Shown here: piece after piece, positions 1 through 64,000 of the stretch
Position numbering within the stretch: the first letter of the stretch is position 1
How the letters are laid out: the number at the start of each line of letters is the position of its first letter
Origin: Variovorax sp. PAMC26660
GTDB lineage: Bacteria; Pseudomonadota; Gammaproteobacteria; Burkholderiales; Burkholderiaceae_C
Length of the DNA stretch: 64,000 nt
Direction: 5' to 3'
Assembly (NCBI RefSeq): GCF_014302995.1
Contig: NZ_CP060295.1
Coordinates: forward strand, 1,488,001-1,552,000
Program-made: the position numbers and the translations under genes
The notes under the pieces: model-generated
The model's database searches: none
What the model saw: only the letters and a program-made list of their open reading frames with translations
What the model was told of the DNA's origin: nothing

Positions 1-2
1 AC

Positions 3-347
3 GCCTTCCTGCGCCGCTGCTTCTTCCACTACATCAAGTTCCCCGATGCCGAGACGATGAAGCACATCGTCGCCGTGCACTTCCCCGGCCTCAAGCAAGA
101 GCTGCTCACGGCCGCGATGAAGACCTTCTACGACGTGCGCAACCTGCCGGGCCTGAAGAAGAAGCCTTCGACCTCCGAACTGCTCGACTGGCTCAAGCTG
201 CTGGTGGCCGAAGACATTCCGCTCGAAGCGCTGCAGAGCAAGGACGAAAAGGTCGCCGTGCCGCCGCTGGTGGGCGCGCTGCTCAAGAACGAACAAGACG
301 TGACGCTGTTCGAGAAGCTCGTCTTCATGCAACGCAACAACCGTTGA
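3..347 (+). CDS. MoxR-family AAA ATPase, C-terminal end (partial)
   Basis: Only the last 114 codons lie in the window; the frame is open through the left edge. The visible part begins AFLRRCFFHYIKFPD, which matches the sensor-2/lid region of MoxR-type AAA+ ATPases, where an R-R-C-F-F-H-Y motif precedes the helical lid. MoxR ATPases act as chaperones that load cofactors or metals into partner enzymes and are typically encoded beside a von Willebrand factor A protein. Such a gene (CoxE-like) lies downstream at 1241-2428, which supports the call. The nucleotide-binding motifs lie outside the window. The next gene starts 4 bases after the stop, so the two are probably co-transcribed. Confidence 0.82.
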   Translation, partial: AFLRRCFFHYIKFPDAETMKHIVAVHFPGLKQELLTAAMKTFYDVRNLPGLKKKPSTSELLDWLKLLVAEDIPLEALQSKDEKVAVPPLVGALLKNEQDVTLFEKLVFMQRNNR

Positions 348-351
348 GCCC

Positions 352-597
352 ATGAGCCGACAACCACATTCCACCAAACAGCTCATGAAGCTGGGCGTTG
401 CCCAGGCCGTGCTGTTCGTGGTGGGCGCGCTGCTCGGCCGCGGGCTCGGGCTGCTGCTCGGGCTCGACGCTTTCGGCGCCGGCGACTACAGCAAGCGCGA
501 GATCTTCGGCATTGCGCTGGTCGGCCTGGGCGGCGGTGCCGGGGCGCAGGCGGCACGGGTCTGGTACGTGCGCAAGTACGGCGACCCGCGCGGCTGA
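352..597 (+). CDS. Small hypothetical membrane protein
   Basis: An 81-residue protein of unknown function. Residues about 13-38 are strongly hydrophobic (LGVAQAVLFVVGALLGRGLG onward) and residues about 51-66 form a second Gly/Ala-rich hydrophobic stretch, so one or two membrane passes are likely. The C-terminus is basic (VRKYGDPRG), suggesting a cytoplasmic tail. It starts 4 bases after the MoxR stop codon and ends about 35 bases before the acetyltransferase start, so it sits inside the MoxR-VWA gene group. No family was recognised, and its role in that group is not known. Confidence 0.6.
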   Translation: MSRQPHSTKQLMKLGVAQAVLFVVGALLGRGLGLLLGLDAFGAGDYSKREIFGIALVGLGGGAGAQAARVWYVRKYGDPRG

Positions 598-631
598 AGC
601 CGACACAAGCTCGAAGAGAGTGGGACAAAAG

Positions 632-1219
632 ATGGCGTTCGTCGAACCTGTCACGCTGAAGGCCCGCGACATCGCGCTGGTGCCCTTGTCGCTCGACCAT
701 GAAGAAGGCCTGCGCGCCGCGGCTGCCGACGGCGAGCTGTGGAAACTGCGTGTCACGTCCGTGCCCGAACCGGAGAACACCCGCGCCTACATCGAGACCG
801 CGCTCAAGACCGCCGACCGCTTTGCCTTCGCCGTCACCGAGGCCGCCACGGGCACCGTGCTCGGCAGCACCAGCTTTCACGACATCCTGCCGGGCGTGAA
901 GCGCGTGGAGATCGGCTACACCTGGTACGCCAAACGCTGCCAGCGCACGCACGTCAACACCACCTGCAAGCTGCTCATGCTCGGCCACGCCTTCGACACG
1001 CTCGGCTGCAACGTGGTGGGCTGGCGCACCGACAACTTCAACTTCGCCTCGCAGCGCGCCATCGAGCGGCTGGGCGCGAAGAAAGACGGCGTCATCCGCG
1101 GCCACGCGATGCGCCGCGACGGCACCATCCGCGACACCGTGATGTACAGCCTGCGCGCGGGCGAATGGCCCGAAGTGAAAGCGCAGCTGCTGTACCTGCT
1201 CGACAAGCCGCGCGGCTGA
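632..1219 (+). CDS. GNAT-family N-acetyltransferase (RimJ/RimL-like)
   Basis: A 195-residue protein of the GCN5-related acetyltransferase fold, which moves an acetyl group from acetyl-CoA to an amine on a protein or small molecule. The start chosen is the ATG at 632 (MAFVEPVTLKARDIALVPL); the frame is open further upstream, but that part overlaps the previous gene. The RimJ/RimL type shows in the order: N-terminal beta strand, FAVTEAATGTVLGSTSF strand pair, GYTWYAKRCQRTHVNT acetyl-CoA region, then the helix ending FASQRAIERLGAKKDGVIR and a strand RDTVMYSL. In ribosomal-protein acetyltransferases this last segment (N-x-x-S-x-x-A-I-E-x-L-G) is the most conserved. The substrate cannot be deduced. 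Confidence 0.85.
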   Translation: MAFVEPVTLKARDIALVPLSLDHEEGLRAAAADGELWKLRVTSVPEPENTRAYIETALKTADRFAFAVTEAATGTVLGSTSFHDILPGVKRVEIGYTWYAKRCQRTHVNTTCKLLMLGHAFDTLGCNVVGWRTDNFNFASQRAIERLGAKKDGVIRGHAMRRDGTIRDTVMYSLRAGEWPEVKAQLLYLLDKPRG

Positions 1220-1240
1220 ACGAAACACAAGGAGCGCTTC

Positions 1241-2428
1241 ATGCTCATCGACTTCTTCTACACCCTGCGTTCGGCCAAGCTGCCCGTGTCGGTCAAGGAA
1301 TACCTCACGCTGCTCGAAGCCCTGAAGGCCGACGTGGTGGGGCCCAACTCCGACGGCGCCTACGGCCTGGACGACTTCTACTACCTCTCGCGCACCGCGC
1401 TCGTGAAGGACGAGAAGCACTACGACAAATTCGACCGCGCCTTCGCCGCCTACTTCAAGGGCGTCGAGATGCTGACCGACTTCACCAAGGAAGTGCCGCT
1501 CGACTGGCTCAAGAAGACGCTGGAGCGCGAATTCACGGCCGAAGAAAAAGCCAAGATCGAGAAGATGGGCTGGGACGAGCTCATGGAAACGCTCAAGAAG
1601 CGCTTCGAGGAGCAGAAGGAACGCCACGAGGGCGGCAGCAAGTGGATCGGCACCGGCGGCACCTCGCCCTTCGGCAACGGCGGCTACAACCCGCAGGGCA
1701 TCCGCATCGGCGGTGCCGGCAAGAACAAGAGCGCCGTGAAGGTGTGGGACCAGCGCGCCTACAAGGACTACGACGACAGCCAGGAACTGGGCACGCGCAA
1801 CATCAAGGTCGCGCTGCGCCGCCTGCGCAAGTTCGCACGCGAAGGCCATGAGGAAGAGCTGGACCTGGACGACACCATCCACTCGACCGCCGCCAACGCC
1901 GGCTACCTCGACATCAAGATGCGGCCCGAGCGCCACAACAACGTCAAGGTGCTGCTGCTGATGGACGTGGGCGGCACGATGGACGAGCACATCCAGCGCG
2001 TGGAAGAGCTGTTCTCGGCCGTCAAGACCGAGTTCAAGCACCTGGAGTTCTTCTACTTCCACAACTGCGTGTACGACTTCATGTGGAAGAACAACAAGCG
2101 CCGCTTCTCCGAGAAGTTCGCGACCTGGGACATCCTGCGCAAGTACAACAAGGACTACAAGCTCATCTTCGTCGGCGACGCGACCATGAGCCCCTACGAG
2201 ATCCTGCAGCCCGGCGGCAGTGTCGAGTACAACAACGAAGAGGCCGGTGCCGAGTGGATCCAGCGCCTCACGCACACCTTCCCCAAGTTCGCGTGGATCA
2301 ACCCCGAGCCCCAGGGCGTGTGGCAGTACCGCCAGAGCATCTCTGTGATGCAGCAGTTGATGTCGAACCGCATGTACCCCCTCACCCTGCGGGGGCTCGA
2401 GGAAGCAATGCGCATGTTGTCCAAGTAA
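1241..2428 (+). CDS. VWA-domain protein, CoxE-like, partner of the MoxR ATPase
   Basis: A 395-residue cytoplasmic protein of the CoxE-like von Willebrand factor A group. A good Shine-Dalgarno (AAGGAG) lies a few bases before the ATG. The N-terminal half is an alpha-helical region (MLIDFFYTLRSAKLPVSV) typical of the family. The C-terminal half carries the VWA domain, whose first metal-site motif reads LLLMDVGGTMDEHI, a D-x-G-x-T form of the usual D-x-S-x-S, so magnesium binding may be altered. VWA proteins of this type work with MoxR ATPases as a two-part chaperone, and the ATPase gene lies about 0.9 kb upstream on the same strand. The client enzyme is not identifiable here. Confidence 0.85.
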   Translation: MLIDFFYTLRSAKLPVSVKEYLTLLEALKADVVGPNSDGAYGLDDFYYLSRTALVKDEKHYDKFDRAFAAYFKGVEMLTDFTKEVPLDWLKKTLEREFTAEEKAKIEKMGWDELMETLKKRFEEQKERHEGGSKWIGTGGTSPFGNGGYNPQGIRIGGAGKNKSAVKVWDQRAYKDYDDSQELGTRNIKVALRRLRKFAREGHEEELDLDDTIHSTAANAGYLDIKMRPERHNNVKVLLLMDVGGTMDEHIQRVEELFSAVKTEFKHLEFFYFHNCVYDFMWKNNKRRFSEKFATWDILRKYNKDYKLIFVGDATMSPYEILQPGGSVEYNNEEAGAEWIQRLTHTFPKFAWINPEPQGVWQYRQSISVMQQLMSNRMYPLTLRGLEEAMRMLSK

Positions 2429-2498
2429 GCAAGTAGGACGACGCCCTCTGTCTCCGGCCCCTTCAGGAACCGGTAGGTCTTGCTGTCAGAATCCGCCC

Positions 2499-4445
2499 AT
2501 GGTCAGGGTGGTTTCCGTTTTTGCGCCGGCGTGGTTGCCGGCTTTGCTTTTTTCAGGCGTCCTGCTTTTGCAAGGCTGCAGCTTGCTGCCGAAAAAAGAC
2601 GACACCGAAGGCAAGCCCGTGGCCGGTCTCGTGCGCGCCGGCAATGCCGACAGCACCGCCAAGGACGGCAAAGGCAGCAAGGACGACGACAAGGCCAAGG
2701 CCGATCGCCGCGATGCCTTCACCGTCGATGTGCGCGGCCCCGAGGATGTGCGCGACTACCTCACGCTGCATCTCGAAATCCAGCGCTACCGTGAACTCGA
2801 CGACCTGGGCGCCACCGAGATCTCGCGCCTCATGGTGGCTGCCGAGGGCAATGCCCGCGAACTGCTCGGCACCCTCGGCTACTTCACGCCCACGCTGACG
2901 CTCGAACTCAACGAGACACCCGACAGCACCAAGGCCCCGCGCGAGATCGTCATCACGGTCGCGCCCGGCGACATCACCAAGGTGAGCAACGTGCAGATCA
3001 GCTACGGCGGTGCCATTGCCGACGATGCGGCTGCCGAAGGCCAGCGCGACACGATCCGCACCGAATGGGCGCTGCGCGCCGGCCAGCCCTTCACCCAGCA
3101 GGCCTGGGACAACGCCAAGACCACCGCGCTGCGCAGCCTCACGGCCAAGCGCTTTCCCACGGGCAACATCGAGATCAGCCGCGCCGAGGTCGATGCCGAC
3201 CGCCATGAGGCCCGCCTGAATGTCACCTACCAGTCGGGCCCGGCCTACAAGTTCGGCCCGCTGGTGCTGCACGGCCTCAAGCGCTACGACCCCGACGGCG
3301 CGCGCCGCATCGCCCGCCTGCCCACCGGCACCGACTACGACCAGCAGAAGCTGCTCGATGCCCAGCAGCGCCTGGCCAGCAGCGGCTACTACGACTCGGT
3401 GTTCCTCACGCTCGACACCGAGAGCGGCAACCCGCAGTTCGCCCCCGTCACCGCACAACTGCGCGAGGCACCGCTGCAGAAGGTGGTGCTGGGCGCCGGC
3501 TTCACCACCGACAACGGCCCGCGCCTGTCGATCGACCACATCCACAACCAGATCCCGCTGCTCGGCTGGCGCGCGGTCTCGCGGCTGTCGGTCGACCGCG
3601 ACATCAAGTCGCTCGGCACCGAGTGGAACGCGATTCCCGACGACCACGGCTGGCGCTGGTTCGCCGGCAGCGAGATCAAGCGCGAAGAGTCGGGCAGCTA
3701 CATCGTCGACAGCGGCCGGCTGCGCGGCGGCCGCAACAAGTCGAGCGACCACATCGACCGCAGCTATTTCCTGCAGTACGACTACGCCCAGAACCGCGGC
3801 GTCAACGCGCCGCCCTCGGCTTCGGCCGTGACCGCCAACTGGGGCTGGACCGGGCGCTATTTCGACAGCAACTCCGCGCCCTCGCGCGGCTACGGCCTTG
3901 CGCTGGAACTGGCCGCGGGCTACACGCTGACCGGCCAGCGCACGCCCTTCACGCGCACCTATGTGCGCTGGCTCGGCGTGCTGCCGCTGGTGCTGGGCTC
4001 GTCCGACGACAAGGAAACCCGCGCGCGCAGCAGCCGCCTGCAACTGCGCGCCGAAGCCGGCGCCGTCTCGGCGAAAGACAGCGCACAGATCCCCTCGACG
4101 CTGATGTTCCTGACCGGCGGCGACACCACCGTGCGCGGCTACAGCTACAAGCAGATCGGCACCGTGCGCTCGGACGGCCAGACCGTCGCGGGCCGCTACC
4201 TCGGCGTGCTGAGCGCGGAATGGCAGCGCCCCTACGTCTACAAGGACAAGCTCACCGATTGGGAAAGTGTGGTGTTCGTCGATGCCGGCGCCGTGGCCGA
4301 CAAGCCCGGCGAGCTCAAGCCCAAGGTGGGCGTGGGTGTCGGCGCGCGCTGGCGCAGCCCGGTCGGGCCGGTGCAGGCCGACCTGGCCTATGGCGTGGAC
4401 ACGAAGAAGTTCCGCCTGCACTTTCGCCTCGGCTTCACCTTCTGA
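2499..4445 (+). CDS. tamA: Autotransporter/translocation assembly protein TamA (Omp85 family)
   Basis: A 648-residue outer-membrane protein of the Omp85 superfamily that works with TamB to insert or deliver proteins, and probably lipids, to the outer membrane. It has an N-terminal signal ending LLLQGC at residue 27, which resembles a lipoprotein lipobox with Gln at -2; many TamA proteins have ordinary signal peptides. POTRA domains occupy about residues 70-340, and the C-terminal half is a 16-strand barrel. The conserved barrel motif appears as FLTGGDTTVRGYSY (R-G-Y), and the protein ends LHFRLGFTF with the terminal aromatic expected of a barrel signal. tamB starts 15 bases downstream. The start codon context is weak, so a nearby alternative is possible. 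Confidence 0.93.
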   Translation: MVRVVSVFAPAWLPALLFSGVLLLQGCSLLPKKDDTEGKPVAGLVRAGNADSTAKDGKGSKDDDKAKADRRDAFTVDVRGPEDVRDYLTLHLEIQRYRELDDLGATEISRLMVAAEGNARELLGTLGYFTPTLTLELNETPDSTKAPREIVITVAPGDITKVSNVQISYGGAIADDAAAEGQRDTIRTEWALRAGQPFTQQAWDNAKTTALRSLTAKRFPTGNIEISRAEVDADRHEARLNVTYQSGPAYKFGPLVLHGLKRYDPDGARRIARLPTGTDYDQQKLLDAQQRLASSGYYDSVFLTLDTESGNPQFAPVTAQLREAPLQKVVLGAGFTTDNGPRLSIDHIHNQIPLLGWRAVSRLSVDRDIKSLGTEWNAIPDDHGWRWFAGSEIKREESGSYIVDSGRLRGGRNKSSDHIDRSYFLQYDYAQNRGVNAPPSASAVTANWGWTGRYFDSNSAPSRGYGLALELAAGYTLTGQRTPFTRTYVRWLGVLPLVLGSSDDKETRARSSRLQLRAEAGAVSAKDSAQIPSTLMFLTGGDTTVRGYSYKQIGTVRSDGQTVAGRYLGVLSAEWQRPYVYKDKLTDWESVVFVDAGAVADKPGELKPKVGVGVGARWRSPVGPVQADLAYGVDTKKFRLHFRLGFTF

Positions 4446-4460
4446 CCCTGCCCCTTACCG

Positions 4461-7400
4461 ATGTCGACCGAACCCGAACCCTCGCCCACGCCTCCTGTCG
4501 CCAGGCGCTCGCGCATGCGCCGGGTGATGCGCGCGCTGGCCTGGACGGTGCTCGGCCTGTTCATCGCGGTGCTGCTGCTGGGCGCGGGCGCTTGGTGGTG
4601 GCTGGGCTCGAACCAGTCGCTGGCTTTCGCGCTGGCGCAGGCTGCGCAACGGCTGCCCGCAGGCCAGTCGCTCGAAAGCCGCGACGTGACCGGCTCGCTG
4701 CGCAGCGGCGGGCACATCGGCTGGCTGAAGTATCAAAGCGAGAGCATCGCCATCGAGGTCGATGACGCCACCATCGGCTGGCAGCTCGCGCCGCTCTTCA
4801 AGCGCAAGGTGCAGCTCGGCGAGGTGCACGCAAAGCAGGTGCTGATCGAGCGCCGCGGCCCGCCGAGCGACAAGCCCACCGAGCCACTGGAACAGCTCGC
4901 GCTGCCGGTCGAAGTGGAATTGCCGTTTCGCATCGACACCCTGCGCTGGGCCGGCCCACCCGCGCTGGCGGCAACCAACCTCACGGGCAACTACAGCTAC
5001 AAGGCCGCCGAGCACGCGCTCGAAGTCAAGGGCGTGGACATTGCCGACGGCCACTACAGCGCGCGCGTCAAGCTGCAAGGCCCGGCGCCCATGGCCATCG
5101 ATGCCGCGCTCGACGGCCGCGTGAAGGCGCCGCTGGCCGAAGACCACAACATCGACGTGCTGGCCGAAGCCACGGTGAAGGGCACGCTGTCGGGCAAGGC
5201 GGCGCGTCTGCAGGTCGCGGCCGAACTGAAGCCCGCCGAAGAAAACGCCGACGCGCCGATGGAAGCGAAGTTGCAGGCGCAGATCGCACCCTGGCTGCCG
5301 CAACCGGTGATCGACGCCAAGGCCGACCTTCGCAACGTCGACGCCTCCAGCCTGTGGCCCGGCGCGCCCGAAACCCGGCTGACCGGCACCGTCTCGCTCG
5401 AACCCGATGCCGACACCGGCCCCGCTGCATGGAAGGCCTCGGCCGACATCCGCAATGCCGTGTCAGGCCCGTGGGACGAAGAGAAGCTGCCGGTCGAACA
5501 GGTGCAAGCGCGCGTGGGCTTCGACGGCACGAACTGGACCATTCCCGAAGCCACCGTGCGTGCCGGCGGCGGCCGCATCGATGCCGCAGGCAGTTGGAGC
5601 CCGGCTCCCGCGCCCTGGAAGGCACAGGCCACCGTGCGCGGTGTGCGGCCAGCGGCGCTGTACAGCGAACTCTCGGGCGCGCCCGTCAGCGGCCAGCTCA
5701 AGGCCCAGCAACGCGAAGACACCATCAGCTTCGACGCCGCACTGCGCGCCGAAGGCGGCGCAGGCGGTGGTACGGGCAGCAAGGCGCTGCCGGGCTTCGC
5801 GCTCGACCGCGCACTGGCCCAGGGCCAGTGGAAAGACCAGGTGCTCGACCTGCGCACGCTGCGCATCGAAGCCCAGCGCGCCAGCATCGACGGCAAGCTG
5901 CAGGTGCGCGTGGCCGAGCAGGCCGGCAGCGGCAAGCTGAACCTCACACTGCCGGGCGGCGGCGCGCAGCTCGAGGGCCGCATCGCACCGACCACGGGCG
6001 GCGGCGAGATCAAGGCCAGCATCGACGATGCCGACACCCTGCAGCGCTGGGTGCAAAGCCTGCCGGGGCTCTCGGGCATGTTCGCGAATGCCAGCGCCAA
6101 GGGCTCCGCGAAGCTCGACGCCAGTTGGCAAGGCGGCTGGCAGACCATCCAGCGCCGGCTGCAGAACGCGAATGCGCCGGCGCAGCGCGGCATCACCGAA
6201 CCCACGCTCAAGGCCGCGCTCGGCGTGCCCCGCCTCGAACTGCACCTGCCGGCCGCAGAGGCCGGCGGCACCGCCACCACGGTGCAACTGCGCGAACTGC
6301 GCGCCGACCTCGCGGGCAGCCTTGCGCAAGCCACGCTCACGCTGCAGGGCGAGGCCACCACCGGCACCCAGAAGTTCACCATCGACACGCGCGCCAGCGG
6401 CGGCATCGCCGGCAACGACCAATGGCGCGCGGCGCTGGCCAGCCTGCGCCTGCAGGCGCAAGACAGCGCACGCCCCGGCAACCCGTGGGTGGTGGAACTG
6501 AGCCGCGAAGTCACCGCCACCGTGCGAACCGGCAGTGGCACGAACGCAGGCCGCCTCGACGTCGAAGCCTCCGCCGCAGCAGCGACGCTGCGCGGTCCGG
6601 TGCCCGGCACCGTGCGCATCGACTGGCAGCCGCTGCGCTTCAGCCAGAGCGGTGCGGCGCCCAACCGTGTGTTCCGCCTGCAGTCCAAGGGGCAGATGCA
6701 AGGCCTGCCGATGGCATGGGCCGGCGCGCTGGGTGCCAGCTCGACATTGAGCGAACTCGGCATCAGCGGCGACCTGATGTTCGACGGCGACTGGGACATC
6801 GACGCCGGCGACACGCTGCGCGCCAAGGCACGGCTCGCGCGCCAGAGCGGCGACATCCGCGTACAGGCCGGCGAAGCTGCGCTGGTCACGCGCATCACGA
6901 GCACCGGCACGGGCACCGCCAGCGAACGCACGATGAACTCCGCCACGGCCGCCAACGGCGCCGAAGCGCCCAGCACGCCGGCCGGCCTTCGCAAGGCCGA
7001 GCTGCAACTCGATGCGCAAGGCGATGCGGTGCACGCCACCCTTGCATGGGACAGCGAACGCGCCGGCCAGATCAACGCCGACATCAACACCCGCGTGCAG
7101 CAGCGCGCGGGCGGCTGGCAATGGGCGGCCGATGCGCCTCTGGGCGGCACCATCAAGGCCACGCTGCCCAACCTGGGCGTGTGGTCGATGCTCGCGCCGC
7201 CGGGCTGGCGCATCGCCGGCACGCTCGACGCCAGCGCGGCCCTGTCGGGCAGCCGCGCGGCACCGCGCTGGAACGGCACCCTCGGCGCCGACAAGCTCGC
7301 GCTGCGCGCACCGGTCGAAGGGCTCGACCTGCGCGACGGACGCCTGCGCGCCACGCTGACGGGCGAGCGCATCGAGATCACCGAGTTCTCGCTCAAAGGC

Positions 7401-8546
7401 GGCGCCGGCAGTTCGGCGCGCATCGCCGGCCAGAGCGGCAACCGCAGCACCTCTGCCAGCGAGGCCCGCACCGATGGCGGTTCGCTCTCGGCCAGCGGCG
7501 AGATGAGTTGGGGCCCCGCGAGCGGCGCCGCATCGGGCATCCGCATGGCCCTGCAAGGCCAGTTGCGCGCGCTGCGCGTGCTGGTGCGCACCGACCGGCA
7601 GGTCACGCTCTCGGGCGACCTGCAGGCCAAGCTGGACAACGGCCAGTTCAGCGTGCGCGGCAAGCTCAAGACCGACCGTGCCGTCATCATCCTGCCCGAC
7701 GAGACCGCGCCCAGCCTGGGCAGCGACGTGGTCGTGCGCTCGGCCGCCAAGGACCGCGAGGCCGCGGAAGACGCCAAGCGCGAGTCCGCACGCGTCGATG
7801 CGCAGGCCGCCAAGCCGCAGACCGCCAAGCCACCGGACATCGTCGTCAACTTCGACCTGGGCGACGACTTCGCGGTGCAGGGCCGCGGCATCACCACCCG
7901 GCTCGAAGGCGACCTGGAGATCCGCAGCACCAAGCTGAATGCGCCGCCGCGCATCACCGGCGAAGTCAAGACCGTGAAGGGCCAGTACCGCGCCTACGGC
8001 CAGCAGCTCGATGTGGAAACCGGCGTGGCGCGCTTCAACGGCCCCTTCGACAACCCGGCGCTCGACATCCTCGCGATCCGGCCGAACATCTCGCAGCGCG
8101 CTGGCGTGCAGATCACGGGCAGCGCGCAATCACCGCGCGTGAAGCTCTATTCCGAGCCATCGCTGTCGGATGCAGAAACGCTGTCATGGGTGATCCTGGG
8201 CCGCGCCTCGGCCACCAGCGGCGGCGAGTCGGCCCTGCTGCAGCAGGCCGCGCTGTCGCTGCTGGGCAAGATCGGCGGCAGCGGCACCGGCGGCAGCCTG
8301 GCCAGCCGCTTCGGCCTGGACGAACTCGGCTTCAAGGGCCCCGGCAGCGGCGGCGACCTGCGCGAGTCGGCAGTGACCTTGGGCAAGCGGCTGTCGAAGG
8401 ATTTCTACGTGACCTACGAACGCAGCCTGGGCGGCACCTTCGGCACGATCTTCATCTTCTACGACCTGACACAAAGGCTCACGCTGCGGGGGCAGGCGGG
8501 GCAGACCAGCGGGCTGGACCTGATCTATACGGTGAAGTACGACTGA
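4461..8546 (+). CDS. tamB: Translocation and assembly module subunit TamB
   Basis: A 1361-residue inner-membrane-anchored AsmA/VPS13-like protein spanning the periplasm as TamA's partner. A single hydrophobic helix lies near residues 25-47 (VLGLFIAVLLLGAGAWWWLG), preceded by an Arg-rich cytoplasmic tail (RRSRMRRVMR). The long middle is repetitive beta-helical sequence of the type now thought to form a lipid-carrying groove. The last 300 residues are the conserved TamB C-terminal domain, with blocks such as GEVKTVKGQYRAYGQQLDV, FDNPALDILAIRPN and LSWVILGR. The C-terminus FVTYERSLGG-type segment through LDLIYTVKYD is barrel-like. The gene follows tamA by 15 bases, the normal operon. Confidence 0.95.
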   Translation: MSTEPEPSPTPPVARRSRMRRVMRALAWTVLGLFIAVLLLGAGAWWWLGSNQSLAFALAQAAQRLPAGQSLESRDVTGSLRSGGHIGWLKYQSESIAIEVDDATIGWQLAPLFKRKVQLGEVHAKQVLIERRGPPSDKPTEPLEQLALPVEVELPFRIDTLRWAGPPALAATNLTGNYSYKAAEHALEVKGVDIADGHYSARVKLQGPAPMAIDAALDGRVKAPLAEDHNIDVLAEATVKGTLSGKAARLQVAAELKPAEENADAPMEAKLQAQIAPWLPQPVIDAKADLRNVDASSLWPGAPETRLTGTVSLEPDADTGPAAWKASADIRNAVSGPWDEEKLPVEQVQARVGFDGTNWTIPEATVRAGGGRIDAAGSWSPAPAPWKAQATVRGVRPAALYSELSGAPVSGQLKAQQREDTISFDAALRAEGGAGGGTGSKALPGFALDRALAQGQWKDQVLDLRTLRIEAQRASIDGKLQVRVAEQAGSGKLNLTLPGGGAQLEGRIAPTTGGGEIKASIDDADTLQRWVQSLPGLSGMFANASAKGSAKLDASWQGGWQTIQRRLQNANAPAQRGITEPTLKAALGVPRLELHLPAAEAGGTATTVQLRELRADLAGSLAQATLTLQGEATTGTQKFTIDTRASGGIAGNDQWRAALASLRLQAQDSARPGNPWVVELSREVTATVRTGSGTNAGRLDVEASAAAATLRGPVPGTVRIDWQPLRFSQSGAAPNRVFRLQSKGQMQGLPMAWAGALGASSTLSELGISGDLMFDGDWDIDAGDTLRAKARLARQSGDIRVQAGEAALVTRITSTGTGTASERTMNSATAANGAEAPSTPAGLRKAELQLDAQGDAVHATLAWDSERAGQINADINTRVQQRAGGWQWAADAPLGGTIKATLPNLGVWSMLAPPGWRIAGTLDASAALSGSRAAPRWNGTLGADKLALRAPVEGLDLRDGRLRATLTGERIEITEFSLKGGAGSSARIAGQSGNRSTSASEARTDGGSLSASGEMSWGPASGAASGIRMALQGQLRALRVLVRTDRQVTLSGDLQAKLDNGQFSVRGKLKTDRAVIILPDETAPSLGSDVVVRSAAKDREAAEDAKRESARVDAQAAKPQTAKPPDIVVNFDLGDDFAVQGRGITTRLEGDLEIRSTKLNAPPRITGEVKTVKGQYRAYGQQLDVETGVARFNGPFDNPALDILAIRPNISQRAGVQITGSAQSPRVKLYSEPSLSDAETLSWVILGRASATSGGESALLQQAALSLLGKIGGSGTGGSLASRFGLDELGFKGPGSGGDLRESAVTLGKRLSKDFYVTYERSLGGTFGTIFIFYDLTQRLTLRGQAGQTSGLDLIYTVKYD

Positions 8547-8581
8547 CAGGACCGAACTGGTAAAGTCTCGCCCTGCCTTCG

Positions 8582-8656
8582 GTCCTCGTAGTTCAATGGA
8601 TAGAACGGGGTCCTCCTAAGACTCAGATACAGGTTCGATTCCTGTCGAGGGCACCA
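8582..8656 (+). tRNA. tRNA-Arg, anticodon CCT
   Basis: Folds as a full cloverleaf. The acceptor stem GTCCTCG (8582-8588) pairs with CGAGGGC (8646-8652), including one G-T pair. The D stem is GTTC/GAAC and the anticodon stem GGGTC/GACTC encloses loop CTCCTAA, giving anticodon CCT at 8615-8617. The T arm is CAGG-TTCGATT-CCTG, and CCA is encoded at 8654-8656. It reads AGG codons. Its 3' end is repeated at 15851-15873, so it serves as the attachment site of the downstream element. Confidence 0.96.
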
Positions 8657-8657
8657 G
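8634..8657 (+). repeat. Left attachment-site repeat (attL) within the tRNA-Arg 3' end
   Basis: The T-loop to CCA end of the tRNA gene (TTCGATTCCTGTCGAG then GGCACCAG) recurs in direct orientation at 15851-15873 with one G missing. Direct repeats of a tRNA 3' end bracketing accessory DNA are the signature of tyrosine-recombinase integration. The tRNA copy is intact. Confidence 0.8.
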
Positions 8658-8660
8658 TAA

Positions 8661-8688
8661 GCCGTTGATTTTCAACGGCTTTTCTTTT
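8661..8688 (+). terminator. Rho-independent terminator of tRNA-Arg
   Basis: Perfect 8-bp stem GCCGTTGA (8661-8668) and TCAACGGC (8672-8679) with a TTT loop, followed by TTTTCTTTTT. It lies 4 bases after the CCA end and would end the tRNA transcript. Confidence 0.88.
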
Positions 8689-8805
8689 TACTGGGACGGG
8701 CGTGGGACAAAACCCAGAGCGAGGACATTCCACGCCGACAGTTGATCGACAGCATCAACAACGTTGCACAGGCGGTCGAGGAGTCCAATGCGTTTGCGCG
8801 GAGCA

Positions 8806-8916
8806 TGACCTTGCCAGCGTCGGCTTGACTTCCCTGAAGGTGCTGTAGCTCCACCGCCAGACCGCTTGCCCATCCGCGCTCGTGAGCTTGCGCGGCATGT
8901 TCGGGTGATCGCTGCT
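8806..8916 (-). pseudogene. Orphan Rhs core fragment (degenerate)
   Basis: Translating the minus strand gives a block starting SDHPNMPRKLTSADGQAVW and ending KPTLARS. It matches the hyper-conserved core end of the intact Rhs protein just upstream (SDHLNTPRKLTDASGQAVW to KPTLARN), with 27 of 36 residues identical by eye. The flanking sequence is out of frame or unrelated and no start codon is usable. In Rhs loci, broken core pieces carrying alternative C-terminal toxins lie downstream of the active toxin/immunity pair and can recombine with it. This piece occupies exactly that position, but any attached toxin is no longer recognisable. Confidence 0.8.
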
Positions 8917-8958
8917 TGGCAGCCAGCGTGCCATTGCCGTCAACAATGCCGCTCATAC

Positions 8959-9258
8959 CTATTTGTCTTTGTCTTCAGGTAGCCCAATTGCGTCAAGAAC
9001 AACAGGGAAATCTTTTCGCAGGGACTCCAAATGATACGAAATATGCTGAATCAAATTAACGTCAATATTGATTAACAGCGTCTCGAGCTCGTCTTGACTC
9101 AATGACTCGAATTTCTCACTTTCAATTGTGTCGACAAACCACTTGCATGCTTCAAATATGTCAGAAAGGTCCACAAAAATTCTGCCAGACAAATTTTCAT
9201 CAAGCGAATATTTGTCTAGCTCTTTTTTCACCACACCCAATAAATTATTCTTTTCCAT
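8959..9258 (-). CDS. Putative immunity protein for the Rhs C-terminal toxin
   Basis: A 99-residue acidic soluble protein, MEKNNLLGVVKKELDKYSL onward, ending GLPEDKDK. No known family was recognised. It is visibly AT-rich compared with every neighbouring gene, as immunity genes often are. It starts 1 base after the rhs stop codon with GGAAAA placed about 7 bases upstream; an alternative ATG at 9270 would overlap rhs by 11 bases but lacks a purine-rich leader. A small gene directly after the variable tip of an rhs gene is the standard place for the cognate immunity gene. The neutralising role is inferred from position only. Confidence 0.7.
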   Translation of the reverse strand: MEKNNLLGVVKKELDKYSLDENLSGRIFVDLSDIFEACKWFVDTIESEKFESLSQDELETLLINIDVNLIQHISYHLESLRKDFPVVLDAIGLPEDKDK

Positions 9259-9259
9259 A

Positions 9260-12200
9260 TTATTTTCCATTAGGAAGCCGAAGCCTCAATCTCGCAACCT
9301 CATCCTCCCATACTTTTATTTCGTTTTTCCAATGGTTCGCCGCGTTGCATTCAGGCTCTTGATCTAACTTTTGTTTGTGCTCTTCAATATTTCTCTCCAA
9401 GCTTTCTATTCTCTTGCGAATCTGTTTATTATTTTGGGCAAAAACAATTGAATCCAACCAATCACCCGTCGCGACTCCGGCGGAATTGCCCAGCTTTCCG
9501 CCGATAAGAGCTCCGGGCACTCCACCGCCAGCAGGGAAAAGCGCCTCTCCCACAATAGCTCCGCCAATCCGACCACCCCAAGCGCCTGCGACCCCAAGAC
9601 CTGTCCCTAAGGCGCTGAGCCCGCTCGGATCGCTGTAACTCAGCGGGTTCGCATCCACATACCCGAACCGATTCCACCCGCCGTCCAAGCCAATCGGATC
9701 GCCTTGCGTGTATCGGCCAGTGATGGGGCTGTAGGTCCGGTACCCGTTGTAGAACAACCCGGACTCCTCATCCGCATACTGCCCCGGATACCTCAGGTTG
9801 AACTTCACCTCGGAGAGGTTGGTCGTGCCCGGATTCGGTGTCGTCTCCGGATTGGCGAAGCGATTCCTCGCCAGCGTCGGCTTGTCTTCCCCGAACGCGC
9901 TGTAGCTCCACTGCCAGACCGCTTGACCACTTGCATCGGTGAGCTTGCGCGGCGTGTTCAGGTGATCGCTGTGTACCGCATACGTGGCGCCATTGATTAC
10001 TGCCGCAATCGGCATCGGCCCGTTGGCCGTGGGCAGGTAGATGTACTGGCTCTGCCCCGCACTGTTCGTACCCCCGCTGCCCACCTCTGCGAGCAGCGTG
10101 CCCTGCTCGTCGTAGACATACGCATAGCCCAACTGCTCAGCCTGGCTGGTCGACGGGCTCCACAGCTTGGTGAAGAACGCAATCAGGCTCTGCATGAACC
10201 CGGGATCGGCCGCATTGCCCTGGCTCGGCGGATACAGCGGCTCGGTCTTGAACACCCGCTGCCCCAGCGCGTTGTGCGCGTAGCGCGTGGTCGGGCTGAC
10301 ATCGGTAGCGCCTGTGGTCGATGCACCGAGGCGCCCTTCGGCGTCATAGGTGTAGCTGCGCAGGCCATCGCTCACGAGGTCGCCGTTTGCGTTGTAGCCA
10401 TAGGTGACGCTGGTGTTGCTCGCGCCGTTGATGCTCTGGGTGAAGCCCGTCAGTTGGTTGCTCGACGCGCCCACCGTGTAGGTGCGGCTGGTGCTCAGGC
10501 CGTTGACGGCCCGGGTGCTGCTGTTCCGGTTGCCGTTGGCGTCGTAGCCGAAGCCTGCGGTGTTGCCCGTGGCATTGAAGCTCACGATGCGCCCGACATT
10601 GTTGTAGCCCACGCTCCATGTCTGCGGCGCCAGCGAGATGGTGCTGTGCGTGGGGTCCGTGTCGCCGGGCTGGTACAGGTTCTGCGTCAGGCTCGTGATG
10701 CGGCCTGCGGCGTCGTAGACGTAGCTGCTGAACTCGGTGGAGGTCAGACGGCCAGCAGTGTCATAAGCCCGGCTGGCGGCCACGGCGGGGTTTGCAAACG
10801 CCCAGGTCCATGCCGTGGGCTGGCCCAGCGGGTTCCAGGCGATGCCGGTGACGAGGGGATTGCCGTTCCAGTTCAGGCCCGCAAGGCGGCCGGTGGCGTC
10901 GTACAGGTGGGTGAGCGTGGCGCCGTTGGGGTCGCCGATGCTCGCCAGCGTGCCGTTGGCGTTGTAGCCGTAGCTGACCTGCTGCACGCTGCCGTTGATC
11001 AGCGTCTGCTTCTTGAGGGTGACACGGCCGAAGGCATCGCGGGTGTACTCGGTGGTGCCGCTGCGGTCCACGATCTCGGACAGATAGCCCTTGCTGTTGG
11101 CCGTGAGGTCGTAGCGCAGGGTGGTGGTCTTGCCGTCGGCGAAGACCAGGCTTGTGGGGCGGCCCAATGCATCGCGGGTGATTGTTGTGGCCTGGCCCAG
11201 GGCGTCGGTGATCTGGCTGGGCAGGCCCAGGTTGTCGTACTGGGTGCTGGCGCTGCCCACGTCGGCGCTGGCTTCGGTGGTGGCGTTGCCTTGGGCGTCT
11301 CGGGTGTAGGTGGTGCTGACGCCCTTGAAGTCCTTGGCTTCGGTGACGGCATCGAGGGCATTCCAACTCAGGTAGGCGTTCTGGCTCGCAGGGTCGTTGA
11401 TCTTCACGACGCGTCTCAGACCGTCGCGGCTCAGGTCGGTACTCGGATTTGCGCCACTCACAATTCTGTTCAGTTCGCCATTGCCGTCATAGCCGAAGGA
11501 ACTGGTCTGATTCGGGCCTTCAGTCTTGGCGCTCAGGCGGTTGATGTTGTTGATCGTGCGGGCGGTGTTCCACGCCACGGTGCCCGCGCTGTCTTTGATC
11601 TGCTCGGTGGTGCGGTTGCCCATGCCATCGAGGGTGTAGGTGCCGCTCTCGCCTCGCTTGTTGCTCCAGCCGATCAGGCGGTGGGCTGGGTCGTAGGTGT
11701 AGGTCAGGACGAGCCCTGTAGGCAGTGTGATCGTCTCGACGGTGCCGTAGGGCTTGTAGGTGAGCGTGGTGGTCTGGCCGCCGACGGATTGGGTCAGCAA
11801 GCGGTCACGGGCGTCATAGGTATAGGCAGTGACAAGGCCATTGGGGGCGGTACTGCTGACGATGCGATTGGAGGTGTCGTAGCTGTAGCTGGTGACGTGG
11901 CTCAGAGCGTTGGTAGACGTCAGGACGTTGCCGAGGAGGTCATAGGTGTAGCTGGTGACTGCGCCGTTGGGCTCCGTCTGGGTACTTACCAAGCCTCGGG
12001 GGGTGTAGGTCCACTGCCAGAGCTGGGCTTTGTTGGTGGCCGTATCGGTGACGGTCTTCGACAGCGTGTTGCCCAGCGTGTCGTAGGTGTAGGCAGTAGT
12101 GCGGCCGGCCTCGGTCACGAGCGCGGGCAACGCAAAAGTTGCATGCCATTGAGTGGCCACCGTCCGCGCATCGGGCGTACCTGAGGCGTAGACCACGGTC

Positions 12201-13723
12201 GTGGGCAGGCGGCGGGCGACATCCCATGTCGTCGTGCTGATCGCCCCCTTGAAGTCGGTCTCCTTGGTGATCAGGCCATTGGCATCTTGTACACGGCTGG
12301 CAGCATCGCTCTTGCCTTCGCCTGAGGGCAATGAGCCTCCAGTGACGGCGAGCTTGCCCAGCGTGGTGCCATAGCTGTAGTTGCGGCTCGTGCCCAACGG
12401 ATCAACTACCGTGGCAGCACCCGCCGATGAGTAACTGACTTGATACTTATCGACGGAGCCCGCGAGTTGGGTGCTGATTGCACGGCCTGAGTTGTCATAT
12501 GCGAACGTGCCCCAGCGAACACCAGCCTCATCAAAGATGCCGGTCAGCCCCTGGGGAAACGAAGTGTTCTCGTAGACAAAACTTCGGGACTTTCCGTCGG
12601 GGTACAGAACAGAGGACAGGCGGCCCGTGCTGTCGTAGGCGTAAGCGATGACACGCGCATCGGGTGTCGTGACAGAAGCCAACTGCCCCGCGCTGTTGTA
12701 CGCAAACACGAGGGTTCGACCGAAGCCATTCGTGACTGAGGCCAGTTGGCCGGCACCGTTGTAGGTATAGGCGGTGGCCCAACCGTTGCGGTTTGCTTCG
12801 GTCTGCAGCTTGCCCGAGCCGTCGAAGCTGAGCGTGGTGTCGTCGTCGGTGCGGTGGTAGGTCCAGGCGCCAGAGGACTGCTGCACCAGTGTGTCGGCGC
12901 TGTTGCTCGCGGTCCAGGTGGTGGCGCCTGCCGGCTTGCCAAAGGTCCGAACATAGCCCTCGCCGGTGGTGATGGCTACGCCCAGCGGAGCAGTGGCAGG
13001 CGTGGCAACAAGTCTCGTGCTGAAGTTATGCGACCAGACTTGGCCGAGTGGGTTGCTCGCCCGGGTCGAATCACCTGCCCAGTTGCTGCGATAGGTGCGC
13101 GTGAAGGACAAGGCCTCGGGGCCGGAGTCGGACCAATCGGTTTCGGAGCGGTATTTCTCGGCAGTCGCAGGGAGGATGGGGCGACCAGCTTCAGCACCAG
13201 CCATACACATCAACGGCTGAGGGGCGGCTGGAATGCACGCAGTACTTGTCGCGTCTTCTTGAGTTTTGAGGTCACAGACGCAAAAAGTCCCAAGTAACGA
13301 ACTATTGGCTGGGCAAACAATCCCAACTTCGCTCGCATTGGCACTACCTGCGTTAATCTCGGCACCCGTCGAAGGACTCGTAGAAAACACTCTGCACCAG
13401 GCGGGCAAATCAAACTGGACCCTCGGATTCAACCACCCGTCCTTTTTCGCATGAGCAATCCCGGCAGGTGCGGCAGCGTCGCAAGCTGCACTGGCAGTCA
13501 CTCCAAAATGTGCTTCACTGAAGCCCGCGCTCTCCCAGTTCCATGTCAATCGCCATTGCGAAATCGGCGAAATTAACGCGTGCGATGCCACAGCAAACAG
13601 TAGCGACGACGCGATCACAACTATTCGGAAAGCCTGCGCTAGTTTCCTATTGAAACCGTGCACCGTCAGCGAAATCACCTTAGGACTCTCGTCAGTTCTC
13701 CAACGCGTTTCAGGCCCGCTCAT
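9260..13723 (-). CDS. Rhs-family polymorphic toxin with YD repeats
   Basis: A 1487-residue Rhs protein. Residues about 31-49 (AFRIVVIASSLLFAVASHA) form an export signal or membrane anchor, so this is a Sec-exported Rhs rather than a PAAR-headed type VI effector. Residues 170-215 hold the DUF6531-like start of the shell (PLMCMAGAEAGRPILPATAE, SFTRTYRSNWAG). The centre is an array of YD repeats (Y-D-x-x-G-R-L). The core ends with AVHSDHLNTPRKLTDASGQ, GQYADEESGLFYNGYRTY and the boundary NPLSYSDPSGL. The last 118 residues are unique: a Gly-rich hydrophobic segment, then a charged helix ending RLRLPNGK. This tip is the presumed toxin; its activity is not recognisable. A probable immunity gene follows. 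Confidence 0.93.
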   Translation of the reverse strand: MSGPETRWRTDESPKVISLTVHGFNRKLAQAFRIVVIASSLLFAVASHALISPISQWRLTWNWESAGFSEAHFGVTASAACDAAAPAGIAHAKKDGWLNPRVQFDLPAWCRVFSTSPSTGAEINAGSANASEVGIVCPANSSLLGTFCVCDLKTQEDATSTACIPAAPQPLMCMAGAEAGRPILPATAEKYRSETDWSDSGPEALSFTRTYRSNWAGDSTRASNPLGQVWSHNFSTRLVATPATAPLGVAITTGEGYVRTFGKPAGATTWTASNSADTLVQQSSGAWTYHRTDDDTTLSFDGSGKLQTEANRNGWATAYTYNGAGQLASVTNGFGRTLVFAYNSAGQLASVTTPDARVIAYAYDSTGRLSSVLYPDGKSRSFVYENTSFPQGLTGIFDEAGVRWGTFAYDNSGRAISTQLAGSVDKYQVSYSSAGAATVVDPLGTSRNYSYGTTLGKLAVTGGSLPSGEGKSDAASRVQDANGLITKETDFKGAISTTTWDVARRLPTTVVYASGTPDARTVATQWHATFALPALVTEAGRTTAYTYDTLGNTLSKTVTDTATNKAQLWQWTYTPRGLVSTQTEPNGAVTSYTYDLLGNVLTSTNALSHVTSYSYDTSNRIVSSTAPNGLVTAYTYDARDRLLTQSVGGQTTTLTYKPYGTVETITLPTGLVLTYTYDPAHRLIGWSNKRGESGTYTLDGMGNRTTEQIKDSAGTVAWNTARTINNINRLSAKTEGPNQTSSFGYDGNGELNRIVSGANPSTDLSRDGLRRVVKINDPASQNAYLSWNALDAVTEAKDFKGVSTTYTRDAQGNATTEASADVGSASTQYDNLGLPSQITDALGQATTITRDALGRPTSLVFADGKTTTLRYDLTANSKGYLSEIVDRSGTTEYTRDAFGRVTLKKQTLINGSVQQVSYGYNANGTLASIGDPNGATLTHLYDATGRLAGLNWNGNPLVTGIAWNPLGQPTAWTWAFANPAVAASRAYDTAGRLTSTEFSSYVYDAAGRITSLTQNLYQPGDTDPTHSTISLAPQTWSVGYNNVGRIVSFNATGNTAGFGYDANGNRNSSTRAVNGLSTSRTYTVGASSNQLTGFTQSINGASNTSVTYGYNANGDLVSDGLRSYTYDAEGRLGASTTGATDVSPTTRYAHNALGQRVFKTEPLYPPSQGNAADPGFMQSLIAFFTKLWSPSTSQAEQLGYAYVYDEQGTLLAEVGSGGTNSAGQSQYIYLPTANGPMPIAAVINGATYAVHSDHLNTPRKLTDASGQAVWQWSYSAFGEDKPTLARNRFANPETTPNPGTTNLSEVKFNLRYPGQYADEESGLFYNGYRTYSPITGRYTQGDPIGLDGGWNRFGYVDANPLSYSDPSGLSALGTGLGVAGAWGGRIGGAIVGEALFPAGGGVPGALIGGKLGNSAGVATGDWLDSIVFAQNNKQIRKRIESLERNIEEHKQKLDQEPECNAANHWKNEIKVWEDEVARLRLRLPNGK

Positions 13724-14261
13724 CGCAATCCCCCCTCGTACTTTCTCGTTTGCGTTCTTGCATATCCACAGCCAACTCTTAGCTGTCGTGACTCGCAGTG
13801 TGTTTTTGAACGGTCAATCACCCCCTCAGGTGACGCGCACTGCCACGCAGCGCACTCCGTACAAGTTGTTTCAGATTAGCCGAGCGGCCATTGGCAACCA
13901 AGGTCAATTTGACGAAGTTAGGGCCGGCACAAGCATGTTGAATGGGAAAGTACGCAGTGATTGCGCCTTGCGTTGTTGCTCAACGACAAGAGCGGCGCAT
14001 GCGAACGACCGGGCCAAACGCACTGCGGCCATTGGTCAGTGGAGCCTTGTCCACAGCCGCAACGCACGCCTGCGGCAGCCCAGTGATTCGGGTGCATAGC
14101 CCAATCTTTCGGGCGAACCGGCGAACAAGCATGGTCTGAGAACGGACCACAAGCAGACAGCATTTGCTGATAACAGCGGAACAACGGCGGGAAACGAGAC
14201 CGGTACGCGCGCGCGAGGCTTTTGTAGCTCTCCCGGGGCGCCCTTTTTTGAAAAATCAGAG
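13724..14261. other. Intergenic DNA upstream of rhs, no gene seen
   Basis: 538 bases between the rhs start and the excisionase-like gene. Short open frames exist on both strands, but none has a recognisable product, a good ribosome binding site or consistent codon use. The first 100 bases before the rhs start presumably carry its promoter, which I could not pinpoint. This stretch may be decayed island DNA. Confidence 0.5.
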
Positions 14262-14471
14262 CTAACCGCGCCGAAGCCGGCTCACCAATCGGCTATCCGC
14301 CATGACCTCGGCGATGTGCCGGGCACTGGGTTCTACATAGTAGGCGCGCCCGATCTTGAGGGGCGCCGGCACGATGCGGCCTTCGCGCACCCAGAGCCGT
14401 AGTGTCCGCTCTGCCGGAGGCGGGTCGAACTGCTGAGCAGCCCATGCAGCTAATGTGATTTTGAGAGACAT
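14262..14471 (-). CDS. Excisionase-like small DNA-binding protein
   Basis: A 69-residue basic protein. It reads MSLKITLAAWAAQQFDPPPA, then ERTLRLWVREGRIVPAPLKI and GRAYYVEPSAR. This matches the winged-helix excisionase layout of phage and island Xis proteins: an N-terminal L-x-x-W-A helix, recognition helix with R-T-L-R-x-W-x-R-E-G-x-I, and a wing with P-P-x-K-x-G-R-x-Y-x-V. Such proteins bend the attachment site to drive excision. It lies inside the repeats that bound the element, which supports the assignment. A purine-rich AAGGAGACCTT-like leader (reverse of 14470-14485) precedes the start. It could alternatively be a MerR-like regulator. Confidence 0.72.
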   Translation of the reverse strand: MSLKITLAAWAAQQFDPPPAERTLRLWVREGRIVPAPLKIGRAYYVEPSARHIAEVMADSRLVSRLRRG

Positions 14472-14487
14472 TCCAAGGTCTCCTTAA

Positions 14488-14622
14488 TCGAAATCATCGG
14501 GCCAGACGATCTATCACTGGGAGCAGGGCAAGGCGCGTCCACGCGCGCCGCAGCTTGAAAGTCTGGCGACAGTGCGAGGCCTCAGCGCGCGTGCCATTAC
14601 CGAGCGCTTGGGCACGCAATAA
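14488..14622 (+). pseudogene. XRE-family regulator, C-terminal remnant
   Basis: The frame runs from just after an in-frame TAA at 14485-14487 to TAA at 14620-14622 without a start codon. It reads SKSSGQTIYHWEQGKARPRA and continues PQLESLATVRGLSARAITERL. The S-x-x-x-I-Y-x-W-E-x-G-K-x-x-P segment is the hallmark of the recognition helix and following turn of Cro/C1-type helix-turn-helix proteins. The N-terminal half of the domain is missing, so this is a broken gene. It is divergent from the excisionase-like gene, an arrangement consistent with an element's lost control switch. Confidence 0.68.
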
Positions 14623-14773
14623 CCAGCCATCCGACAGCAACTGTAGGGCGTGCATCACTCGCAGTCGTTCGCCACGCCACAGTCACAGGCAACCTCCTCA
14701 CACGTTTGGCTTGCAATGGCAGGTAGTTGCCCCCGAGTGCAGGGGCGAAGCGACGGAATTTGCCAGCGCATTG

Positions 14774-14793
14774 CTAGTAGCCATGGCTACTAG
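14774..14793. promoter_or_regulatory. 20-bp perfect palindrome, possible operator
   Basis: CTAGTAGCCATGGCTACTAG is its own reverse complement. Two further outer bases on each side also pair after one mismatch, giving 26 bp of near-perfect symmetry. It lies about 220 bases upstream of the small exported protein gene and 150 bases after the broken XRE regulator. With no loop it is a protein-binding site candidate rather than a terminator. No regulator can be assigned. Confidence 0.5.
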
Positions 14794-15016
14794 TAATCAG
14801 GTGCACGGACCAGGAGCCGTGATTTTCTGAGTTGTAACCAGGATTCTTAGCAGCTATTAGCCACTCTGACAAAAACGCTGGAAAGTTCGACCTTTTCCTC
14901 GACATCCCGCGATGTTTCAGATCAGCCTCGGCTCAGGTATCGGCCACATCGCCGCAGCACCGAGTAGGTACTTGCGAGCGCTCTTAGAGGGCCGCCGCCT
15001 CGTGGAAAATGGGCTC

Positions 15017-15388
15017 ATGAAATCTATTCGATACGTTATCCCGGCAATCATGCTGTGTGCGACTGGTCTGCTGCAGGCACAGGTCGCAATCGGTGGCGTC
15101 GGCAACAGTTCATGCGATGTTTGGATCAAGGCTCGCAAGGCGCCGGCAGGGCTGGCTATGGAAACCATCACGGAGGCAATGATGACCTCTTGGGTGCAGG
15201 GTTACCTATCAAGCAAGAATTCCACTGGCACCACAGTCAAGATGGTCTTGGAAGTCCCAGACCCCAAATCAATAAAAAAGGTCTTGGACAGAGGGTGCGC
15301 GCTGATGCCGGATGCACTGATTTTTGCGGTTGCAGACGATTTGGCGAACACGCTAACCGAGATGTATCAAAGCCAGAAGCGCAAGTAG
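15017..15388 (+). CDS. Small exported protein, Rap1a/HdeA-like in layout
   Basis: A 123-residue protein with a clear signal peptide (MKSIRYVIPAIMLCATGLLQ, cleavage near AQ/A at 21-23). The mature part holds two cysteines (SSCDVWIKAR and DRGCALM) that could form a disulfide, with helices between them. The pattern of a Cys near the start, W-V-x-G-Y-L-S in the middle, a D-x-x-S-I stretch and a second Cys, then an ADDLANTL helix, is the arrangement seen in small Rap1a/HdeA-type periplasmic proteins, some of which are immunity proteins. The similarity is by layout only. The ATG at 15017 was chosen because it creates the signal peptide; the upstream in-frame ATG at 14912 does not. Confidence 0.62.
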   Translation: MKSIRYVIPAIMLCATGLLQAQVAIGGVGNSSCDVWIKARKAPAGLAMETITEAMMTSWVQGYLSSKNSTGTTVKMVLEVPDPKSIKKVLDRGCALMPDALIFAVADDLANTLTEMYQSQKRK

Positions 15389-15454
15389 CCTTGGCTCAGC
15401 ATTGCGCACCGGCTCCAGTGACCGACCCTCTACAGAAAGCTTTTCTTTGGGCGA

Positions 15455-15832
15455 TCACGTAATCAGCCGATGGACCACCAAACCACGCGCAGCCAACCGA
15501 TCAAGTCGGCTATCTGGTCCGACCAGATGAAGGGCGTCAACCACAAGCAGTTGCCTCTCCTCTGCGGCGCCGCGAGCGGCGATGGTGTTGGCCCAATTCT
15601 CGTTGCGAGCGGGGAAAAAGGCACGCCGTAGAGATGGCACCGATACCAATGGGCTCGCCTCTTGTAGCTCCGCAAGTGCAGCATGGTCGCAGCGCTCCCA
15701 AGCCTTCGCGATGAGAAAATCCAACTGACAGTCATCACCCCATCCCGTCGTTGCGCAAGCACGACACCAAAGAATTTGCCGGTACTTTTGTCGGTATCTT
15801 TGGAACAAAGAATCAAGATGCCTAGTATTCAT
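15455..15832 (-). pseudogene. TraB/GumN-family protein, C-terminal remnant
   Basis: The 3' part of this frame reads AFFPARNENWANTIAARGAA and continues RQLLVVDALHLVGPDSRLDR, LAARGLVVHRL. This matches the end of TraB/GumN proteins, which have an R-N-x-x-W pair followed by V-G-A-x-H-L-x-G-x-D and a final G-x-x-V-x-R-L. The usual G-A before H-L is D-A here. About 125 codons remain from an ATG at 15832, against roughly 300 in the family, and the N-terminal catalytic region is absent. The first 40 codons do not resemble the family. The fragment abuts the right attachment repeat. Confidence 0.55.
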
Positions 15833-15850
15833 GCGGCCTGCAGGATGATT

Positions 15851-15873
15851 TTCGATTCCTGTCGAGGCACCAG
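15851..15873 (+). repeat. Right attachment-site repeat (attR-like copy of tRNA-Arg 3' end)
   Basis: TTCGATTCCTGTCGAG followed by GCACCAG, a direct copy of tRNA-Arg positions 8634-8657 with one G deleted from the GGG run. Only the T-loop, 3' acceptor strand and CCA are copied; there is no second tRNA. It marks the right boundary of the island, and the next gene starts 10 bases later. Confidence 0.8.
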
Positions 15874-15882
15874 CACCCCACG

Positions 15883-17037
15883 ATGACACTCCCCGCACAA
15901 GGCAAGATCGCCTTCGCCAACCAGTTGCGCGGCCTGGCCGTGCTCATGGTCATCGTCAGCCACTACGCGGGGACCTACTGGAGCGCGCGCGAACTCGTTT
16001 CCCTGTTCGTCTTCGCGCCGCCTGTCGAAGGCCCATCTTCACTGGTGAGCCGGTTCATCACGCCACCCACTGTGGCCTACGGCCCGTTCGGCGTCGCCAT
16101 CTTCTTTCTCATCAGCGGCTTCGTGATTCCGTTCTCGCTGGAGAAACTGGGCGCTGCGCGATTCCTTGCGGCGCGCCTGCTGCGCATCTATCCCACGTAC
16201 TGGGCCGCCAGTGCCGCAGTGATATTCATCGCCTGGCTCTCCAGCAAATACTGGGGACAGGCATTCCACATGGACACAGGCCGGCTGATCGCGAACATGC
16301 TGCTGGTCCAGATCCAGACAGGCCACCTGTCGACGGACCTCGTCAACTGGACGCTCGCGGTCGAGGTCAAGTTCTACATCGTCGCCATGCTGCTGTGGCC
16401 CTGGATCCGGTGCCGGCCGGTGCTGACCATCACGGGCTTCTCCCTGGCACTGCTGGCCTACATGAGCTGCATCCCCAAGGGCTGGAACATCGTGCCGATG
16501 GGGGTCATGCAGATCGGCCTCACCTCGACCAATACCGAGCTGCTGTTTCTTCCGTTCCTGTTCATCGGAACCCTCTTTCATCTCGAGCTGACAAAGAAGA
16601 TTTCGCCGAAGGCGCTCATCGGCTCGGCCCTTGCTGTTCTGATCATCTTCCTGGCGATGTGGAAGAAAACGCCCTGGTTCGCTCAATCCGCGAGTGCGGC
16701 AGCGAACTACAGCTATGCGCTCTTGCTCTTTGGCGTCTGCTATGTGCTGCGAGGCCGTTTCCGGGCGAACCGCGTCCTGGATTTCTTCGCCGACGTCAGC
16801 TATCCCCTGTACATCGTGCACTCGCTCGTCGGGTATGCGGCCATCCGTTTCCTGATGGCGAACGGCGTGAGCTTCGTGCCTGCAGCGCTGCTCGCGTTCG
16901 GCGCGGCCGTTGCGCTTGCCTACCTGATCCATCGCACCGTGGAATTGCCGACAGCGGCGCTGGGGAAGCGATTCGGGCGACGGCCCGTTGCGCCAGCAGT
17001 CCCCGCGACGACCGAAGGCGTGAAGGTCGGGGCCTGA
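15883..17037 (+). CDS. Acyltransferase family 3 (OafA/YrhL-like) membrane protein
   Basis: A 384-residue polytopic inner-membrane protein. It has the family signature near the N-terminus, FANQLRGLAVLMVIVSHYAG, where the R-G-x-A and the histidine following the first helix are the conserved acyl-transfer motif. About ten hydrophobic helices follow, and there is no SGNH hydrolase domain. Members O-acylate surface polysaccharides, lipids or small molecules; the acceptor here is unknown. The start lies 10 bases after the right repeat of the island, so its upstream control DNA is island-derived and no Shine-Dalgarno is obvious. It converges on the DsbC-like gene. Confidence 0.88.
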   Translation: MTLPAQGKIAFANQLRGLAVLMVIVSHYAGTYWSARELVSLFVFAPPVEGPSSLVSRFITPPTVAYGPFGVAIFFLISGFVIPFSLEKLGAARFLAARLLRIYPTYWAASAAVIFIAWLSSKYWGQAFHMDTGRLIANMLLVQIQTGHLSTDLVNWTLAVEVKFYIVAMLLWPWIRCRPVLTITGFSLALLAYMSCIPKGWNIVPMGVMQIGLTSTNTELLFLPFLFIGTLFHLELTKKISPKALIGSALAVLIIFLAMWKKTPWFAQSASAAANYSYALLLFGVCYVLRGRFRANRVLDFFADVSYPLYIVHSLVGYAAIRFLMANGVSFVPAALLAFGAAVALAYLIHRTVELPTAALGKRFGRRPVAPAVPATTEGVKVGA

Positions 17038-17049
17038 GCGCGATATCGA

Positions 17050-17610
17050 TCAGCGCTCCGACGCCACGAGCAATTGCTCGATCCAATCCGCCGAGATCGC
17101 GCCCGGAACCCGCGTCCCGTCCTTGAAGATCATCGTCGGCGTGCCCTTCACGTCGAGCTTGCGGCCGAAGTCGGCATTCCGCTGCAGGGCCGCCGCGTCG
17201 CAGGCGCCTGCCGCTGGGGCGGGCTCCGTGCCCGATTGCATCCAGCTTTCCCAGGTCTTCGTGCGTTCCTTGCTGCACCACACATTGCGCGACCTGGCGA
17301 CCGAATCGGCACCCAGGATCGGGTAGAGAAAAACATAGACCGTCACGTTGCCGATCTTCTTCAGATCCTGATCGACGCGCTTGCAATGGCCGCAGTTGGG
17401 GTCCGAGAACACGGCCAGCTTTCGCTTGCCATCGCCGTGGACGACCTTGATGGCGTCCGCCAGCGGCAGTTGTTCGAAGGTGAAGCCCGCAAGCTTTTCG
17501 AATCGACCTTCGACAGAACTCTTGCGGCTTTGGGCTTCACTGACGTTGGCGCCCGCGAGCAGCGCCACCGCACAGGGGATCAGAAGAAGAAGTTGGCGTC
17601 GAAGTTTCAT
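17050..17610 (-). CDS. DsbC/DsbG-like thioredoxin-fold protein, short form
   Basis: A 186-residue periplasmic protein with a signal peptide (MKLRRQLLLLIPCAVALLAG). The active site is CGHC at residues 73-76 (VFSDPNCGHCKRVD), and the cis-proline loop is GTPTMIF. The following R-N-V-W-C-S segment and G-x-P-A-G-A-C-D cysteine resemble the second disulfide of DsbC. DsbC normally has about 60 residues of dimerisation domain before the catalytic part. Here only some 40 residues lie between the signal and the catalytic strand, so that domain looks shortened. Such a form may be monomeric, acting as an oxidase or for one client. An alternative ATG at 17622 adds four residues. Confidence 0.82.
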   Translation of the reverse strand: MKLRRQLLLLIPCAVALLAGANVSEAQSRKSSVEGRFEKLAGFTFEQLPLADAIKVVHGDGKRKLAVFSDPNCGHCKRVDQDLKKIGNVTVYVFLYPILGADSVARSRNVWCSKERTKTWESWMQSGTEPAPAAGACDAAALQRNADFGRKLDVKGTPTMIFKDGTRVPGAISADWIEQLLVASER

Positions 17611-17727
17611 CGGTGGGTTCATTGGAAGCAAAGAGAAGATGTCCGTCTCGCCGCAGCGAGCGCGAGGCGGCACGAGTCCCCGACGCTAACATTCGCCCGC
17701 CCTCGCTTTTCATCGCCCTCCCGCCCC

Positions 17728-18402
17728 ATGCCCATTGCCCTGAAGTTCATCGCAGCCACCGCGCTGCTGACCGCCGTCCACGTCCTGGTCATGACGGTGC
17801 TTGGCCTGCGGCTTCGCATCGCGATCCGCGAGGTGTCGCTCGGCTTCGGCCCGGTGCTGCTGTCCGCCGGCATCTTCCGGCTGCGCGCGGTGCCGCTGGG
17901 TGGCGCCGTCCTGTTCAAGGACACGCGTGCCGAAGCCATTCCTGAAGGCGCGCCACCCGGTTGGGTGAAAGACGCCTTCGATCATCGGCCGCGATGGGTC
18001 CAGACCCTGCTGCCGTTGGCCGGGGCGGCCTCGCTGGTGGCCATGGCGCTCCTGTTGCATCCGGGCTCGGCGCTCGCGAGCCTGGGCCACGGCTTCGTGC
18101 AGATCGTGACGGGCGGGCTCTCGCCACTCTCGACTGCCCAGCCACTGATCGCCGGTGCAAGCCACATCGCGACGCTCGGCTTCCTGCCCTTGCTCGGCGT
18201 GCTCGCCGCAAAGTTCGCCGCACTGAATCTCCTGCCACTGACGGTGATGAATGGTGGGCAGGCACTGCTGGCGTTGCTGGACCCCGCCCCGCATGAAACA
18301 CCGCGTTGGAAACAGATGCTGATGCAATGGTCCGTGTGGCTGTTCATCGCGCTGGCCTTTTCATGGGCGGTGGCCATCGGTTTCTTCGTGCTCGGGCGCT
18401 GA
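17728..18402 (+). CDS. M50-like membrane protein lacking zinc ligands (pseudoprotease)
   Basis: A 224-residue polytopic membrane protein. It follows the site-2-protease plan: an N-terminal helix where HExxH should lie, a basic strand FGPVLLSAGIFRLRAVPLGG (RseP has F-G then I-P-L-G-G), central helices, then a helix NLLPLTVMNGGQALLALL corresponding to N-L-L-P-x-x-x-L-D-G. The metal site is lost: HExxH is HVLVM at residues 18-22, missing the glutamate and second histidine, and the aspartate of L-D-G is replaced in V-M-N-G-G (residues 173-177). It should therefore not cleave peptides. It is divergent from the DsbC-like gene. A role as a non-catalytic membrane chaperone is a guess. Confidence 0.72.
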   Translation: MPIALKFIAATALLTAVHVLVMTVLGLRLRIAIREVSLGFGPVLLSAGIFRLRAVPLGGAVLFKDTRAEAIPEGAPPGWVKDAFDHRPRWVQTLLPLAGAASLVAMALLLHPGSALASLGHGFVQIVTGGLSPLSTAQPLIAGASHIATLGFLPLLGVLAAKFAALNLLPLTVMNGGQALLALLDPAPHETPRWKQMLMQWSVWLFIALAFSWAVAIGFFVLGR

Positions 18403-18537
18403 ATAAAACGGGGCGACACAAGACAACCCCTGCGCCGAAACAGTCAATGAGCGGTAACAAGGCATCGGTTTAATCCAGCGCGGGAAACCTCCCCTGCCCT
18501 CATCGTCCTGCGCCGCACACGGCTCAGGAATTCGCCT

Positions 18538-20208
18538 GTGACCACTGCTCTCCGCGCTCCCCGATTCAACACCACCAACGTTCTTGGCCGGCGGCTCCTG
18601 GCCACCTTCTGCGTCGTGCTGCTGCTGACCCTTGCGGGCTCGGGCATCGGCATCTGGTCGCTCGCCAAGGTGAACGAGGCCACGCACGAGGCCATCCAGC
18701 AGCACGGCGTGTCGGAGCGCCTGGTGGTGGACGCCTACCGCCACCAGGCCATCAACGCCGAGCGCTACAAGGCGATGGCGTTGAGTTCCGAACCTGAAGT
18801 GGGCGAGATCCTGGCCGCCGACATTCAGGCGACCGAAACCCGCTACACCGAGTTGCTGCAGCAAGTGTCGGAACGCCTTCACACGGCATCCGACCGCGCA
18901 TTGCTCGCACAAACACAAGCCACCGGCGACGACTTCAGGAAGGCCGTGAAGGAGCTGATCGCCGCACGCGACTCGGGCCTCACCGAGCGCATCCGCGCCG
19001 TCTACGCGCAGCGCTTTCAGCCCGGCGCCGCCGCATTGCTGGAGGCTCTCGGCAAGCTCGCGCAGTCGCAGCGCGAGGCCATCGATGCAGCCGGTGTTCG
19101 CATCGAGGACCTGAGCACGTCGGCCCGGCTGGCCCTGGTGCTGTTCAGTGCAACGGCGCTGCTGCTGGGCATCGTGCTGGCGCAGTGGCTGGTGCGCAGC
19201 ATCAGCCGGCCGATCCGCGTGGCGGGTGAAACGGCCGAACGCGTGGCCAGCCTTGACCTGCGCCAGGACATCGAAGGCCATTCTCGCGACGAAGCCGGCC
19301 AGATGCTGCTGGCCTTGGGCGCGATGCAAGGCGCATTGCGCGAACTGGTCCTGCGGGTGCGCGAGTCGGTGCAGAGCGTGCACGTGGCGGCCGGCGAAAT
19401 CGCTCACGGCAATTCGGATCTGTCGGCGCGCACCGAGAACGCCGCGTCCAGCCTGCAGCAGACGGCCGCTGCGCTCGAGCAGGTGATGCGCAACGTGCAG
19501 CAGTCGAGCGATGCCGCAGGCAAGGCCGAGCAGATGGCGGGCGCTGCAGCCGCGGTGGCGGCGCAGGGCGGCGAGGTGGGGTCGCAGGTGGTCGGGACCA
19601 TGCAGGACATCCATCGCGCCTCGCACAAGATGGCCGACATCATCGGCGTGATCGACAGCATCGCCTTCCAGACGAACATCCTCGCGCTCAATGCCGCCGT
19701 CGAAGCGGCGCGCGCCGGCGAGTCGGGCCGGGGCTTCGCGGTGGTCGCGGCGGAAGTGCGACAGCTCGCCACGCGATCGGCCGCAGCCGCGCGCGAGATC
19801 AAGGGCCTGATCGAAAACTCGGTGCACCGCATCGAAGCCGGCACGACGCTGGCCGACAGCGCGGGGCAGACCATGGGCCGCATCATGGATTCGATCCGGC
19901 AGGTGGCGGACACCGTGAGCGCCATCACGGTCGCGACGCATGCGCAGACGCGGGACATCGGGCAGATCAACACCGCCGTGTCTCATCTGGATCGCATGAC
20001 GCAGCAGAACTCGGCGCTGGTGGAAGAGTCCGCCGCTGCATCGGAAGGCTTGCGTGACCAGGCGCGTCATCTCGATGCGCTCATCAGCCAGTTCGTGCTG
20101 CCCGGCGACGGCGAGGCCGCACAGCAGGGTGCGCAGTGGATGCCGCCACCGACGACACGGGCGGTGCAATTGGCGGCAGCGCCGAAAGACCGCTTGCTGC
20201 CAGCCTGA
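18538..20208 (+). CDS. Methyl-accepting chemotaxis protein
   Basis: A 556-residue chemoreceptor starting at GTG. TM1 is about residues 20-41 (LLATFCVVLLLTLAGSGIGI) and TM2 about 198-220 (LALVLFSATALLLGIVLAQW). The 155 residues between them are the periplasmic helical sensor domain, which I cannot assign to a ligand. A HAMP domain follows (SISRPIRVAGETAERVASLD). The cytoplasmic tip carries the invariant hairpin LNAAVEAARAGESGRGFAVV and AAEVRQLATRSAAAAREIKG. There is no C-terminal receptor pentapeptide for CheR/CheB. It signals to CheA/CheW elsewhere; the only chemosensory genes in this window are the pil set. Confidence 0.94.
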   Translation: MTTALRAPRFNTTNVLGRRLLATFCVVLLLTLAGSGIGIWSLAKVNEATHEAIQQHGVSERLVVDAYRHQAINAERYKAMALSSEPEVGEILAADIQATETRYTELLQQVSERLHTASDRALLAQTQATGDDFRKAVKELIAARDSGLTERIRAVYAQRFQPGAAALLEALGKLAQSQREAIDAAGVRIEDLSTSARLALVLFSATALLLGIVLAQWLVRSISRPIRVAGETAERVASLDLRQDIEGHSRDEAGQMLLALGAMQGALRELVLRVRESVQSVHVAAGEIAHGNSDLSARTENAASSLQQTAAALEQVMRNVQQSSDAAGKAEQMAGAAAAVAAQGGEVGSQVVGTMQDIHRASHKMADIIGVIDSIAFQTNILALNAAVEAARAGESGRGFAVVAAEVRQLATRSAAAAREIKGLIENSVHRIEAGTTLADSAGQTMGRIMDSIRQVADTVSAITVATHAQTRDIGQINTAVSHLDRMTQQNSALVEESAAASEGLRDQARHLDALISQFVLPGDGEAAQQGAQWMPPPTTRAVQLAAAPKDRLLPA

Positions 20209-20234
20209 GCGAGCGGGCCGCCGTTCCGTTCGCC

Positions 20235-20552
20235 TCAGCGAATCAGGTCCATCGGCACGACTTCCGGTGTGACCCTGGCCGCGGTTGCGGTCAGCAACTG
20301 GCCGTTCGACTCCTTCCAGCAGATGATGTGGGTCATGCCCGAGCCCGCCGGGCCCGGGGCCTGTATCGACACCGCCTTCCACCCCTTGCACGCGCCGCCC
20401 ACGGTGGTGGGCCGGTCGAGAAACACGTAGTCGGTGCCGGCGTCGATGCGCAGCACGCCCACCACGCCGGGTGGAAGCGGCTTGCGCGCCTGGGCGGAAG
20501 CCGCGCACGCGACGGTGGTCATGACGATGCCCACGAAGAAGATGTGCCCCAT
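20235..20552 (-). CDS. Small exported hypothetical protein
   Basis: A 105-residue protein with a probable signal peptide (MGHIFFVGIVMTTVACAASA, cleavage near AQA). The mature part contains two cysteines (VGGACKGWKA and HIICWKESN) and is otherwise featureless; PTTVGGACKGWKAV and a conserved-looking DYVFLDR suggest a small beta-rich periplasmic domain. The upstream frame remains open, but the ATG at 20552 was chosen because it generates the signal sequence. It converges on the chemoreceptor gene with 26 bases between stops. Function unknown. Confidence 0.6.
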   Translation of the reverse strand: MGHIFFVGIVMTTVACAASAQARKPLPPGVVGVLRIDAGTDYVFLDRPTTVGGACKGWKAVSIQAPGPAGSGMTHIICWKESNGQLLTATAARVTPEVVPMDLIR

Positions 20553-20790
20553 GCCTGCTGCTCCGGTGTTGCCGAGGGCCGATCTTACTTTTGCACTTGC
20601 GGCCGCTGCCACCACAGCGGCGTCGCGCGACGGCGGCGTCAATCGCACAAATGGACTACACGCAAAGCGCCTTCCTCCCCTGTTCCCGTGATGGTTCAAA
20701 GACACCCAAGCCGCTTCAATCGGCGCCTCACGGCCGCCATCGGCGCGCCGCTTTGGAACTGTCGTCAGAAGAATCACGAGGAAATCGATC

Positions 20791-22293
20791 ATGGACCGGA
20801 GAAGGTTTGCGCTCAGCGCGGTGGGCATCGCGGTGTTGAGCGGGTGCGGTGGTGGCGGCAGCGGGGGCGGTGGTGGGTTCGCCTTTCCACCGGTCGGCGT
20901 GCCGCCGGCACCTGCCCCGGGCGAGCCTCCTGCGCCGGTGCCACCCGCGCCGCAACCGCCGGTCCCGCCTGCGCCCAATCCACCGGCGCCGCCTGCCGGT
21001 CCCGAGCTTGCAACGCCGACCTTGCTGCCCGCATCGACGATCCTTGCGCAGAGCATCGTCAACCACGACAACGACACCTACGCCAGCGTCGGCCCTGGCC
21101 AGGCGAACTTCTGGGACCTGAGGCCCGACTTCTGCATCGGGGACGGCTGGAACGGCCAGTTCGCGGGCGCGCTGGCATTGAATGTGAAAGTGGGCAACCG
21201 TTCAGAAGGCTTCGATGGCGATCAGACCTTCGCAGAGTTGACGCCGCTGGGCCCCGAGATGACGGCGACCGACGGCATGAAGGTCGTATCGACCACGACG
21301 GACCCGCAGTTCCAATCGAACGGCGTGGCGGCGTTCCTGCATCCGGTACCCGACGCACGGCTGCAGCAGACCTTGGATTTGCGGCAGGCCGTCGGTCGCG
21401 TGAACCTCGGGTGGACCGGCATGTGGGGCGCGCTGCGCGGCAACTTCAGTGACGAGCCCGCCTTCATGCAGGTGGTGCTGCGCGACACCAGTGGTGGGCT
21501 GCTGGCCACGCTCTTCAAGATCGACAGCAGCGGCTCGACGGGCACGTGGGGATTCGCCTGGCTCACGGCCTACGTCGGCCAGGTGGTCGTGCTGTCGTTC
21601 GAGCAATGCAACCGCGGCCAGGGCACATCGATCGAGTTGGTGTCGGTGGACGACAGCGCGCCGCGGTCTCGCAGCTTCATCGTCAACGGCGACTTCAGCG
21701 CGGGCCTGTCGGGCTGGACCGTGTCGCAGACGCGCGGCGTGCAGAACATCCGCTCAGGCATCAGGACCCTGCGCGGGCTCGAAGTGCAGCGCACTTTCTA
21801 CGCGCAACCCAGCCAGTCGTGGGGGCGGATGACGGATACCTTCCACAACCCATCGGCGTCATCCGTCACGGCGAGAGTGACGTACACCAGCTTCCTGGGC
21901 TCCTACGGCTCGGGCGTGATCTATCCGCCGGCGGGTGCGCCGCTGAAGGCGCTGACGGTGTGGGACGGCATGGGCAAGGGCCGCGATGCGGGCTTCGTCT
22001 TCGGCGCGGCGGACAGCGTCGGTTACGCCTCCGCCGTCACGCTCAACGCATCGGACGGGAACAACATGGTGACGATGCAATTCGACATCACGGTGCCGGC
22101 CGGCGGCACGGTCACGCTGGCGAACTTCCTGATCCTGACGGGCACGAACACCTGGATCGGCGCCACGAGCACCGCGGCCCGCGCCGCCGAAGTGGACACG
22201 CAGGCCGCCGCGATCGCCGCGAACTTCCGCACCGACGTGGTGTACCAGCGCGGCCTGACGCAGCAGCAGCTCGATACCTTGAAGAACTTCTGA
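20791..22293 (+). CDS. Exported lipoprotein with Pro-rich linker
   Basis: A 500-residue protein. The N-terminus MDRRRFALSAVGIAVLSGCG contains a lipobox (LSGC) and an Arg-rich stretch that could be used by Tat. A Gly run follows, then a Pro/Ala-rich linker over about residues 33-70 (APAPGEPPAPVPPAPQPPVP), as in surface-displayed lipoproteins. The body is beta-rich and Gly/Ser-rich, with two repeat-like halves resembling carbohydrate-binding or jelly-roll modules (FIVNGDFSAGLSGWTVSQTR is a typical N-G-D-F-x-x-G-L-x-G-W lead-in). The C-terminus is a short helix. No catalytic domain was recognised. It probably anchors in a membrane and exposes a binding domain. Confidence 0.68.
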   Translation: MDRRRFALSAVGIAVLSGCGGGGSGGGGGFAFPPVGVPPAPAPGEPPAPVPPAPQPPVPPAPNPPAPPAGPELATPTLLPASTILAQSIVNHDNDTYASVGPGQANFWDLRPDFCIGDGWNGQFAGALALNVKVGNRSEGFDGDQTFAELTPLGPEMTATDGMKVVSTTTDPQFQSNGVAAFLHPVPDARLQQTLDLRQAVGRVNLGWTGMWGALRGNFSDEPAFMQVVLRDTSGGLLATLFKIDSSGSTGTWGFAWLTAYVGQVVVLSFEQCNRGQGTSIELVSVDDSAPRSRSFIVNGDFSAGLSGWTVSQTRGVQNIRSGIRTLRGLEVQRTFYAQPSQSWGRMTDTFHNPSASSVTARVTYTSFLGSYGSGVIYPPAGAPLKALTVWDGMGKGRDAGFVFGAADSVGYASAVTLNASDGNNMVTMQFDITVPAGGTVTLANFLILTGTNTWIGATSTAARAAEVDTQAAAIAANFRTDVVYQRGLTQQQLDTLKNF

Positions 22294-22324
22294 GCGCGAC
22301 GCGACGTGGGTGCGGCCAGGGCAC

Positions 22325-23023
22325 TCACACCACCCGGTGCTCCCGCACCACGAACGCCGTGATCTCCGCCAGGAAGGTGCGCGCATGCGCCATCGTGCGC
22401 TGCCCTTGCGGCGATGCGAACGCGGCGTCCAGCATGTCGGTGTTCTCGAACCACAGCTCGACGATGCCGTCGATCGGCAGCTCGACATAGGCACAAGGCG
22501 TGCCCTTCTCGAACTCGCGCGCCACGACCACGTTCTGCCGATAGCCGCTCACGCCGGGCATGCGGCGCACGTGATCGGCATGGACCTTCCATTCGCGACG
22601 GAAGTCTTCATCCGATTGCGCGATCGGCCGGCGCAGCAGCGAGATGCGCTTGAGCAGGCCTTCGGGCTTCGCAGGCAGCGCGATGACTTCGGTCTGCTCG
22701 ACCGTAACGATGTGCAGTCCGCCAAGAAAGTGCTGTTCGTCCGCGCGGATGGCCGCCGCAAGTTCACCGTTCGTGAAGGCTTCGGTCGCTCGCGCAGCTT
22801 CATCGAAGCGCAGTTGCGAGAAACCATCGAAGTCCCAAGGACCGCGCGCGAAATCGATGCCGCGCTGCAACCGGTCGACCACGAGGTTCTGCCGATAAGC
22901 ACGCAGCGCGGGCAGTTGCGCCACCAGCGGCCCGTGGCTCTCGCGCCAGTGGCTGCGAAAGGCGTCGTCGGTCCATTCGGGCTTCTTGCGGATCAGGCCC
23001 ATGCGCAGGGTCGTCGTTGTCAT
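22325..23023 (-). CDS. Protein with two EthD-like domains
   Basis: A 232-residue protein built of two ferredoxin-like (dimeric alpha/beta barrel) domains of the EthD type. Each starts with a strand R-x-x-L-x-R-K/R-P, followed by D-x-F-R-x-x-W-x-x-x-H and R-Q-N: first RMGLIRKKPEWTDDAFRSHW, then ISLLRRPIAQSDEDFRREWK. EthD proteins are small accessory proteins found in ether, dehydratase and monooxygenase pathways. The start overlaps the stop of the Old Yellow Enzyme gene by 4 bases (ATGA), indicating translational coupling and a joint role in the catabolic cluster. The substrate is unknown. Confidence 0.8.
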   Translation of the reverse strand: MTTTTLRMGLIRKKPEWTDDAFRSHWRESHGPLVAQLPALRAYRQNLVVDRLQRGIDFARGPWDFDGFSQLRFDEAARATEAFTNGELAAAIRADEQHFLGGLHIVTVEQTEVIALPAKPEGLLKRISLLRRPIAQSDEDFRREWKVHADHVRRMPGVSGYRQNVVVAREFEKGTPCAYVELPIDGIVELWFENTDMLDAAFASPQGQRTMAHARTFLAEITAFVVREHRVV

Positions 23024-24198
23024 GTCTTGCCTTCTTCGTTGGACAGTGCGGCCGCTTCAGCGCGTGCGCGCGCCAGGCCCGGCGCGCGCTTGGCGAGCCA
23101 CACGCCGTGGCGCACGGGCCAGCGTTCGTAGCCCGGGTCGGCGCCCAGCGCAGCGGCTGCGTGATGCGGCCAGTAGGGGTCGAGCAGCGCCTCGCGGCCA
23201 ATCGCGATCAAGTCGGCTTCGCCAGCAGCGAGCACCGCCTCAGCCTGCTGTGCGTCGACGATCATGCCGACCGCCTGCGTCGCGATCTGCGCATCGCGCC
23301 GGATACGCTCGGAGAACGGCACTTGAAAGCCCAGGCCGCGCGGCACGGGCAAGGCGCGTGTTTCTTCGGTGAGCCCGCCCGACGAGCAATCGATCACGTC
23401 GACGCCGCAGCGCTTGAGTTCACGCGCAAGGACCACCGAGTCATCGAGACTCCAGCCATCGAGCGTGCCATCGACCGCCGAGAGCCGGCAGAACAGCGGT
23501 TTGCCCGCAGGCCACGCCGCGCGCACGCGCTGTGCGATTTCCAGTGCAAGCCACATGCGGTTCTCGCGGCTGCCGCCGAGCGCATCGCCGCGATGGTTCG
23601 CGTTGGGCGACAAGAAACTCGCCACCAGATAGCCGTGGCCGAAATGCAGCTCGACCACATCGAAGCCCGCCTTGTCGGCCCGCACCGTCGCATCGACGAA
23701 GTGCTTCACGACCGAGGCGATGCCGTTCGCATCGAGCGCACGCGGCGCGGACCAACCGGGGCCAGCCGCAAGCGCGCTCGGGCCGAGGCGTTCCCATGGC
23801 TCCTCGTCGGCCGCCATGCGTTCGGCACTCAGCGCCGCGCCGCCTTCCCACAGCGGCTCACTGCCGGCCTTGCGCCCCGCATGCGCGAGCTGCACGCCGA
23901 TGGCGCAGCCCTGCGCGTGCACAAAATCGACGACAGCCTTCAGCGGCGCGATCTGGCTGTCTTTCCACAGGCCGAGGTCGGCGGTGCCGATGCGCCCGCG
24001 CGGATCGACTGCGGTGCTCTCGGTGAGGATCAGGCCCGCACCGCCGAGCGCGAACTTGCCCAGGTGCACCATGTGCCAGGGCGTGGCATGGCCGCGGTCG
24101 GCCGCGTGCTGGCACATCGGCGAGATCACGACGCGGTTGGGCAGCGTGAGGTTGCGCAGCTTCAGGGGCTGGAACAGCAAGGGAGATGAGTCGGGCAT
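23020..24198 (-). CDS. Old Yellow Enzyme-family NADH:flavin oxidoreductase
   Basis: A 392-residue FMN-dependent ene-reductase (XenA/YqjM subgroup), which reduces activated carbon-carbon double bonds. Family marks: N-terminal LLFQPLKLRNLTLPNRVVIS, cysteine in SPMCQHAADRG (Cys29, the redox-tuning Cys of the thermophilic-like class), QLAHAGRKAG, the substrate-binding pair HFGHGYLVASFLSP where the family usually has H-x-x-H-G-Y-L, and ending GREALLDPYWPHHAA for phosphate binding. It is one of the few cluster genes whose reaction is clear. It overlaps the EthD gene by 4 bases and follows the EamA exporter by 24 bases. Confidence 0.93.
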   Translation of the reverse strand: MPDSSPLLFQPLKLRNLTLPNRVVISPMCQHAADRGHATPWHMVHLGKFALGGAGLILTESTAVDPRGRIGTADLGLWKDSQIAPLKAVVDFVHAQGCAIGVQLAHAGRKAGSEPLWEGGAALSAERMAADEEPWERLGPSALAAGPGWSAPRALDANGIASVVKHFVDATVRADKAGFDVVELHFGHGYLVASFLSPNANHRGDALGGSRENRMWLALEIAQRVRAAWPAGKPLFCRLSAVDGTLDGWSLDDSVVLARELKRCGVDVIDCSSGGLTEETRALPVPRGLGFQVPFSERIRRDAQIATQAVGMIVDAQQAEAVLAAGEADLIAIGREALLDPYWPHHAAAALGADPGYERWPVRHGVWLAKRAPGLARARAEAAALSNEEGKT

Positions 24199-24222
24199 GA
24201 AGGGCTACAAAAATAGAAGCAC

Positions 24223-25161
24223 TCAGGACGCACGCGCAGGCGCAACCACCGCGACGGCGGGCCGCGTGCCAAGGTAGGTTCCGCCCATCACCGCGGCAAA
24301 GCCGAGCAGGTGCCACCAGGTGAGCACCTCGCCCAGCAGCAGCGCAGCGAATGCGACGCCGAACACCGGCACCCAGTAGAGATACACGGCCGTGCGCGCC
24401 ACGCCGATGATCGAGATGGCGCGGTTCCAGATCAGGTTGCCGGCCGCGGTGGCGGCCACGCCGGAGAACAGCACCAGCACCCACGGCCACACACCGGGGA
24501 ACAGTTGGGCCGAGCCGAGCGGCGACGGTCCGAGCACGGTGTGCACGACCAGCATGCCAGTGCCGATCATGTAGATGATCCAGCTGATCGACAGCGGATC
24601 GATCTGCCGCGCCAGCCGCTGCACGCCCACGCCGCCGACCGCGAAGCTCACCACGGCCAGCGCGAGCATCAGGTCGCCGATGCCGGCGCTCGAGAGCCCC
24701 GCGCCGGGGTGACTCAACACCACCGCAGCCACGCCGGCAAAGCCCAGCGCCACGCCGAGCATGCGCCTCGGCGTGAAGCGCTCGCGAAAAACCAGCGCCG
24801 CCATCAGCGCCGAGACCAGCGGGCTCAGCGCCATGATCAGCGCGCCGTTGGTTGCGGTGGAGCGCAACAGCCCCTGCGCGAACAGGATCTGGTTGGCATA
24901 GACCATCAGGAACGCGCAGCCCGTCATGCCTGCAAGCTGCTTCGCGCGCAGGGCAGGCAGCCCGCCGCGCCGCCACAGCACGATGGCCGTCAGCGCCACG
25001 CAGGCCACCGCCATGCGCAGCGCGGCGAGCGGCAGCGACTCGAAGGACGCGGTGAGCGCCTTCACGGCGGACACGTTCACGCCCCACAGCAGCATCGCCA
25101 GCAGCATCCAGCCCTGCACCGATGCAGGCGTGGCGCCTGTGGGGCGCGCCGAGGCGGTCAC
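24223..25161 (-). CDS. EamA/DMT-family transporter
   Basis: A 312-residue membrane protein with about ten hydrophobic helices arranged as two EamA repeats, the drug/metabolite exporter fold. Recognisable blocks are WMLLAMLLWGVNVSAVKALT at the start, ANQILFAQGLLRSTATNGAL ending the first repeat and AGNLIWNRAISIIGVARTAV in the second. The family exports amino acids, metabolites or drugs across the inner membrane. Its start is 1 base from the stop of the MBL-fold gene, so it is certainly in the same transcript and may move a pathway intermediate. The substrate is not deducible. Confidence 0.88.
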   Translation of the reverse strand: MTASARPTGATPASVQGWMLLAMLLWGVNVSAVKALTASFESLPLAALRMAVACVALTAIVLWRRGGLPALRAKQLAGMTGCAFLMVYANQILFAQGLLRSTATNGALIMALSPLVSALMAALVFRERFTPRRMLGVALGFAGVAAVVLSHPGAGLSSAGIGDLMLALAVVSFAVGGVGVQRLARQIDPLSISWIIYMIGTGMLVVHTVLGPSPLGSAQLFPGVWPWVLVLFSGVAATAAGNLIWNRAISIIGVARTAVYLYWVPVFGVAFAALLLGEVLTWWHLLGFAAVMGGTYLGTRPAVAVVAPARAS

Positions 25162-25162
25162 C

Positions 25163-26137
25163 TCAGCCTTCGAGCGCGTTCCACATCTCGATGTCGCGCT
25201 CCGCCGTCCAGATACGCGGGTTCACATGGCCCGTGGCTTCGTCATAGGCACGGGTCACGTCGAAGGGCATGCAGTGGTCGAAGATCACCCAGTGGCCGTA
25301 GGTCGGGCGCAGCGCGGCCACGGTTTCCTTGTAGATGACGTTGAGCGACTTGCCCAGTGCCACGCCGTTGTTCACCAGCGTGTACACGTCGGAGATGAAG
25401 GCACGCGTGGAGGCGATGGCCTTGCGCACGTCGGCCGCGTTCTCCAGCGCAGCGCCACGGCCGGGCACCAGCTTCTCGAAGCCGAAGCCGGCGAGGCGGT
25501 CGAGCGTGGTGGGCCAGTCGCGGAAATAGCAGTCGCCCGCGTAGGCGGTGCTCTGGTATTCGACCAGGTCGCCGGCAAAGCAGATCTTCTGGTCTTCGAG
25601 GTAGGCGATGGTGTCGCCCTTGGTGTGGCCGCGGCCCACTTGCGCGATCTTCACTTCGAGCTTCTTGCCCAGCCACACGCTCATGGTGCCGTCGAAGGTC
25701 ATGGTGGGCCAGGTCAGGCCCGCCGGCACCGACTCGACATTGCGGAACAGGCGCGGAAAGCGGCCGATCTCGCTGGCCTTGTCCTGCTCGCCGCGCTCGA
25801 CGATCAGGTCGTAGGTGTCGCGGCTGGCAATGATCTGCTCGGCGCCTTCCTTGAAGTAGGCCGACGCGCCCAGCACGCGCACCGCGTGGTAGTGGCTCAG
25901 CAGCACGTACTTGATGGGCAGCGGCGTGACTTCGCGGATGCGGCGGATCACGTCCTGCGCCATCGCGGGCGTGGCCTGCGTGTCGACCACCATCACGGCT
26001 TCGTCGCCGATGAAGATGCCGGTGTTCGGGTCGCCTTCGGCGGTGTAGGCGTAGGCGTTCTCCGAGAGGCGGGTGAACGAGACCTTCTTTTCTTCGAGGT
26101 CGGCCTGGCTGGCAAAGACTTTGGTGGGTGCGGTCAT
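25163..26137 (-). CDS. MBL-fold hydrolase-like protein with incomplete metal site
   Basis: A 324-residue metallo-beta-lactamase-fold protein: GIFIGDEAVMVVDTQATPAM (first beta motif with D), ending site V-P-G-R-G near residue 230, GRGHTKGDTIAYL (third motif His) and CFAGDLVEY (Asp). The key motif H-x-H-x-D-H is reduced to LSHYHAVRVLGA, so the aspartate and the last histidine of the second metal site are absent. At most one metal may bind in the normal way, and the reaction may differ from the hydrolases. It sits between livF and the EamA exporter in the catabolic cluster. A role in opening or hydrolysing an intermediate is likely but unproved. Confidence 0.8.
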   Translation of the reverse strand: MTAPTKVFASQADLEEKKVSFTRLSENAYAYTAEGDPNTGIFIGDEAVMVVDTQATPAMAQDVIRRIREVTPLPIKYVLLSHYHAVRVLGASAYFKEGAEQIIASRDTYDLIVERGEQDKASEIGRFPRLFRNVESVPAGLTWPTMTFDGTMSVWLGKKLEVKIAQVGRGHTKGDTIAYLEDQKICFAGDLVEYQSTAYAGDCYFRDWPTTLDRLAGFGFEKLVPGRGAALENAADVRKAIASTRAFISDVYTLVNNGVALGKSLNVIYKETVAALRPTYGHWVIFDHCMPFDVTRAYDEATGHVNPRIWTAERDIEMWNALEG

Positions 26138-26194
26138 GAGGATTCCTTTGTCTGTTTCAGTGATGAATGAATGGGCGTGAAGGGGCCGGTCCGC

Positions 26195-26905
26195 TCAGTG
26201 CGAGCCGAGGTACGCCGACTTCACCTTGGGGTTGTCGAGCAGCTCGCGGCCCGAGCCTTCGAGCGTGATGCAGCCGGTCTCCAGCACATAGGCGCGGTCG
26301 GCCACGCCCAGCGCCTGCTTGGCCATCTGCTCGACCAGCAGGATCGTGAGACCCGAGCGGCGCAACTGGCGGATGGCGTCGAAGATGTCCTTGATGATGA
26401 GCGGCGCCAGGCCCAGCGAAGGCTCGTCCAGCAGCAGCAGGCGCGGCTCGCTCATCAGCGCACGCGCAATCGCCAGCATCTGCTGCTCGCCGCCAGACAG
26501 CGTGCCCGAGGGCTGGTCCTGGCGTTCCTTCAGACGCGGAAAGCGCGCGAACTCGCGTTCGATGGCGCGCTCCACGAAGGCCTTGTCATTGCGACGCGAA
26601 TAGGCGCCCAGCAACAAGTTCTCGCGCACCGTCTGGTCGGGGAACACGCCGCGGCCTTCGGGCGACAGCGCCACGCCCAGGCCCACGCGCTTGTGTGCGG
26701 GCACGTGCGTGCAGTCCTTGCCGTCGATCAGCACGCGGCCCTCGGTCACGGGCTCCAGCCCGACGATGCTTTTCAGCAGCGTGCTCTTGCCTGCGCCGTT
26801 GGCGCCGATGATGGTGACCACCTCGCCCGCGCGCACTTCCAGGCTCACGCCCTTGACGGCCTCGATGGCGCCGTACGAGACCTTCACCGATTCGATTTTC
26901 AACAT
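26195..26905 (-). CDS. livF: LivF-type ABC transporter ATP-binding protein
   Basis: A 236-residue ATPase of the branched-chain amino acid (HAAT) importer type. Walker A is IGANGAGKSTLLKSIVG, the signature is LSGGEQQMLAIARALMS, Walker B is LLLLDEPSLGLAP, and the switch histidine region is LVEQMAKQAL. The phrase LSPEGRGVFPDQTVRENL is characteristic of LivF. It starts 20 bases after the LivM-LivG fusion ends. It hydrolyses ATP on the inner side of the membrane. The real cargo may be an aromatic or alicyclic acid rather than an amino acid, judging by the neighbouring enzymes (inference). Confidence 0.93.
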   Translation of the reverse strand: MLKIESVKVSYGAIEAVKGVSLEVRAGEVVTIIGANGAGKSTLLKSIVGLEPVTEGRVLIDGKDCTHVPAHKRVGLGVALSPEGRGVFPDQTVRENLLLGAYSRRNDKAFVERAIEREFARFPRLKERQDQPSGTLSGGEQQMLAIARALMSEPRLLLLDEPSLGLAPLIIKDIFDAIRQLRRSGLTILLVEQMAKQALGVADRAYVLETGCITLEGSGRELLDNPKVKSAYLGSH

Positions 26906-26925
26906 GATGGGGTCGGTCTTTCTGC

Positions 26926-28716
26926 TCAGGCGGGCATGGCCGTGGCCAGCACTTCTTCTTCGTCGTCGTCGACGCCCAGGTAGGCCTCGACCACGCGCGG
27001 GTTGGCCTGCACCTCGGCGGGCTTGCCCTCGGCGATCTTGATGCCGTAGTCGAGCACGATCACATGGTCCGAGATCGACATCACAAGGTCCATGTGGTGC
27101 TCCACCATCAGGATCGATACGCCGCACTTGCCGATGCGCAGCAGCAGCTCGCCGAGTTCGGCCGTCTCCTGCGGATTGAGGCCGGCGGCGGGTTCGTCGA
27201 GCAGCAGCAGTTGCGGTTCGGTGGCCAGCGCGCGCGCCAGCTCCACGCGGCGCTGCAGGCCATAGGGCAGGCTGCCCGCGGGCCAGTGCGCGAGGTGGCC
27301 CAGGTCCACCAGGTCGAGCAGTTGCAGTGCACGGTCGCGCGTCGCCTGCTCCTGCCTGCCGGCGGTCGGCCAGGCGAGCAGCGACGACAGGAAGCCATTG
27401 CTCATGCGGCTGTGCCGGCCCAGCATCACGTTGTCGAGCACCGAGAGGTCCGCGAACAACCGCAGGTTCTGAAAGGTGCGGCCCATGCCCAGGCAGCAGA
27501 TGGTGTGGGCCGGTTGGCCCACGATGTTCTGGCCCAGGAAGCGGATCGATCCGGCATCGGGCTCGATCACGCCGGTGAGCATGTTGATCATGGTGCTCTT
27601 GCCCGCGCCGTTCGGCCCGATCAGCGCATGGATGTGGCCGCGCTGCAGGCGGAACGACACGTCCTGCGCCGGCTTCACGCCGCCATACGACTTGGTGACG
27701 CCCTGCACCACCAGCAGCTCGCCTTCGCCGCCGGGGCCTATCTGTCCGGGCACGCCGCTGTCGCCCGTGCCTTCGCCGCGATGGCGCGGCTTCATGAACC
27801 ACTTGTTGAACAGGCCCACCACACCGCCCGGCATGACGTACAGCGCAAACAGCAGCAGGAAGCCGTACAGGAAGTGCTGCGCCGACGGCCAGCGCGCCAG
27901 CAGCGCGTCGGTCAGCGTGAGCAGCACCGCGCCCACCAGCGGGCCGTACATCGAACCCGCGCCGCCGAACAGCACCAGCAGCAGGATGAAGATCGACAGG
28001 TGGAAAGTGATGAAGTCCGAGTTGATGTACTGGTTCTGCTGCGCGACCAGCGCGCCCGCAATGCCGCAGGTGACGGCCGCGACCACGAAGGCCATGACCT
28101 TGGCGCGGTACACGCGCACGCCCACCGACGACGAAGCGATCTCGTCCGCCTGCAGCGACAGCAGCGCGCGGCCGAAGCGGCCACTCAACAGGTTGCGCAG
28201 CAGCAGGTGCAATGCGGCGCACAGCACGATGCCGAGGATGACCCACTGCGTGGTGTCCAGCGGCGCACCCTTCCAGGTGAGCGGGCGGATGCCGTAGATG
28301 CCCTGCGCGCCACCGAACACGTCGGTCCATTCGCCCACGAGCTTCTCGACCACGATGCCGAAGGCCAGCGTGACCATGGCCAGGTACGGGCCCTTCACGC
28401 GCAGCGACGGCAGTGCGATGAGCACGCCGCACAGGCCCGAGATGACGGCGGCCAGTGCGAGCGCGAGCCATGGGTCCATGTCCGTGCGCGAGGTCAGCAG
28501 CGCGACGCCGTAGGCACCGGCCGCGAACAATCCGGCCTGCCCGAGCGATTTCTGTCCCGCATAGCCGACCAGCACGTTCATGCCGGCGGCGCACAGGTAG
28601 TAGACGCACATCATGAAGGCGATGCGCAGGTAGTAGTCGTTGCCGAGCATCGAGACGATGCCGATCAGGACGGCCGCCGCCAGCACCACGCCGGCGGGAT
28701 GGGCGAAGCGCTTCAT
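26926..28716 (-). CDS. Fused LivM permease-LivG ATPase
   Basis: A 596-residue fusion. Residues about 1-310 are the LivM permease (GMNVLVGYAGQKSLGQAGLF, ALPSLRVKGPYLAMVTLAFG, FGGAGSMYGPLVGAVLLTLT), with eight or more membrane helices. A 35-residue hydrophilic Gly-rich linker (GEGTGDSGVPGQIGPGGEGE) leads to the LivG ATPase from about residue 345 (Walker A IGPNGAGKSTMINML, signature LPYGLQRRVELARAL, Walker B LLLLDEPAAGLNP). The C-terminus ends with acidic DDDEEE. Such LivM-LivG fusions are known in Burkholderiales. The start at 28716 (MKRFAHPAG) overlaps the livH stop by 4 bases; an upstream in-frame Met lies inside livH. Confidence 0.93.
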   Translation of the reverse strand: MKRFAHPAGVVLAAAVLIGIVSMLGNDYYLRIAFMMCVYYLCAAGMNVLVGYAGQKSLGQAGLFAAGAYGVALLTSRTDMDPWLALALAAVISGLCGVLIALPSLRVKGPYLAMVTLAFGIVVEKLVGEWTDVFGGAQGIYGIRPLTWKGAPLDTTQWVILGIVLCAALHLLLRNLLSGRFGRALLSLQADEIASSSVGVRVYRAKVMAFVVAAVTCGIAGALVAQQNQYINSDFITFHLSIFILLLVLFGGAGSMYGPLVGAVLLTLTDALLARWPSAQHFLYGFLLLFALYVMPGGVVGLFNKWFMKPRHRGEGTGDSGVPGQIGPGGEGELLVVQGVTKSYGGVKPAQDVSFRLQRGHIHALIGPNGAGKSTMINMLTGVIEPDAGSIRFLGQNIVGQPAHTICCLGMGRTFQNLRLFADLSVLDNVMLGRHSRMSNGFLSSLLAWPTAGRQEQATRDRALQLLDLVDLGHLAHWPAGSLPYGLQRRVELARALATEPQLLLLDEPAAGLNPQETAELGELLLRIGKCGVSILMVEHHMDLVMSISDHVIVLDYGIKIAEGKPAEVQANPRVVEAYLGVDDDEEEVLATAMPA

Positions 28717-29636
28717 ACCTTCTCCACCGTCTTGCGGCCGAACAGGCCGGTGGGCCGGAAGGCCAGCACCAGGATCACGAGTGCGAATACCGCCACCTCG
28801 CGCCACTGCGCCTGCCAGAGATTGACCATCGACTCCAGCACGCCGAGCAAAAAGCCGCCGATCACGCAGCCGCGCGGATTGCTCAGGCCGCCGATCATCG
28901 CGCCCGAGAAGCCCTTGAGCCCCACGGTCAACCCCATGAACAGCGAAGCCTGCGCGATGGGCGCGAGCAGGAAACCCGACAGGCCGGCCAGCGCCGAGCT
29001 GACGACGAAGGCGCCGATCATCATGGCGTTGGTGTTGATGCCCATGAGGCTCGCCACGTTGCCGTTCTGCGCGACCGCGCGCATGGCCTTGCCGACCATG
29101 GTGCGGTTCATCACGCGGTCGAAGCCGAACATCACGACCACGGCCACGCCGAGCGTCAGCAGTTCCTGCGGGCGCACGCCCACACCGAACATGCGGATCA
29201 CCGCATCGCCCACGGGCGCGGGCACCACCACGGGCTTCGGGCCCCAGATGGCCAGGCCCACGCTCTGCAAAATCACGCCGAAGCCCAGCGTGCTCATCAC
29301 CCAGGCCATGCCGGGGCGGCCCGCGAACGGGCGCACGCCCAGTACGTAGAGCAACCAGCCCAGCAGCCCCATCACGCCGAGCGCGGCCACGAGCGCGAAC
29401 ATCTGCGCGCCCGCGCCGGGGATGGCGTCGCCGAAGGTGGTGGAATCGAAGGGCTTGCCCAGCACCAGGAACAGCGCGCTCATGCCGATGAACGCACCGG
29501 CCGAGACGAACTCGCCGTGAGAGAAGTTCAACGTCTTGGTGGTCGTGAACGTGATGCTGAATCCGAGTGCCACCAGCGCATAGGCACCGCCGACGGCGAG
29601 CCCGCTGATGAGCGCCTGCAGGAGGGCTTCAACCAT
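28713..29636 (-). CDS. livH: LivH-type ABC transporter permease
   Basis: A 307-residue inner-membrane permease of the branched-chain amino acid importer type, with about eight membrane helices. Diagnostic blocks are ISGLAVGGAYALVALGFSIT, NFSHGEFVSAGAFIGM and KGFSGAMIGGLSNPRGCVIG, the last being the LivH loop that meets the ATPase. It forms the heterodimeric channel with the LivM half of the next gene. Its stop overlaps the LivMG start by 4 bases, coupling their translation. It lies 72 bases downstream of the binding-protein gene. Confidence 0.94.
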   Translation of the reverse strand: MVEALLQALISGLAVGGAYALVALGFSITFTTTKTLNFSHGEFVSAGAFIGMSALFLVLGKPFDSTTFGDAIPGAGAQMFALVAALGVMGLLGWLLYVLGVRPFAGRPGMAWVMSTLGFGVILQSVGLAIWGPKPVVVPAPVGDAVIRMFGVGVRPQELLTLGVAVVVMFGFDRVMNRTMVGKAMRAVAQNGNVASLMGINTNAMMIGAFVVSSALAGLSGFLLAPIAQASLFMGLTVGLKGFSGAMIGGLSNPRGCVIGGFLLGVLESMVNLWQAQWREVAVFALVILVLAFRPTGLFGRKTVEKV

Positions 29637-29708
29637 GGTGTGTATCTCCGTTGCGAGACGAAGCGGGGCCGCGCGAGGACAGCCCCGCCCCGTCTCTTGG
29701 TTCTCTTG

Positions 29709-30908
29709 TTACTGCTTGAAGTCGGCCGGCTTGAGCGCGCCGATCAGCGCGTCGCTGTAGGGCAGCAGCTTGCCGTCCTTCCAGCGGATCCACACCAGGT
29801 CCTTGGCGGTCAGGGCTTCGTGGTTGGTCTTGCTGAAGGGCTTGTCGTAGGTCTTGAGCACGCCCTGCACCGGCGTCTTCAGGTCTTCCAGCGCGGCACG
29901 CACGGCGGCGCCGTCGGTGCTGTTGGCCTGCTTCATCGCCTGCGCCAGCAGTTGCATCGAGTCGTAGCCATGCAGCGCGAACGAGAACGAGCCCGGCGCC
30001 TTCAGCTTGGTGCCGATGCGGTCGAACAGCTTCTGCTGCGCGGGCGTGCGGGTTTCGCTCACGGTGCGCATGAAGATCGGCTTCTCGGCCAGCGCCTTGC
30101 CTGCCGCGTCGTAGAAGGTGATGTTGTCGGCGGCCCAGGAGGTGAGCGTCAACGGGAAGTAGTTGATCTTCTCCATGCTGCGCACCAGTTGCGCGATGGG
30201 CGTGCCCTGCGCCCACACCACCACGGTGTCGACGTTGGCCGCCTTCATCTTGCTCAGCTGCGAGGTCATGTCGGTGTCGCCGACGCCGAAGCGCTCGGTG
30301 GCCGCGATCTTGATGTCCTGCAGCTTGGCGATGTCTTCCATGTCCTTCAGGCCGCCCTGGCCGTAGCCGGTGGTCTCGGCCATCAGGCCCACGACCTTGG
30401 AGCCGGCGGTGTTCTTCTTCACGTAGGCCATGAGCGCAGCCACTTGCTCGCGGTCGACCATCGAGACGCGGAACATGTAGTTGTCGGCGCCGGGGCTCAT
30501 CGGCTTGGTGATGTCGGTGCCCGAGCCCACGTTGCCCAGCACCGGAATCTTCTTCTGGTTGGCGATGTGCTTCCAGGCCATGGCGTTGCCCGAGTTGGTG
30601 GGGCCGAACACCGCGACCACCTTCTCGTTGTCGATCAGGTCGCTCATGTTCTGGATCGACTTGGGCGGTGCCGACACGTCGTCGCGCGTCACCAGCGCCA
30701 GCTTCTTGCCGAGCACGCCACCGGCGGCGTTGATGTCCGCAATAGCCGCTTCCATGCCGAGCACCGCGGCCTGGCCGCTCTGCGCCGAGGGTGAGGCCGA
30801 GAGGTCGCCGTTGTAGCCGAGCTTGATGTCCTGCGCCGACGCGGTGGCGGCAAAAGCTGCGAACGCGGCGGTCGCGAGCAATGTCTTGTACAGACGGATG
30901 GTTTTCAT
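29709..30908 (-). CDS. LivK-type periplasmic binding protein
   Basis: A 399-residue exported substrate-binding protein. The signal peptide is MKTIRLYKTLLATAAFAAFA followed by ATASAQ/D. The mature protein is a type-I periplasmic binding fold: IKLGYNGDLSASPSAQSGQA, AIADINAAGGVLGKKL, then V-V-A-V-F-G-P-T-N-S-G-N, the ligand-site loop of the LivK/HAAT family. It captures the cargo and hands it to LivH/LivM. LivK proteins in such clusters often bind aromatic or cyclic carboxylates; the SDR and FAD-dehydrogenase genes directly upstream suggest that here, as inference. It is the first transporter gene, and the signal-peptide region begins after a Shine-Dalgarno-like AGGAGACA. Confidence 0.93.
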   Translation of the reverse strand: MKTIRLYKTLLATAAFAAFAATASAQDIKLGYNGDLSASPSAQSGQAAVLGMEAAIADINAAGGVLGKKLALVTRDDVSAPPKSIQNMSDLIDNEKVVAVFGPTNSGNAMAWKHIANQKKIPVLGNVGSGTDITKPMSPGADNYMFRVSMVDREQVAALMAYVKKNTAGSKVVGLMAETTGYGQGGLKDMEDIAKLQDIKIAATERFGVGDTDMTSQLSKMKAANVDTVVVWAQGTPIAQLVRSMEKINYFPLTLTSWAADNITFYDAAGKALAEKPIFMRTVSETRTPAQQKLFDRIGTKLKAPGSFSFALHGYDSMQLLAQAMKQANSTDGAAVRAALEDLKTPVQGVLKTYDKPFSKTNHEALTAKDLVWIRWKDGKLLPYSDALIGALKPADFKQ

Positions 30909-30960
30909 TTTTTGTCTCCTGATGGATGTGACGGACGAGGAAGCGGAAAGGCGAAGGGGC

Positions 30961-31737
30961 TCAGACGGCGAGGAAGCCGCCGTCCACCGGCAGCGTGATG
31001 CCGGTGACGTAGCGCGACATGTCGCTGGCCAGGAAGATCACCGGGCCCACGAGGTCTTCGGTCTGGCCGACGCGGCCCATCGGGATGCGCGTCATGAACG
31101 ATTCGAGGCGGCCCGGGTTGTCGCGCGTGGCGGCGGTCATCGGCGTTTCGATCACGCCCGGTGCGAGCGCATTCACGCGCACGCCAGCCGGTGCCAGCTC
31201 TTGCGCCAGCGACTGCGTAAGCATCTTGATGGCGCCCTTGGAGGGCGAGTAGCCGAGGCTCGCGCCCTGCCCCGCATAGGCGGCAATCGAGGCGATGTTG
31301 ATGATCGAGCCCCGGGTCTGCTTGATCGCGGGGATGAAGGCCAGCGTCGTGTTGAAGGTGCCGTGCACGTTCACGTCGATGGTCTTCTTCCAGTTGGCCG
31401 CCGCGTTGGGGCTGGCGGTGGTCTCGCGAATGATGATGCCGGCGTTGTTGACCAGCAGGTCGATCGTGCCGACCTCTTCGCCGACCTTCGCGGCCAGCGC
31501 ATTGCAGGCCTCGGGTGAGGTGACGTCGAGCAGGAAGGACCAGGCCTGCCCGCCTTCGCCCCGCACCAGTTGCTCGGTCTCGCGCACGGTGGCGTCGTTC
31601 ATGTCGGTCACGACCACGCGGGCGCCGGCTTGCGCCAGGCCGAGTGCGAGCGCGCGGCCGTTGCCCTGGCCGGCGCCGGTGATGAGGGCCAGGCGGCCTT
31701 CGAGCAGGCGCGGCGCGACGTTGGAGGGAAAGGCCAT
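30961..31737 (-). CDS. Short-chain dehydrogenase/reductase
   Basis: A 258-residue NAD(P)-dependent oxidoreductase of the classical SDR type. Motifs: cofactor glycine loop ITGAGQGNGRALALGL (a G-x-x-x-G-N-G form), a V-T-D-M strand end favouring NAD over NADP, LLVNNAGII, catalytic serine in IINIAS, and the Y-x-x-x-K pair in LGYSPSKGAIK. The C-terminal VTGITLPVDGGFLAV is typical. It would oxidise an alcohol to a ketone or the reverse in the pathway encoded by this cluster, probably just before or after the neighbouring dehydrogenase step. Spacing to the next gene is about 50 bases. Confidence 0.93.
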   Translation of the reverse strand: MAFPSNVAPRLLEGRLALITGAGQGNGRALALGLAQAGARVVVTDMNDATVRETEQLVRGEGGQAWSFLLDVTSPEACNALAAKVGEEVGTIDLLVNNAGIIIRETTASPNAAANWKKTIDVNVHGTFNTTLAFIPAIKQTRGSIINIASIAAYAGQGASLGYSPSKGAIKMLTQSLAQELAPAGVRVNALAPGVIETPMTAATRDNPGRLESFMTRIPMGRVGQTEDLVGPVIFLASDMSRYVTGITLPVDGGFLAV

Positions 31738-31774
31738 CGGTGTCTCCTTCTGTGGAATGCGTTGACTGGAAAAC

Positions 31775-33535
31775 TCAGGCCTTGCGGCTCACGGGCACGG
31801 CTTCGCGCTGCTCGACCTTCAGTTGCACCGTTGCCAGGGCCTCTGCCTGCGCGAGCTGCAGGCCCGCCACGTAGCCGAAGGTCAGCGCCGGGCCGAGCGT
31901 GATGCCGGCGCCGGGGTAGTTGCCGCCCATCACGCTGGCCGCGTCGTTGCCGACCGCATAGAGGCCCTGGATCGGCTGGCGGTTGGCATCGAGCACGCGG
32001 GTCTTCTCGTCGGTGACCAGGCCGGCGAAGGTGCCGATGTCGCCGATCACCAGCTTGATGGCGTAGTACGGACCGTTCTCCAGCGGCGCGACGCAGGGGT
32101 TGGGCGTGACGTTGGCGTCGCCCTGGTAGCGGTTGTAGGCCTTGCTGCCTTTGCCGAAGGCGGGGTCGTCGCCGGTGCGTGCGCCCTTGTTGAACTCCTG
32201 CACGGTGGCTTCGAGCGTGGCCGGTGCAATGCCGATTTCTTTCGCCAGCTCGCCGATGCTCGCGCCGCGCTTGAGGTAGCCGCTCTTCAGGTGACGGCCG
32301 ATGGGCAGCGGCGACGGTGCGACACAGCCCAGGCCGTAGTCACGCAGCGCCTTGTGGTCGCACAGCAGCCAGGCCGTGACTTCGAGCTCGCCCTCGCAGG
32401 CCTTGACCATCGCCTGCACGAAGTCGTGGTACGAGTTGCCTTCGTTGGCAAAGCGCTTGCCCTTGGGCGTGACCGCGATCACCCCGGGCTTGGCGCGGTC
32501 GATGAAGTGGGGCATCACGCCCTTGCTGCCATCAGGGCGCGTGGTAACCGAGGCGGGCACCCAGGCCGCCGCATGCGGGATGGTGCCGTCGACGCGGCCA
32601 CCCACAGCTTCGGCCAGGCGCAGGCCGTCGCCGGTGTTGGTCTCGGGCGAAGGCGAGTAGTGCTCCTTGCCGGTGGGCGCATGCGGGAACAATTGCTTGC
32701 GGCGCTCCACGTCGTAGGGAAAGCCGCCGCAGGCGAGCACCACGCCGCGCCTGGCGACGATGCGCAGTGTCTTGCCTTCGTGCTCCACCACCGCGCCGGA
32801 GACGCCGTCGTACTCGACCACGAGCTTCTTCACCGGCGACGACAGCCACACGGGAATGTCCAGGTCCATCGCGGCCTTGGCCAAGCGGCCGGCCAGCGCA
32901 TTGCCGTTGGTCAGCGTCATGCCGCGTCCGTGGCCGAGCACGTCCAGGAAATGCCGGGTCAGCCGCTTGGTGACGTACCAGAACGAGGTCGGCGACTTGA
33001 AGGCGCGCATGAAGTGTTTGATCTCGGGGCCGGAGCCCAACATCATCCCGAACACCGTGAGTTCGGGCAGCGGCGGCGCCAGTTGCTTGACGCGCTTGCC
33101 GAGTTCGCGGCCATCGAACGGGCGCGTGACCATCGAGCGACCGCCCGGCTGGCCGCCGGGTGCTTCGGCGTGGTAGTCGGGAAACACCGCCGGCATGTCG
33201 AACTGCACGCAGGTGTTGCGCGTGAAGAAGTCGATGGCCTTGGGGCCCATGTCCAGGAAGGCGCCGACGCGCGCCGCGTCGAAGTGGGTGGTGGTCTCGT
33301 GCCGCATGTAGGCGAGCGCGGCGCCCTCGGGTTCGTGGATGCCCTGCTCCGTGGCCAGGCGCGTGCCCGGAATCCACAGCCAGCCGCCCGAGCGCGCGGT
33401 GGTGCCGCCAAAGCGCGGCTCCTTGTCGACCACCAGCACCTTCAACCCCTGCGAAGCCGCCGTGATGGCGGTGGACATGCCCGAGGCGCCGCTGCCGACA
33501 ACCAGCACATCGCATTCAAAAGTGTTCTGTTCCAT
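31775..33535 (-). CDS. FAD-binding dehydrogenase, 3-ketosteroid delta-1-dehydrogenase-like
   Basis: A 586-residue flavoprotein of the fumarate reductase/KstD superfamily. The FAD-binding Rossmann start is VLVVGSGASGMSTAITAASQ followed by GLKVLVVDKE. The C-terminal signature MGGNYPGAGITLGPALTFGY carries the Tyr and Gly that position the 3-keto group in KstD-type enzymes. A central capping domain lies between. It probably introduces a double bond next to a ketone in a cyclic or steroid-like substrate. ATG at 33535 was chosen because it gives the usual short lead before the FAD motif and has AGGCAGAG upstream; an upstream Met adds 25 basic residues. It is the first gene of the minus-strand cluster. 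Confidence 0.87.
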   Translation of the reverse strand: MEQNTFECDVLVVGSGASGMSTAITAASQGLKVLVVDKEPRFGGTTARSGGWLWIPGTRLATEQGIHEPEGAALAYMRHETTTHFDAARVGAFLDMGPKAIDFFTRNTCVQFDMPAVFPDYHAEAPGGQPGGRSMVTRPFDGRELGKRVKQLAPPLPELTVFGMMLGSGPEIKHFMRAFKSPTSFWYVTKRLTRHFLDVLGHGRGMTLTNGNALAGRLAKAAMDLDIPVWLSSPVKKLVVEYDGVSGAVVEHEGKTLRIVARRGVVLACGGFPYDVERRKQLFPHAPTGKEHYSPSPETNTGDGLRLAEAVGGRVDGTIPHAAAWVPASVTTRPDGSKGVMPHFIDRAKPGVIAVTPKGKRFANEGNSYHDFVQAMVKACEGELEVTAWLLCDHKALRDYGLGCVAPSPLPIGRHLKSGYLKRGASIGELAKEIGIAPATLEATVQEFNKGARTGDDPAFGKGSKAYNRYQGDANVTPNPCVAPLENGPYYAIKLVIGDIGTFAGLVTDEKTRVLDANRQPIQGLYAVGNDAASVMGGNYPGAGITLGPALTFGYVAGLQLAQAEALATVQLKVEQREAVPVSRKA

Positions 33536-33722
33536 CTCTGCCTGTCTTGCCTCTGTGTGTGTACGACTTAAGTTGCGGCGAAGTTTAGGTAGCGATGTTG
33601 ATATGGTCAAGTCGTTTAGTTACTATCAGATGATCAGTCATCGTCGATTGATCGTGACAATATCAGTAGAAACCCTGATGGCTATACTCGCCCCCACTCT
33701 CAACCCCCACGCCGGGCGCCCC
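33536..33722. promoter_or_regulatory. Divergent promoter region between the catabolic cluster and its IclR gene
   Basis: 187 bases noticeably richer in A/T than the flanking genes, with symmetric TGATCA-containing sequence around 33630-33655 (ATGATCAGTCATC and GATTGATCGTGAC). IclR proteins bind weak palindromes upstream of divergent targets, so this is the natural operator area. No exact binding site or start point can be fixed by eye. Confidence 0.45.
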
Positions 33723-34520
33723 ATGGAAAAGCCAAGACGTGGCATTCAGTCAGTCGAAATCGGAACGCAACTGCTGGTTGCGCTCGGCCGGCACGTCGCG
33801 CCCATGGCGCTGCGCGACCTCGGCAAGTCGGCGGGCATTCCGGTCGGCAAGGCGCACCCTTACCTCGTCAGTTTTCTGAAGGTGGGTTTTGTCGTGCAGG
33901 ACAGCGCGGGCCGCTACGAGTTGGGCCCGCTGGCCCTGCAACTGGGCCTGGCCAAGCTGCAGCGGCTGGACCCGATCAAGGAGGCTTCGCCGCTGATCGA
34001 GGCGCTCGCGTCCGAGACCGAGCAGAGCATCGCGGTGGCCGTGTGGGGCAACTTCGGGCCGACCGTCGTGCGGCTGGAAGAGCCGATCCACCCGCTGCAC
34101 GTGAACCTGCGCACCGGCACCGTGATGTCGCTGGCCTACACGGCCACGGGGCGGCTGTTCGCGGCCTACCTGCCGCCCAAGGTGGTGGAAAAGATGATGG
34201 TGGACGACCTCGCGCGCCTGCGCGGGCCGGCCGGCGGCCGTGGCGCGGAAGAGCTGTCGCAGTCGCAGATCGAGGCACTGCTGGTCGAGACGCGGCTGCA
34301 CGGCATGTCGCGCACGCTGGGCCAGCCGATCCCGGGCATCGACGCCTTCTGCGCGCCGGTGTTCGACTCGACCAACAACCTGGTGCTGGGCATCACGGCG
34401 ATGGGCCCCGAGGCCACCTTCGACAGCGACTGGGACGGCCGCGTGGCCGTGCCGCTGAAAGCCTGCGCGCTGGAAATTTCGCGCCGGCTGGGCTTTGTGC
34501 CTACAGCAGAGCAGGCCTGA
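33723..34520 (+). CDS. IclR-family transcriptional regulator
   Basis: A 265-residue regulator. The N-terminal winged helix-turn-helix is about residues 5-65 (SVEIGTQLLVALGRHVAPMA, LRDLGKSAGIPVGKAHPYL, FVVQDSAGRYELGP). The C-terminal effector domain follows from about residue 80, with AYTATGRLFAAYLPPKVVE and MSRTLGQPIPGIDAFCAPVF. IclR proteins control adjacent degradative operons in response to a pathway compound. It is divergent from the FAD dehydrogenase, so it most likely controls the minus-strand cluster. An in-frame ATG at 33678 would add 15 residues; 33723 was preferred because MEKPRRGIQSVEIG is a normal IclR start. Confidence 0.9.
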   Translation: MEKPRRGIQSVEIGTQLLVALGRHVAPMALRDLGKSAGIPVGKAHPYLVSFLKVGFVVQDSAGRYELGPLALQLGLAKLQRLDPIKEASPLIEALASETEQSIAVAVWGNFGPTVVRLEEPIHPLHVNLRTGTVMSLAYTATGRLFAAYLPPKVVEKMMVDDLARLRGPAGGRGAEELSQSQIEALLVETRLHGMSRTLGQPIPGIDAFCAPVFDSTNNLVLGITAMGPEATFDSDWDGRVAVPLKACALEISRRLGFVPTAEQA

Positions 34521-34537
34521 AGCGACAGAGGTGTAGG

Positions 34538-34559
34538 CACGCGCTCACGCGCGTGTTTT
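34538..34559 (+). terminator. Possible terminator or stem-loop after iclR
   Basis: CACGCG (34538-34543) pairs with CGCGTG (34550-34555) over a 6-base loop, followed by TTTT. It could end the iclR transcript. It may instead be part of a larger foldable segment, because GTAGGC at 34533-34538 is complementary to GCCTAC at 34604-34609. Confidence 0.5.
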
Positions 34560-34631
34560 GCCTTATCCCGCAAGCGGCGGTCACGGGTGCCGCCACTGTA
34601 GAGGCCTACCTACTTCACGGAGACCTCGATC

Positions 34632-34709
34632 ATGAAAAGCATCATCCTTTGGCTTTGCGGCGTGCCACTCATCGTGATCATCGGCCTGAAGGTCTTCGGC
34701 ATTCTCTGA
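34632..34709 (+). CDS. 25-residue single-span membrane peptide
   Basis: ATG to TGA encodes MKSIILWLCGVPLIVIIGLK followed by VFGIL. Almost the whole peptide is one hydrophobic helix with a Lys at position 3, so it should insert in the inner membrane. A strong Shine-Dalgarno, GGAGA at 34619-34623, sits 8 bases before the ATG, and a Rho-independent terminator follows at 34752-34777. These two signals make it a much better gene candidate than its length suggests. Small single-span proteins of this general type occur widely in Betaproteobacteria, but no function is known to me for this one. Confidence 0.68.
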   Translation: MKSIILWLCGVPLIVIIGLKVFGIL

Positions 34710-34751
34710 ACTCGAACACCGTTTCCTCCTCGCGACGCATCCGCGTCGTTC

Positions 34752-34777
34752 AGCGCCTCTCACGGGGCGCTTTTTTT
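34752..34777 (+). terminator. Rho-independent terminator after the small peptide gene
   Basis: AGCGCC (34752-34757) pairs with GGCGCT (34766-34771) over an 8-base loop and runs directly into seven T. It lies 43 bases after the stop codon of the 25-residue peptide, on the same strand. It would also partly face transcripts from the minus-strand acyltransferase gene. Confidence 0.85.
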
Positions 34778-34797
34778 GGTCAGTGCGGTCGGTGCCG

Positions 34798-35544
34798 TCA
34801 GTGGGTATCGCGACGCAACTGCTGCACGTCTTCGTGAAGCGACTGCGCCCAGACGCGGCGCTCGCGGCCGTGCGAGTCCTGCAGCTCGCCGAAGCGCACG
34901 ATGGCCAGCAGCGGCGGCGCGCGCAGCGTGTTCCAGAGCGAGGCGACGAGACTGTCGTCGTCGATGTAGCGCGGCGCCTGGCTGTTCTCGCCAGTGGCTG
35001 CATCGGCAAAGCGCAGCGCGACCGGGAGCACCGGCGCGCCCGATGAAATGGCCGCTTGCAGCAGGTTGGCGTGGAAGGGCAGCAGCCCGCGCCCGTCGCT
35101 CGTGGTGCCTTCGGGGAACACGCCGATCAGGTCGCCATTGCGCAGCGCCTCGGTCATGTGGTGCACCACGCGCAATGCATCGCGGCGGCGTTCGCGCTCG
35201 ATGTAGAGCGAGCCCGCACCCGTGGACAGCGTGCCGATCAGCGGCCACTGCTTCACGCCCGACTTCGACACGAAGCGCACGTGGCGCGACGCATGGATGC
35301 AGGTGATGTCCAGCCACGAGAGGTGGTTGCAGATCAGCAGCACTGGCCCTTCGCTCGGCGGCGTGCCCTGCACCTTGAGGGTGATGCCCATGATCTCGAG
35401 CATGCGCTGCGACCAGGCCTGCACGCGCGCATTGCGCTCCTGCTGTGACAGCTCGGGAAAGGTGAAGCGGATCGTCCACCAGCCGCCCAATGCATGCCCC
35501 ACCGCATGCAGCAGGCGCCAGCAGGCTTTCAGTGAGTGCAGCAT
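34798..35544 (-). CDS. 1-acyl-sn-glycerol-3-phosphate acyltransferase-like protein (PlsC family)
   Basis: A 248-residue acyltransferase of the PlsC superfamily. The catalytic motif N-H-x-x-x-x-D is ICNHLSWLDITCIHA, and the glycerophosphate-binding motif is IGVFPEGTTSDGRGLLPF (F-P-E-G-T). An N-terminal hydrophobic region near residues 8-25 (WRLLHAVGHALGGWWTIRF) anchors it to the inner membrane. It transfers an acyl chain to a lysophospholipid. MLHSLKAC was chosen as start because the upstream reading lies in antisense of pyrC sequence and shows no homology. It ends the pyrR-pyrB-pyrC run, 41 bases behind pyrC. Confidence 0.9.
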   Translation of the reverse strand: MLHSLKACWRLLHAVGHALGGWWTIRFTFPELSQQERNARVQAWSQRMLEIMGITLKVQGTPPSEGPVLLICNHLSWLDITCIHASRHVRFVSKSGVKQWPLIGTLSTGAGSLYIERERRRDALRVVHHMTEALRNGDLIGVFPEGTTSDGRGLLPFHANLLQAAISSGAPVLPVALRFADAATGENSQAPRYIDDDSLVASLWNTLRAPPLLAIVRFGELQDSHGRERRVWAQSLHEDVQQLRRDTH

Positions 35545-35584
35545 CTGGACGTGGGCCTTTTGTTCTTTGGCGTGCTTGGGATCT

Positions 35585-36871
35585 TCAGCCGTGGACGACG
35601 CGGCCCGCGACCAGCGTGTGGCGCGCGCGGCCCTGCAGCGGGTAGCCGGCAAACGGCGTGTGCTTGCCCTGGCTCTTGAGCGCGTAGGGCTGGACCTGCC
35701 ATTCGAGCGTCGGCTCGAAGATGCACAGGTCGGCCACGCCGCCTTCGACAAGGCGGCCGATGCCGCTGCCCGCATCGGCGGCGGCCAGCAGGCGTGCCGG
35801 CGCGCTGGTGATGACCTCGATCGCACGCGCAATGCCGGCGCCACTGCGCTCGGCCCATTGCAGCGCGAGCGGCAGCAGCAGTTCGAGCCCGGTGGCGCCC
35901 GGCTCGGCTTCGGCGAAGGGCAGCGTCTTGGCGTCGGCTTCGACCGGCGTGTGGTCGGACACCAGCGCGTCGATGGTGCCGTCGGCCAGCGCGGCCGACA
36001 GTGCCTCGCGGTCGCGTTGCTGGCGCAGCGGCGGATTCAGGCGCGCGCGGCTGTCGAAGTAGCCGATGTCGGTGTCGGCCAGGTGCAGCGAGTTGATGCT
36101 GACGTCGCAGGTCAGCGGCAGGCCCTGTGCCTTGGCCTCGCGCACCAGCTCGACGCCCCGGGCACTGGAGATGCGGCACAGGTGCACGCGCGCGCCGGTG
36201 CTCTTCATCAGTTCGATGATGGTGAAGATGGCGATGGTCTCGGCCGCCACGGGCACGCCCGCCAGGCCCAGCCGCGTGGCGAGCGGGCCGCTGGCCGCGA
36301 CGCCCTTGCCGAGGTCGCGGTCTTGTGGACGCAGCCAGACGGTGTAGCCGAAGGTGCTGGCGTACAGCAACGCGCGTTGCAGCACCTGCGTGTCGGCCAA
36401 CGGCACGTCGGCCTGGCTGAAGCCGATGCAACCGGCCTCGGTGAGTTCGGCCATCTCGGTCAGCACGCCGCCGGCAAGGTTGCGCGTGAGCGCGCCGAGC
36501 GGGAACAGGCGCGCGCACTGCAGCTTCTCGGCGCGGAACTTGAGCATCTCGACCAGGCCGGGCTCGTCGAGCACCGGGTCGGTGTCGGGCGGGCACACGA
36601 GGCTGGTGACGCCGCCCGCGACGGCTGCGGCCATTTCGCTTTCGAGCATGCCTTCGTGTTCGTAGCCGGGTTCGCGCAGGCGTGCGGCGAGGTCGACGAG
36701 GCCCGGGGCGACGACGCAGCCTGCGGCATCGATGGTGCGGTCGGCCCTGAAGCCCTCAGGCGTGTTGCCGATGCTGACGATCTTGCCGTCGACCAGTGCA
36801 ATGTCGGCCTTCCTGTCGATGCCGGATGCGGGGTCGATGACGCGACCGTGGGTGATCAGTGTCGTTTTCAT
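35585..36871 (-). CDS. pyrC: Dihydroorotase
   Basis: A 428-residue class I-type dihydroorotase-like protein, making dihydroorotate from carbamoyl-aspartate in pyrimidine synthesis. Family marks are [20 protein letters not shown], the start of the metal domain in [20 protein letters not shown], and [20 protein letters not shown] near the end. The metal motif usually reads D-x-H-x-H; here [10 protein letters not shown] replaces it, with the histidines gone. That is characteristic of the inactive PyrC' partners that assemble with PyrB in Proteobacteria such as Pseudomonas, so a second active dihydroorotase probably exists elsewhere. It overlaps pyrB by 4 bases. Confidence 0.88.
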
Positions 36872-37830
36872 GCTTCGTTGCCCGCCACGATGCTCATCAC
36901 GGCCATGCGCACCGCAATGCCAAAAGTGACCTGCGGAAGGATCACGCTCTGCTTTCCATCGACCACGGCGGAGTCGATCTCGACCCCGCGATTGATCGGC
37001 CCCGGATGCATCACGATGGCATCCGGCTTGGCCAGTTGCAGCTTCTCGGGCGTGAGGCCGTAGGTCTTGAAGAACTCCTGCGACGAGGGCAGCAGCGCGC
37101 CGCTCATGCGCTCGTTCTGCAGGCGCAGCATGATGATGACGTCGCAGTCTTTGATGCCTTCTTCGAGCGTGTGGCACACGCGCACGCCCATGCCGGCCAT
37201 GTCGCCGGGCACGAGTGTCTTGGGGCCGACCACGCGCACTTCGGCGCAGCCGAGCGTGGTGAGCGCATGGATGTCGGAGCGCGCCACACGCGAGTGCAGC
37301 ACGTCACCGACGATCGCGACCGTGAGGTTCGCAAAGTCTTTCTTGTAGTGGCGGATCGTGTACATGTCGAGCAGCCCCTGCGTCGGATGTGCGTGGCGGC
37401 CGTCACCGGCATTCACCACGTGCACATGCGGCGCGACGTGCTGCGCGATCAGGTAGGGCGCGCCCGACTCGCTGTGGCGCACCACGAACAGGTCGGCCGC
37501 CATCGCACTCAGGTTGGCGATGGTGTCGAGCAGCGATTCGCCCTTGGTGGCCGAGGAGCGCGCGATGTCGAGATTGATGACGTCGGCGCTCAGGCGCTTG
37601 GCCGCGATCTCGAAGGTGGTGCGGGTGCGCGTGGAGTTCTCGAAGAACCGGTTGAACACACTCTTGCCGCGCAGCAGCGGCACCTTCTTCACCTCGCGGT
37701 CGCTCACGCTGGTGAAATTGGCCGCCGTGTCGAGGATGTGCGTGACGATGTCCTTGGGCAGCCCTTCGATCGACAGCAGGTGGATCAGCTCGCCGTGCTT
37801 GTTGAGCTGCGGATTTCGCTTGTAGAGCAT
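36868..37830 (-). CDS. pyrB: Aspartate carbamoyltransferase catalytic subunit
   Basis: A 320-residue enzyme, combining carbamoyl phosphate with aspartate in the first committed step of pyrimidine synthesis. Motifs: carbamoyl-phosphate loop [19 protein letters not shown] (S-T-R-T-R), [19 protein letters not shown] and aspartate-site [12 protein letters not shown]. Start [20 protein letters not shown] at 37830 is standard; the upstream open frame runs through the repeat between pyrR and pyrB. The absence of a pyrI regulatory gene and the linked pyrC-like gene fit the non-enteric type of complex, with PyrC' giving structural support. It lies between pyrR and pyrC. Confidence 0.96.
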
Positions 37831-37832
37831 CA

Positions 37833-37869
37833 GCAGGCCTCCCGCCGGGCCGCCCCAAGGGAGGCCTGC
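37833..37869. repeat. Hairpin repeat in the pyrR-pyrB gap
   Basis: GCAGGCCTCCC (37833-37843) and GGGAGGCCTGC (37859-37869) are perfect 11-bp inverted arms around a 15-base loop. Next to it, GCCCCCTCGGGGGGC (37869-37883) is another hairpin. Sequences of this look are common between genes in Comamonadaceae. It begins 3 bases before the pyrB start, so it could hinder or set pyrB translation. There is no T run, so it is not a classical terminator. Confidence 0.7.
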
Positions 37870-37915
37870 GCCCCCTCGGGGGGCAACGAATACACGCAGT
37901 GATGAGTGTGGGAGC

Positions 37916-38413
37916 TCACGAGTTCTCCTCCACCTTGAGGCTGAACGCGCCATCGTCCGCGCGTGCGAGGGCCAGCAGCTGCGTGTCGGGCAGCGTGAGC
38001 GTCGTCGCGGCGAAGTCCGCCGCCACCGGCAGCTCGCGCCCGCCGCGGTCGACCAGCACGGCGAGCCGCACGCAGGCCGGGCGGCCGAAGTCGAACAGTT
38101 CGTTGAGCACCGCGCGGATGGTGCGGCCTGTGTAGAACACGTCGTCGAGCAGCAGCACGTCCGTGCCGTTCACGTCGAAGGGCAGCGCGGTCTGCGCGCT
38201 GGCCGACAGGCCACGGCACGCGAAGTCGTCGCGGTGCATGGCCGACGAAATGACGCCGGGGGCGCCGGGCAGGCCCAGGTCTTTCTGCAGCCGCCCGACC
38301 AGCCAGGCACCGCCGGAGGTGATGCCGACCAGCTTCGTTTCAGCGCGCATCAGCGTCTTCACGCCGGCCAGCAGCTTCGTGTAGAGCGCTTCGGCGTCGG
38401 GAATTGAACTCAC
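37916..38413 (-). CDS. pyrR: Bifunctional regulator/uracil phosphoribosyltransferase PyrR
   Basis: A 165-residue type I phosphoribosyltransferase. The PRPP-binding motif is [18 protein letters not shown]. The N-terminal part [20 protein letters not shown] and [20 protein letters not shown] correspond to PyrR. In Bacilli it controls pyr operons by binding mRNA; in Proteobacteria its RNA role is less clear and it may act mainly as an enzyme. The start is GTG at 38413, overlapping the ruvX stop by 4 bases (GTGA). The operon order ruvX-pyrR-pyrB-pyrC is typical of Betaproteobacteria. Confidence 0.93.
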
Positions 38414-38865
38414 GCAAGGCTCCTCAGGAATTGCTCCAGGATGATGCAGGCCGAGGCGGCATCGGCATCGCGCGCACCCGACGACAGGGCCTCGGTGGTG
38501 CTGTAGCGCTCGTCGACCTCGAACACCTGGAGATTGAAACGGCCCCGCAACTGGCGCGCGAACTTCTGCGCGCGGCGGGTGTTCTCGTGCGGAGCGCCAT
38601 CGGGGTGATAGGGCACGCCGATCACCAGCGCGTCGGGCTGCCATTCCTTGATGCGCGCCTCGACTTGCACGAAGCGGGCGTCGCCCTCGGCCTTGATGGT
38701 GGCCTGCGGGGTCGCGGTGGACAGCAGCCGGTTGCCGCTGGCCACACCGGTGCGCTTCAGGCCGAAGTCGAAGGCCAGGAAGGTCTGGAAATGGGCCGGA
38801 ACGGCAACGGGAACAGGTGAAGAAGCGGAGGGAGCGGGAGCGTCTGGCATGACCACGACGCTCAC
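38410..38865 (-). CDS. ruvX: Holliday junction resolvase-like protein RuvX/YqgF
   Basis: A 151-residue RNase H-fold protein required for 16S rRNA 5' end maturation and possibly DNA resolution. The active-site strands are visible: FLAFDFGLKRTGVASG (first Asp), VIGVPYHPDGAPHENTRRAQ (central), VFEVDERYSTTEAL and DADAASACIILEQFL (last Asp). GTG at 38865 overlaps the yqgE stop by 4 bases; the ATG at 38850 (MPDAPAPSAS) is an alternative that drops five residues. The N-terminal 25 residues are Pro/Ala/Ser-rich and look disordered. Confidence 0.93.
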   Translation of the reverse strand: MSVVVMPDAPAPSASSPVPVAVPAHFQTFLAFDFGLKRTGVASGNRLLSTATPQATIKAEGDARFVQVEARIKEWQPDALVIGVPYHPDGAPHENTRRAQKFARQLRGRFNLQVFEVDERYSTTEALSSGARDADAASACIILEQFLRSLA

Positions 38866-39440
38866 GCGTGCCCTGCTTCGGGAGACAGCTTCCAGGCTTC
38901 GAGGCCCAGCAGCATCAACGCCTTGTCGTAGCGCTGCTCGACCGGCGTATCGAAGATCACGGCCGGGTCGGCGCCCACGGTGAGCCAGCTGTTCTCGGCC
39001 AGTTCGGATTCGAGCTGGCCCTCGCCCCAGGCCGAATAGCCCAGCGAGACCAGCACCTTGCGCGGGCCAGAGCCGGTGGCCAGGGCCTCGAGCACGTCCT
39101 TGGAGGTGGTCATTTCGAGCCCGCCGGGGATGGTCATGGTCGAGGCATAGACCGATTCCTCGGGCTTCTCGGCATGGGCGAAGACCGGCTCGTGCAGCAC
39201 GAAGCCGCGCTCGGTCTGCACCGGGCCGCCCTGGAAAACAGGCGCTTCGCCCAGTTCGGGGCGCGACAGGTGCAACTCGATCTTCTCGAACAGCACCTTG
39301 AGGTTGATGTCGCTGGGTTTGTTGATCACCAGGCCGAGCGCACCGCGCTCGCTGTGTTCGCAGAGGTACACGACGCTGCGGTTGAAAGTTTTGTCTTCCA
39401 TCCCGGGCATCGCTATCAAAAAGTGATGCGTGAGGTTCAT
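38862..39440 (-). CDS. YqgE/AlgH family protein
   Basis: About 192 residues with the UPF0301 features: NLTHHFLIAMPGMEDKTFNR, VVYLCEHSERGALGLVINKP, VFQGGPVQTERGFVLHEP and LVSLGYSAWGEGQLESELAE. YqgE is conserved upstream of ruvX/yqgF, and AlgH is linked to alginate and stress control in Pseudomonas, but no biochemical role is settled. The MNLTHHF start at 39440 was preferred; an ATG at 39461 adds seven residues and would leave no gap to the divergent photolyase gene. Its stop overlaps ruvX, beginning the five-gene run towards pyrC. Confidence 0.9.
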   Translation of the reverse strand: MNLTHHFLIAMPGMEDKTFNRSVVYLCEHSERGALGLVINKPSDINLKVLFEKIELHLSRPELGEAPVFQGGPVQTERGFVLHEPVFAHAEKPEESVYASTMTIPGGLEMTTSKDVLEALATGSGPRKVLVSLGYSAWGEGQLESELAENSWLTVGADPAVIFDTPVEQRYDKALMLLGLEAWKLSPEAGHA

Positions 39441-39461
39441 CGGGGCAGAATCGGCAGCCAT

Positions 39462-40964
39462 ATGCCCCCGATTTTACTGGCCGTCGACAAGACCTATCCC
39501 AAAGGGCTCATGTGGTTCCGCCGCGACCTTCGCGTGGACGACAACGCGGCCCTCTATCGCGCACTGCGCGCCTGCCGCCAGGTGGTCTGTGTTTTCGTGT
39601 TCGACAAGGCGATCCTGGACGCACTGCCCACCGTCGACCGGCGGGTGGAATTCATCCGCGAATCGCTGGTGGAGCTGCAAGCCGAGCTGCGCGCACTGGG
39701 CGGCGGGTTGATCGTGCGTCATGCCATCGCCGTCCACGAGATTCCCGCGCTGGCACGCGACCTCGATGTGCAGGCCGTGTTCGCCAACCGCGACGACGAG
39801 CCCGATGCACTGGCGCGCGACGCCAAGGTGTTCGGCGCGCTGGCCAATGCCGGCGTGACCTTCCACACGTACAAGGACTCGACCGTCTTCGACCGCGATG
39901 AGGTCATGACCAAGACCGGCCAGCCCTACACCGTGTTCACGCCCTACAAGCGGGCCTGGCTGGCGAAGGTCGATGCCTTCTTCCTCAAGTCGTACCCCGT
40001 GCGCAGCCATGCCGACGCGCTGGCGCCACTGCCGGAGGCCTACAGGGAGCCGGTGCCGTCGCTGGAGGACATCGGCTTTGCGAAGAGCAACCTCGGGGAG
40101 CTGGAAATCCCCACCGGCACGCGGGGCGCCGGCGCGCTGTTCGAGGATTTCTTCGAGCGCATCGACCGCTACGACGCCGCGCGCAACTTCCCGGCCGTGC
40201 GCGGGCCCAGCTACATGGGCGTGCACCTGCGCTTCGGCACGGTGTCGATCCGGCAGATGACCGGCGTGGCGCATCAGTTGTCGCTGCTGGGCGATGCCGG
40301 TGCCGCGACCTGGCTCAGCGAGCTGATCTGGCGCGACTTCTACTTCCAGATCCTGGCGCACTTCCCGCACGTGCACACAGGTGGCGAGTCGAAGAGCTTT
40401 CGCCCCGAGTACGACAAGATCCAGTGGCACCACGGCAAGCACGCCGACCAGTTGTTCGACGCCTGGTGCGAAGGCCGCACGGGCTACCCGCTGGTCGATG
40501 CCGCGATGCTGCAGATCAACCAGAGCGGCTACATGCACAACCGCCTGCGCATGGTGGTGGCGAGCTTTCTGTGCAAGGACCTGGGGCTGGACTGGCGGCG
40601 TGGCGAACGCTACTTCGCACAGCACCTGAACGACTTCGAGCTGGCCTCGAACAACGGCGGTTGGCAGTGGGCCAGCTCCAGCGGCTGCGACGCCCAGCCC
40701 TACTTCCGCATCTTCAACCCGGTGACGCAGAGCGAGCGCTTCGACCCCGAGGGCAAGTTCATCCGCCGCTACCTGCCGCAACTGGCGGGGTTGTCGAACG
40801 CGGCAATCCATGCGCCGTGGACGGCATCGCCGGTGGAGCTGGAGGCGGCGGGCATCAAGCTCGGCGAGACCTATCCCGTGCCGGTGGTGGACCATGCCGA
40901 GGCGCGCGAGAAGACGCTGCAGCGCTATGGGGTGGCGCGGGCCAAGGCGGTGGCGCAAAAGTAA
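39462..40964 (+). CDS. phrB: Deoxyribodipyrimidine photolyase (CPD class I)
   Basis: A 500-residue FAD-dependent DNA repair enzyme that splits cyclobutane pyrimidine dimers using blue light. The N-terminal alpha/beta antenna domain reads GLMWFRRDLRVDDNAALYRA. The FAD-binding catalytic region shows YMGVHLRFGTVSIRQM, ATWLSELIWRDFYFQIL, GYPLVDAAMLQINQSGYMHN, LDWRRGERYFAQHLNDFELA and NNGGWQWASSSGCDAQPYF, which carry the conserved tryptophans. The start at 39462 gives MPPILLAVDKTYPKG before the antenna. It lies only 21 bases from the yqgE start on the other strand, so both promoters must overlap or lie within genes. Confidence 0.95.
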   Translation: MPPILLAVDKTYPKGLMWFRRDLRVDDNAALYRALRACRQVVCVFVFDKAILDALPTVDRRVEFIRESLVELQAELRALGGGLIVRHAIAVHEIPALARDLDVQAVFANRDDEPDALARDAKVFGALANAGVTFHTYKDSTVFDRDEVMTKTGQPYTVFTPYKRAWLAKVDAFFLKSYPVRSHADALAPLPEAYREPVPSLEDIGFAKSNLGELEIPTGTRGAGALFEDFFERIDRYDAARNFPAVRGPSYMGVHLRFGTVSIRQMTGVAHQLSLLGDAGAATWLSELIWRDFYFQILAHFPHVHTGGESKSFRPEYDKIQWHHGKHADQLFDAWCEGRTGYPLVDAAMLQINQSGYMHNRLRMVVASFLCKDLGLDWRRGERYFAQHLNDFELASNNGGWQWASSSGCDAQPYFRIFNPVTQSERFDPEGKFIRRYLPQLAGLSNAAIHAPWTASPVELEAAGIKLGETYPVPVVDHAEAREKTLQRYGVARAKAVAQK

Positions 40965-40986
40965 AAAGGGCCCGAAGGCCCTTTTT
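40965..40986. terminator. Bidirectional terminator between phrB and pilL
   Basis: GGGCC (40968-40972) pairs with GGCCC (40977-40981) over a CGAA tetraloop. A-rich sequence on one side and TTTTT on the other extend the stem and serve as U tracts in either direction. It lies immediately after the phrB stop and 26 bases before the pilL end, so it serves both convergent genes. Confidence 0.88.
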
Positions 40987-41011
40987 ACTTTCAATGCGCG
41001 CCTGCTGAACT

Positions 41012-44000
41012 TCAGGCGGCAGCGGCCAGCGCGGGTTCGCTGGTGTACGCACGCACCAGCCGCAGCAGTTCTTCTTCCGAGTACGGCTTGCCCAGGTAGT
41101 GGTTCACGCCCAGCGTGCGCGCGTAATCGCGGTGCTTCTCGGCGATGCGCGAGGTGATCATGATGATCGGCAGCTCGGCCAGCGCAGCGTCGGCGCGAAT
41201 GTTGCGGGCCAGGTCGAAGCCGTCCATGCGCGGCATCTCGATGTCCGACAGCACCACGGCGGGCCGTTCCTGCTGCAGGCGTTCGAGCGCCTGCAGGCCG
41301 TCGGCTGCGAGCGACACGCGATAGCCTTCGCGCTGCAGCAGGCGCTGCGTGACGCGGCGCACGGTGATCGAATCATCGACCACCAGCACCAGCGGCACCT
41401 GCGGCGCCACGGGGGCCAGCACCGGCAACGGCTCGTGCGGCGCGCCATGGTCATCGGCCGCGGCGGCATGCGACACCGCCAGTGCGGCGGCCTGACGCAA
41501 GCGCGCCTGTTCGCCATGCACCGAGGCCAGCGCCACCGGGTTGTAGATCAGCGCCACCGCGCCCGACGCCAGCACCGAGATGCCGGCCAGGCCGGGCAGC
41601 CGTGCGAGCTGCGGGCCGAGGTTCTTCACCACGACTTCCTGGTTGCCCAGCACTTCGTCCACGTGCAGCGCGACGCGCTGTGCCGCGCTTCGCACGATGA
41701 CGATGGTGTTGTTCTTGGTGCTCGTGTGTTCGCTGCGGGCCGAAGCCTGCAGCAGCGCGCCGGCCCAGTAGAACGGCACCTGCTCGCTGCCGAAGGGATG
41801 GCTGTTGTGCACGTAGGCCGCTTCGAGGTCGGTCCCGCTCACGCGCTGCACCAGTTCCACCAGATTCGACGGCACGCCGATCGACACCTCACCTGCGCGC
41901 AGCATCACCACGTGCGTCACGGCGGTGGTCAGCGGCAGCACCAGCTTGAAGGTGGTGCCCTGGCCGGAGGCGCTGTGCGTTTCGATGCGGCCGCCGAGCG
42001 CCGCGATCTGCGCGCGCACCACGTCCATGCCGATGCCGCGACCGGAAAGTTCGGAGACCTGGCCGGCGGTCGAGAAGCCGGGCTTGAAGATCAGTTCGGT
42101 GGCTTCGTCGGCCGTCAGTTGCTGGTCGTGCCCCAGCAGGCCGAGTGCGCGGGCGCGCTCGGCGATGCGTTGCTGGTCGAGGCCGGCGCCGTCGTCGCGG
42201 AAGCTCACCGAGACGTCGTTGCCTTCATGGTGCAGGTCGATCACGATCAGGCCGCTGGCGTCCTTGCCGGCCTTCTCGCGCGCCGCCGCGTCCTCGATGC
42301 CGTGCGCCACGCAGTTGCGCAGCAGATGCTCGAAGGCGGGCGTCATCCGGTCGAGCACGCCACGGTCCATTTCGATGGAGCCGCCGACGATGTCCAGGCG
42401 CACCTGCTTGCCGGTGTCCTTCGACGCCTGGCGCACCACGCGGTAGAGGCGGTCGGAGATGCCCTCGAACTCCACCATGCGTGTGCGCAGCAGGCCGCGC
42501 TGCAGCTCACGCGTCTGGCGTGCCTGCACGCTCAGGTCGTCTTCCGTGGCCTGCACCGTCTTTTGCAGCGTGCGCTGCACGGTGGCCACGTCGTTCACCG
42601 ACTCGGCCATCATGCGGGTGAGTTCCTGCACGCGGGTGAATCGGTCGAATTCGAGCGGGTCGAAGCTCTGCTGCGAGTCCTTGGCTTGCGCCAGGCGCGA
42701 CTGCATCTGGCTTTCGGCCTGCACTTCGATGTCGCGCAGTTGTTGGCGCAGGCGGTCCAGGTTGCCCGTGAGGTCGGACAGCGATCCGCGCAGTTGGCCC
42801 AGTTCGGCTTCGAGCCGCGAGCGCGTGATGATGACCTCGCCGGTCTGCGCCACCAGGCGGTCGAGCAGCTGGGTGCGAATGCGCACGGCCTGGCCCGAGG
42901 CGGCACGCAAGGGCGCGAGCAACGCGGGCGCCGGGCGCGGCTGCAGCATCACTGCGGCCGGTTCGCCAGCAGCAGACAGGTCGTCGTCGCTGGTGACCGG
43001 GGCGGCCACGGCGTCGTTCGCCGGCACGCCGGCTTCAGGCGCGACCTGCAGCAGCGAGGTGGCCGCCGCAGAGGCGGTCGCGGTTGCCACCAAATGGGCC
43101 AGCTCGACCTGCGTGGCATCGTCCGCCGCGCGCAACGCGTCGAAGGTGGCTTGCAGGGCGTCCAGGCGCGTGAGCAGTTTCTCGATGTCGGAGCGTTCGG
43201 CGCCCTGGGAACCCAGGACTTCGATCTCGGACTCCATGCGGTGCGCCCGCTCGCCGAGGCGCATGGCGCCCGCCAGACGCGCACTGCCCTTGAGCGTGTG
43301 CAGCGTGCGCAGCACCGAGGCGCGCGGCGCGCTGTCGTCGGGATGATGCGCCCACTGGCGCAGTGCTTCGCCCAGTTGCGGCAGCAGTTCGGCGGCCTCT
43401 TCCTCGAAGATCGGGAACAGGTCGACGTCGACCGCATCGGCCAGGTCGATGGCGTCTTCGGAATCGTCCAGCGCCACGTCGGCCACGCTGTTGCTGACCA
43501 CCACCTGGTGCAGCGGCCGCGCGGCTTCGGCGCGCATGGCCACTTCGGTGGGCATCGGGGCTGCGGCGATGTCGCGCAGCGCCTGCAGCGTTCCTTCGGC
43601 CGGATCGCGCAGGAAGCCGACGGCGAACTGGTGCAGCAGGCGACGCAGCTCGTCGGCCGCAGCGACCAGCACCACGCCCTGTTCACGCGTGCCGCTGCCT
43701 TGCATCTGCAGATGCTGCAGCGCCGATTCGAGCAGACGGGCCATGCCCGACAGGCTGTGGAAGCCGACGGTGGCGGAGCTGCCGGCCAGCGAATGCGCCA
43801 GTGCGACGGTGGAATCAGGCAGGCGTTCGTGCGATTCGAGTGCCCACTCGCCGACGTCGGTGGCCAATTGGCGGGACCATTCGTCGGCTTCGTTGAGGTA
43901 GACGTTGTAGAGCGCGATGCCGATGCGCAGCGGACCGATCACCTTGACCTGGTCTTCAGCGCTGGCTGCGGCAGCGGCCTCTTCTGCTGCGGCTGCGGCT

Positions 44001-47000
44001 GCGGCTGTTGCTGTTGCTGCTGCTGCTGCGGCAGCGACTGTTGCCGCTTCTGCCGCTGCTTGTTGCGCAACCGTCTCAGGTGCTTCTTCGGCAACCTCGA
44101 GGGCGAGGGGCAATTCGGCGGGTGCTTCGACCGGCGCTGCATGCACTTCGGCCGGCGCGACAGCTTCGGCGACAACCAGCGCGGGTTCCGGCTCAGGCAC
44201 TGGTTCGGGCGCCAGCTGCAGTTCGGGCTCCGGTTCGACGACCGGCTCTTCGTGCGGCGGTTGTGCCGCCTCGATGACTTCAAACTCGCCAGCCTCCACG
44301 GGCAGCGGCTCAGGCACCCATTCCAGATCGGGCAGACCGGTGGCGGTCGGCATGGCGGCTTCGATGACGGGCTCGGGCTCCGGCTGGGCCGCAACAGGCT
44401 CCGCGCGCGCCGGCGTTTTCGGGGGCGCCAGGAAATCGAATTCGTCGCCGCTGGGCAATGTCAGCAGCGGAGCAGGCTCGGTGTCGTGCTTCGCCTCGAA
44501 GTCGACGAAGTCGGTCGATGCGAAATCGTCGTCGGTCTCGGGCGCGGCAGGCTTTTCGGGCTCTTGCCACGCCACCATTTCGATGGCCGCCTCGGGTGCC
44601 GCGACTGGCGCGGTGGGCGATTCAAGGAACGACAGGTCGGGCAAGTCCGGCAGTTCCGACAACGGCGTCGGCACGGCCACGGGTGCGGGCGCTTCAGCGG
44701 CGATGTGGCGCGCAGCGACCGCCAGGGCCTCCGCATCGGCCAGTCGCACCGGCGCGGGCACCGGCTCGCCGGCCAGCAGGGCCTGGGCCACGCGGTTGAA
44801 CGGCGCGGCCTGCCACGCGTGCGGCTGGCCCGAGGCGATGGCTTCGACCCATTGGCTGAATTCACGCAACGTTCTTTCGGTGCCGGACAGCAGTTCGGGC
44901 GTGGCGTCACGCTGGTCGGCCAGCCAGGTGTTGACCACCTGTTCGAGCGACCAGGCGGCATCGCCGAAGTCGGTCAGGCCGACCATGCGCGAGCTGCCCT
45001 TGAGCGTGTGGAACGCACGGCGCAGGATGGTGAGTTCTTCGACGTCGTCGGGGTGGCCACCCAGTTCGGCGATGGCGGCCAGGCCGTTCTGCACCACTTC
45101 GCGGGCTTCGTCGAGGAAGATGTTCTGCAGGTCGTCTTCTTCGAGCTCGGTCACCTCGGTGTCGGGCAGCGAGCTCGGGCCGGCGATCTTGGAGGTCCAG
45201 CTTTCGGTCTTGCGGCTGAATTCCTCGATCGGCGACACCTTGGCCTTGCGGCTGGGCGTGGCAAGTGCGGCGAGTTTCGATGCGATCTGCGCGTCGACTT
45301 CCTCGATGCTCAGCACGCTCTCGGCGACCGGTGCCGGACTCGGCGCGGCGCTGTCGGCGGCCACGCTGTCGGTGGCCTGGCGGCCCATGAGCGGCTTGAG
45401 TTCACCGGCTTCGGCGTCGAACACGAACAGGCGCTTGGCCAGCGCGGGCTGGTAGCCCAGCATGTCGATCAGGAAGCCCAATGCGCCGAGGTTGTTGCCC
45501 AGCGCATCGAAGCCAGCCATTTCTTCGGCCGGCGAGGTGCTGACCAACATGGCCTCGACGTCGTCGCGCATGCGCTGCACGGTGTGCGCAGCCTGTTCGA
45601 GGCCGAGCACGGAGAACACACCGCGCATCTGCATCAGTTGCGTCGGCACGGTGCGCAGCAGGCCCTTTTCGGCGGGACGGCGGAAGTACTGGTCAAGCGA
45701 CTTTTCAAGTTCGCTCAGGTGGCTGCGCAGCTCGTCGACCACGGTGCCCATGGTCTGGCGATCGCTCACGCGGCGATACAGGTCTTCCATCCACGGCTCG
45801 AGCGGCTCGGAATGGCCGCCCGCACGCACGCGTTCGATGCGACCGGCGAGTTGCAGGGTACGGGCGGTGAGCTGGGGATCGCTCGGATCGAGGTCTTCGA
45901 GCGCAGCTTCGAGATAAAGCACCGAGGTGGCGACTTCCATCGCAAGCTCGGTGTCGGGCGCCTGGCTGGAACGCACGGACGCTTCGACCGCATGGGTCAG
46001 CGCCTGCACCATCGGCAGGCTCGGCGGATGCAGCTTCTGCAGCGATTCGCCCAGTTGCGCGAAGGTGTCGGCCACCTGGCGCGTGCGGGTGATGTCGCCG
46101 CCCGAGAGCGCCGACCACATTTCCTTGGCGGTCTCGATGCGCTTGCGCGCCTGTGCGAGCACCAGCGGATCGAAGCGGCCGAACTGCTCGACGGTGTAGT
46201 CGATGTGCGGTTCGCTGGCGATGCCCCAGGCGCTGCGCACGGTGCGCAGCGTGGTGGCGTCGTCGCGCGCGGTGGGCACGGCTTGCGCGCAGAAGAACAG
46301 CAGGTCTTGCCCAAGGCGGTCGGACACCACGCTGTCGCCGCGCGCGAGCGTGGCGTACTGCAGCAGCACCCGCGTGGCGGCGCGCTTCACGTAGGCGTCA
46401 GCGGGAATGAGGTTCAGCGCGAGGGCTTCAAAGAAGCCCGCGGCCAGGGTCCAGAAGCTGGCGACGCGGGGCAGCAGCGCGCCGCGTCCGAGCCCCAGGC
46501 ACGTGGCATGCAGCCGCCGCGCGGCCTGCAAGTCGCCGCTCTTGACCAGTTGAAGCACTTCACGGTCGAGCTGCGAACGCACGGCTGGGTCATAGGCAAT
46601 GGCCGCCTGCGTCAACGCAGGCTTGACCTCGACCCAGCGCCACGCGGTGCTCCAGAGGTCGGCCGGATGCACGCGCTCGTTGCCGACCAGTTCCAGCACA
46701 TCGCGGTACTGCGGAAACAGCGCCACCGACGACACGGGCTTGCCGGCCAGCAGGGCGTTGAGGAAGTCGGTGACGGCAAAGCCGGCACGCTCGATCTTGT
46801 GCACCGCGCTGTCGGTGCAGCGTTGCGGATCGGCAATGAAGCCCTGCACCGCGAATTCGATGGCGCCGAGCACCATCGCGGGCGAGGAATGCCCCACCAT
46901 CTGCAGGGCGCCCACGGCCTGGTGCAGTTGCTGGCGGGCCATTTGCAGCGGGCCGCTTTCGGGCTCCGCTGCCGAGCCCACGTCGCGCACGATGCGCCGC

Positions 47001-47125
47001 AACGACTTGCCTACACCGTCGAGGGATTTCTGGATTTCTCCCAGCACCCAGGCCAGCGGCCCAAGATCTTCGGTGGCCGGCATGTTGCCGGCGAGAGGGG
47101 CCGTGGCAGGGGTTTGGATCGACAC
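41012..47125 (-). CDS. pilL: ChpA/PilL-type hybrid CheA histidine kinase
   Basis: A 2037-residue kinase for type IV pilus chemosensing. Approximate layout: a long helical N-terminal region without intact Hpt motifs (1-650), then phosphotransfer domains with HTLKGSSRMVG (about 707), HSLAGSSATVG (about 1111) and HTLKGSARLAG (about 1275). A Pro/Glu/Ala-rich linker including poly-Ala lies near 870-1085. The CheA dimer and ATPase domain has HLLRNCVAHGIED near 1605 and GRGIGMDVVRAQIAALGGRI near 1695, followed by CheW (about 1740-1875) and a receiver with VLSDIEMPRMDGFDL near 1960. It phosphorylates PilG and PilH. It is the last gene of the pil cluster, 28 bases from pilJ. Confidence 0.95.
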   Translation of the reverse strand: MSIQTPATAPLAGNMPATEDLGPLAWVLGEIQKSLDGVGKSLRRIVRDVGSAAEPESGPLQMARQQLHQAVGALQMVGHSSPAMVLGAIEFAVQGFIADPQRCTDSAVHKIERAGFAVTDFLNALLAGKPVSSVALFPQYRDVLELVGNERVHPADLWSTAWRWVEVKPALTQAAIAYDPAVRSQLDREVLQLVKSGDLQAARRLHATCLGLGRGALLPRVASFWTLAAGFFEALALNLIPADAYVKRAATRVLLQYATLARGDSVVSDRLGQDLLFFCAQAVPTARDDATTLRTVRSAWGIASEPHIDYTVEQFGRFDPLVLAQARKRIETAKEMWSALSGGDITRTRQVADTFAQLGESLQKLHPPSLPMVQALTHAVEASVRSSQAPDTELAMEVATSVLYLEAALEDLDPSDPQLTARTLQLAGRIERVRAGGHSEPLEPWMEDLYRRVSDRQTMGTVVDELRSHLSELEKSLDQYFRRPAEKGLLRTVPTQLMQMRGVFSVLGLEQAAHTVQRMRDDVEAMLVSTSPAEEMAGFDALGNNLGALGFLIDMLGYQPALAKRLFVFDAEAGELKPLMGRQATDSVAADSAAPSPAPVAESVLSIEEVDAQIASKLAALATPSRKAKVSPIEEFSRKTESWTSKIAGPSSLPDTEVTELEEDDLQNIFLDEAREVVQNGLAAIAELGGHPDDVEELTILRRAFHTLKGSSRMVGLTDFGDAAWSLEQVVNTWLADQRDATPELLSGTERTLREFSQWVEAIASGQPHAWQAAPFNRVAQALLAGEPVPAPVRLADAEALAVAARHIAAEAPAPVAVPTPLSELPDLPDLSFLESPTAPVAAPEAAIEMVAWQEPEKPAAPETDDDFASTDFVDFEAKHDTEPAPLLTLPSGDEFDFLAPPKTPARAEPVAAQPEPEPVIEAAMPTATGLPDLEWVPEPLPVEAGEFEVIEAAQPPHEEPVVEPEPELQLAPEPVPEPEPALVVAEAVAPAEVHAAPVEAPAELPLALEVAEEAPETVAQQAAAEAATVAAAAAAATATAAAAAAAEEAAAAASAEDQVKVIGPLRIGIALYNVYLNEADEWSRQLATDVGEWALESHERLPDSTVALAHSLAGSSATVGFHSLSGMARLLESALQHLQMQGSGTREQGVVLVAAADELRRLLHQFAVGFLRDPAEGTLQALRDIAAAPMPTEVAMRAEAARPLHQVVVSNSVADVALDDSEDAIDLADAVDVDLFPIFEEEAAELLPQLGEALRQWAHHPDDSAPRASVLRTLHTLKGSARLAGAMRLGERAHRMESEIEVLGSQGAERSDIEKLLTRLDALQATFDALRAADDATQVELAHLVATATASAAATSLLQVAPEAGVPANDAVAAPVTSDDDLSAAGEPAAVMLQPRPAPALLAPLRAASGQAVRIRTQLLDRLVAQTGEVIITRSRLEAELGQLRGSLSDLTGNLDRLRQQLRDIEVQAESQMQSRLAQAKDSQQSFDPLEFDRFTRVQELTRMMAESVNDVATVQRTLQKTVQATEDDLSVQARQTRELQRGLLRTRMVEFEGISDRLYRVVRQASKDTGKQVRLDIVGGSIEMDRGVLDRMTPAFEHLLRNCVAHGIEDAAAREKAGKDASGLIVIDLHHEGNDVSVSFRDDGAGLDQQRIAERARALGLLGHDQQLTADEATELIFKPGFSTAGQVSELSGRGIGMDVVRAQIAALGGRIETHSASGQGTTFKLVLPLTTAVTHVVMLRAGEVSIGVPSNLVELVQRVSGTDLEAAYVHNSHPFGSEQVPFYWAGALLQASARSEHTSTKNNTIVIVRSAAQRVALHVDEVLGNQEVVVKNLGPQLARLPGLAGISVLASGAVALIYNPVALASVHGEQARLRQAAALAVSHAAAADDHGAPHEPLPVLAPVAPQVPLVLVVDDSITVRRVTQRLLQREGYRVSLAADGLQALERLQQERPAVVLSDIEMPRMDGFDLARNIRADAALAELPIIMITSRIAEKHRDYARTLGVNHYLGKPYSEEELLRLVRAYTSEPALAAAA

Positions 47126-47153
47126 GTTGGGTGCTCGCCGTTCTTATCTTTTG

Positions 47154-49472
47154 TCAGGCAATCTTGAAACGGGCTACCGAGCGGCGCAGCTCTTCGGCCA
47201 TCTGCGACAGTTCGCGCACCTGCTGTGCCGTGGTCCGCGTACCTTCTCCGGTCTGCTCGGTCACCGCAAAAATGTGCTGGATGTTCGCGGCCACCACGTT
47301 GGCCGAATCGGCTTCGCGGGAGGCGGATTGCGAAATCTGCTCAATGAGGTCTGCCAGGCGGCGCGACACGCGGTCAATCTCGGTCAGCGCGGTACCCGCG
47401 TTGTCGGACAGCTTGGCCCCTTCGACCACACCCTGCGTGGAGCGCTCCATGGCGCCCACGGCATCCTGGGTGTCGGTCTGAATAGCCTTCACCAGCGCAG
47501 AAATCTGGCGCGTGGCATCTGCGGAGCGTTCAGCCAGTCGCTGCACTTCTTCCGCCACCACCGAGAAGCCTCGACCGGCTTCACCGGCCGATGCGGCCTG
47601 GATGGCAGCGTTGAGCGCCAGCACGTTCGTCTGTTCGGTAATGTCCGAGATCAGCTCGGTGATTTCGCCAATCTCTTGCGACGATTCGCCCAGGCGCTTG
47701 ATCCGCTTGGAGGTTTCCTGGATCTGGTCGCGGATGGAGTTCATACCGCCGATGGCGTTCTGCACGGCCTGCAGACCCGACGATGCAGCTTGCAGCGACT
47801 GGCGCGCCACCGTGGCGGACTCTTGCGCTTGCGTGGACACGCCGTTGATTCGCTCGGCCATGGTCAGCACCGACTGGCCGGTTTCGCGAATTTCGCGCAG
47901 CTGTTCGGTCGAGGCGGCGAGCAGTTCTGTCGAGGTGCTTTCCACCTGCGACGTCGTCTGTGCCACGCGGGTTGCCGTGTTCTGCACGTTGCCCACCAGC
48001 AAACGCAGTTCTTCCACCGTGTAGTTCACCGAGTCGGCAATGGCGCCGGTGATGTCCTCGGTCACGGTGGCTTCCTGCGTCAGGTCGCCTTCGGCCACTG
48101 TCTGCAGTTCGTTCATCAGCCGAAGAATGGCGGCCTGGTTGGCGTTGTTGACGCGGCCCGCTTCTTCGGAGGTCTGCTCCGCAGCCAGACGTTCGCGTTC
48201 GGCGTTGGCGGCACGTTCGCGGCCTTCGCGCACCTGCACGAAACCGATGGCGCCGGCCAGAGCCAGGGCCGCCAGCGACAGCACGAACAGCAGCACGATG
48301 GTGCCGGCGCCCAGGCCGGTGCGGGCGGACAGCTTGTCCTGCAGGTCGCCGAGCGACTTACGCAGCGGCTCGCTGTCGGTCAGGATGGAAGCCTGCGCTT
48401 CACGTGCGGCGACCAGACCTTGCAGGTTGCCCAGAATGGCCGAAGCCTGCGTGCGCATCTGCTCGTAGGTCTTCAGGATGGCTTCGAGCTGCTGGCGGGT
48501 CTGCGGGTCTTTCGAGCCGGGGAAGCGCTGCTGCGCATTGCCGTCGAGCAGGCCACGGGTGGTTTCCTGGAAGGTGTTCAAGTCCTTGCCGAGCAGGAAC
48601 ACGGCGTCGGGGTTCACACCCTCGACCGTGAAGAACTCGTTGGTCGACTTGCCGATGCGCTGCGTCAGCATCACGAGCTGGCCGGCGGCCGAGATTTCAG
48701 GCAGCGTGGCGTTCTGCTGCATCTTCAGCGAAGCGACGGTTTCCGTCATTTCGAGCAGCGTGGACGACTGCTGGTTGATGTCGCGCAAGGCGGCACCCAC
48801 CTGGGTCAGGATCTGGCGCTGGGCCAGCACGGCCTTGGCGCTGGCATCGGCACGAGCGACCAGGGGATTGATCTTGTTCATCTCCTCGTCGTACTGGTTG
48901 CCCACACGTTCGAGGCGCAGGGCATCGTCGCCGTTGGTCAGGCCCGACACGCGGCGCGAGAGGTCGTCGGCGCTGTCCTTCACTTCGACGAACGCCGAGG
49001 CGCTGCCGACGAGGGCCTGGGAGATCGACTTGGCAAGACGCTGCGACTGCATCAGCGACTGGCCGGTGGCCGCCACCTGTTGGGCCAGGCGTTCCGCGCG
49101 AAGAATGGCGGAGCCGGCCACCAGCAGCAGCAACAGCACCACGACGGCCAGCATGATGGCCAGGATCCGTTGCTGTCTCGCGGGGTTCGCGCCGATGCGG
49201 CCGCCCCCGGCCTGCGGTACGGCGTCGAGTCCCGCGGCACCCGGCTCGTTGGCGGCATCGCCGCCGCCCAGCAGGGCCGGGTCGCCGAAGCCGGTATCGG
49301 CAGGTGCGGCGGAGGCGCTTGCGCCCTTGGCCAGCCGCACGGTTTTCTCGTCCGGAGCCTGAACCGTATCGACATCGTCGAGCGATATCGAACCGGAGCC
49401 GTCGACGCGGGCCTTGTCGTTCCCGTTGCTCACGGGCAGTAATTTCTTGAACTTGTCGGCGATCGAGCTCAC
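47154..49472 (-). CDS. pilJ: PilJ-type methyl-accepting chemotaxis protein
   Basis: A 772-residue receptor of the Pil-Chp twitching system. The first 100 residues are cytoplasmic and disordered; TM1 is near 103-123 (ILAIMLAVVVLLLLLVAGSA) and TM2 near 385-405 (TIVLLFVLSLAALALAGAIG). Between them is the periplasmic region with two PilJ-like four-helix repeats. A HAMP-like segment and the signalling tip follow: VLALNAAIQAASAGEAGRGF and VVAEEVQRLAERSADATRQI. It transmits surface or pilin signals to PilL through PilI. PilJ homologues are found in twitching Betaproteobacteria and Pseudomonas. No methylesterase or methyltransferase gene is adjacent. Confidence 0.95.
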   Translation of the reverse strand: MSSIADKFKKLLPVSNGNDKARVDGSGSISLDDVDTVQAPDEKTVRLAKGASASAAPADTGFGDPALLGGGDAANEPGAAGLDAVPQAGGGRIGANPARQQRILAIMLAVVVLLLLLVAGSAILRAERLAQQVAATGQSLMQSQRLAKSISQALVGSASAFVEVKDSADDLSRRVSGLTNGDDALRLERVGNQYDEEMNKINPLVARADASAKAVLAQRQILTQVGAALRDINQQSSTLLEMTETVASLKMQQNATLPEISAAGQLVMLTQRIGKSTNEFFTVEGVNPDAVFLLGKDLNTFQETTRGLLDGNAQQRFPGSKDPQTRQQLEAILKTYEQMRTQASAILGNLQGLVAAREAQASILTDSEPLRKSLGDLQDKLSARTGLGAGTIVLLFVLSLAALALAGAIGFVQVREGRERAANAERERLAAEQTSEEAGRVNNANQAAILRLMNELQTVAEGDLTQEATVTEDITGAIADSVNYTVEELRLLVGNVQNTATRVAQTTSQVESTSTELLAASTEQLREIRETGQSVLTMAERINGVSTQAQESATVARQSLQAASSGLQAVQNAIGGMNSIRDQIQETSKRIKRLGESSQEIGEITELISDITEQTNVLALNAAIQAASAGEAGRGFSVVAEEVQRLAERSADATRQISALVKAIQTDTQDAVGAMERSTQGVVEGAKLSDNAGTALTEIDRVSRRLADLIEQISQSASREADSANVVAANIQHIFAVTEQTGEGTRTTAQQVRELSQMAEELRRSVARFKIA

Positions 49473-49514
49473 GGTCGGTCCTTCAGGTGGTTGCCGGTAC
49501 GGCGTGCCGAAGCA

Positions 49515-50051
49515 CTACGCACCAATACTCAAAAACTGGGGTTGCTGCGAAAGCGCCTGCAGGTTGACTTCCTGCCAGCGCTCTCCTGCCGCGTCGGTGT
49601 ACAGATGCCCGTGCCAGGCAGGTGCTTCTGCGCCCGGAGCCTCGGAGGCCGTGAAGGCCTCCGCGCCCCGCAACCCCGCCAGTCGATCGACCAGCAATGC
49701 GCAGTTGACTTCGAGCAGCTCGTTGAAAGCAACGAGCCGCGACTGGATGCGCGTCGCCTCGGTGGTGGCCGCTACGCCGCCCGATGCGCCTGCGGCAAAT
49801 GCCGACAGCTGCACCACGCCATAGAGGCCGCCGCGCAGGTTGGCCACGCCAAGGAACCAGGGCTCCGTGTAGGGCACTGGCTGCGGTGGCGTCCAGGGAA
49901 AGATTTCGCCGGCATGGCCTAGCGGAAAGAGGTACTTGCCCTCGCCCGCCTCGACCGCCAGCCACGTCGCAGCCACGCCCGTCGTGCGCGCAGCCTGCAG
50001 ACGGCTCGCCAGCCGGGACTGGAAGGCTCTCAGAGCATCGCGATTCGCCAT
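49515..50051 (-). CDS. pilI: PilI, CheW-like coupling protein
   Basis: A 178-residue CheW-fold adaptor of the Pil-Chp system that links the receptor PilJ to the PilL kinase. It reads ESRLASRLQAARTTG-like at the start, then WLAVEAGEGKYLFPLGHAGE, the CheW-specific LPYTEPWFLGVANLRGGLYG (family W-x-x-G-x-x-N-x-R-G), and ends with INLQALSQQPQFL-type sequence. The order pilG-pilH-pilI-pilJ-pilL is the established one. It starts 19 bases from pilH and ends 42 bases before pilJ. Confidence 0.92.
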   Translation of the reverse strand: MANRDALRAFQSRLASRLQAARTTGVAATWLAVEAGEGKYLFPLGHAGEIFPWTPPQPVPYTEPWFLGVANLRGGLYGVVQLSAFAAGASGGVAATTEATRIQSRLVAFNELLEVNCALLVDRLAGLRGAEAFTASEAPGAEAPAWHGHLYTDAAGERWQEVNLQALSQQPQFLSIGA

Positions 50052-50070
50052 GGACTGGGCTGGCCTTCGC

Positions 50071-50436
50071 TCAGGCCAGCGCGCTGATCTTGGACATCAG
50101 ATCGGCCGCATTGACCGGCTTCACGATGTAGTCGCGTGCGCCCTGGCGCATGCCCCAGACGCGGTCGGTTTCCTGGTTCTTGCTGGTGCACAGGATGATC
50201 GGGATCGCGGCGTACTTCGGATCGCGGGCGATGGCGCGCGTGAGCTGAAAGCCGTTCTGGCCGGGCATCACGACGTCCATGAGGATCAGATCGGGCTGAT
50301 CTTCCTCGAGGCGGCGCATGGCGTCGTCGGCGTTTTCGGCGGTCTTCACGGCAAAGCCGTTTTTCTGGAGGAGGTCGGTCAAGAACACCAATTCAGTCTT
50401 GGAGTCGTCGACGACGAGGATTTTTCGAATAGGCAT
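50071..50436 (-). CDS. pilH: PilH, single-domain response regulator
   Basis: A 121-residue receiver domain. Acidic pocket residues are in ILVVDDSKTELVF, and the phosphorylation site is the Asp of LILMDVVMPGQNGFQL. The conserved Thr/Ser is in IPIILCTSKNQETD, and the Lys is in DYIVKPVNAADL. Together with PilG it receives phosphate from PilL; in Pseudomonas PilH acts as a phosphate sink or retraction regulator. Its start codon overlaps the pilG stop (TAATG), so the two are translated together. Confidence 0.93.
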   Translation of the reverse strand: MPIRKILVVDDSKTELVFLTDLLQKNGFAVKTAENADDAMRRLEEDQPDLILMDVVMPGQNGFQLTRAIARDPKYAAIPIILCTSKNQETDRVWGMRQGARDYIVKPVNAADLMSKISALA

Positions 50437-50834
50437 TACTGCGCTTCCTGTTGAACGATGCCAAACTGCTGCACGGCCTGCAGCAGTTGGTCTTTGGTGA
50501 AAGGCTTGGTCAGGTAGTCCTGGGAGCCGACCATGCGGCCGCGTGCCTTGTCGAATACACCGTCTTTCGACGACAGCATGACGACCGGAACGTTGGAAAA
50601 GTGGGCATTGCGCTTGATGATGGCGCAGGTCTGGTAGCCGTCGAGACGCGGCATCAGGATGTCGCAGAAAATCAGATGCGGCTTGTGGTCGTTAACCTTG
50701 GAGAGCGCGTCGAATCCGTCTTCCGCCAGAAGAACCTCGTGCCCACCCTGCTTCAGAAATATCTCGGCACTGCGCCGGATGGTGTTGCTGTCGTCGATGA
50801 CGAGCACCTTGTAACCTGATCCATTCGGGCCCAT
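50436..50834 (-). CDS. pilG: PilG, single-domain response regulator
   Basis: A 132-residue receiver domain, slightly longer than PilH. Acidic pair in VLVIDDSNTIRRSAEIFLKQ, phosphorylation Asp in LIFCDILMPRLDGYQTC, Ser in VVMLSSKDGVFDK, Lys in DYLTKPFTKDQLL. The S-K-D-G-V-F-D-K-A-R-G motif distinguishes PilG. It controls type IV pilus extension through downstream effectors. First gene of the cluster; the promoter should lie in 50835-50918, between it and the rubredoxin gene on the same strand. Confidence 0.94.
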   Translation of the reverse strand: MGPNGSGYKVLVIDDSNTIRRSAEIFLKQGGHEVLLAEDGFDALSKVNDHKPHLIFCDILMPRLDGYQTCAIIKRNAHFSNVPVVMLSSKDGVFDKARGRMVGSQDYLTKPFTKDQLLQAVQQFGIVQQEAQ

Positions 50835-50918
50835 TGCAAACGCTCCTGCTCATGAGACTTGGTAGCCCGCCGCGCCGAACACCGACGCAGACCGCGTAGC
50901 TCTATCTATGCCATGCTT

Positions 50919-51089
50919 TCAGATTTCAACCATTTCGAAGTCTTCCTTGCGCGCACCGCACTCAGGACAGGTCCAGTTCATCGGCACATCGGCCCAGGCC
51001 GTGCCTGCCGCGATGCCGTCTTCTGGTACACCAACCGCTTCGTCATAGATCCACCCACAAATCAGGCACATCCAAGTTTTCGTATTCAT
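50919..51089 (-). CDS. Rubredoxin
   Basis: A 56-residue iron protein with the two C-x-x-C-G iron loops [15 protein letters not shown] and [14 protein letters not shown], the complete rubredoxin signature. It carries single electrons, often to alkane hydroxylases or to oxidative stress reductases. The start is the ATG at 51089 (MNTKTWMC), which gives the family's standard length; a start at 51122 or 51113 would add 8 to 11 residues. It is divergent from thiD. This rubredoxin-thiD-hemL neighbourhood is widespread in Burkholderiales. Confidence 0.95.
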
Positions 51090-51201
51090 CGGGAGCTTAA
51101 AGTCCTTGTTCATTAAATGCAACGAGTGTATCTATGCGTATCTCACTGGCCGACCGTAAACGTCGCGCCTATGCCACCATCCAGGGGATTCCGCACGGCG
51201 T

Positions 51202-52170
51202 ATGACCATCTACTTACTTCCAGCAGGTAACGCCCGCAAACCGGGCGATCTTAACGACCCCTCGGACGACCCCGAGGAGGTGGCCGAGCGCGACCTGAAT
51301 CCCCCCTGCGTGCTGGTGTTCAATGCCAGCGATCCGAGCGGGGCCGGGGGCCTGGGCGCCGACGCGCTGGCCATGGCTTCGGTGGGGGCGCACGTGCTGC
51401 CCGTGGTCACTGGCGCCTACGCCCGGGACACGGCCGAGATATTCGACCACTTTCCCTTCGACGAGGAAGCCATCGCCGAACAGGCGCGGGCCATCCTGGA
51501 AGACGTCGAAGTCCAGCTGATCAAGGTGGGCTTTGTCGGCTCCCCCGAGGCGCTGAGCACCATCGCCGAGACCGCCTCCGACTACCCCGAGGTGCCCCTG
51601 GTGGCCTACATGCCCAACCTGTCGTGGTGGGACGAGAACCTGATCGAAGGCTATCTGGACGCTTTCCGCGAACTGGTGTTGCCCCAGACCACGGTGTTGG
51701 TTGGCAACCACAGCACCCTGTGGCGATGGCTGCTTCCCGACTGGAGCGGCGAGCGTCCGCCCGGCGCGCGCGACATCGCCAAGGCGGCCGGCGAGTTCGG
51801 TGTGCCCTACACGCTGGTCACAGGCATGGTGCTGCCCGATCAGTTTATCGACAACGTGCTGGCCTCGCCACAGTCGGTGCTCACCAGCGAGAAATACGAG
51901 CGGCTCGAAGCCATCTTCGCCGGCGCCGGCGACACCCTGTCGGCCGCCCTGGCCGCGCTGCTCGCGAGCGGCACCGACCTCGTGGCCGCGACGACCGAGG
52001 CACTGGCCTACATGGACCGCTGCCTCGACGCGGGCTTTCGCCCCGGCATGGGCCACGTGCTGCCCGACCGCCTGTTCTGGGCCGAGCCCGAAGACGACGA
52101 GGACGATGACGATGACGACCCCGACGCCACGCCCGATTTCGCCTTGCCTCCTCACGACACCCGTCATTAG
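51202..52170 (+). CDS. thiD: Hydroxymethylpyrimidine/phosphomethylpyrimidine kinase, ThiD-like
   Basis: A 322-residue ribokinase-fold kinase that would phosphorylate HMP and HMP-phosphate in thiamine synthesis. The start of the fold is CVLVFNASDPSGAGGLGADA, where ThiD has S-D-P-x-G-G-A-G-I-Q-A; the catalytic C-terminal motif is FAGAGDTLSAALAALLASG (G-x-G-D). About 40 extra residues precede the fold, and the C-terminus is a run of Asp/Glu (PEDDEDDDDDDPDATPD) not found in classical ThiD. The sequence is relatively divergent, so a related pyrimidine or sugar kinase is possible. It is divergent from rubredoxin. Confidence 0.82.
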   Translation: MTIYLLPAGNARKPGDLNDPSDDPEEVAERDLNPPCVLVFNASDPSGAGGLGADALAMASVGAHVLPVVTGAYARDTAEIFDHFPFDEEAIAEQARAILEDVEVQLIKVGFVGSPEALSTIAETASDYPEVPLVAYMPNLSWWDENLIEGYLDAFRELVLPQTTVLVGNHSTLWRWLLPDWSGERPPGARDIAKAAGEFGVPYTLVTGMVLPDQFIDNVLASPQSVLTSEKYERLEAIFAGAGDTLSAALAALLASGTDLVAATTEALAYMDRCLDAGFRPGMGHVLPDRLFWAEPEDDEDDDDDDPDATPDFALPPHDTRH

Positions 52171-52530
52171 GATGGGACCTCGGGCTCGGTGCGTTGCTCT
52201 GGTTCGGGGCGCCGCTGTTCGGTTCAGGGTGACGCTCACGCCGACACGGGGCTCTTTTTCGCGAATGTCCCCCGCTTCGCTCCTCCTTTATTTAGCTAAA
52301 AAGAGCCCCGTATCGACGTGAGCGCTCAGAGCGGTCGTTGATCGCAGGATCAATGGCAGCGTGCCCCTGTGCGAATGACGCCGGGTGTTCCCCGCAGCGA
52401 AATAAAGGAGGAGCGAAGCGGGGGACATTCGCGGAGGGGAGCACCCGGTGTCATTCGCACTCGCCCTGAACAGCAACGCCCCAACGAACACAGCCCCGCA
52501 CTCCTTCCACAAAAACTTCCCGAAACCTCG
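52171..52530. repeat. Composite palindromic element in the thiD-hemL gap
   Basis: Six arms occur in the order A-B-A'-C-B'-C'. A (52231-52259) and A' (52298-52326) pair at 25 of 29 positions, ending AGAGCCCCGT. C (52369-52388) and C' (52441-52460) pair at 18 of 20. B (52260-52293) and B' (52400-52433) are perfect 34-base inverted repeats, containing GAATGTCCCCCGCTTCGCTC. B forms the loop of hairpin A-A', and B' the loop of hairpin C-C'. Thus two hairpins have different stems but perfectly complementary loops. No protein is encoded. It may be a repeated extragenic element in opposite orientations. Confidence 0.85.
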
Positions 52531-53817
<1,287 letters not shown>

Positions 53818-53916
53818 CCGCTCTTGCAAGCACCTGGCACAGGCCGCCCTGCAAGCACGGCACCATGCCATGGTGATGACAGCCGAGCACGCAAAAAATC
53901 GGCGCGCGCTTTCGCG

Positions 53917-54038
53917 GCTTTCAAGATCGCGGCGTGTATATTGCCCCCGCGCTCTGCGAAGCAGGCTTCGCAGAGCGCAGCACACGGGGAGGAAAACATC
54001 GCGGCCGCCGCAGAAGCGGCCAGAGAGATTTTCAGAAC
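53917..54038 (+). pseudogene. Decayed duplicate of the hemL 3' end
   Basis: Sequence 53917-54038 copies the hemL end (53690-53814): CGCGGCGTGTATATTGCCCC with CGCGGCGTGTACATCGCGCC, GAAGCAGGCTT in both, GAAAACATCGCGGCCGCCGC with GAAGACATCGCGGCCACCAT, and GAGATTTTCAG with GACATCTTCAG. Translated it reads [16 protein letters not shown] then ENIAAAAEAAREIF, with an insertion or deletion shifting the frame near the middle. It cannot be translated alone. CTCTGCGAAG and CTTCGCAGAG form a 10-bp hairpin at 53951-53974. A partial tandem duplication is the simplest origin. Confidence 0.82.
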
Positions 54039-54048
54039 GCCATCGACC

Positions 54049-54522
54049 ATGAACGCCTTGCGCCTGCTGCCGGCATTGAGTGCTTCCCTTCTTTTCCCCG
54101 GCCTCGCGCTTGCACAGTCCTTCGAGCCGAAGAACATCTGGATCAATCCGGGTTTCTATTCGGCGCACTTCGACAGCGGCAGAGGCCTCGAGAACGTCAA
54201 CCAGGGGCTGGGCTTCGAGTACCCGCTGAGCGACACCTACCGCATCACGGCCGGCACCTTCCACAACAGCGACCGCAAGCAATCGAACTACGTCGGCCTG
54301 TATGTGCTGCCCTTCGAGTTCTACGGCGTGAAGTTCGGCGCGGTGGTGGGCGGCTTCGACGGCTACCCGAACTACCGCAACGGCAACTGGTTCCCCGCCA
54401 TCATTCCGACGGCCGCCATCGAAGGCAAGAACTGGGGACTGAACATCGCGTACGTGCCGACGATCAAGAACCGGCTGTACGGTGCACTCACCTTCCAGTT
54501 GAAGTACCGGTTCGGAGAATAG
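54049..54522 (+). CDS. Small outer-membrane-like beta-barrel protein, PagP-like in pattern
   Basis: A 157-residue exported protein. The signal peptide is MNALRLLPALSASLLFPGLA then LAQ. The mature chain alternates polar and hydrophobic residues as in an eight-stranded barrel, with NPGFYSAHFDSGRGLENVNQ, LGFEYPLSDTYRITAGTFHN and a terminal ALTFQLKYRF ending with an aromatic residue as outer-membrane proteins do. It superficially follows the PagP pattern (H after G-F-Y-S, G-x-E-Y, T-A-G-x-F-x-N-S), but I cannot confirm the catalytic residues. Starting 11 bases after the hemL-like remnant, it may use the hemL promoter. It is possibly lipid-modifying. Confidence 0.6.
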   Translation: MNALRLLPALSASLLFPGLALAQSFEPKNIWINPGFYSAHFDSGRGLENVNQGLGFEYPLSDTYRITAGTFHNSDRKQSNYVGLYVLPFEFYGVKFGAVVGGFDGYPNYRNGNWFPAIIPTAAIEGKNWGLNIAYVPTIKNRLYGALTFQLKYRFGE

Positions 54523-54525
54523 GCT

Positions 54526-54615
54526 CACCCCCAGGCTACGCGCACTTCGTGTCGCTTCGCCAACCCCCTACCGGGGGCAACACCAGCGGCCCGGCAAAGC
54601 CGGTTCCGCGGTGTT
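54526..54615. repeat. Extragenic repeat between convergent genes
   Basis: Contains CCCCCTACCGGGGG as a hairpin (about 54566-54579) and CCGGCAAAGCCGG as another (54590-54602). This whole cassette, with CGCACTTCGTGTCGCTTCGC nearby, closely resembles sequences I know between genes of Variovorax and relatives. It lies between two convergent stop codons and may act as a weak bidirectional terminator. The repeat assignment needs a genome-wide search. Confidence 0.55.
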
Positions 54616-54639
54616 CTCGAAGAAGCTGAAGAAGCCCCT

Positions 54640-56247
54640 TCAATGCCTGAAGTGGCGCACGCCTGACAACACCATGACCACGCCGCGCTCGTCTGCGGCA
54701 TCGATCACTTCCTGATCGCGCATTGAGCCACCCGGCTGGATGACGCAGCTCGCGCCCGCATCGACCACCACGTCGAGGCCGTCGCGGAACGGGAAGAAGG
54801 CGTCGCTCGCCACTGCGGTGTTCTTCAGCGACAAGCCGGCGTGTTCTGCCTTGATGCTCGCGATGCGTGCCGAGTCGAGGCGGCTCATCTGGCCCGCGCC
54901 AACGCCCATGGTCATGCCATCGGCACAGAACACGATGGCGTTGCTCTTGACGTACTTCGCGACCTTCCATGCGAACAGCAGGTCTTGCAGTTGCTGCGGC
55001 GTGGGCTGCTTCTTGCTGACGACCTTGAGGTCGCTGGCCGCGAGCTCGTGGTTGTCGGCGGTCTGGATCAGCAGGCCCGAGCCGACGCGCTTGACGTCCA
55101 TCGCATTGCGGCCGTTGTCCCAGTCGCTCGCGCCGCCCTTGGGCAGCGCGATTTCGAGCACGCGCACATTGAGCTTGGCCTTGGTGGCCTGGAAGACTTC
55201 GAGTGCTTCGGGCGTGTAGCCCGGTGCCATCAGCACTTCGACGAACTGCTTGGCGATCTCCTGCGCGGTTGCGCCATCGACCGGGCGATTGAAGGCGATG
55301 ATGCCGCCGAAGGCCGAGGTCGGGTCGGTCTTGAAGGCCTTGCCATAGGCTTCGGCCGCGTCCTTGCCCACGGCCACGCCGCAGGGGTTGGCGTGCTTGA
55401 CGATCACGCAGGCCGGCACGTCGAAGCTCTTGACGCATTCCCATGCGGCGTCCGCATCGGCGATGTTGTTGTAGCTGAGTTCCTTGCCCTGCAGTTGCTT
55501 GGCCGACACGAGCGAGCCGGGTGCCGGATGCAGGTCGCGGTAGAACGCGGCCTGCTGGTGCGGGTTCTCGCCGTAGCGCAGGTCCTGCACCTTCACGAAA
55601 CGGCCATTGCTTTGCGCGGGGAACAGCGAGCGCTTGGGCGCGGGCTGGCCGATGCTGGCATCGAAGTCGATGGCCGAGAGGTAGTCGCTGATGGCGCCGT
55701 CGTAGTCGGCGATGCGGTTGAACGCGGCCACCGAGAACGCGAACTTGGTCTTGTCACTGAGCTGGCCGTCGGCCTTCAGCTCGGCCAATGCCACGGCGTA
55801 CTGCGACGCGTCGGTGAGCACGCCGACGTCCTTCCAGTTCTTGGCCGCGCTGCGCACCATGGCCGGGCCGCCGATGTCGATGTTCTCGATCGCGTCTTCG
55901 AGCGTGCAGCCGGGCTTGGCCACGGTCGCCTCGAACGGATAGAGATTGACGATCAACAGGTCGATGGTGTCGATGCCGTGTTCCTTGATCGCCGCCACGT
56001 GGGCGGGCAGGTCGCGGCGCGCGAGCAGGCCGCCGTGGATCTTCGGATGCAGCGTCTTCACGCGGCCGTCGAGCATTTCAGGAAAGCCGGTGTGGTCGGC
56101 GACTTCGGTCACTGGCAGGCCGGCGTCGGCCAGCAGCTTGGCGGTGCCGCCGGTGGACAACAGCTTGATGCCCAGCGCATGCAGCGCCTGGGCGAATTCA
56201 AGGATGCCGGTTTTGTCGGAAACGGAGATGAGTGCAGTCTGGGCCAT
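54640..56247 (-). CDS. purH: Bifunctional AICAR transformylase/IMP cyclohydrolase
   Basis: A 535-residue enzyme catalysing the last two steps of IMP synthesis. The N-terminal cyclohydrolase domain starts [20 protein letters not shown] and includes [20 protein letters not shown] and [20 protein letters not shown]. The C-terminal transformylase domain shows [32 protein letters not shown] and [20 protein letters not shown]. It lies 16 bases behind fis and appears to be co-transcribed with dusB and fis. Confidence 0.97.
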
Positions 56248-56263
56248 GGGGTATGCCGTGGAG

Positions 56264-56500
56264 TTATTTCAAAAGTTTGTGCTCGACCAGCTTCTTGCGA
56301 AGGGTGTTGCGATTCAGGCCCAACCATTGCGCGGCTTTGGATTGGTTGCCCTCCGCGCGCGTCATCACGACGTCGAGCAGGGGTTTCTCGACCACGCGCA
56401 CGAGCATCTCGTACATGCCGTCGGGTTCGGTGCCGCGCAGATCGCGAAAGTAGCTGTCCAGACTGGTGCGCACGCAGTCCTCGATGTGTTTCTTGCTCAT
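56264..56500 (-). CDS. fis: Fis-family nucleoid/transcription factor
   Basis: A 78-residue DNA-binding protein. The C-terminal helix-turn-helix reads [20 protein letters not shown] then [18 protein letters not shown], the standard Fis sequence (N-Q-x-K-A-A-x-x-L-G-I-N-R-x-T-L-R-K-K-L). It is shorter than E. coli Fis (98 residues), lacking part of the N-terminal Hin-activation arm, as is normal in Betaproteobacteria. MSKKHIED at 56500 was chosen; a GAAGAAG leader precedes it. It lies 17 bases behind dusB and 16 bases before purH. Confidence 0.96.
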
Positions 56501-56517
56501 TGCTTCTTCTCTTCTTC

Positions 56518-57576
56518 TCAATCGACGGCGCAAGCCGCCTCCTCTTCACCGGACAGCTCTTCGTCTGCCTGGTGTGCAGGCATGCGGTCCATCCGGTCCG
56601 CAAGCCCGTCGAAATAATCACCGACGGCGCGCAGTTGCTCGCCGCAGTCCTCGATGCTGTTCATCCGCCCGCGAAAGGCCTCGCCGTCGGGCAGGGTGCG
56701 CACGTACCAGCCGATGTGCTTGCGCGCGGTGCGCACGCCGCTGTAGTCGCCGTACAGCGCATAGTGCTCCACCAGATGGTCGAGCAGCAAGCGGCGCACT
56801 TCCGCCACCAGCGGCGGCGCGCGGTACGTGCCCGTTTCCAGGAAGTGCGCGATCTCGCGAAAGATCCAGGGGCGGCCTTGCGCGGCGCGGCCGATCATCA
56901 CCGCATCGGCGCCGGTGGCCGCGAGCACGTCGCGTGCTTTCTCCGGCGAACGGATATCGCCGTTGGCCACCACCGGCACGCGCACCGCGGCCTTCACTGC
57001 CGCGATGGTGTCGTATTCGGCGTGCCCCTTGTAGCCCTGCTCGCGCGTGCGTCCGTGCACCGTGAGCATCTGCACGCCGGCCGATTCGAAATCGCGCGCA
57101 AGCTTCACCGCGTTGCGCTGTTCGTCGCTCCAACCGGTGCGCATCTTGAGCGTGACCGGCACGTTGTACGGCTGCGCGGCATCGACCACGGCCTGCACGA
57201 TTTCCAAAGCCAGCGGCTCGTCGCGCATCAGCGCAGAGCCAGCCCACTTGTTGCAGACCTTCTTGGCCGGGCAGCCCATGTTGATGTCGATGATCTGCGC
57301 GCCACGCTCGATGTTGTAGACCGTGGCCTCGGCCATCATGGCTGCGTCGGTGCCGGCGATCTGAACGGCAATGGGGCCCGGCTCGCCGTCGTGGTTGGCG
57401 CGGCGCGAAGTCTTGAGCGTGCCCCACAGTTCCTTGCGCGACGTGACCATCTCGCTGACCGCATAGCCGGCGCCGAGTTCGCGGCACAGCATGCGGAAGG
57501 GCCGGTCCGTCACGCCGGCCATGGGCGCGACGAACAGGCGGTTTTCCAGCGTGTGTGTGCCGATCTGCAAGGTCAT
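56518..57576 (-). CDS. dusB: tRNA-dihydrouridine synthase B
   Basis: A 352-residue FMN enzyme that reduces uridine in the tRNA D loop. Marks: LFVAPMAGVTDRPFRMLCRE, MVTSRKELWG, IDINMGCPAKKVCNKWAGSA with the catalytic Cys region, TVHGRTREQGYKGHAEYD, ANGDIRSPEKARDVLAATGA and DAVMIGRAAQGRPWIFREI. The start at 57576 (MTLQIGTHTLENRLFVAP) removes an unconserved upstream 36-residue extension. The dusB-fis operon is ancient and conserved in Gammaproteobacteria and Betaproteobacteria. Confidence 0.96.
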   Translation of the reverse strand: MTLQIGTHTLENRLFVAPMAGVTDRPFRMLCRELGAGYAVSEMVTSRKELWGTLKTSRRANHDGEPGPIAVQIAGTDAAMMAEATVYNIERGAQIIDINMGCPAKKVCNKWAGSALMRDEPLALEIVQAVVDAAQPYNVPVTLKMRTGWSDEQRNAVKLARDFESAGVQMLTVHGRTREQGYKGHAEYDTIAAVKAAVRVPVVANGDIRSPEKARDVLAATGADAVMIGRAAQGRPWIFREIAHFLETGTYRAPPLVAEVRRLLLDHLVEHYALYGDYSGVRTARKHIGWYVRTLPDGEAFRGRMNSIEDCGEQLRAVGDYFDGLADRMDRMPAHQADEELSGEEEAACAVD

Positions 57577-57750
57577 TTGGAAGGAAGCGGTGCGAGCTCG
57601 GCTGCTGAAAAATGAGGCACGATTGTAGCCACCCCGCATTTCAGCGACTGAAACGATTTGCGCCTTTGGCACAGGCGTAAACACCAGTGGTTCGCGGGGC
57701 TTTCTCCCACATGGTTGCGACGTGAGCGCTGCCTATACTTCGCCGACTCT

Positions 57751-58221
57751 ATGCAAGCCTGGCTCGACTCCCTCATGGCGCTGCTGGCGCTGCCGCAGTA
57801 CGGTCTGTCGACCCTGTTCGTCGCCGCATTCGTCTCCGCGACATTGCTGCCGGTGGGCTCCGAGCCCGTTCTGTTCGGCCTGCTCAAGCTCAACCCCGAC
57901 ATGTTCTGGCCGGCCATCGCGGTGGCGACCGTAGGCAACACGCTGGGGGGTGCAGTCGACTGGTGGATGGGCTACGGCGCCCACAAGGTGGCCGACAAGT
58001 ACTCGCACTCGAAGCACCATGTGCGCGTGCTCGGCTGGCTCGAACGGCTCGGGCCCAAGGCCTGCCTGCTGGCCTGGCTGCCGCTGGTGGGCGATCCGCT
58101 GTGCGCGGTGGCGGGCTGGCTCAAGCTGCCGTTCTGGCCTTGCGTGGCCTACATGGCGATCGGGAAATTCCTGCGCTACGTGACCATGACGGTCGCGCTG
58201 CTCTACGTCTTCCCGTCCTGA
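57751..58221 (+). CDS. YqaA-family (DedA/SNARE-associated) membrane protein
   Basis: A 156-residue inner-membrane protein with four to five helices. It reads GLSTLFVAAFVSATLLPVGS, then VATVGNTLGGAVDWWMGYGA and PKACLLAWLPLVGDPLCAVA, which match the VTT/DedA-like YqaA group (F-x-S-A-T-L-L-P-x-x-S-E and G-N-x-x-G-x-x-x-x-Y-x-x-G). DedA proteins are polyprenyl-phosphate or phospholipid flippases and help envelope homeostasis. It is divergent from dusB and converges on the GST. The TATACT at 57734 may be its -10. Confidence 0.85.
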   Translation: MQAWLDSLMALLALPQYGLSTLFVAAFVSATLLPVGSEPVLFGLLKLNPDMFWPAIAVATVGNTLGGAVDWWMGYGAHKVADKYSHSKHHVRVLGWLERLGPKACLLAWLPLVGDPLCAVAGWLKLPFWPCVAYMAIGKFLRYVTMTVALLYVFPS

Positions 58222-58231
58222 GACCAGCGCC

Positions 58232-58906
58232 TCAGCTCAACAGGCCGTAAGGGCCGCCGCGCTCCAGCGCGCGCTTGTACGCAGGACGCGCGTGGATGCG
58301 CTCCAGATACGCCATGAGTTTGGGCCGCTTCGCATCGAGCCCGCCGCGCGCCTGCGAGGCTTCGACCGGGAAGCTCATCTGGATGTCCGCGCCCGTGAAC
58401 GCATCGCCCGCGAACCACTCGCACTTGCCCAGCTCTGCTTCCATGAAGTTCAGGTGGCTCGCGATATTCGGATTGATGAACGCCGACTTGGCCTTGGACG
58501 CGATCGCCTTGGCAACCGGCTTCGCGAAGAACGGCATCTTGCTCGTCTCGATCCGGTCGAACACCAGCTTCAGCAACAGCGGCGACATGGCCGTGCCTTC
58601 GGCAAAGTGCAGCCAGTAGCGATAACGGATCGCGTCCGGCGTGCCGGCCGCAGGCGCCAGGCGGCCATTGCCGTAACGCTCGATGAGCGTCTCGACGATC
58701 GCGCCCGATTCCGCGAGGGTGATGCCGTCATCCGTCGTTACCACCGGTGACTTGCCCAGCGGATGCACGGCCCGCAGCGAAGCGGGCGCCAACATGGTCT
58801 GCGCATCGCGCTGGTAGTGAACGATCTCGTAAGGCAACTCGAGCTCTTCGAGCAGCCAGAGCACACGTTGCGAGCGCGAGTTGTTGAGGTGGTGGACGGT
58901 GAGCAT
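58232..58906 (-). CDS. Glutathione S-transferase family protein
   Basis: A 224-residue protein. The N-terminal thioredoxin-like domain is MLTVHHLNNSRSQRVLWLLE, followed by LAPASLRAVHPLGKSPVVTT and DDGITLAESGAIVETLIERY, where the gamma-Glu-binding E-S-x-A-I is visible. The C-terminal helical domain includes NFMEAELGKCEWFAGDAFTG ADIQ-type sequence. The N-S-x-S-Q-R pattern places a Ser at the catalytic position, as in bacterial beta- or theta-like GSTs. It conjugates or binds glutathione to small electrophiles; the target is unknown. The start at 58906 was chosen; the longer frame adds non-conserved sequence. Confidence 0.92.
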   Translation of the reverse strand: MLTVHHLNNSRSQRVLWLLEELELPYEIVHYQRDAQTMLAPASLRAVHPLGKSPVVTTDDGITLAESGAIVETLIERYGNGRLAPAAGTPDAIRYRYWLHFAEGTAMSPLLLKLVFDRIETSKMPFFAKPVAKAIASKAKSAFINPNIASHLNFMEAELGKCEWFAGDAFTGADIQMSFPVEASQARGGLDAKRPKLMAYLERIHARPAYKRALERGGPYGLLS

Positions 58907-59068
58907 GGCGGCGGACCTTGTGGAGAAATCGGGGCGCGCGCAGTCTAACCAACAACAGGAACTACGGGGCTTTGACACCCATCGACACGGTGTCCCCGCC
59001 TACAGGGAACCGGAGTGCTCGCTTCCTGCACTCGCCCGAATGAAAAACCTCTCCGGCCCAGGAAGCCC

Positions 59069-59356
59069 TTGGCAGCCGTGTTCTGGCTCGATGCCCTCGC
59101 CTGCCACGCGTGGGCGCTGCAGTTGCCGGCCGTGCAGATTGCACCGGTTGGAGGCCTGCGCGTGTTCGCCATCGGCAGCCCGCACGGACTCGAACTCACG
59201 TTGACCGAAGGGCCGATCTCCGCCTTGCGGCCCCGGTCGCGAGGCCAGCTGCCGATCATCCAGACCTCCGCGCCGGTGTCCACGGGCTCCCGCGGCGACG
59301 GGCTGTTCGATGACGAAGCCGGCCTGGTGACAATCGAGACCGTTTCCCGCCTTGCA
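59069..59356 (+). pseudogene. Trypsin-like (HtrA-type) serine protease remnant
   Basis: The plus-strand frame reads ALQLPAVQIAPVGGLRVFAI, then GSPHGLELTLTEGPISALRP and IIQTSAPVSTGSRGDGLFDD. This is the second half of a trypsin-like domain of HtrA-type proteins, normally V-x-A-I-G-x-P-x-G-L-E-x-T-L-x-x-G-x-I-S, then I-Q-T-S-A-P-I-S-P-G-S-S-G-G-x-L-F. The catalytic serine motif G-S-S-G-G is G-S-R-G-D, so the nucleophile is lost. The N-terminal half with His and Asp is missing. Strong third-position G/C remains in this stretch, so decay is recent or the piece was captured. Confidence 0.65.
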
Positions 59357-59785
59357 TCAGCGCGCAAAGACGGGCGCCGCGACGAAGTGGTGAAGCGGCA
59401 TCCAGCTGTCCGAGACGGTCCATACGCCATTCACCCTCGCTACAGCAAAGGCAAGCGGCCGCAGCACTTCATCGGGAAGTTCAACCTGAACATAAATCCG
59501 TCCCCTTTCCCGTTTGTACAAGACGGTTGAAACAGCGAGGACGTCGTCGCGCTGCTGGGCGATGGCGCAAAGACGCTCATGTACCCGCTCCTGGAGCCGC
59601 TCGCCGCCGAGGTCTTTCGCCCCGTCTTCTTCCAGAGGATTCAGCACCTGAAAATTGGCCGCCTCGCCAAGGAATGCGATACCCAATGGAGGAAGCGTCC
59701 CGTCCCTGCGCATGATTTGCTCGCCTGCCTGGGTAGAGGCAAACACGACTTGGGCCAGGAGATCGTCGTTGGAAGTCGAGGTCAT
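59357..59785 (-). CDS. Hypothetical protein
   Basis: A 142-residue soluble-looking protein of unknown family. It begins MTSTSNDDLLAQVVFASTQA and has a central acidic helical region, then YKRERGRIYVQVELPDEVLR and VNGVWTVSDSWMPLHHFVAA. Third-position G/C bias in this frame supports a real gene. It follows the exported gene at 59803-60657 by 17 bases on the same strand and is likely co-transcribed with it. The protease remnant on the plus strand ends against its 3' end. Confidence 0.6.
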   Translation of the reverse strand: MTSTSNDDLLAQVVFASTQAGEQIMRRDGTLPPLGIAFLGEAANFQVLNPLEEDGAKDLGGERLQERVHERLCAIAQQRDDVLAVSTVLYKRERGRIYVQVELPDEVLRPLAFAVARVNGVWTVSDSWMPLHHFVAAPVFAR

Positions 59786-59802
59786 TGCAGCTCGCGGCGA
59801 TG

Positions 59803-60657
59803 TCAGCCGCCGGTGCTTTCTTTGCGGATCAGCCATTGGCTGCCCGAGCGCTGCAACTCCAGCGTCTTGCGGCTGGCCTCCCTCAGCTTGTCCGCGCGGT
59901 AGTTCTGCCGAAATCGAGCACTCGCGGTCTGACCGTTGATGCCGATCACCAGGTCTTCAACGGCGACGTCGATGCTCGACTTGCCGGTAATGCGGGCACG
60001 GCGTTCTTCTTCCCAGCTCTTGCGGCTCTGGCTGCGGGCTGGTGTGAACTCGGGCGCATAGGCCGCCAAGTAGCGATCCATGTCCCGGGCCGACCAGGCC
60101 GAGGCCCAGGCGTGCACGGCCGCTTCGACCTCGGCAACGCTGGCACCGGGCGCCGAGGGCGGCGATGGCTGGGTAGCAGGCTTGGCCGGCGCCACGGTGA
60201 TGTCCGGCACCTCTCGCGCTATCGCATACCCCGTGAAGCTCCAGTTGTTGTTCTCCATCGCAAAGCTGATCTTTTCGGAGGCTCTTTTCCCGCTGTTCAA
60301 GTGGGTGGAGAACACGACATTGGCATAGAGACCCGCGGGGAAACCGGACTCGTTGTCCGCCAGGTACTTGAGGCGCGTCACAGTCGACCAATCGCGGTCC
60401 ACCACAGGCCCCATGGACTGCCGTGCCTTTCGCGTGGCCTGGATAAAGGTGGCCTTGCTCATGCGGCTCTTCAGCACACTGGAGCCCGAATCCCAAAGCT
60501 CGCCCGATCGGTCGGCGTCGGCTTTCTGAAGAATTTCGGTCGCGGCGCGGAGCAATTCATCGGACGCCACGTCCGGCACCTGTGCCGCCGCGGCAGCGAT
60601 CTGCAAACCCGCAGCCATGAGACATCCGGCAAGAAGCCGCGTGAAGAATTGATTCAT
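59803..60657 (-). CDS. Exported protein with DUF4019-like and Cds6/SnoaL-like domains
   Basis: A 284-residue exported protein. Signal peptide MNQFFTRLLAGCLMAAGLQI then AAAAAQ. The first domain (about 30-150) resembles DUF4019: DLLRAATEIL-type helices, GELWDSGSSVLKSRMSKATF, then ARQSMGPVVDRDWSTVTRLK and GLYANVVFSTHLNSGKRASE. After a Pro-rich linker (APAKPATQPSPPSAPGAS) comes a SnoaL-like cone domain as at the end of some L,D-transpeptidases: VEAAVHAWASAWSARDMDRY, LAAYAPEFTPARSQSRKSWE. Neither domain has a known catalytic set. It probably acts in the periplasm. Confidence 0.72.
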   Translation of the reverse strand: MNQFFTRLLAGCLMAAGLQIAAAAAQVPDVASDELLRAATEILQKADADRSGELWDSGSSVLKSRMSKATFIQATRKARQSMGPVVDRDWSTVTRLKYLADNESGFPAGLYANVVFSTHLNSGKRASEKISFAMENNNWSFTGYAIAREVPDITVAPAKPATQPSPPSAPGASVAEVEAAVHAWASAWSARDMDRYLAAYAPEFTPARSQSRKSWEEERRARITGKSSIDVAVEDLVIGINGQTASARFRQNYRADKLREASRKTLELQRSGSQWLIRKESTGG

Positions 60658-61718
60658 TGATTCCCTTTTTTCATTTTTTTGGACAATTGTTCAACCGATT
60701 TACCTGGCAGCGAGCTTTGTGCGCAATAGATCCTTTTACGTGGCGTTGATGCCCCAGCCACCAAGGCAATTACGCATCGCCACCAGCATCAAGGCGTTGC
60801 CAGCGTCCTTGCCCGGTCACCCCTCTTTTTACTGATCGCTCGCCCTGACGATCGACGTCAGACTGGCATTGATTTTTATCACTCCATTTGCGGCTCATGC
60901 TGGCGAGTGACGCGGAGCCGATATTTTTTACTGCCGGGGAAAATGGCGACGCTCACAATTTCCATGCGAGAGCCTGTGCCCGCCAGAAAAATCCAATTCA
61001 ATTGAATCCAGAGTGACAGTGCAATTCGAACTTCGACGGCAATCGAAAGTATCGATTGCCCAAGAAAATGCATTCAACTGAAAAACAAAACCCGTAGCGA
61101 TCCTATGTAGGATTGAACTCAAAATTCAGCAATCAACTCTGATTTTTGAGGAGCAAATCACGGTCTTCCGCTAAATCTATTTAGAAAGAAACGCAAATTG
61201 GCCGCGCGATCTGGCGAGGTTTGGCAACTGCGATGCGGGCACGCTCCCGCAGGCGCGGCCATAGGCTGGCGCGTCATTTTTGGCTCTTCAACGCTGTCGC
61301 ATTGCCGTGCAGGTCGCACGTTCGCGCTGCGGTTGCCATCGCCAGAATTGCGGTTGCCCAAGGCGCCATGGGACCGGGTTGTTGTCCTCGCCCGCCGATC
61401 CGGACAGCGAGGCCTGTAGCGACGGGCGACTGTCGCTGTCGCACGTGGGGCTGGAGGAGACGTCGACAGGGAGTTTTCGTGACGCGAGGCCTGCAGGCTG
61501 CAGCTGATGTCCCTGCATCGGTTGGAACAATCCAGCATGCAGCCAGGGTCCATGAAGTCGCGGGTCGACCAGCGACCAGCGACAGGCGGCAAGCAGCCGC
61601 CGATCTCGGGCAAATCCTTGGAGTACCCGATGCGCGCTGCCGCCTTGGAGTTCCGGCGTCCTGATCCGCAGGCGCCACGGCCAGCCCCTGACGCCGCGGC
61701 GGCTGCTTCTATGGCGTC
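60658..61718. other. Gene-poor kilobase with an AT-rich half
   Basis: No gene could be supported. From about 60658 to 61180 the DNA is clearly richer in A/T than the neighbours and has small palindromes such as ATTCAATTGAAT (60996-61007) and ATCCTATGTAGGAT (61100-61113). From about 61190 to 61700 it returns to high G/C with short open frames on all strands, none with known similarity. The first part contains the promoter of the exported gene at 59803-60657. Confidence 0.6.
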
Positions 61719-62813
61719 TTATGTCGGGCTGAACAGGAAGTTCATCACGTCGCCATCCTTGACGACGTATTCCTTGCCTTCCGAACGCATTTTCCCCGCG
61801 TCCTTGGCGCCCTGCTCGCCCTTGAACGCGATGTAGTCCTCGAACGCGATGGTCTGGGCGCGGATGTAGCCCTTCTCGAAGTCGCCGTGGATCACGCCGG
61901 CCGCTTGCGGGCCGGTGTCGCCGATGTGGATGGTCCAGGCGCGAACTTCCTTCACGCCGGCGGTGAAATACGTCTGCAGGCCCAGCAGCTTGTAGGCCGC
62001 GCGGATCAAACGGTTCAGGCCCGGTTCTTCCTGGCCGATTTCGGCGAGGAACATCTTCTTGTCCTCGTCGTCCATCTCGGACAGGTCGGCTTCGATCTTG
62101 GCGCAGATGGCGACCACGGGCGCGCCCTGCTTGGCGGCGTATTCGCGCAGGCGGTCGAGGTACGGGTTGTTCTCGAAGCCATCCTCGGCCACATTGCCCA
62201 CGAACATCGCGGGCTTGGCGGTGATCAGCGTGAACGTCTTGACCAGCGGCTGCTCTTCCTTCGTGAATTCCAGTGCACGCACCGGTGTGTTCTCGTTCAG
62301 CGCGGCCTGGCAGCGTTCGAGCAAGGCAACCAGCTTCTGCGCTTCTTTGTCGCCCGAACGGGCAACCTTGGTGTGGCGGTGCAGCGCCTTCTCGACCGTG
62401 GCGAGGTCGGCCAGGCAGAGTTCGGTCTGGATCACTTCGATGTCGGAGATCGGGTCGACCTTGCCGGCCACGTGGATCACGTTCTCGTCGTCGAAGCAGC
62501 GCACCACGTTGACCGTAGCGTCGGTCTCACGGATGTGCGCCAGGAACTTGTTGCCCAGGCCTTCACCGGTGCTGGCACCGGCCACAAGGCCGGCGATGTC
62601 GACGAACTCGACGATGGCAGGCACCACGCGCTCGGGCTTGACGATCTCGCTCAGTTGCGCGAGCCGCGGATCGGGCACTTCCACCACGCCCACATTGGGC
62701 TCGATGGTGCAGAACGGATAGTTTTCCGCTGCGATGCCGGCCTTGGTCAACGCATTGAAAAGGGTGGATTTACCGACGTTGGGCAGGCCGACGATGCCGC
62801 ATTGCAAACTCAT
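61719..62813 (-). CDS. ychF: Redox-regulated ATPase/GTP-binding protein YchF
   Basis: A 364-residue Obg-family P-loop NTPase of the OLA1/YchF group, binding the ribosome and responding to oxidative stress. P loop: [20 protein letters not shown]; switch and G3: [20 protein letters not shown]; the rest includes [20 protein letters not shown] and the TGS domain end, [20 protein letters not shown]. The OLA1 family prefers ATP over GTP because its G4 motif differs (NxxE). The start [14 protein letters not shown] at 62813 is standard. Confidence 0.96.
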
Positions 62814-62925
62814 GGGGGGTCCTCTTGGGTAACCGGCGATTTTAGGCGAGCAAGGTTTCAGGCCCGCCCAGGAGGTCTTCGGGCCACCTTTCATGGCCGC
62901 GAAACCTCAGGGTTAGCACCGATTA

Positions 62926-62949
62926 GCAAACGTTTGCGCAAACGTTTCC
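62926..62949. promoter_or_regulatory. Two tandem LacI/GalR-type operators
   Basis: GCAAACGTTTGC (62926-62937) is a perfect palindrome with central CG, directly followed by GCAAACGTTTCC (62938-62949), which differs in one base pair. LacI/GalR-family repressors bind such 12-14 bp sites. They lie about 70 bases upstream of the sugar-binding protein gene, so they should overlap its promoter. No LacI-type gene is in this window. Confidence 0.8.
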
Positions 62950-63016
62950 GCTGGTTAACATCGGAGCCCCGGCCAGAGACCGGCGTACCGCTCAACCACC
63001 TCAGGAGACACACACC

Positions 63017-63970
63017 ATGAAGTTCACCCGCCGTACCCTGCAAAGCGCTGCCGCACTGACGCTGCTGGGCGCCATTGCCGCATCGCCCGCCTTCGCCCAG
63101 GACAAGCCGAAGGTCGCGCTGGTCATGAAGTCGCTGGCCAACGAGTTCTTCCGCACCATGGAAGACGGCGCCAAGGCGCACCAGAAAGCCAACGCCTCGC
63201 AGTACACGCTGGTGGCCAATGGCATCAAGGACGAGACCGACACCTCCGCCCAGATCAAGATGGTCGAGCAGATGATGGCGCAGAAGATCAATGCGCTGGT
63301 CATCGCCCCCGCCGATTCGAAGGCGCTGGTGCCGGTGATCAAGGCAGCCATCGACAAGGGCATCCTGGTGGTCAACATCGACAACCAGCTCGACGCCGCC
63401 GCGCTCAAGGAAAAGGGCATCCAGGTGCCCTTCGTCGGCCCCGACAACCGCGCCGGCGCCAAGCTCGTCGGCGACGCACTCGCCAAGGACCTGAAGTCGG
63501 GCGACAAGGTCGGCATCATCGAAGGCGTGTCGACCACCTTCAATGCGCAGCAGCGCACGCTGGGCTATCAAGATGCCATGAAGGCCGCCGGCGTGACGGT
63601 GGTGGGCGTGCAGTCGGGCCAGTGGGAAATCGACAAGGGCAACACCGTGGCCGCCGGCATGCTGCGCGAACACCCCGATCTGAAGGCGCTGCTCGCCGGC
63701 AACGACAGCATGGCGCTGGGCGCGGTCGCAGCGGTCAAGGCCGCCGGCAAGACCGGCAAGGTGCTGGTGGTGGGCTACGACAACATCGGCGCCATCAAGC
63801 CCATGCTGAAGGACGGCCGCGTGCTCGCCACCGCCGACCAGTTCGCCGCCAAGCAGGCCGTGTTCGGCATCGAGACCGCGCTGAAGGCCATCGCCGACAA
63901 GAAGGCGCAGTCGGCCATGCCCGCCGAAGTGAAGACCGACGTGGTGCTGGTCACCAAAGACTCCAAGTAA
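63017..63970 (+). CDS. RbsB-type sugar ABC transporter binding protein
   Basis: A 317-residue periplasmic binding protein. Signal peptide MKFTRRTLQSAAALTLLGAI then AASPAFAQ. The mature fold is type I of the ribose/galactose group: KPKVALVMKSLANEFFRTME, AQKINALVIAPADSKALVPV, KGILVVNIDNQLD, LAGNDSMALGAVAAVKAAGK and VLVVGYDNIGAIKPMLKDGR. It should catch a pentose, hexose or polyol, and the upstream tandem LacI-type operators agree with sugar-induced control. A good leader (AGGAGACACACACC) precedes the ATG. The transporter ATPase is probably next downstream; a TTG at 63989 may start it, but only four codons lie within the window. Confidence 0.93.
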   Translation: MKFTRRTLQSAAALTLLGAIAASPAFAQDKPKVALVMKSLANEFFRTMEDGAKAHQKANASQYTLVANGIKDETDTSAQIKMVEQMMAQKINALVIAPADSKALVPVIKAAIDKGILVVNIDNQLDAAALKEKGIQVPFVGPDNRAGAKLVGDALAKDLKSGDKVGIIEGVSTTFNAQQRTLGYQDAMKAAGVTVVGVQSGQWEIDKGNTVAAGMLREHPDLKALLAGNDSMALGAVAAVKAAGKTGKVLVVGYDNIGAIKPMLKDGRVLATADQFAAKQAVFGIETALKAIADKKAQSAMPAEVKTDVVLVTKDSK

Positions 63971-64000
63971 ACCGAGAGAGCGAAGACGTTGAACGCAGCA

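Follow-up and report, generated by a model that had tools for sequence, protein, structure and literature searches.

A probable REPIN-like repeat of two inverted hairpins with conserved internal loops in Variovorax

Through sequence analysis of the window, a 64,000-nt stretch of the Variovorax sp. PAMC26660 chromosome, a composite repeat has been identified upstream of hemL, and it is one of about 165 copies in this genome. It is best explained, with a probability of roughly 0.6, as a REPIN-like non-autonomous mobile repeat that is recognised as a folded single strand, probably of DNA. The element is very probably a mobile repeat and very probably selected as a folded single strand; single-stranded DNA is the likelier acting strand compared with RNA, and a RAYT protein, the only candidate enzyme found and not directly linked to the element, is a doubtful agent. 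Two folded units facing each other about 105 nt apart make up one element. In the proposed mechanism, a host-encoded nuclease or transposase binding single-stranded DNA would read the internal loops and spread the element, and newer copies may overwrite older ones by conversion.

Structure and location of the element

The initial annotation described two hairpins with unrelated stems and perfectly complementary 34-nt segments, and the two segments (52260-52293 and 52400-52433) are indeed exact reverse complements. The stem arms (52233-52265 with 52292-52324 in hairpin A, 52369-52401 with 52428-52460 in hairpin C) measure 33 nt and are 88% complementary in each hairpin. The 34-mer has two matches in the window and none in any of 100 shuffles. 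Its description as a 34-base loop holds for the complementarity and only in part for the loop, since some of its bases pair with each other as a 5-bp helix (GCGAA/TTCGC) or as a small hairpin at the tip.

The conserved core of the repeat extends over 52223..52470 (unstranded) and is bounded by TTCAGGG and CCCTGAA; conservation falls off beyond these borders in an alignment of 47 copies, in which copy 3156012 was entered in the wrong orientation. The successive parts are: (i) the outer arm of hairpin A (52233..52259, plus strand); (ii) the inverted 34-mer (52260..52293, minus strand, reading AAATAAAGGAGGAG-tip-CGGGGGACATTCGCG) with its tip mini-hairpin (52274..52280, minus strand); (iii) the inner arm of hairpin A (52298..52324, plus strand); (iv) an unstranded spacer (52325..52368), the sequence of which varies across genera; (v) the inner arm of hairpin C (52369..52393, plus strand); (vi) the direct 34-mer (52400..52433, plus strand) with the tip mini-hairpin GCGAAGC (52413..52419, plus strand), interpreted as a C(GAA)G triloop and replaced by other tips in other species; (vii) the outer arm of hairpin C (52436..52460, plus strand). 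In the window, hairpin A is imperfect in the 5-bp helix, with AGCTAA instead of GCGAA. The 34-bp pairing between the two segments, put forward earlier as a possibility, is predicted when the whole element is folded as one plus-strand RNA (-151.2 kcal/mol versus -48.6 and -61.8 for the separate hairpins).

The repeat occupies most of an unstranded inter-gene segment (52171..52530) that is not present in relatives, with a GT-rich left flank and an AC-rich right flank. The segment is bordered on one side by an HMP-P kinase-like gene (51202-52170, PF08543), on the other by hemL (52531-53817, TIGR00713), and the feature, annotated as lying just upstream of hemL, ends 70 nt before that gene. The invariant strand at 52400-52433 includes AAAGGAGG, a perfect Shine-Dalgarno core, and its GG-A-GG ... 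GGGGG tracts could in principle form a two-layer G-quadruplex.

Copies in the genome

A search of the 7,388,698-base chromosome, as the initial annotation had suggested, revealed 169 forward and 168 reverse matches to the 34-mer (at most 3 mismatches) and 0 + 0 matches to the reversed control pattern. The segment is therefore not unique, and alignment of the flanks demonstrated complementary arms at other copies too. The 1.6 Mb read contains 117 hairpins, 57 head-to-head pairs and 3 unpaired units; all 57 pairs combine one A stem with one C stem, at a loop-to-loop gap of 104-109 nt. A portion of 1.264 Mb holds 96 hairpins (47 head-to-head pairs and 2 unpaired), and the 47 pairs align as a single repeat of about 250 nt, in orientations of 24 versus 23. 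The architecture is fixed. The stems, annotated as variable, do differ from one species or genus to the next, but nearly all hairpins read in this genome (116 of the 117) belong to two stem types.

No overlap with a predicted ORF, according to a crude gene caller, was observed for 35 of the 47 pairs. Their gene contexts are ++ 13, +- 11, -- 7 and -+ 4, and for 31 of the 35 one or both neighbouring genes end at the gap, as against 356 of the 492 gaps of at least 50 nt. Copy-specific palindromic flanks were considered as well and found no support, the mean score being 9.77 for flanks of the same element and 9.54 for mixed flanks. One element, at G000:C1:658544-660246 (L028, L029), has its C and A hairpins 1.7 kb apart, with unrelated DNA replacing most of the spacer; the two ORFs tested there matched no Pfam or NCBIfam model. 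On the A side, an outer extension (CTTGCTTTTCTGTTCGTCGCGTTGTG, e.g. G000:C1:1618715-1618740) often follows, by eye, an ATG near an upstream stop codon, and its 3' part was found in 19 of 57 copies.

Fold, covariation and strand preference

In each folded unit a long stem leads to an internal loop of 3x3 nt (GCA/GGA), followed by the 5-bp helix, a second internal loop rich in purines (ATAAAGGAGGAG/CGGGGGACA) and the tip hairpin. Inside the 34-mer, the bases outside the 5-bp helix and the tip hairpin form conserved internal loops. The flanking strings AAATAAAGGAGGAG and GGGGGACATTCG are almost invariant across copies, partly because the search pattern required both, and the region between them is hairpin-like by eye in almost all matches listed. 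A C(GCA)G or C(GAA)G triloop was scored in 22 of 47 distinct tips by a script that misread the commonest tip as (AAG).

Covariation was analysed in a set of 40 hairpins, two of which come from other Variovorax and the remaining 38 from other genera. All 200 cells of the 5-bp helix are paired in this set, and 467 of 480 cells in the 96 own hairpins; together with the 20-bp lower stem, 96.5% of 1000 cells are paired in the 40 hairpins, the cells in these counts and in those of wobble pairs below not being independent, as the copies are related. Both sides change in 22 of the 25 helix pairs. The covariation score is 0.779, compared with 0.194 (sd 0.014) for shuffled data, reached in 0 of 500 shuffles, and with 0.085-0.197 for slid structures. 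Exchange of arms among copies from other genera reduces pairing from 0.956 to 0.610. The suggestion made from the single locus, of a repeated element selected for its structure, is supported by the arm exchange and covariation analyses: the loop is fixed and the stems covary.

Wobble pairing in the lower stem is strand specific. Read on the AAATAAAGGAGG strand, G.T exceeds A.C by 130:9 in the own hairpins, 76:6 in other genera, and 100:10 and 232:37 in other Variovorax; with distinct arm pairs counted once, the ratios are 88:9, 76:6, and 89:10 and 177:36, respectively. The excess holds for each own hairpin type (74:4 and 41:5) and in five untyped own hairpins (15:0). Because G.T exceeds A.C on the same strand of both hairpins, each seems to be kept as a folded single strand; given their inverted arrangement, either strand of the element would be kept for folding in one of the two hairpins. 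This pattern argues for DNA, with RNA as a further possibility; alternatively, the wobble excess could stem from a strand-biased C-to-T change. GNA triloops are exceptionally stable in DNA.

Presence and absence among relatives

A hemL match was identified in 61 of 61 Variovorax genomes; 30 loci were taken, and 27 had a readable upstream region (this genome and 26 others). The element is present at hemL in this genome and in none of the 26 readable relatives. Measured from the anchor, the inter-gene stretch spans 383 nt in this genome, as against 16-62 nt in 18 relatives; in the 8 that carry another repeat it spans 119-150 nt. That different, GC-rich repeat (GCTCGCCCCCAGGC...) occupies the hemL junction in L274, L278, L281, L284, L286, L287, L288 and L290 (8 of 26), and a longer form of it was matched 6 times in the 1.6 Mb read here. 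Of 12 own elements compared with the syntenic genome G444, six could be aligned on both flanks, and at none of these six sites (hemL and five others) does G444 carry the element; the inserts at the five others resemble the one at hemL. The reverse case was observed at two places, with the element in YR752 or Root411 and not in this genome. Comparison of six sites by eye gave no clean target-site duplication. Copy number, spread and these differences in presence between species support the REP-like or MITE-like dispersal first surmised; a recombination target, named alongside it, is a role the element could also have.

A cis-regulatory RNA switch of hemL, suggested by the 70 nt between the element and the gene, can be dismissed with near certainty and is excluded as the general function, because the element is missing at 26 of 26 readable hemL sites and about 165 copies lie elsewhere.

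Homogenisation of stems at shared sites

Some insertions are shared between species. The outer flanks of 23 of the 35 orthologous hairpins were compared; they are alike (score 33.1 versus 10.2), 19 of the 23 scores surpassing the 95th percentile for mixed pairs, and the insertion therefore predates the species split. The stem arms at shared sites differ, as seen by eye at nine aligned sites, most clearly at L045 and L099, where matched changes occur in both arms. For KBW07, 17 hairpins were compared (L054 being left out of 18). Identity in the arms amounts to 0.741 with the orthologue, to 0.747 with non-orthologous own copies of the type and to 0.925 among the own paralogs, the stems being no more like the orthologue than like other copies. 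The paralogs are closer than the orthologue in 17 of 17 hairpins (17 of 18 with L054); in 6 of the 17 the orthologue scores above the mean of the non-orthologous copies. At L054 the stems have been kept, being 0.98 alike to the orthologue and 0.81 to the own paralogs; the own copy is of the rarer variant type and is perhaps an unconverted relic. Mean identities to the orthologue are 0.807 for YR752 (3 hairpins), 0.635 for Root411 (8) and 0.763 for EL159 (6), in a comparison restricted to the closest paralogs (ten or five), which biases its identity figures upward. Stems are homogenised species by species, with counts for one genome pair and weaker comparisons for three others.

A tentative extension is that of a self-overwriting DNA element, in which a single-stranded DNA recombinase would read the internal loops only and newer copies would convert older ones in place. 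If so, the helices would be free to change, and each species would rewrite both stems at scattered loci while the positions persist. The element offers a test of dispersed-repeat homogenisation in a bacterial genome. It is also a natural experiment on shape recognition, in which the helices have been varied by evolution, the unpaired bases are fixed and the folded strand is identified.

Distribution

In the family sample the element was found in 38 of 399 genomes, five of them Variovorax, representing 15 of 141 genera. It was also found in 2 of 369 genomes of the class sample, including this genome, and in 71 of 100 Variovorax genomes, where copies per genome range from 0 to 327 over the hundred, all of these counts being lower bounds as the searches required exact flanks. 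Exact copies of the motif are all from Variovorax among the matches listed. In other genomes the inverted pairs have a gap of 100-112 nt in 24 of 26 cases, the other two measuring 62 (with N) and 67 nt; a further adjacent pair, L157, is in direct order. No carriers were detected among phage records and no match to the exact pattern among viral contigs; the plasmid carriers are three Variovorax replicons of 1.2-1.3 Mb. A literature search, thin in subscription papers, returned no paper on the repeat and none with the four motif strings. Against Rfam 15 no family reached its gathering score, and the permissive hits are miRNA models far under their cut-offs.

Among 55 neighbouring proteins in other genera, no transposase was recognised by eye. 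A common neighbour gene was rejected, as only 8 of the 55 proteins are mutually similar (ABC-transporter ATPase-like) and the others are varied; ABC-transporter ATPases are common in bacteria of these groups.

Relation to known elements and alternative explanations

The copies are numerous, mostly intergenic inverted doublets, the arrangement typical of REPs and REPINs. This genome encodes one Y1_Tnp gene, a RAYT-like HUH transposase; with 74.5 bits, its protein stays below the NF047646 cut-off of 80 bits. A Y1_Tnp match is present in 96 of 100 Variovorax genomes, exactly one in 93, whatever the copy number of the element and also in genomes with zero matches. Thirty Y1_Tnp loci drawn from the 96 genomes (28 RAYT-like and two stronger IS200-like hits, L330 and L331) carry no element within 1.5 kb of the gene.

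With REPINs or BIMEs and their RAYT (TnpAREP) the element shares inverted doublets in hundreds of intergenic copies, strong conservation of a motif accompanied by compensatory changes, alternative folds, and one RAYT-like gene in nearly all genomes. PMC8266576 defines a REP as a palindrome of 20-50 nt preceded by a tetranucleotide, mostly GTAG, and PMC3116915 describes two alternative folds for REPINs. In contrast to REPINs, the unit here is about 90 nt and the element about 250 nt long, the conserved part is an internal loop and not the palindrome, no copy adjoins the RAYT gene, and the stems at the same site are rewritten between species. Nor was a GTAG tag found on the conserved parts AAATAAAGGAGGAG and GGGGGACATTCG, where GGAG is only loosely alike. 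A strict REPIN mobilised by RAYT, with an unusual REP, would account for the inverted doublets, the single Y1_Tnp gene (93 of the 96 Variovorax having any) and the two folds; it is rather unlikely given the 0 of 30 loci, the gene in genomes without the element, the missing tag and the protein score under the cut-off.

Another explanation is a structured RNA, each hairpin of which would stabilise transcripts, behave like a terminator or bind a protein, and would have spread for that use. Covariation and G.T tolerance fit RNA equally well, and the frequent gene ends beside the copies also speak for it. However, of two inverted hairpins one per transcript is in the folding sense, yet both types are kept, and the GNA triloop tips and the lack of an Rfam family at gathering score likewise make such an RNA improbable. 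A MITE of an ordinary DDE insertion sequence is less probable still: it would have short inverted ends, as seen in TTCAGGGCG/CGCCCTGAA, but of 57 copies 19 have the outer motif GTTCGTCGCGTTGTG (at most 3 mismatches) on the A side and only 1 has it on the C side. No insertion sequence with matching ends and no autonomous partner was found, the 21 places of the A-side end motif all (21 of 21) lying beside an element, and the MITE mechanism leaves the covarying helices and the wobble polarity unexplained.

Folded single-stranded DNA is also known from other systems. The end hairpins of IS200/IS605 elements, HUH elements with single-stranded DNA transposition, are not known to be mutually inverted. 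A strand-specific folded strand with unpaired recognition bases would fit them; the present element differs in being paired and inverted, with no transposase gene recognised within or beside it. Integron attC sites, which are recognised in a folded, single-stranded form, combine a variable sequence with unpaired features that are conserved, and the element can be likened to them on general grounds, although no cassette array was seen and its layout is paired and inverted. ERIC, NEMIS and other long palindromic repeats are dispersed intergenic imperfect palindromes; the element is set apart from these, again on general grounds, by its modular build of two hairpins, in which the internal loops are conserved and the helices vary.

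Assembly at the repeat

So many hairpins may interrupt assemblies built from short reads: copies contain the ends of several Variovorax contigs, and two spacers contain N. Short hairpin spacings at L088, L091 (Root411) and L320 coincide with N bases and may represent assembly collapse at the hairpins, the short spacings in Root411 being possibly in part an assembly artefact.
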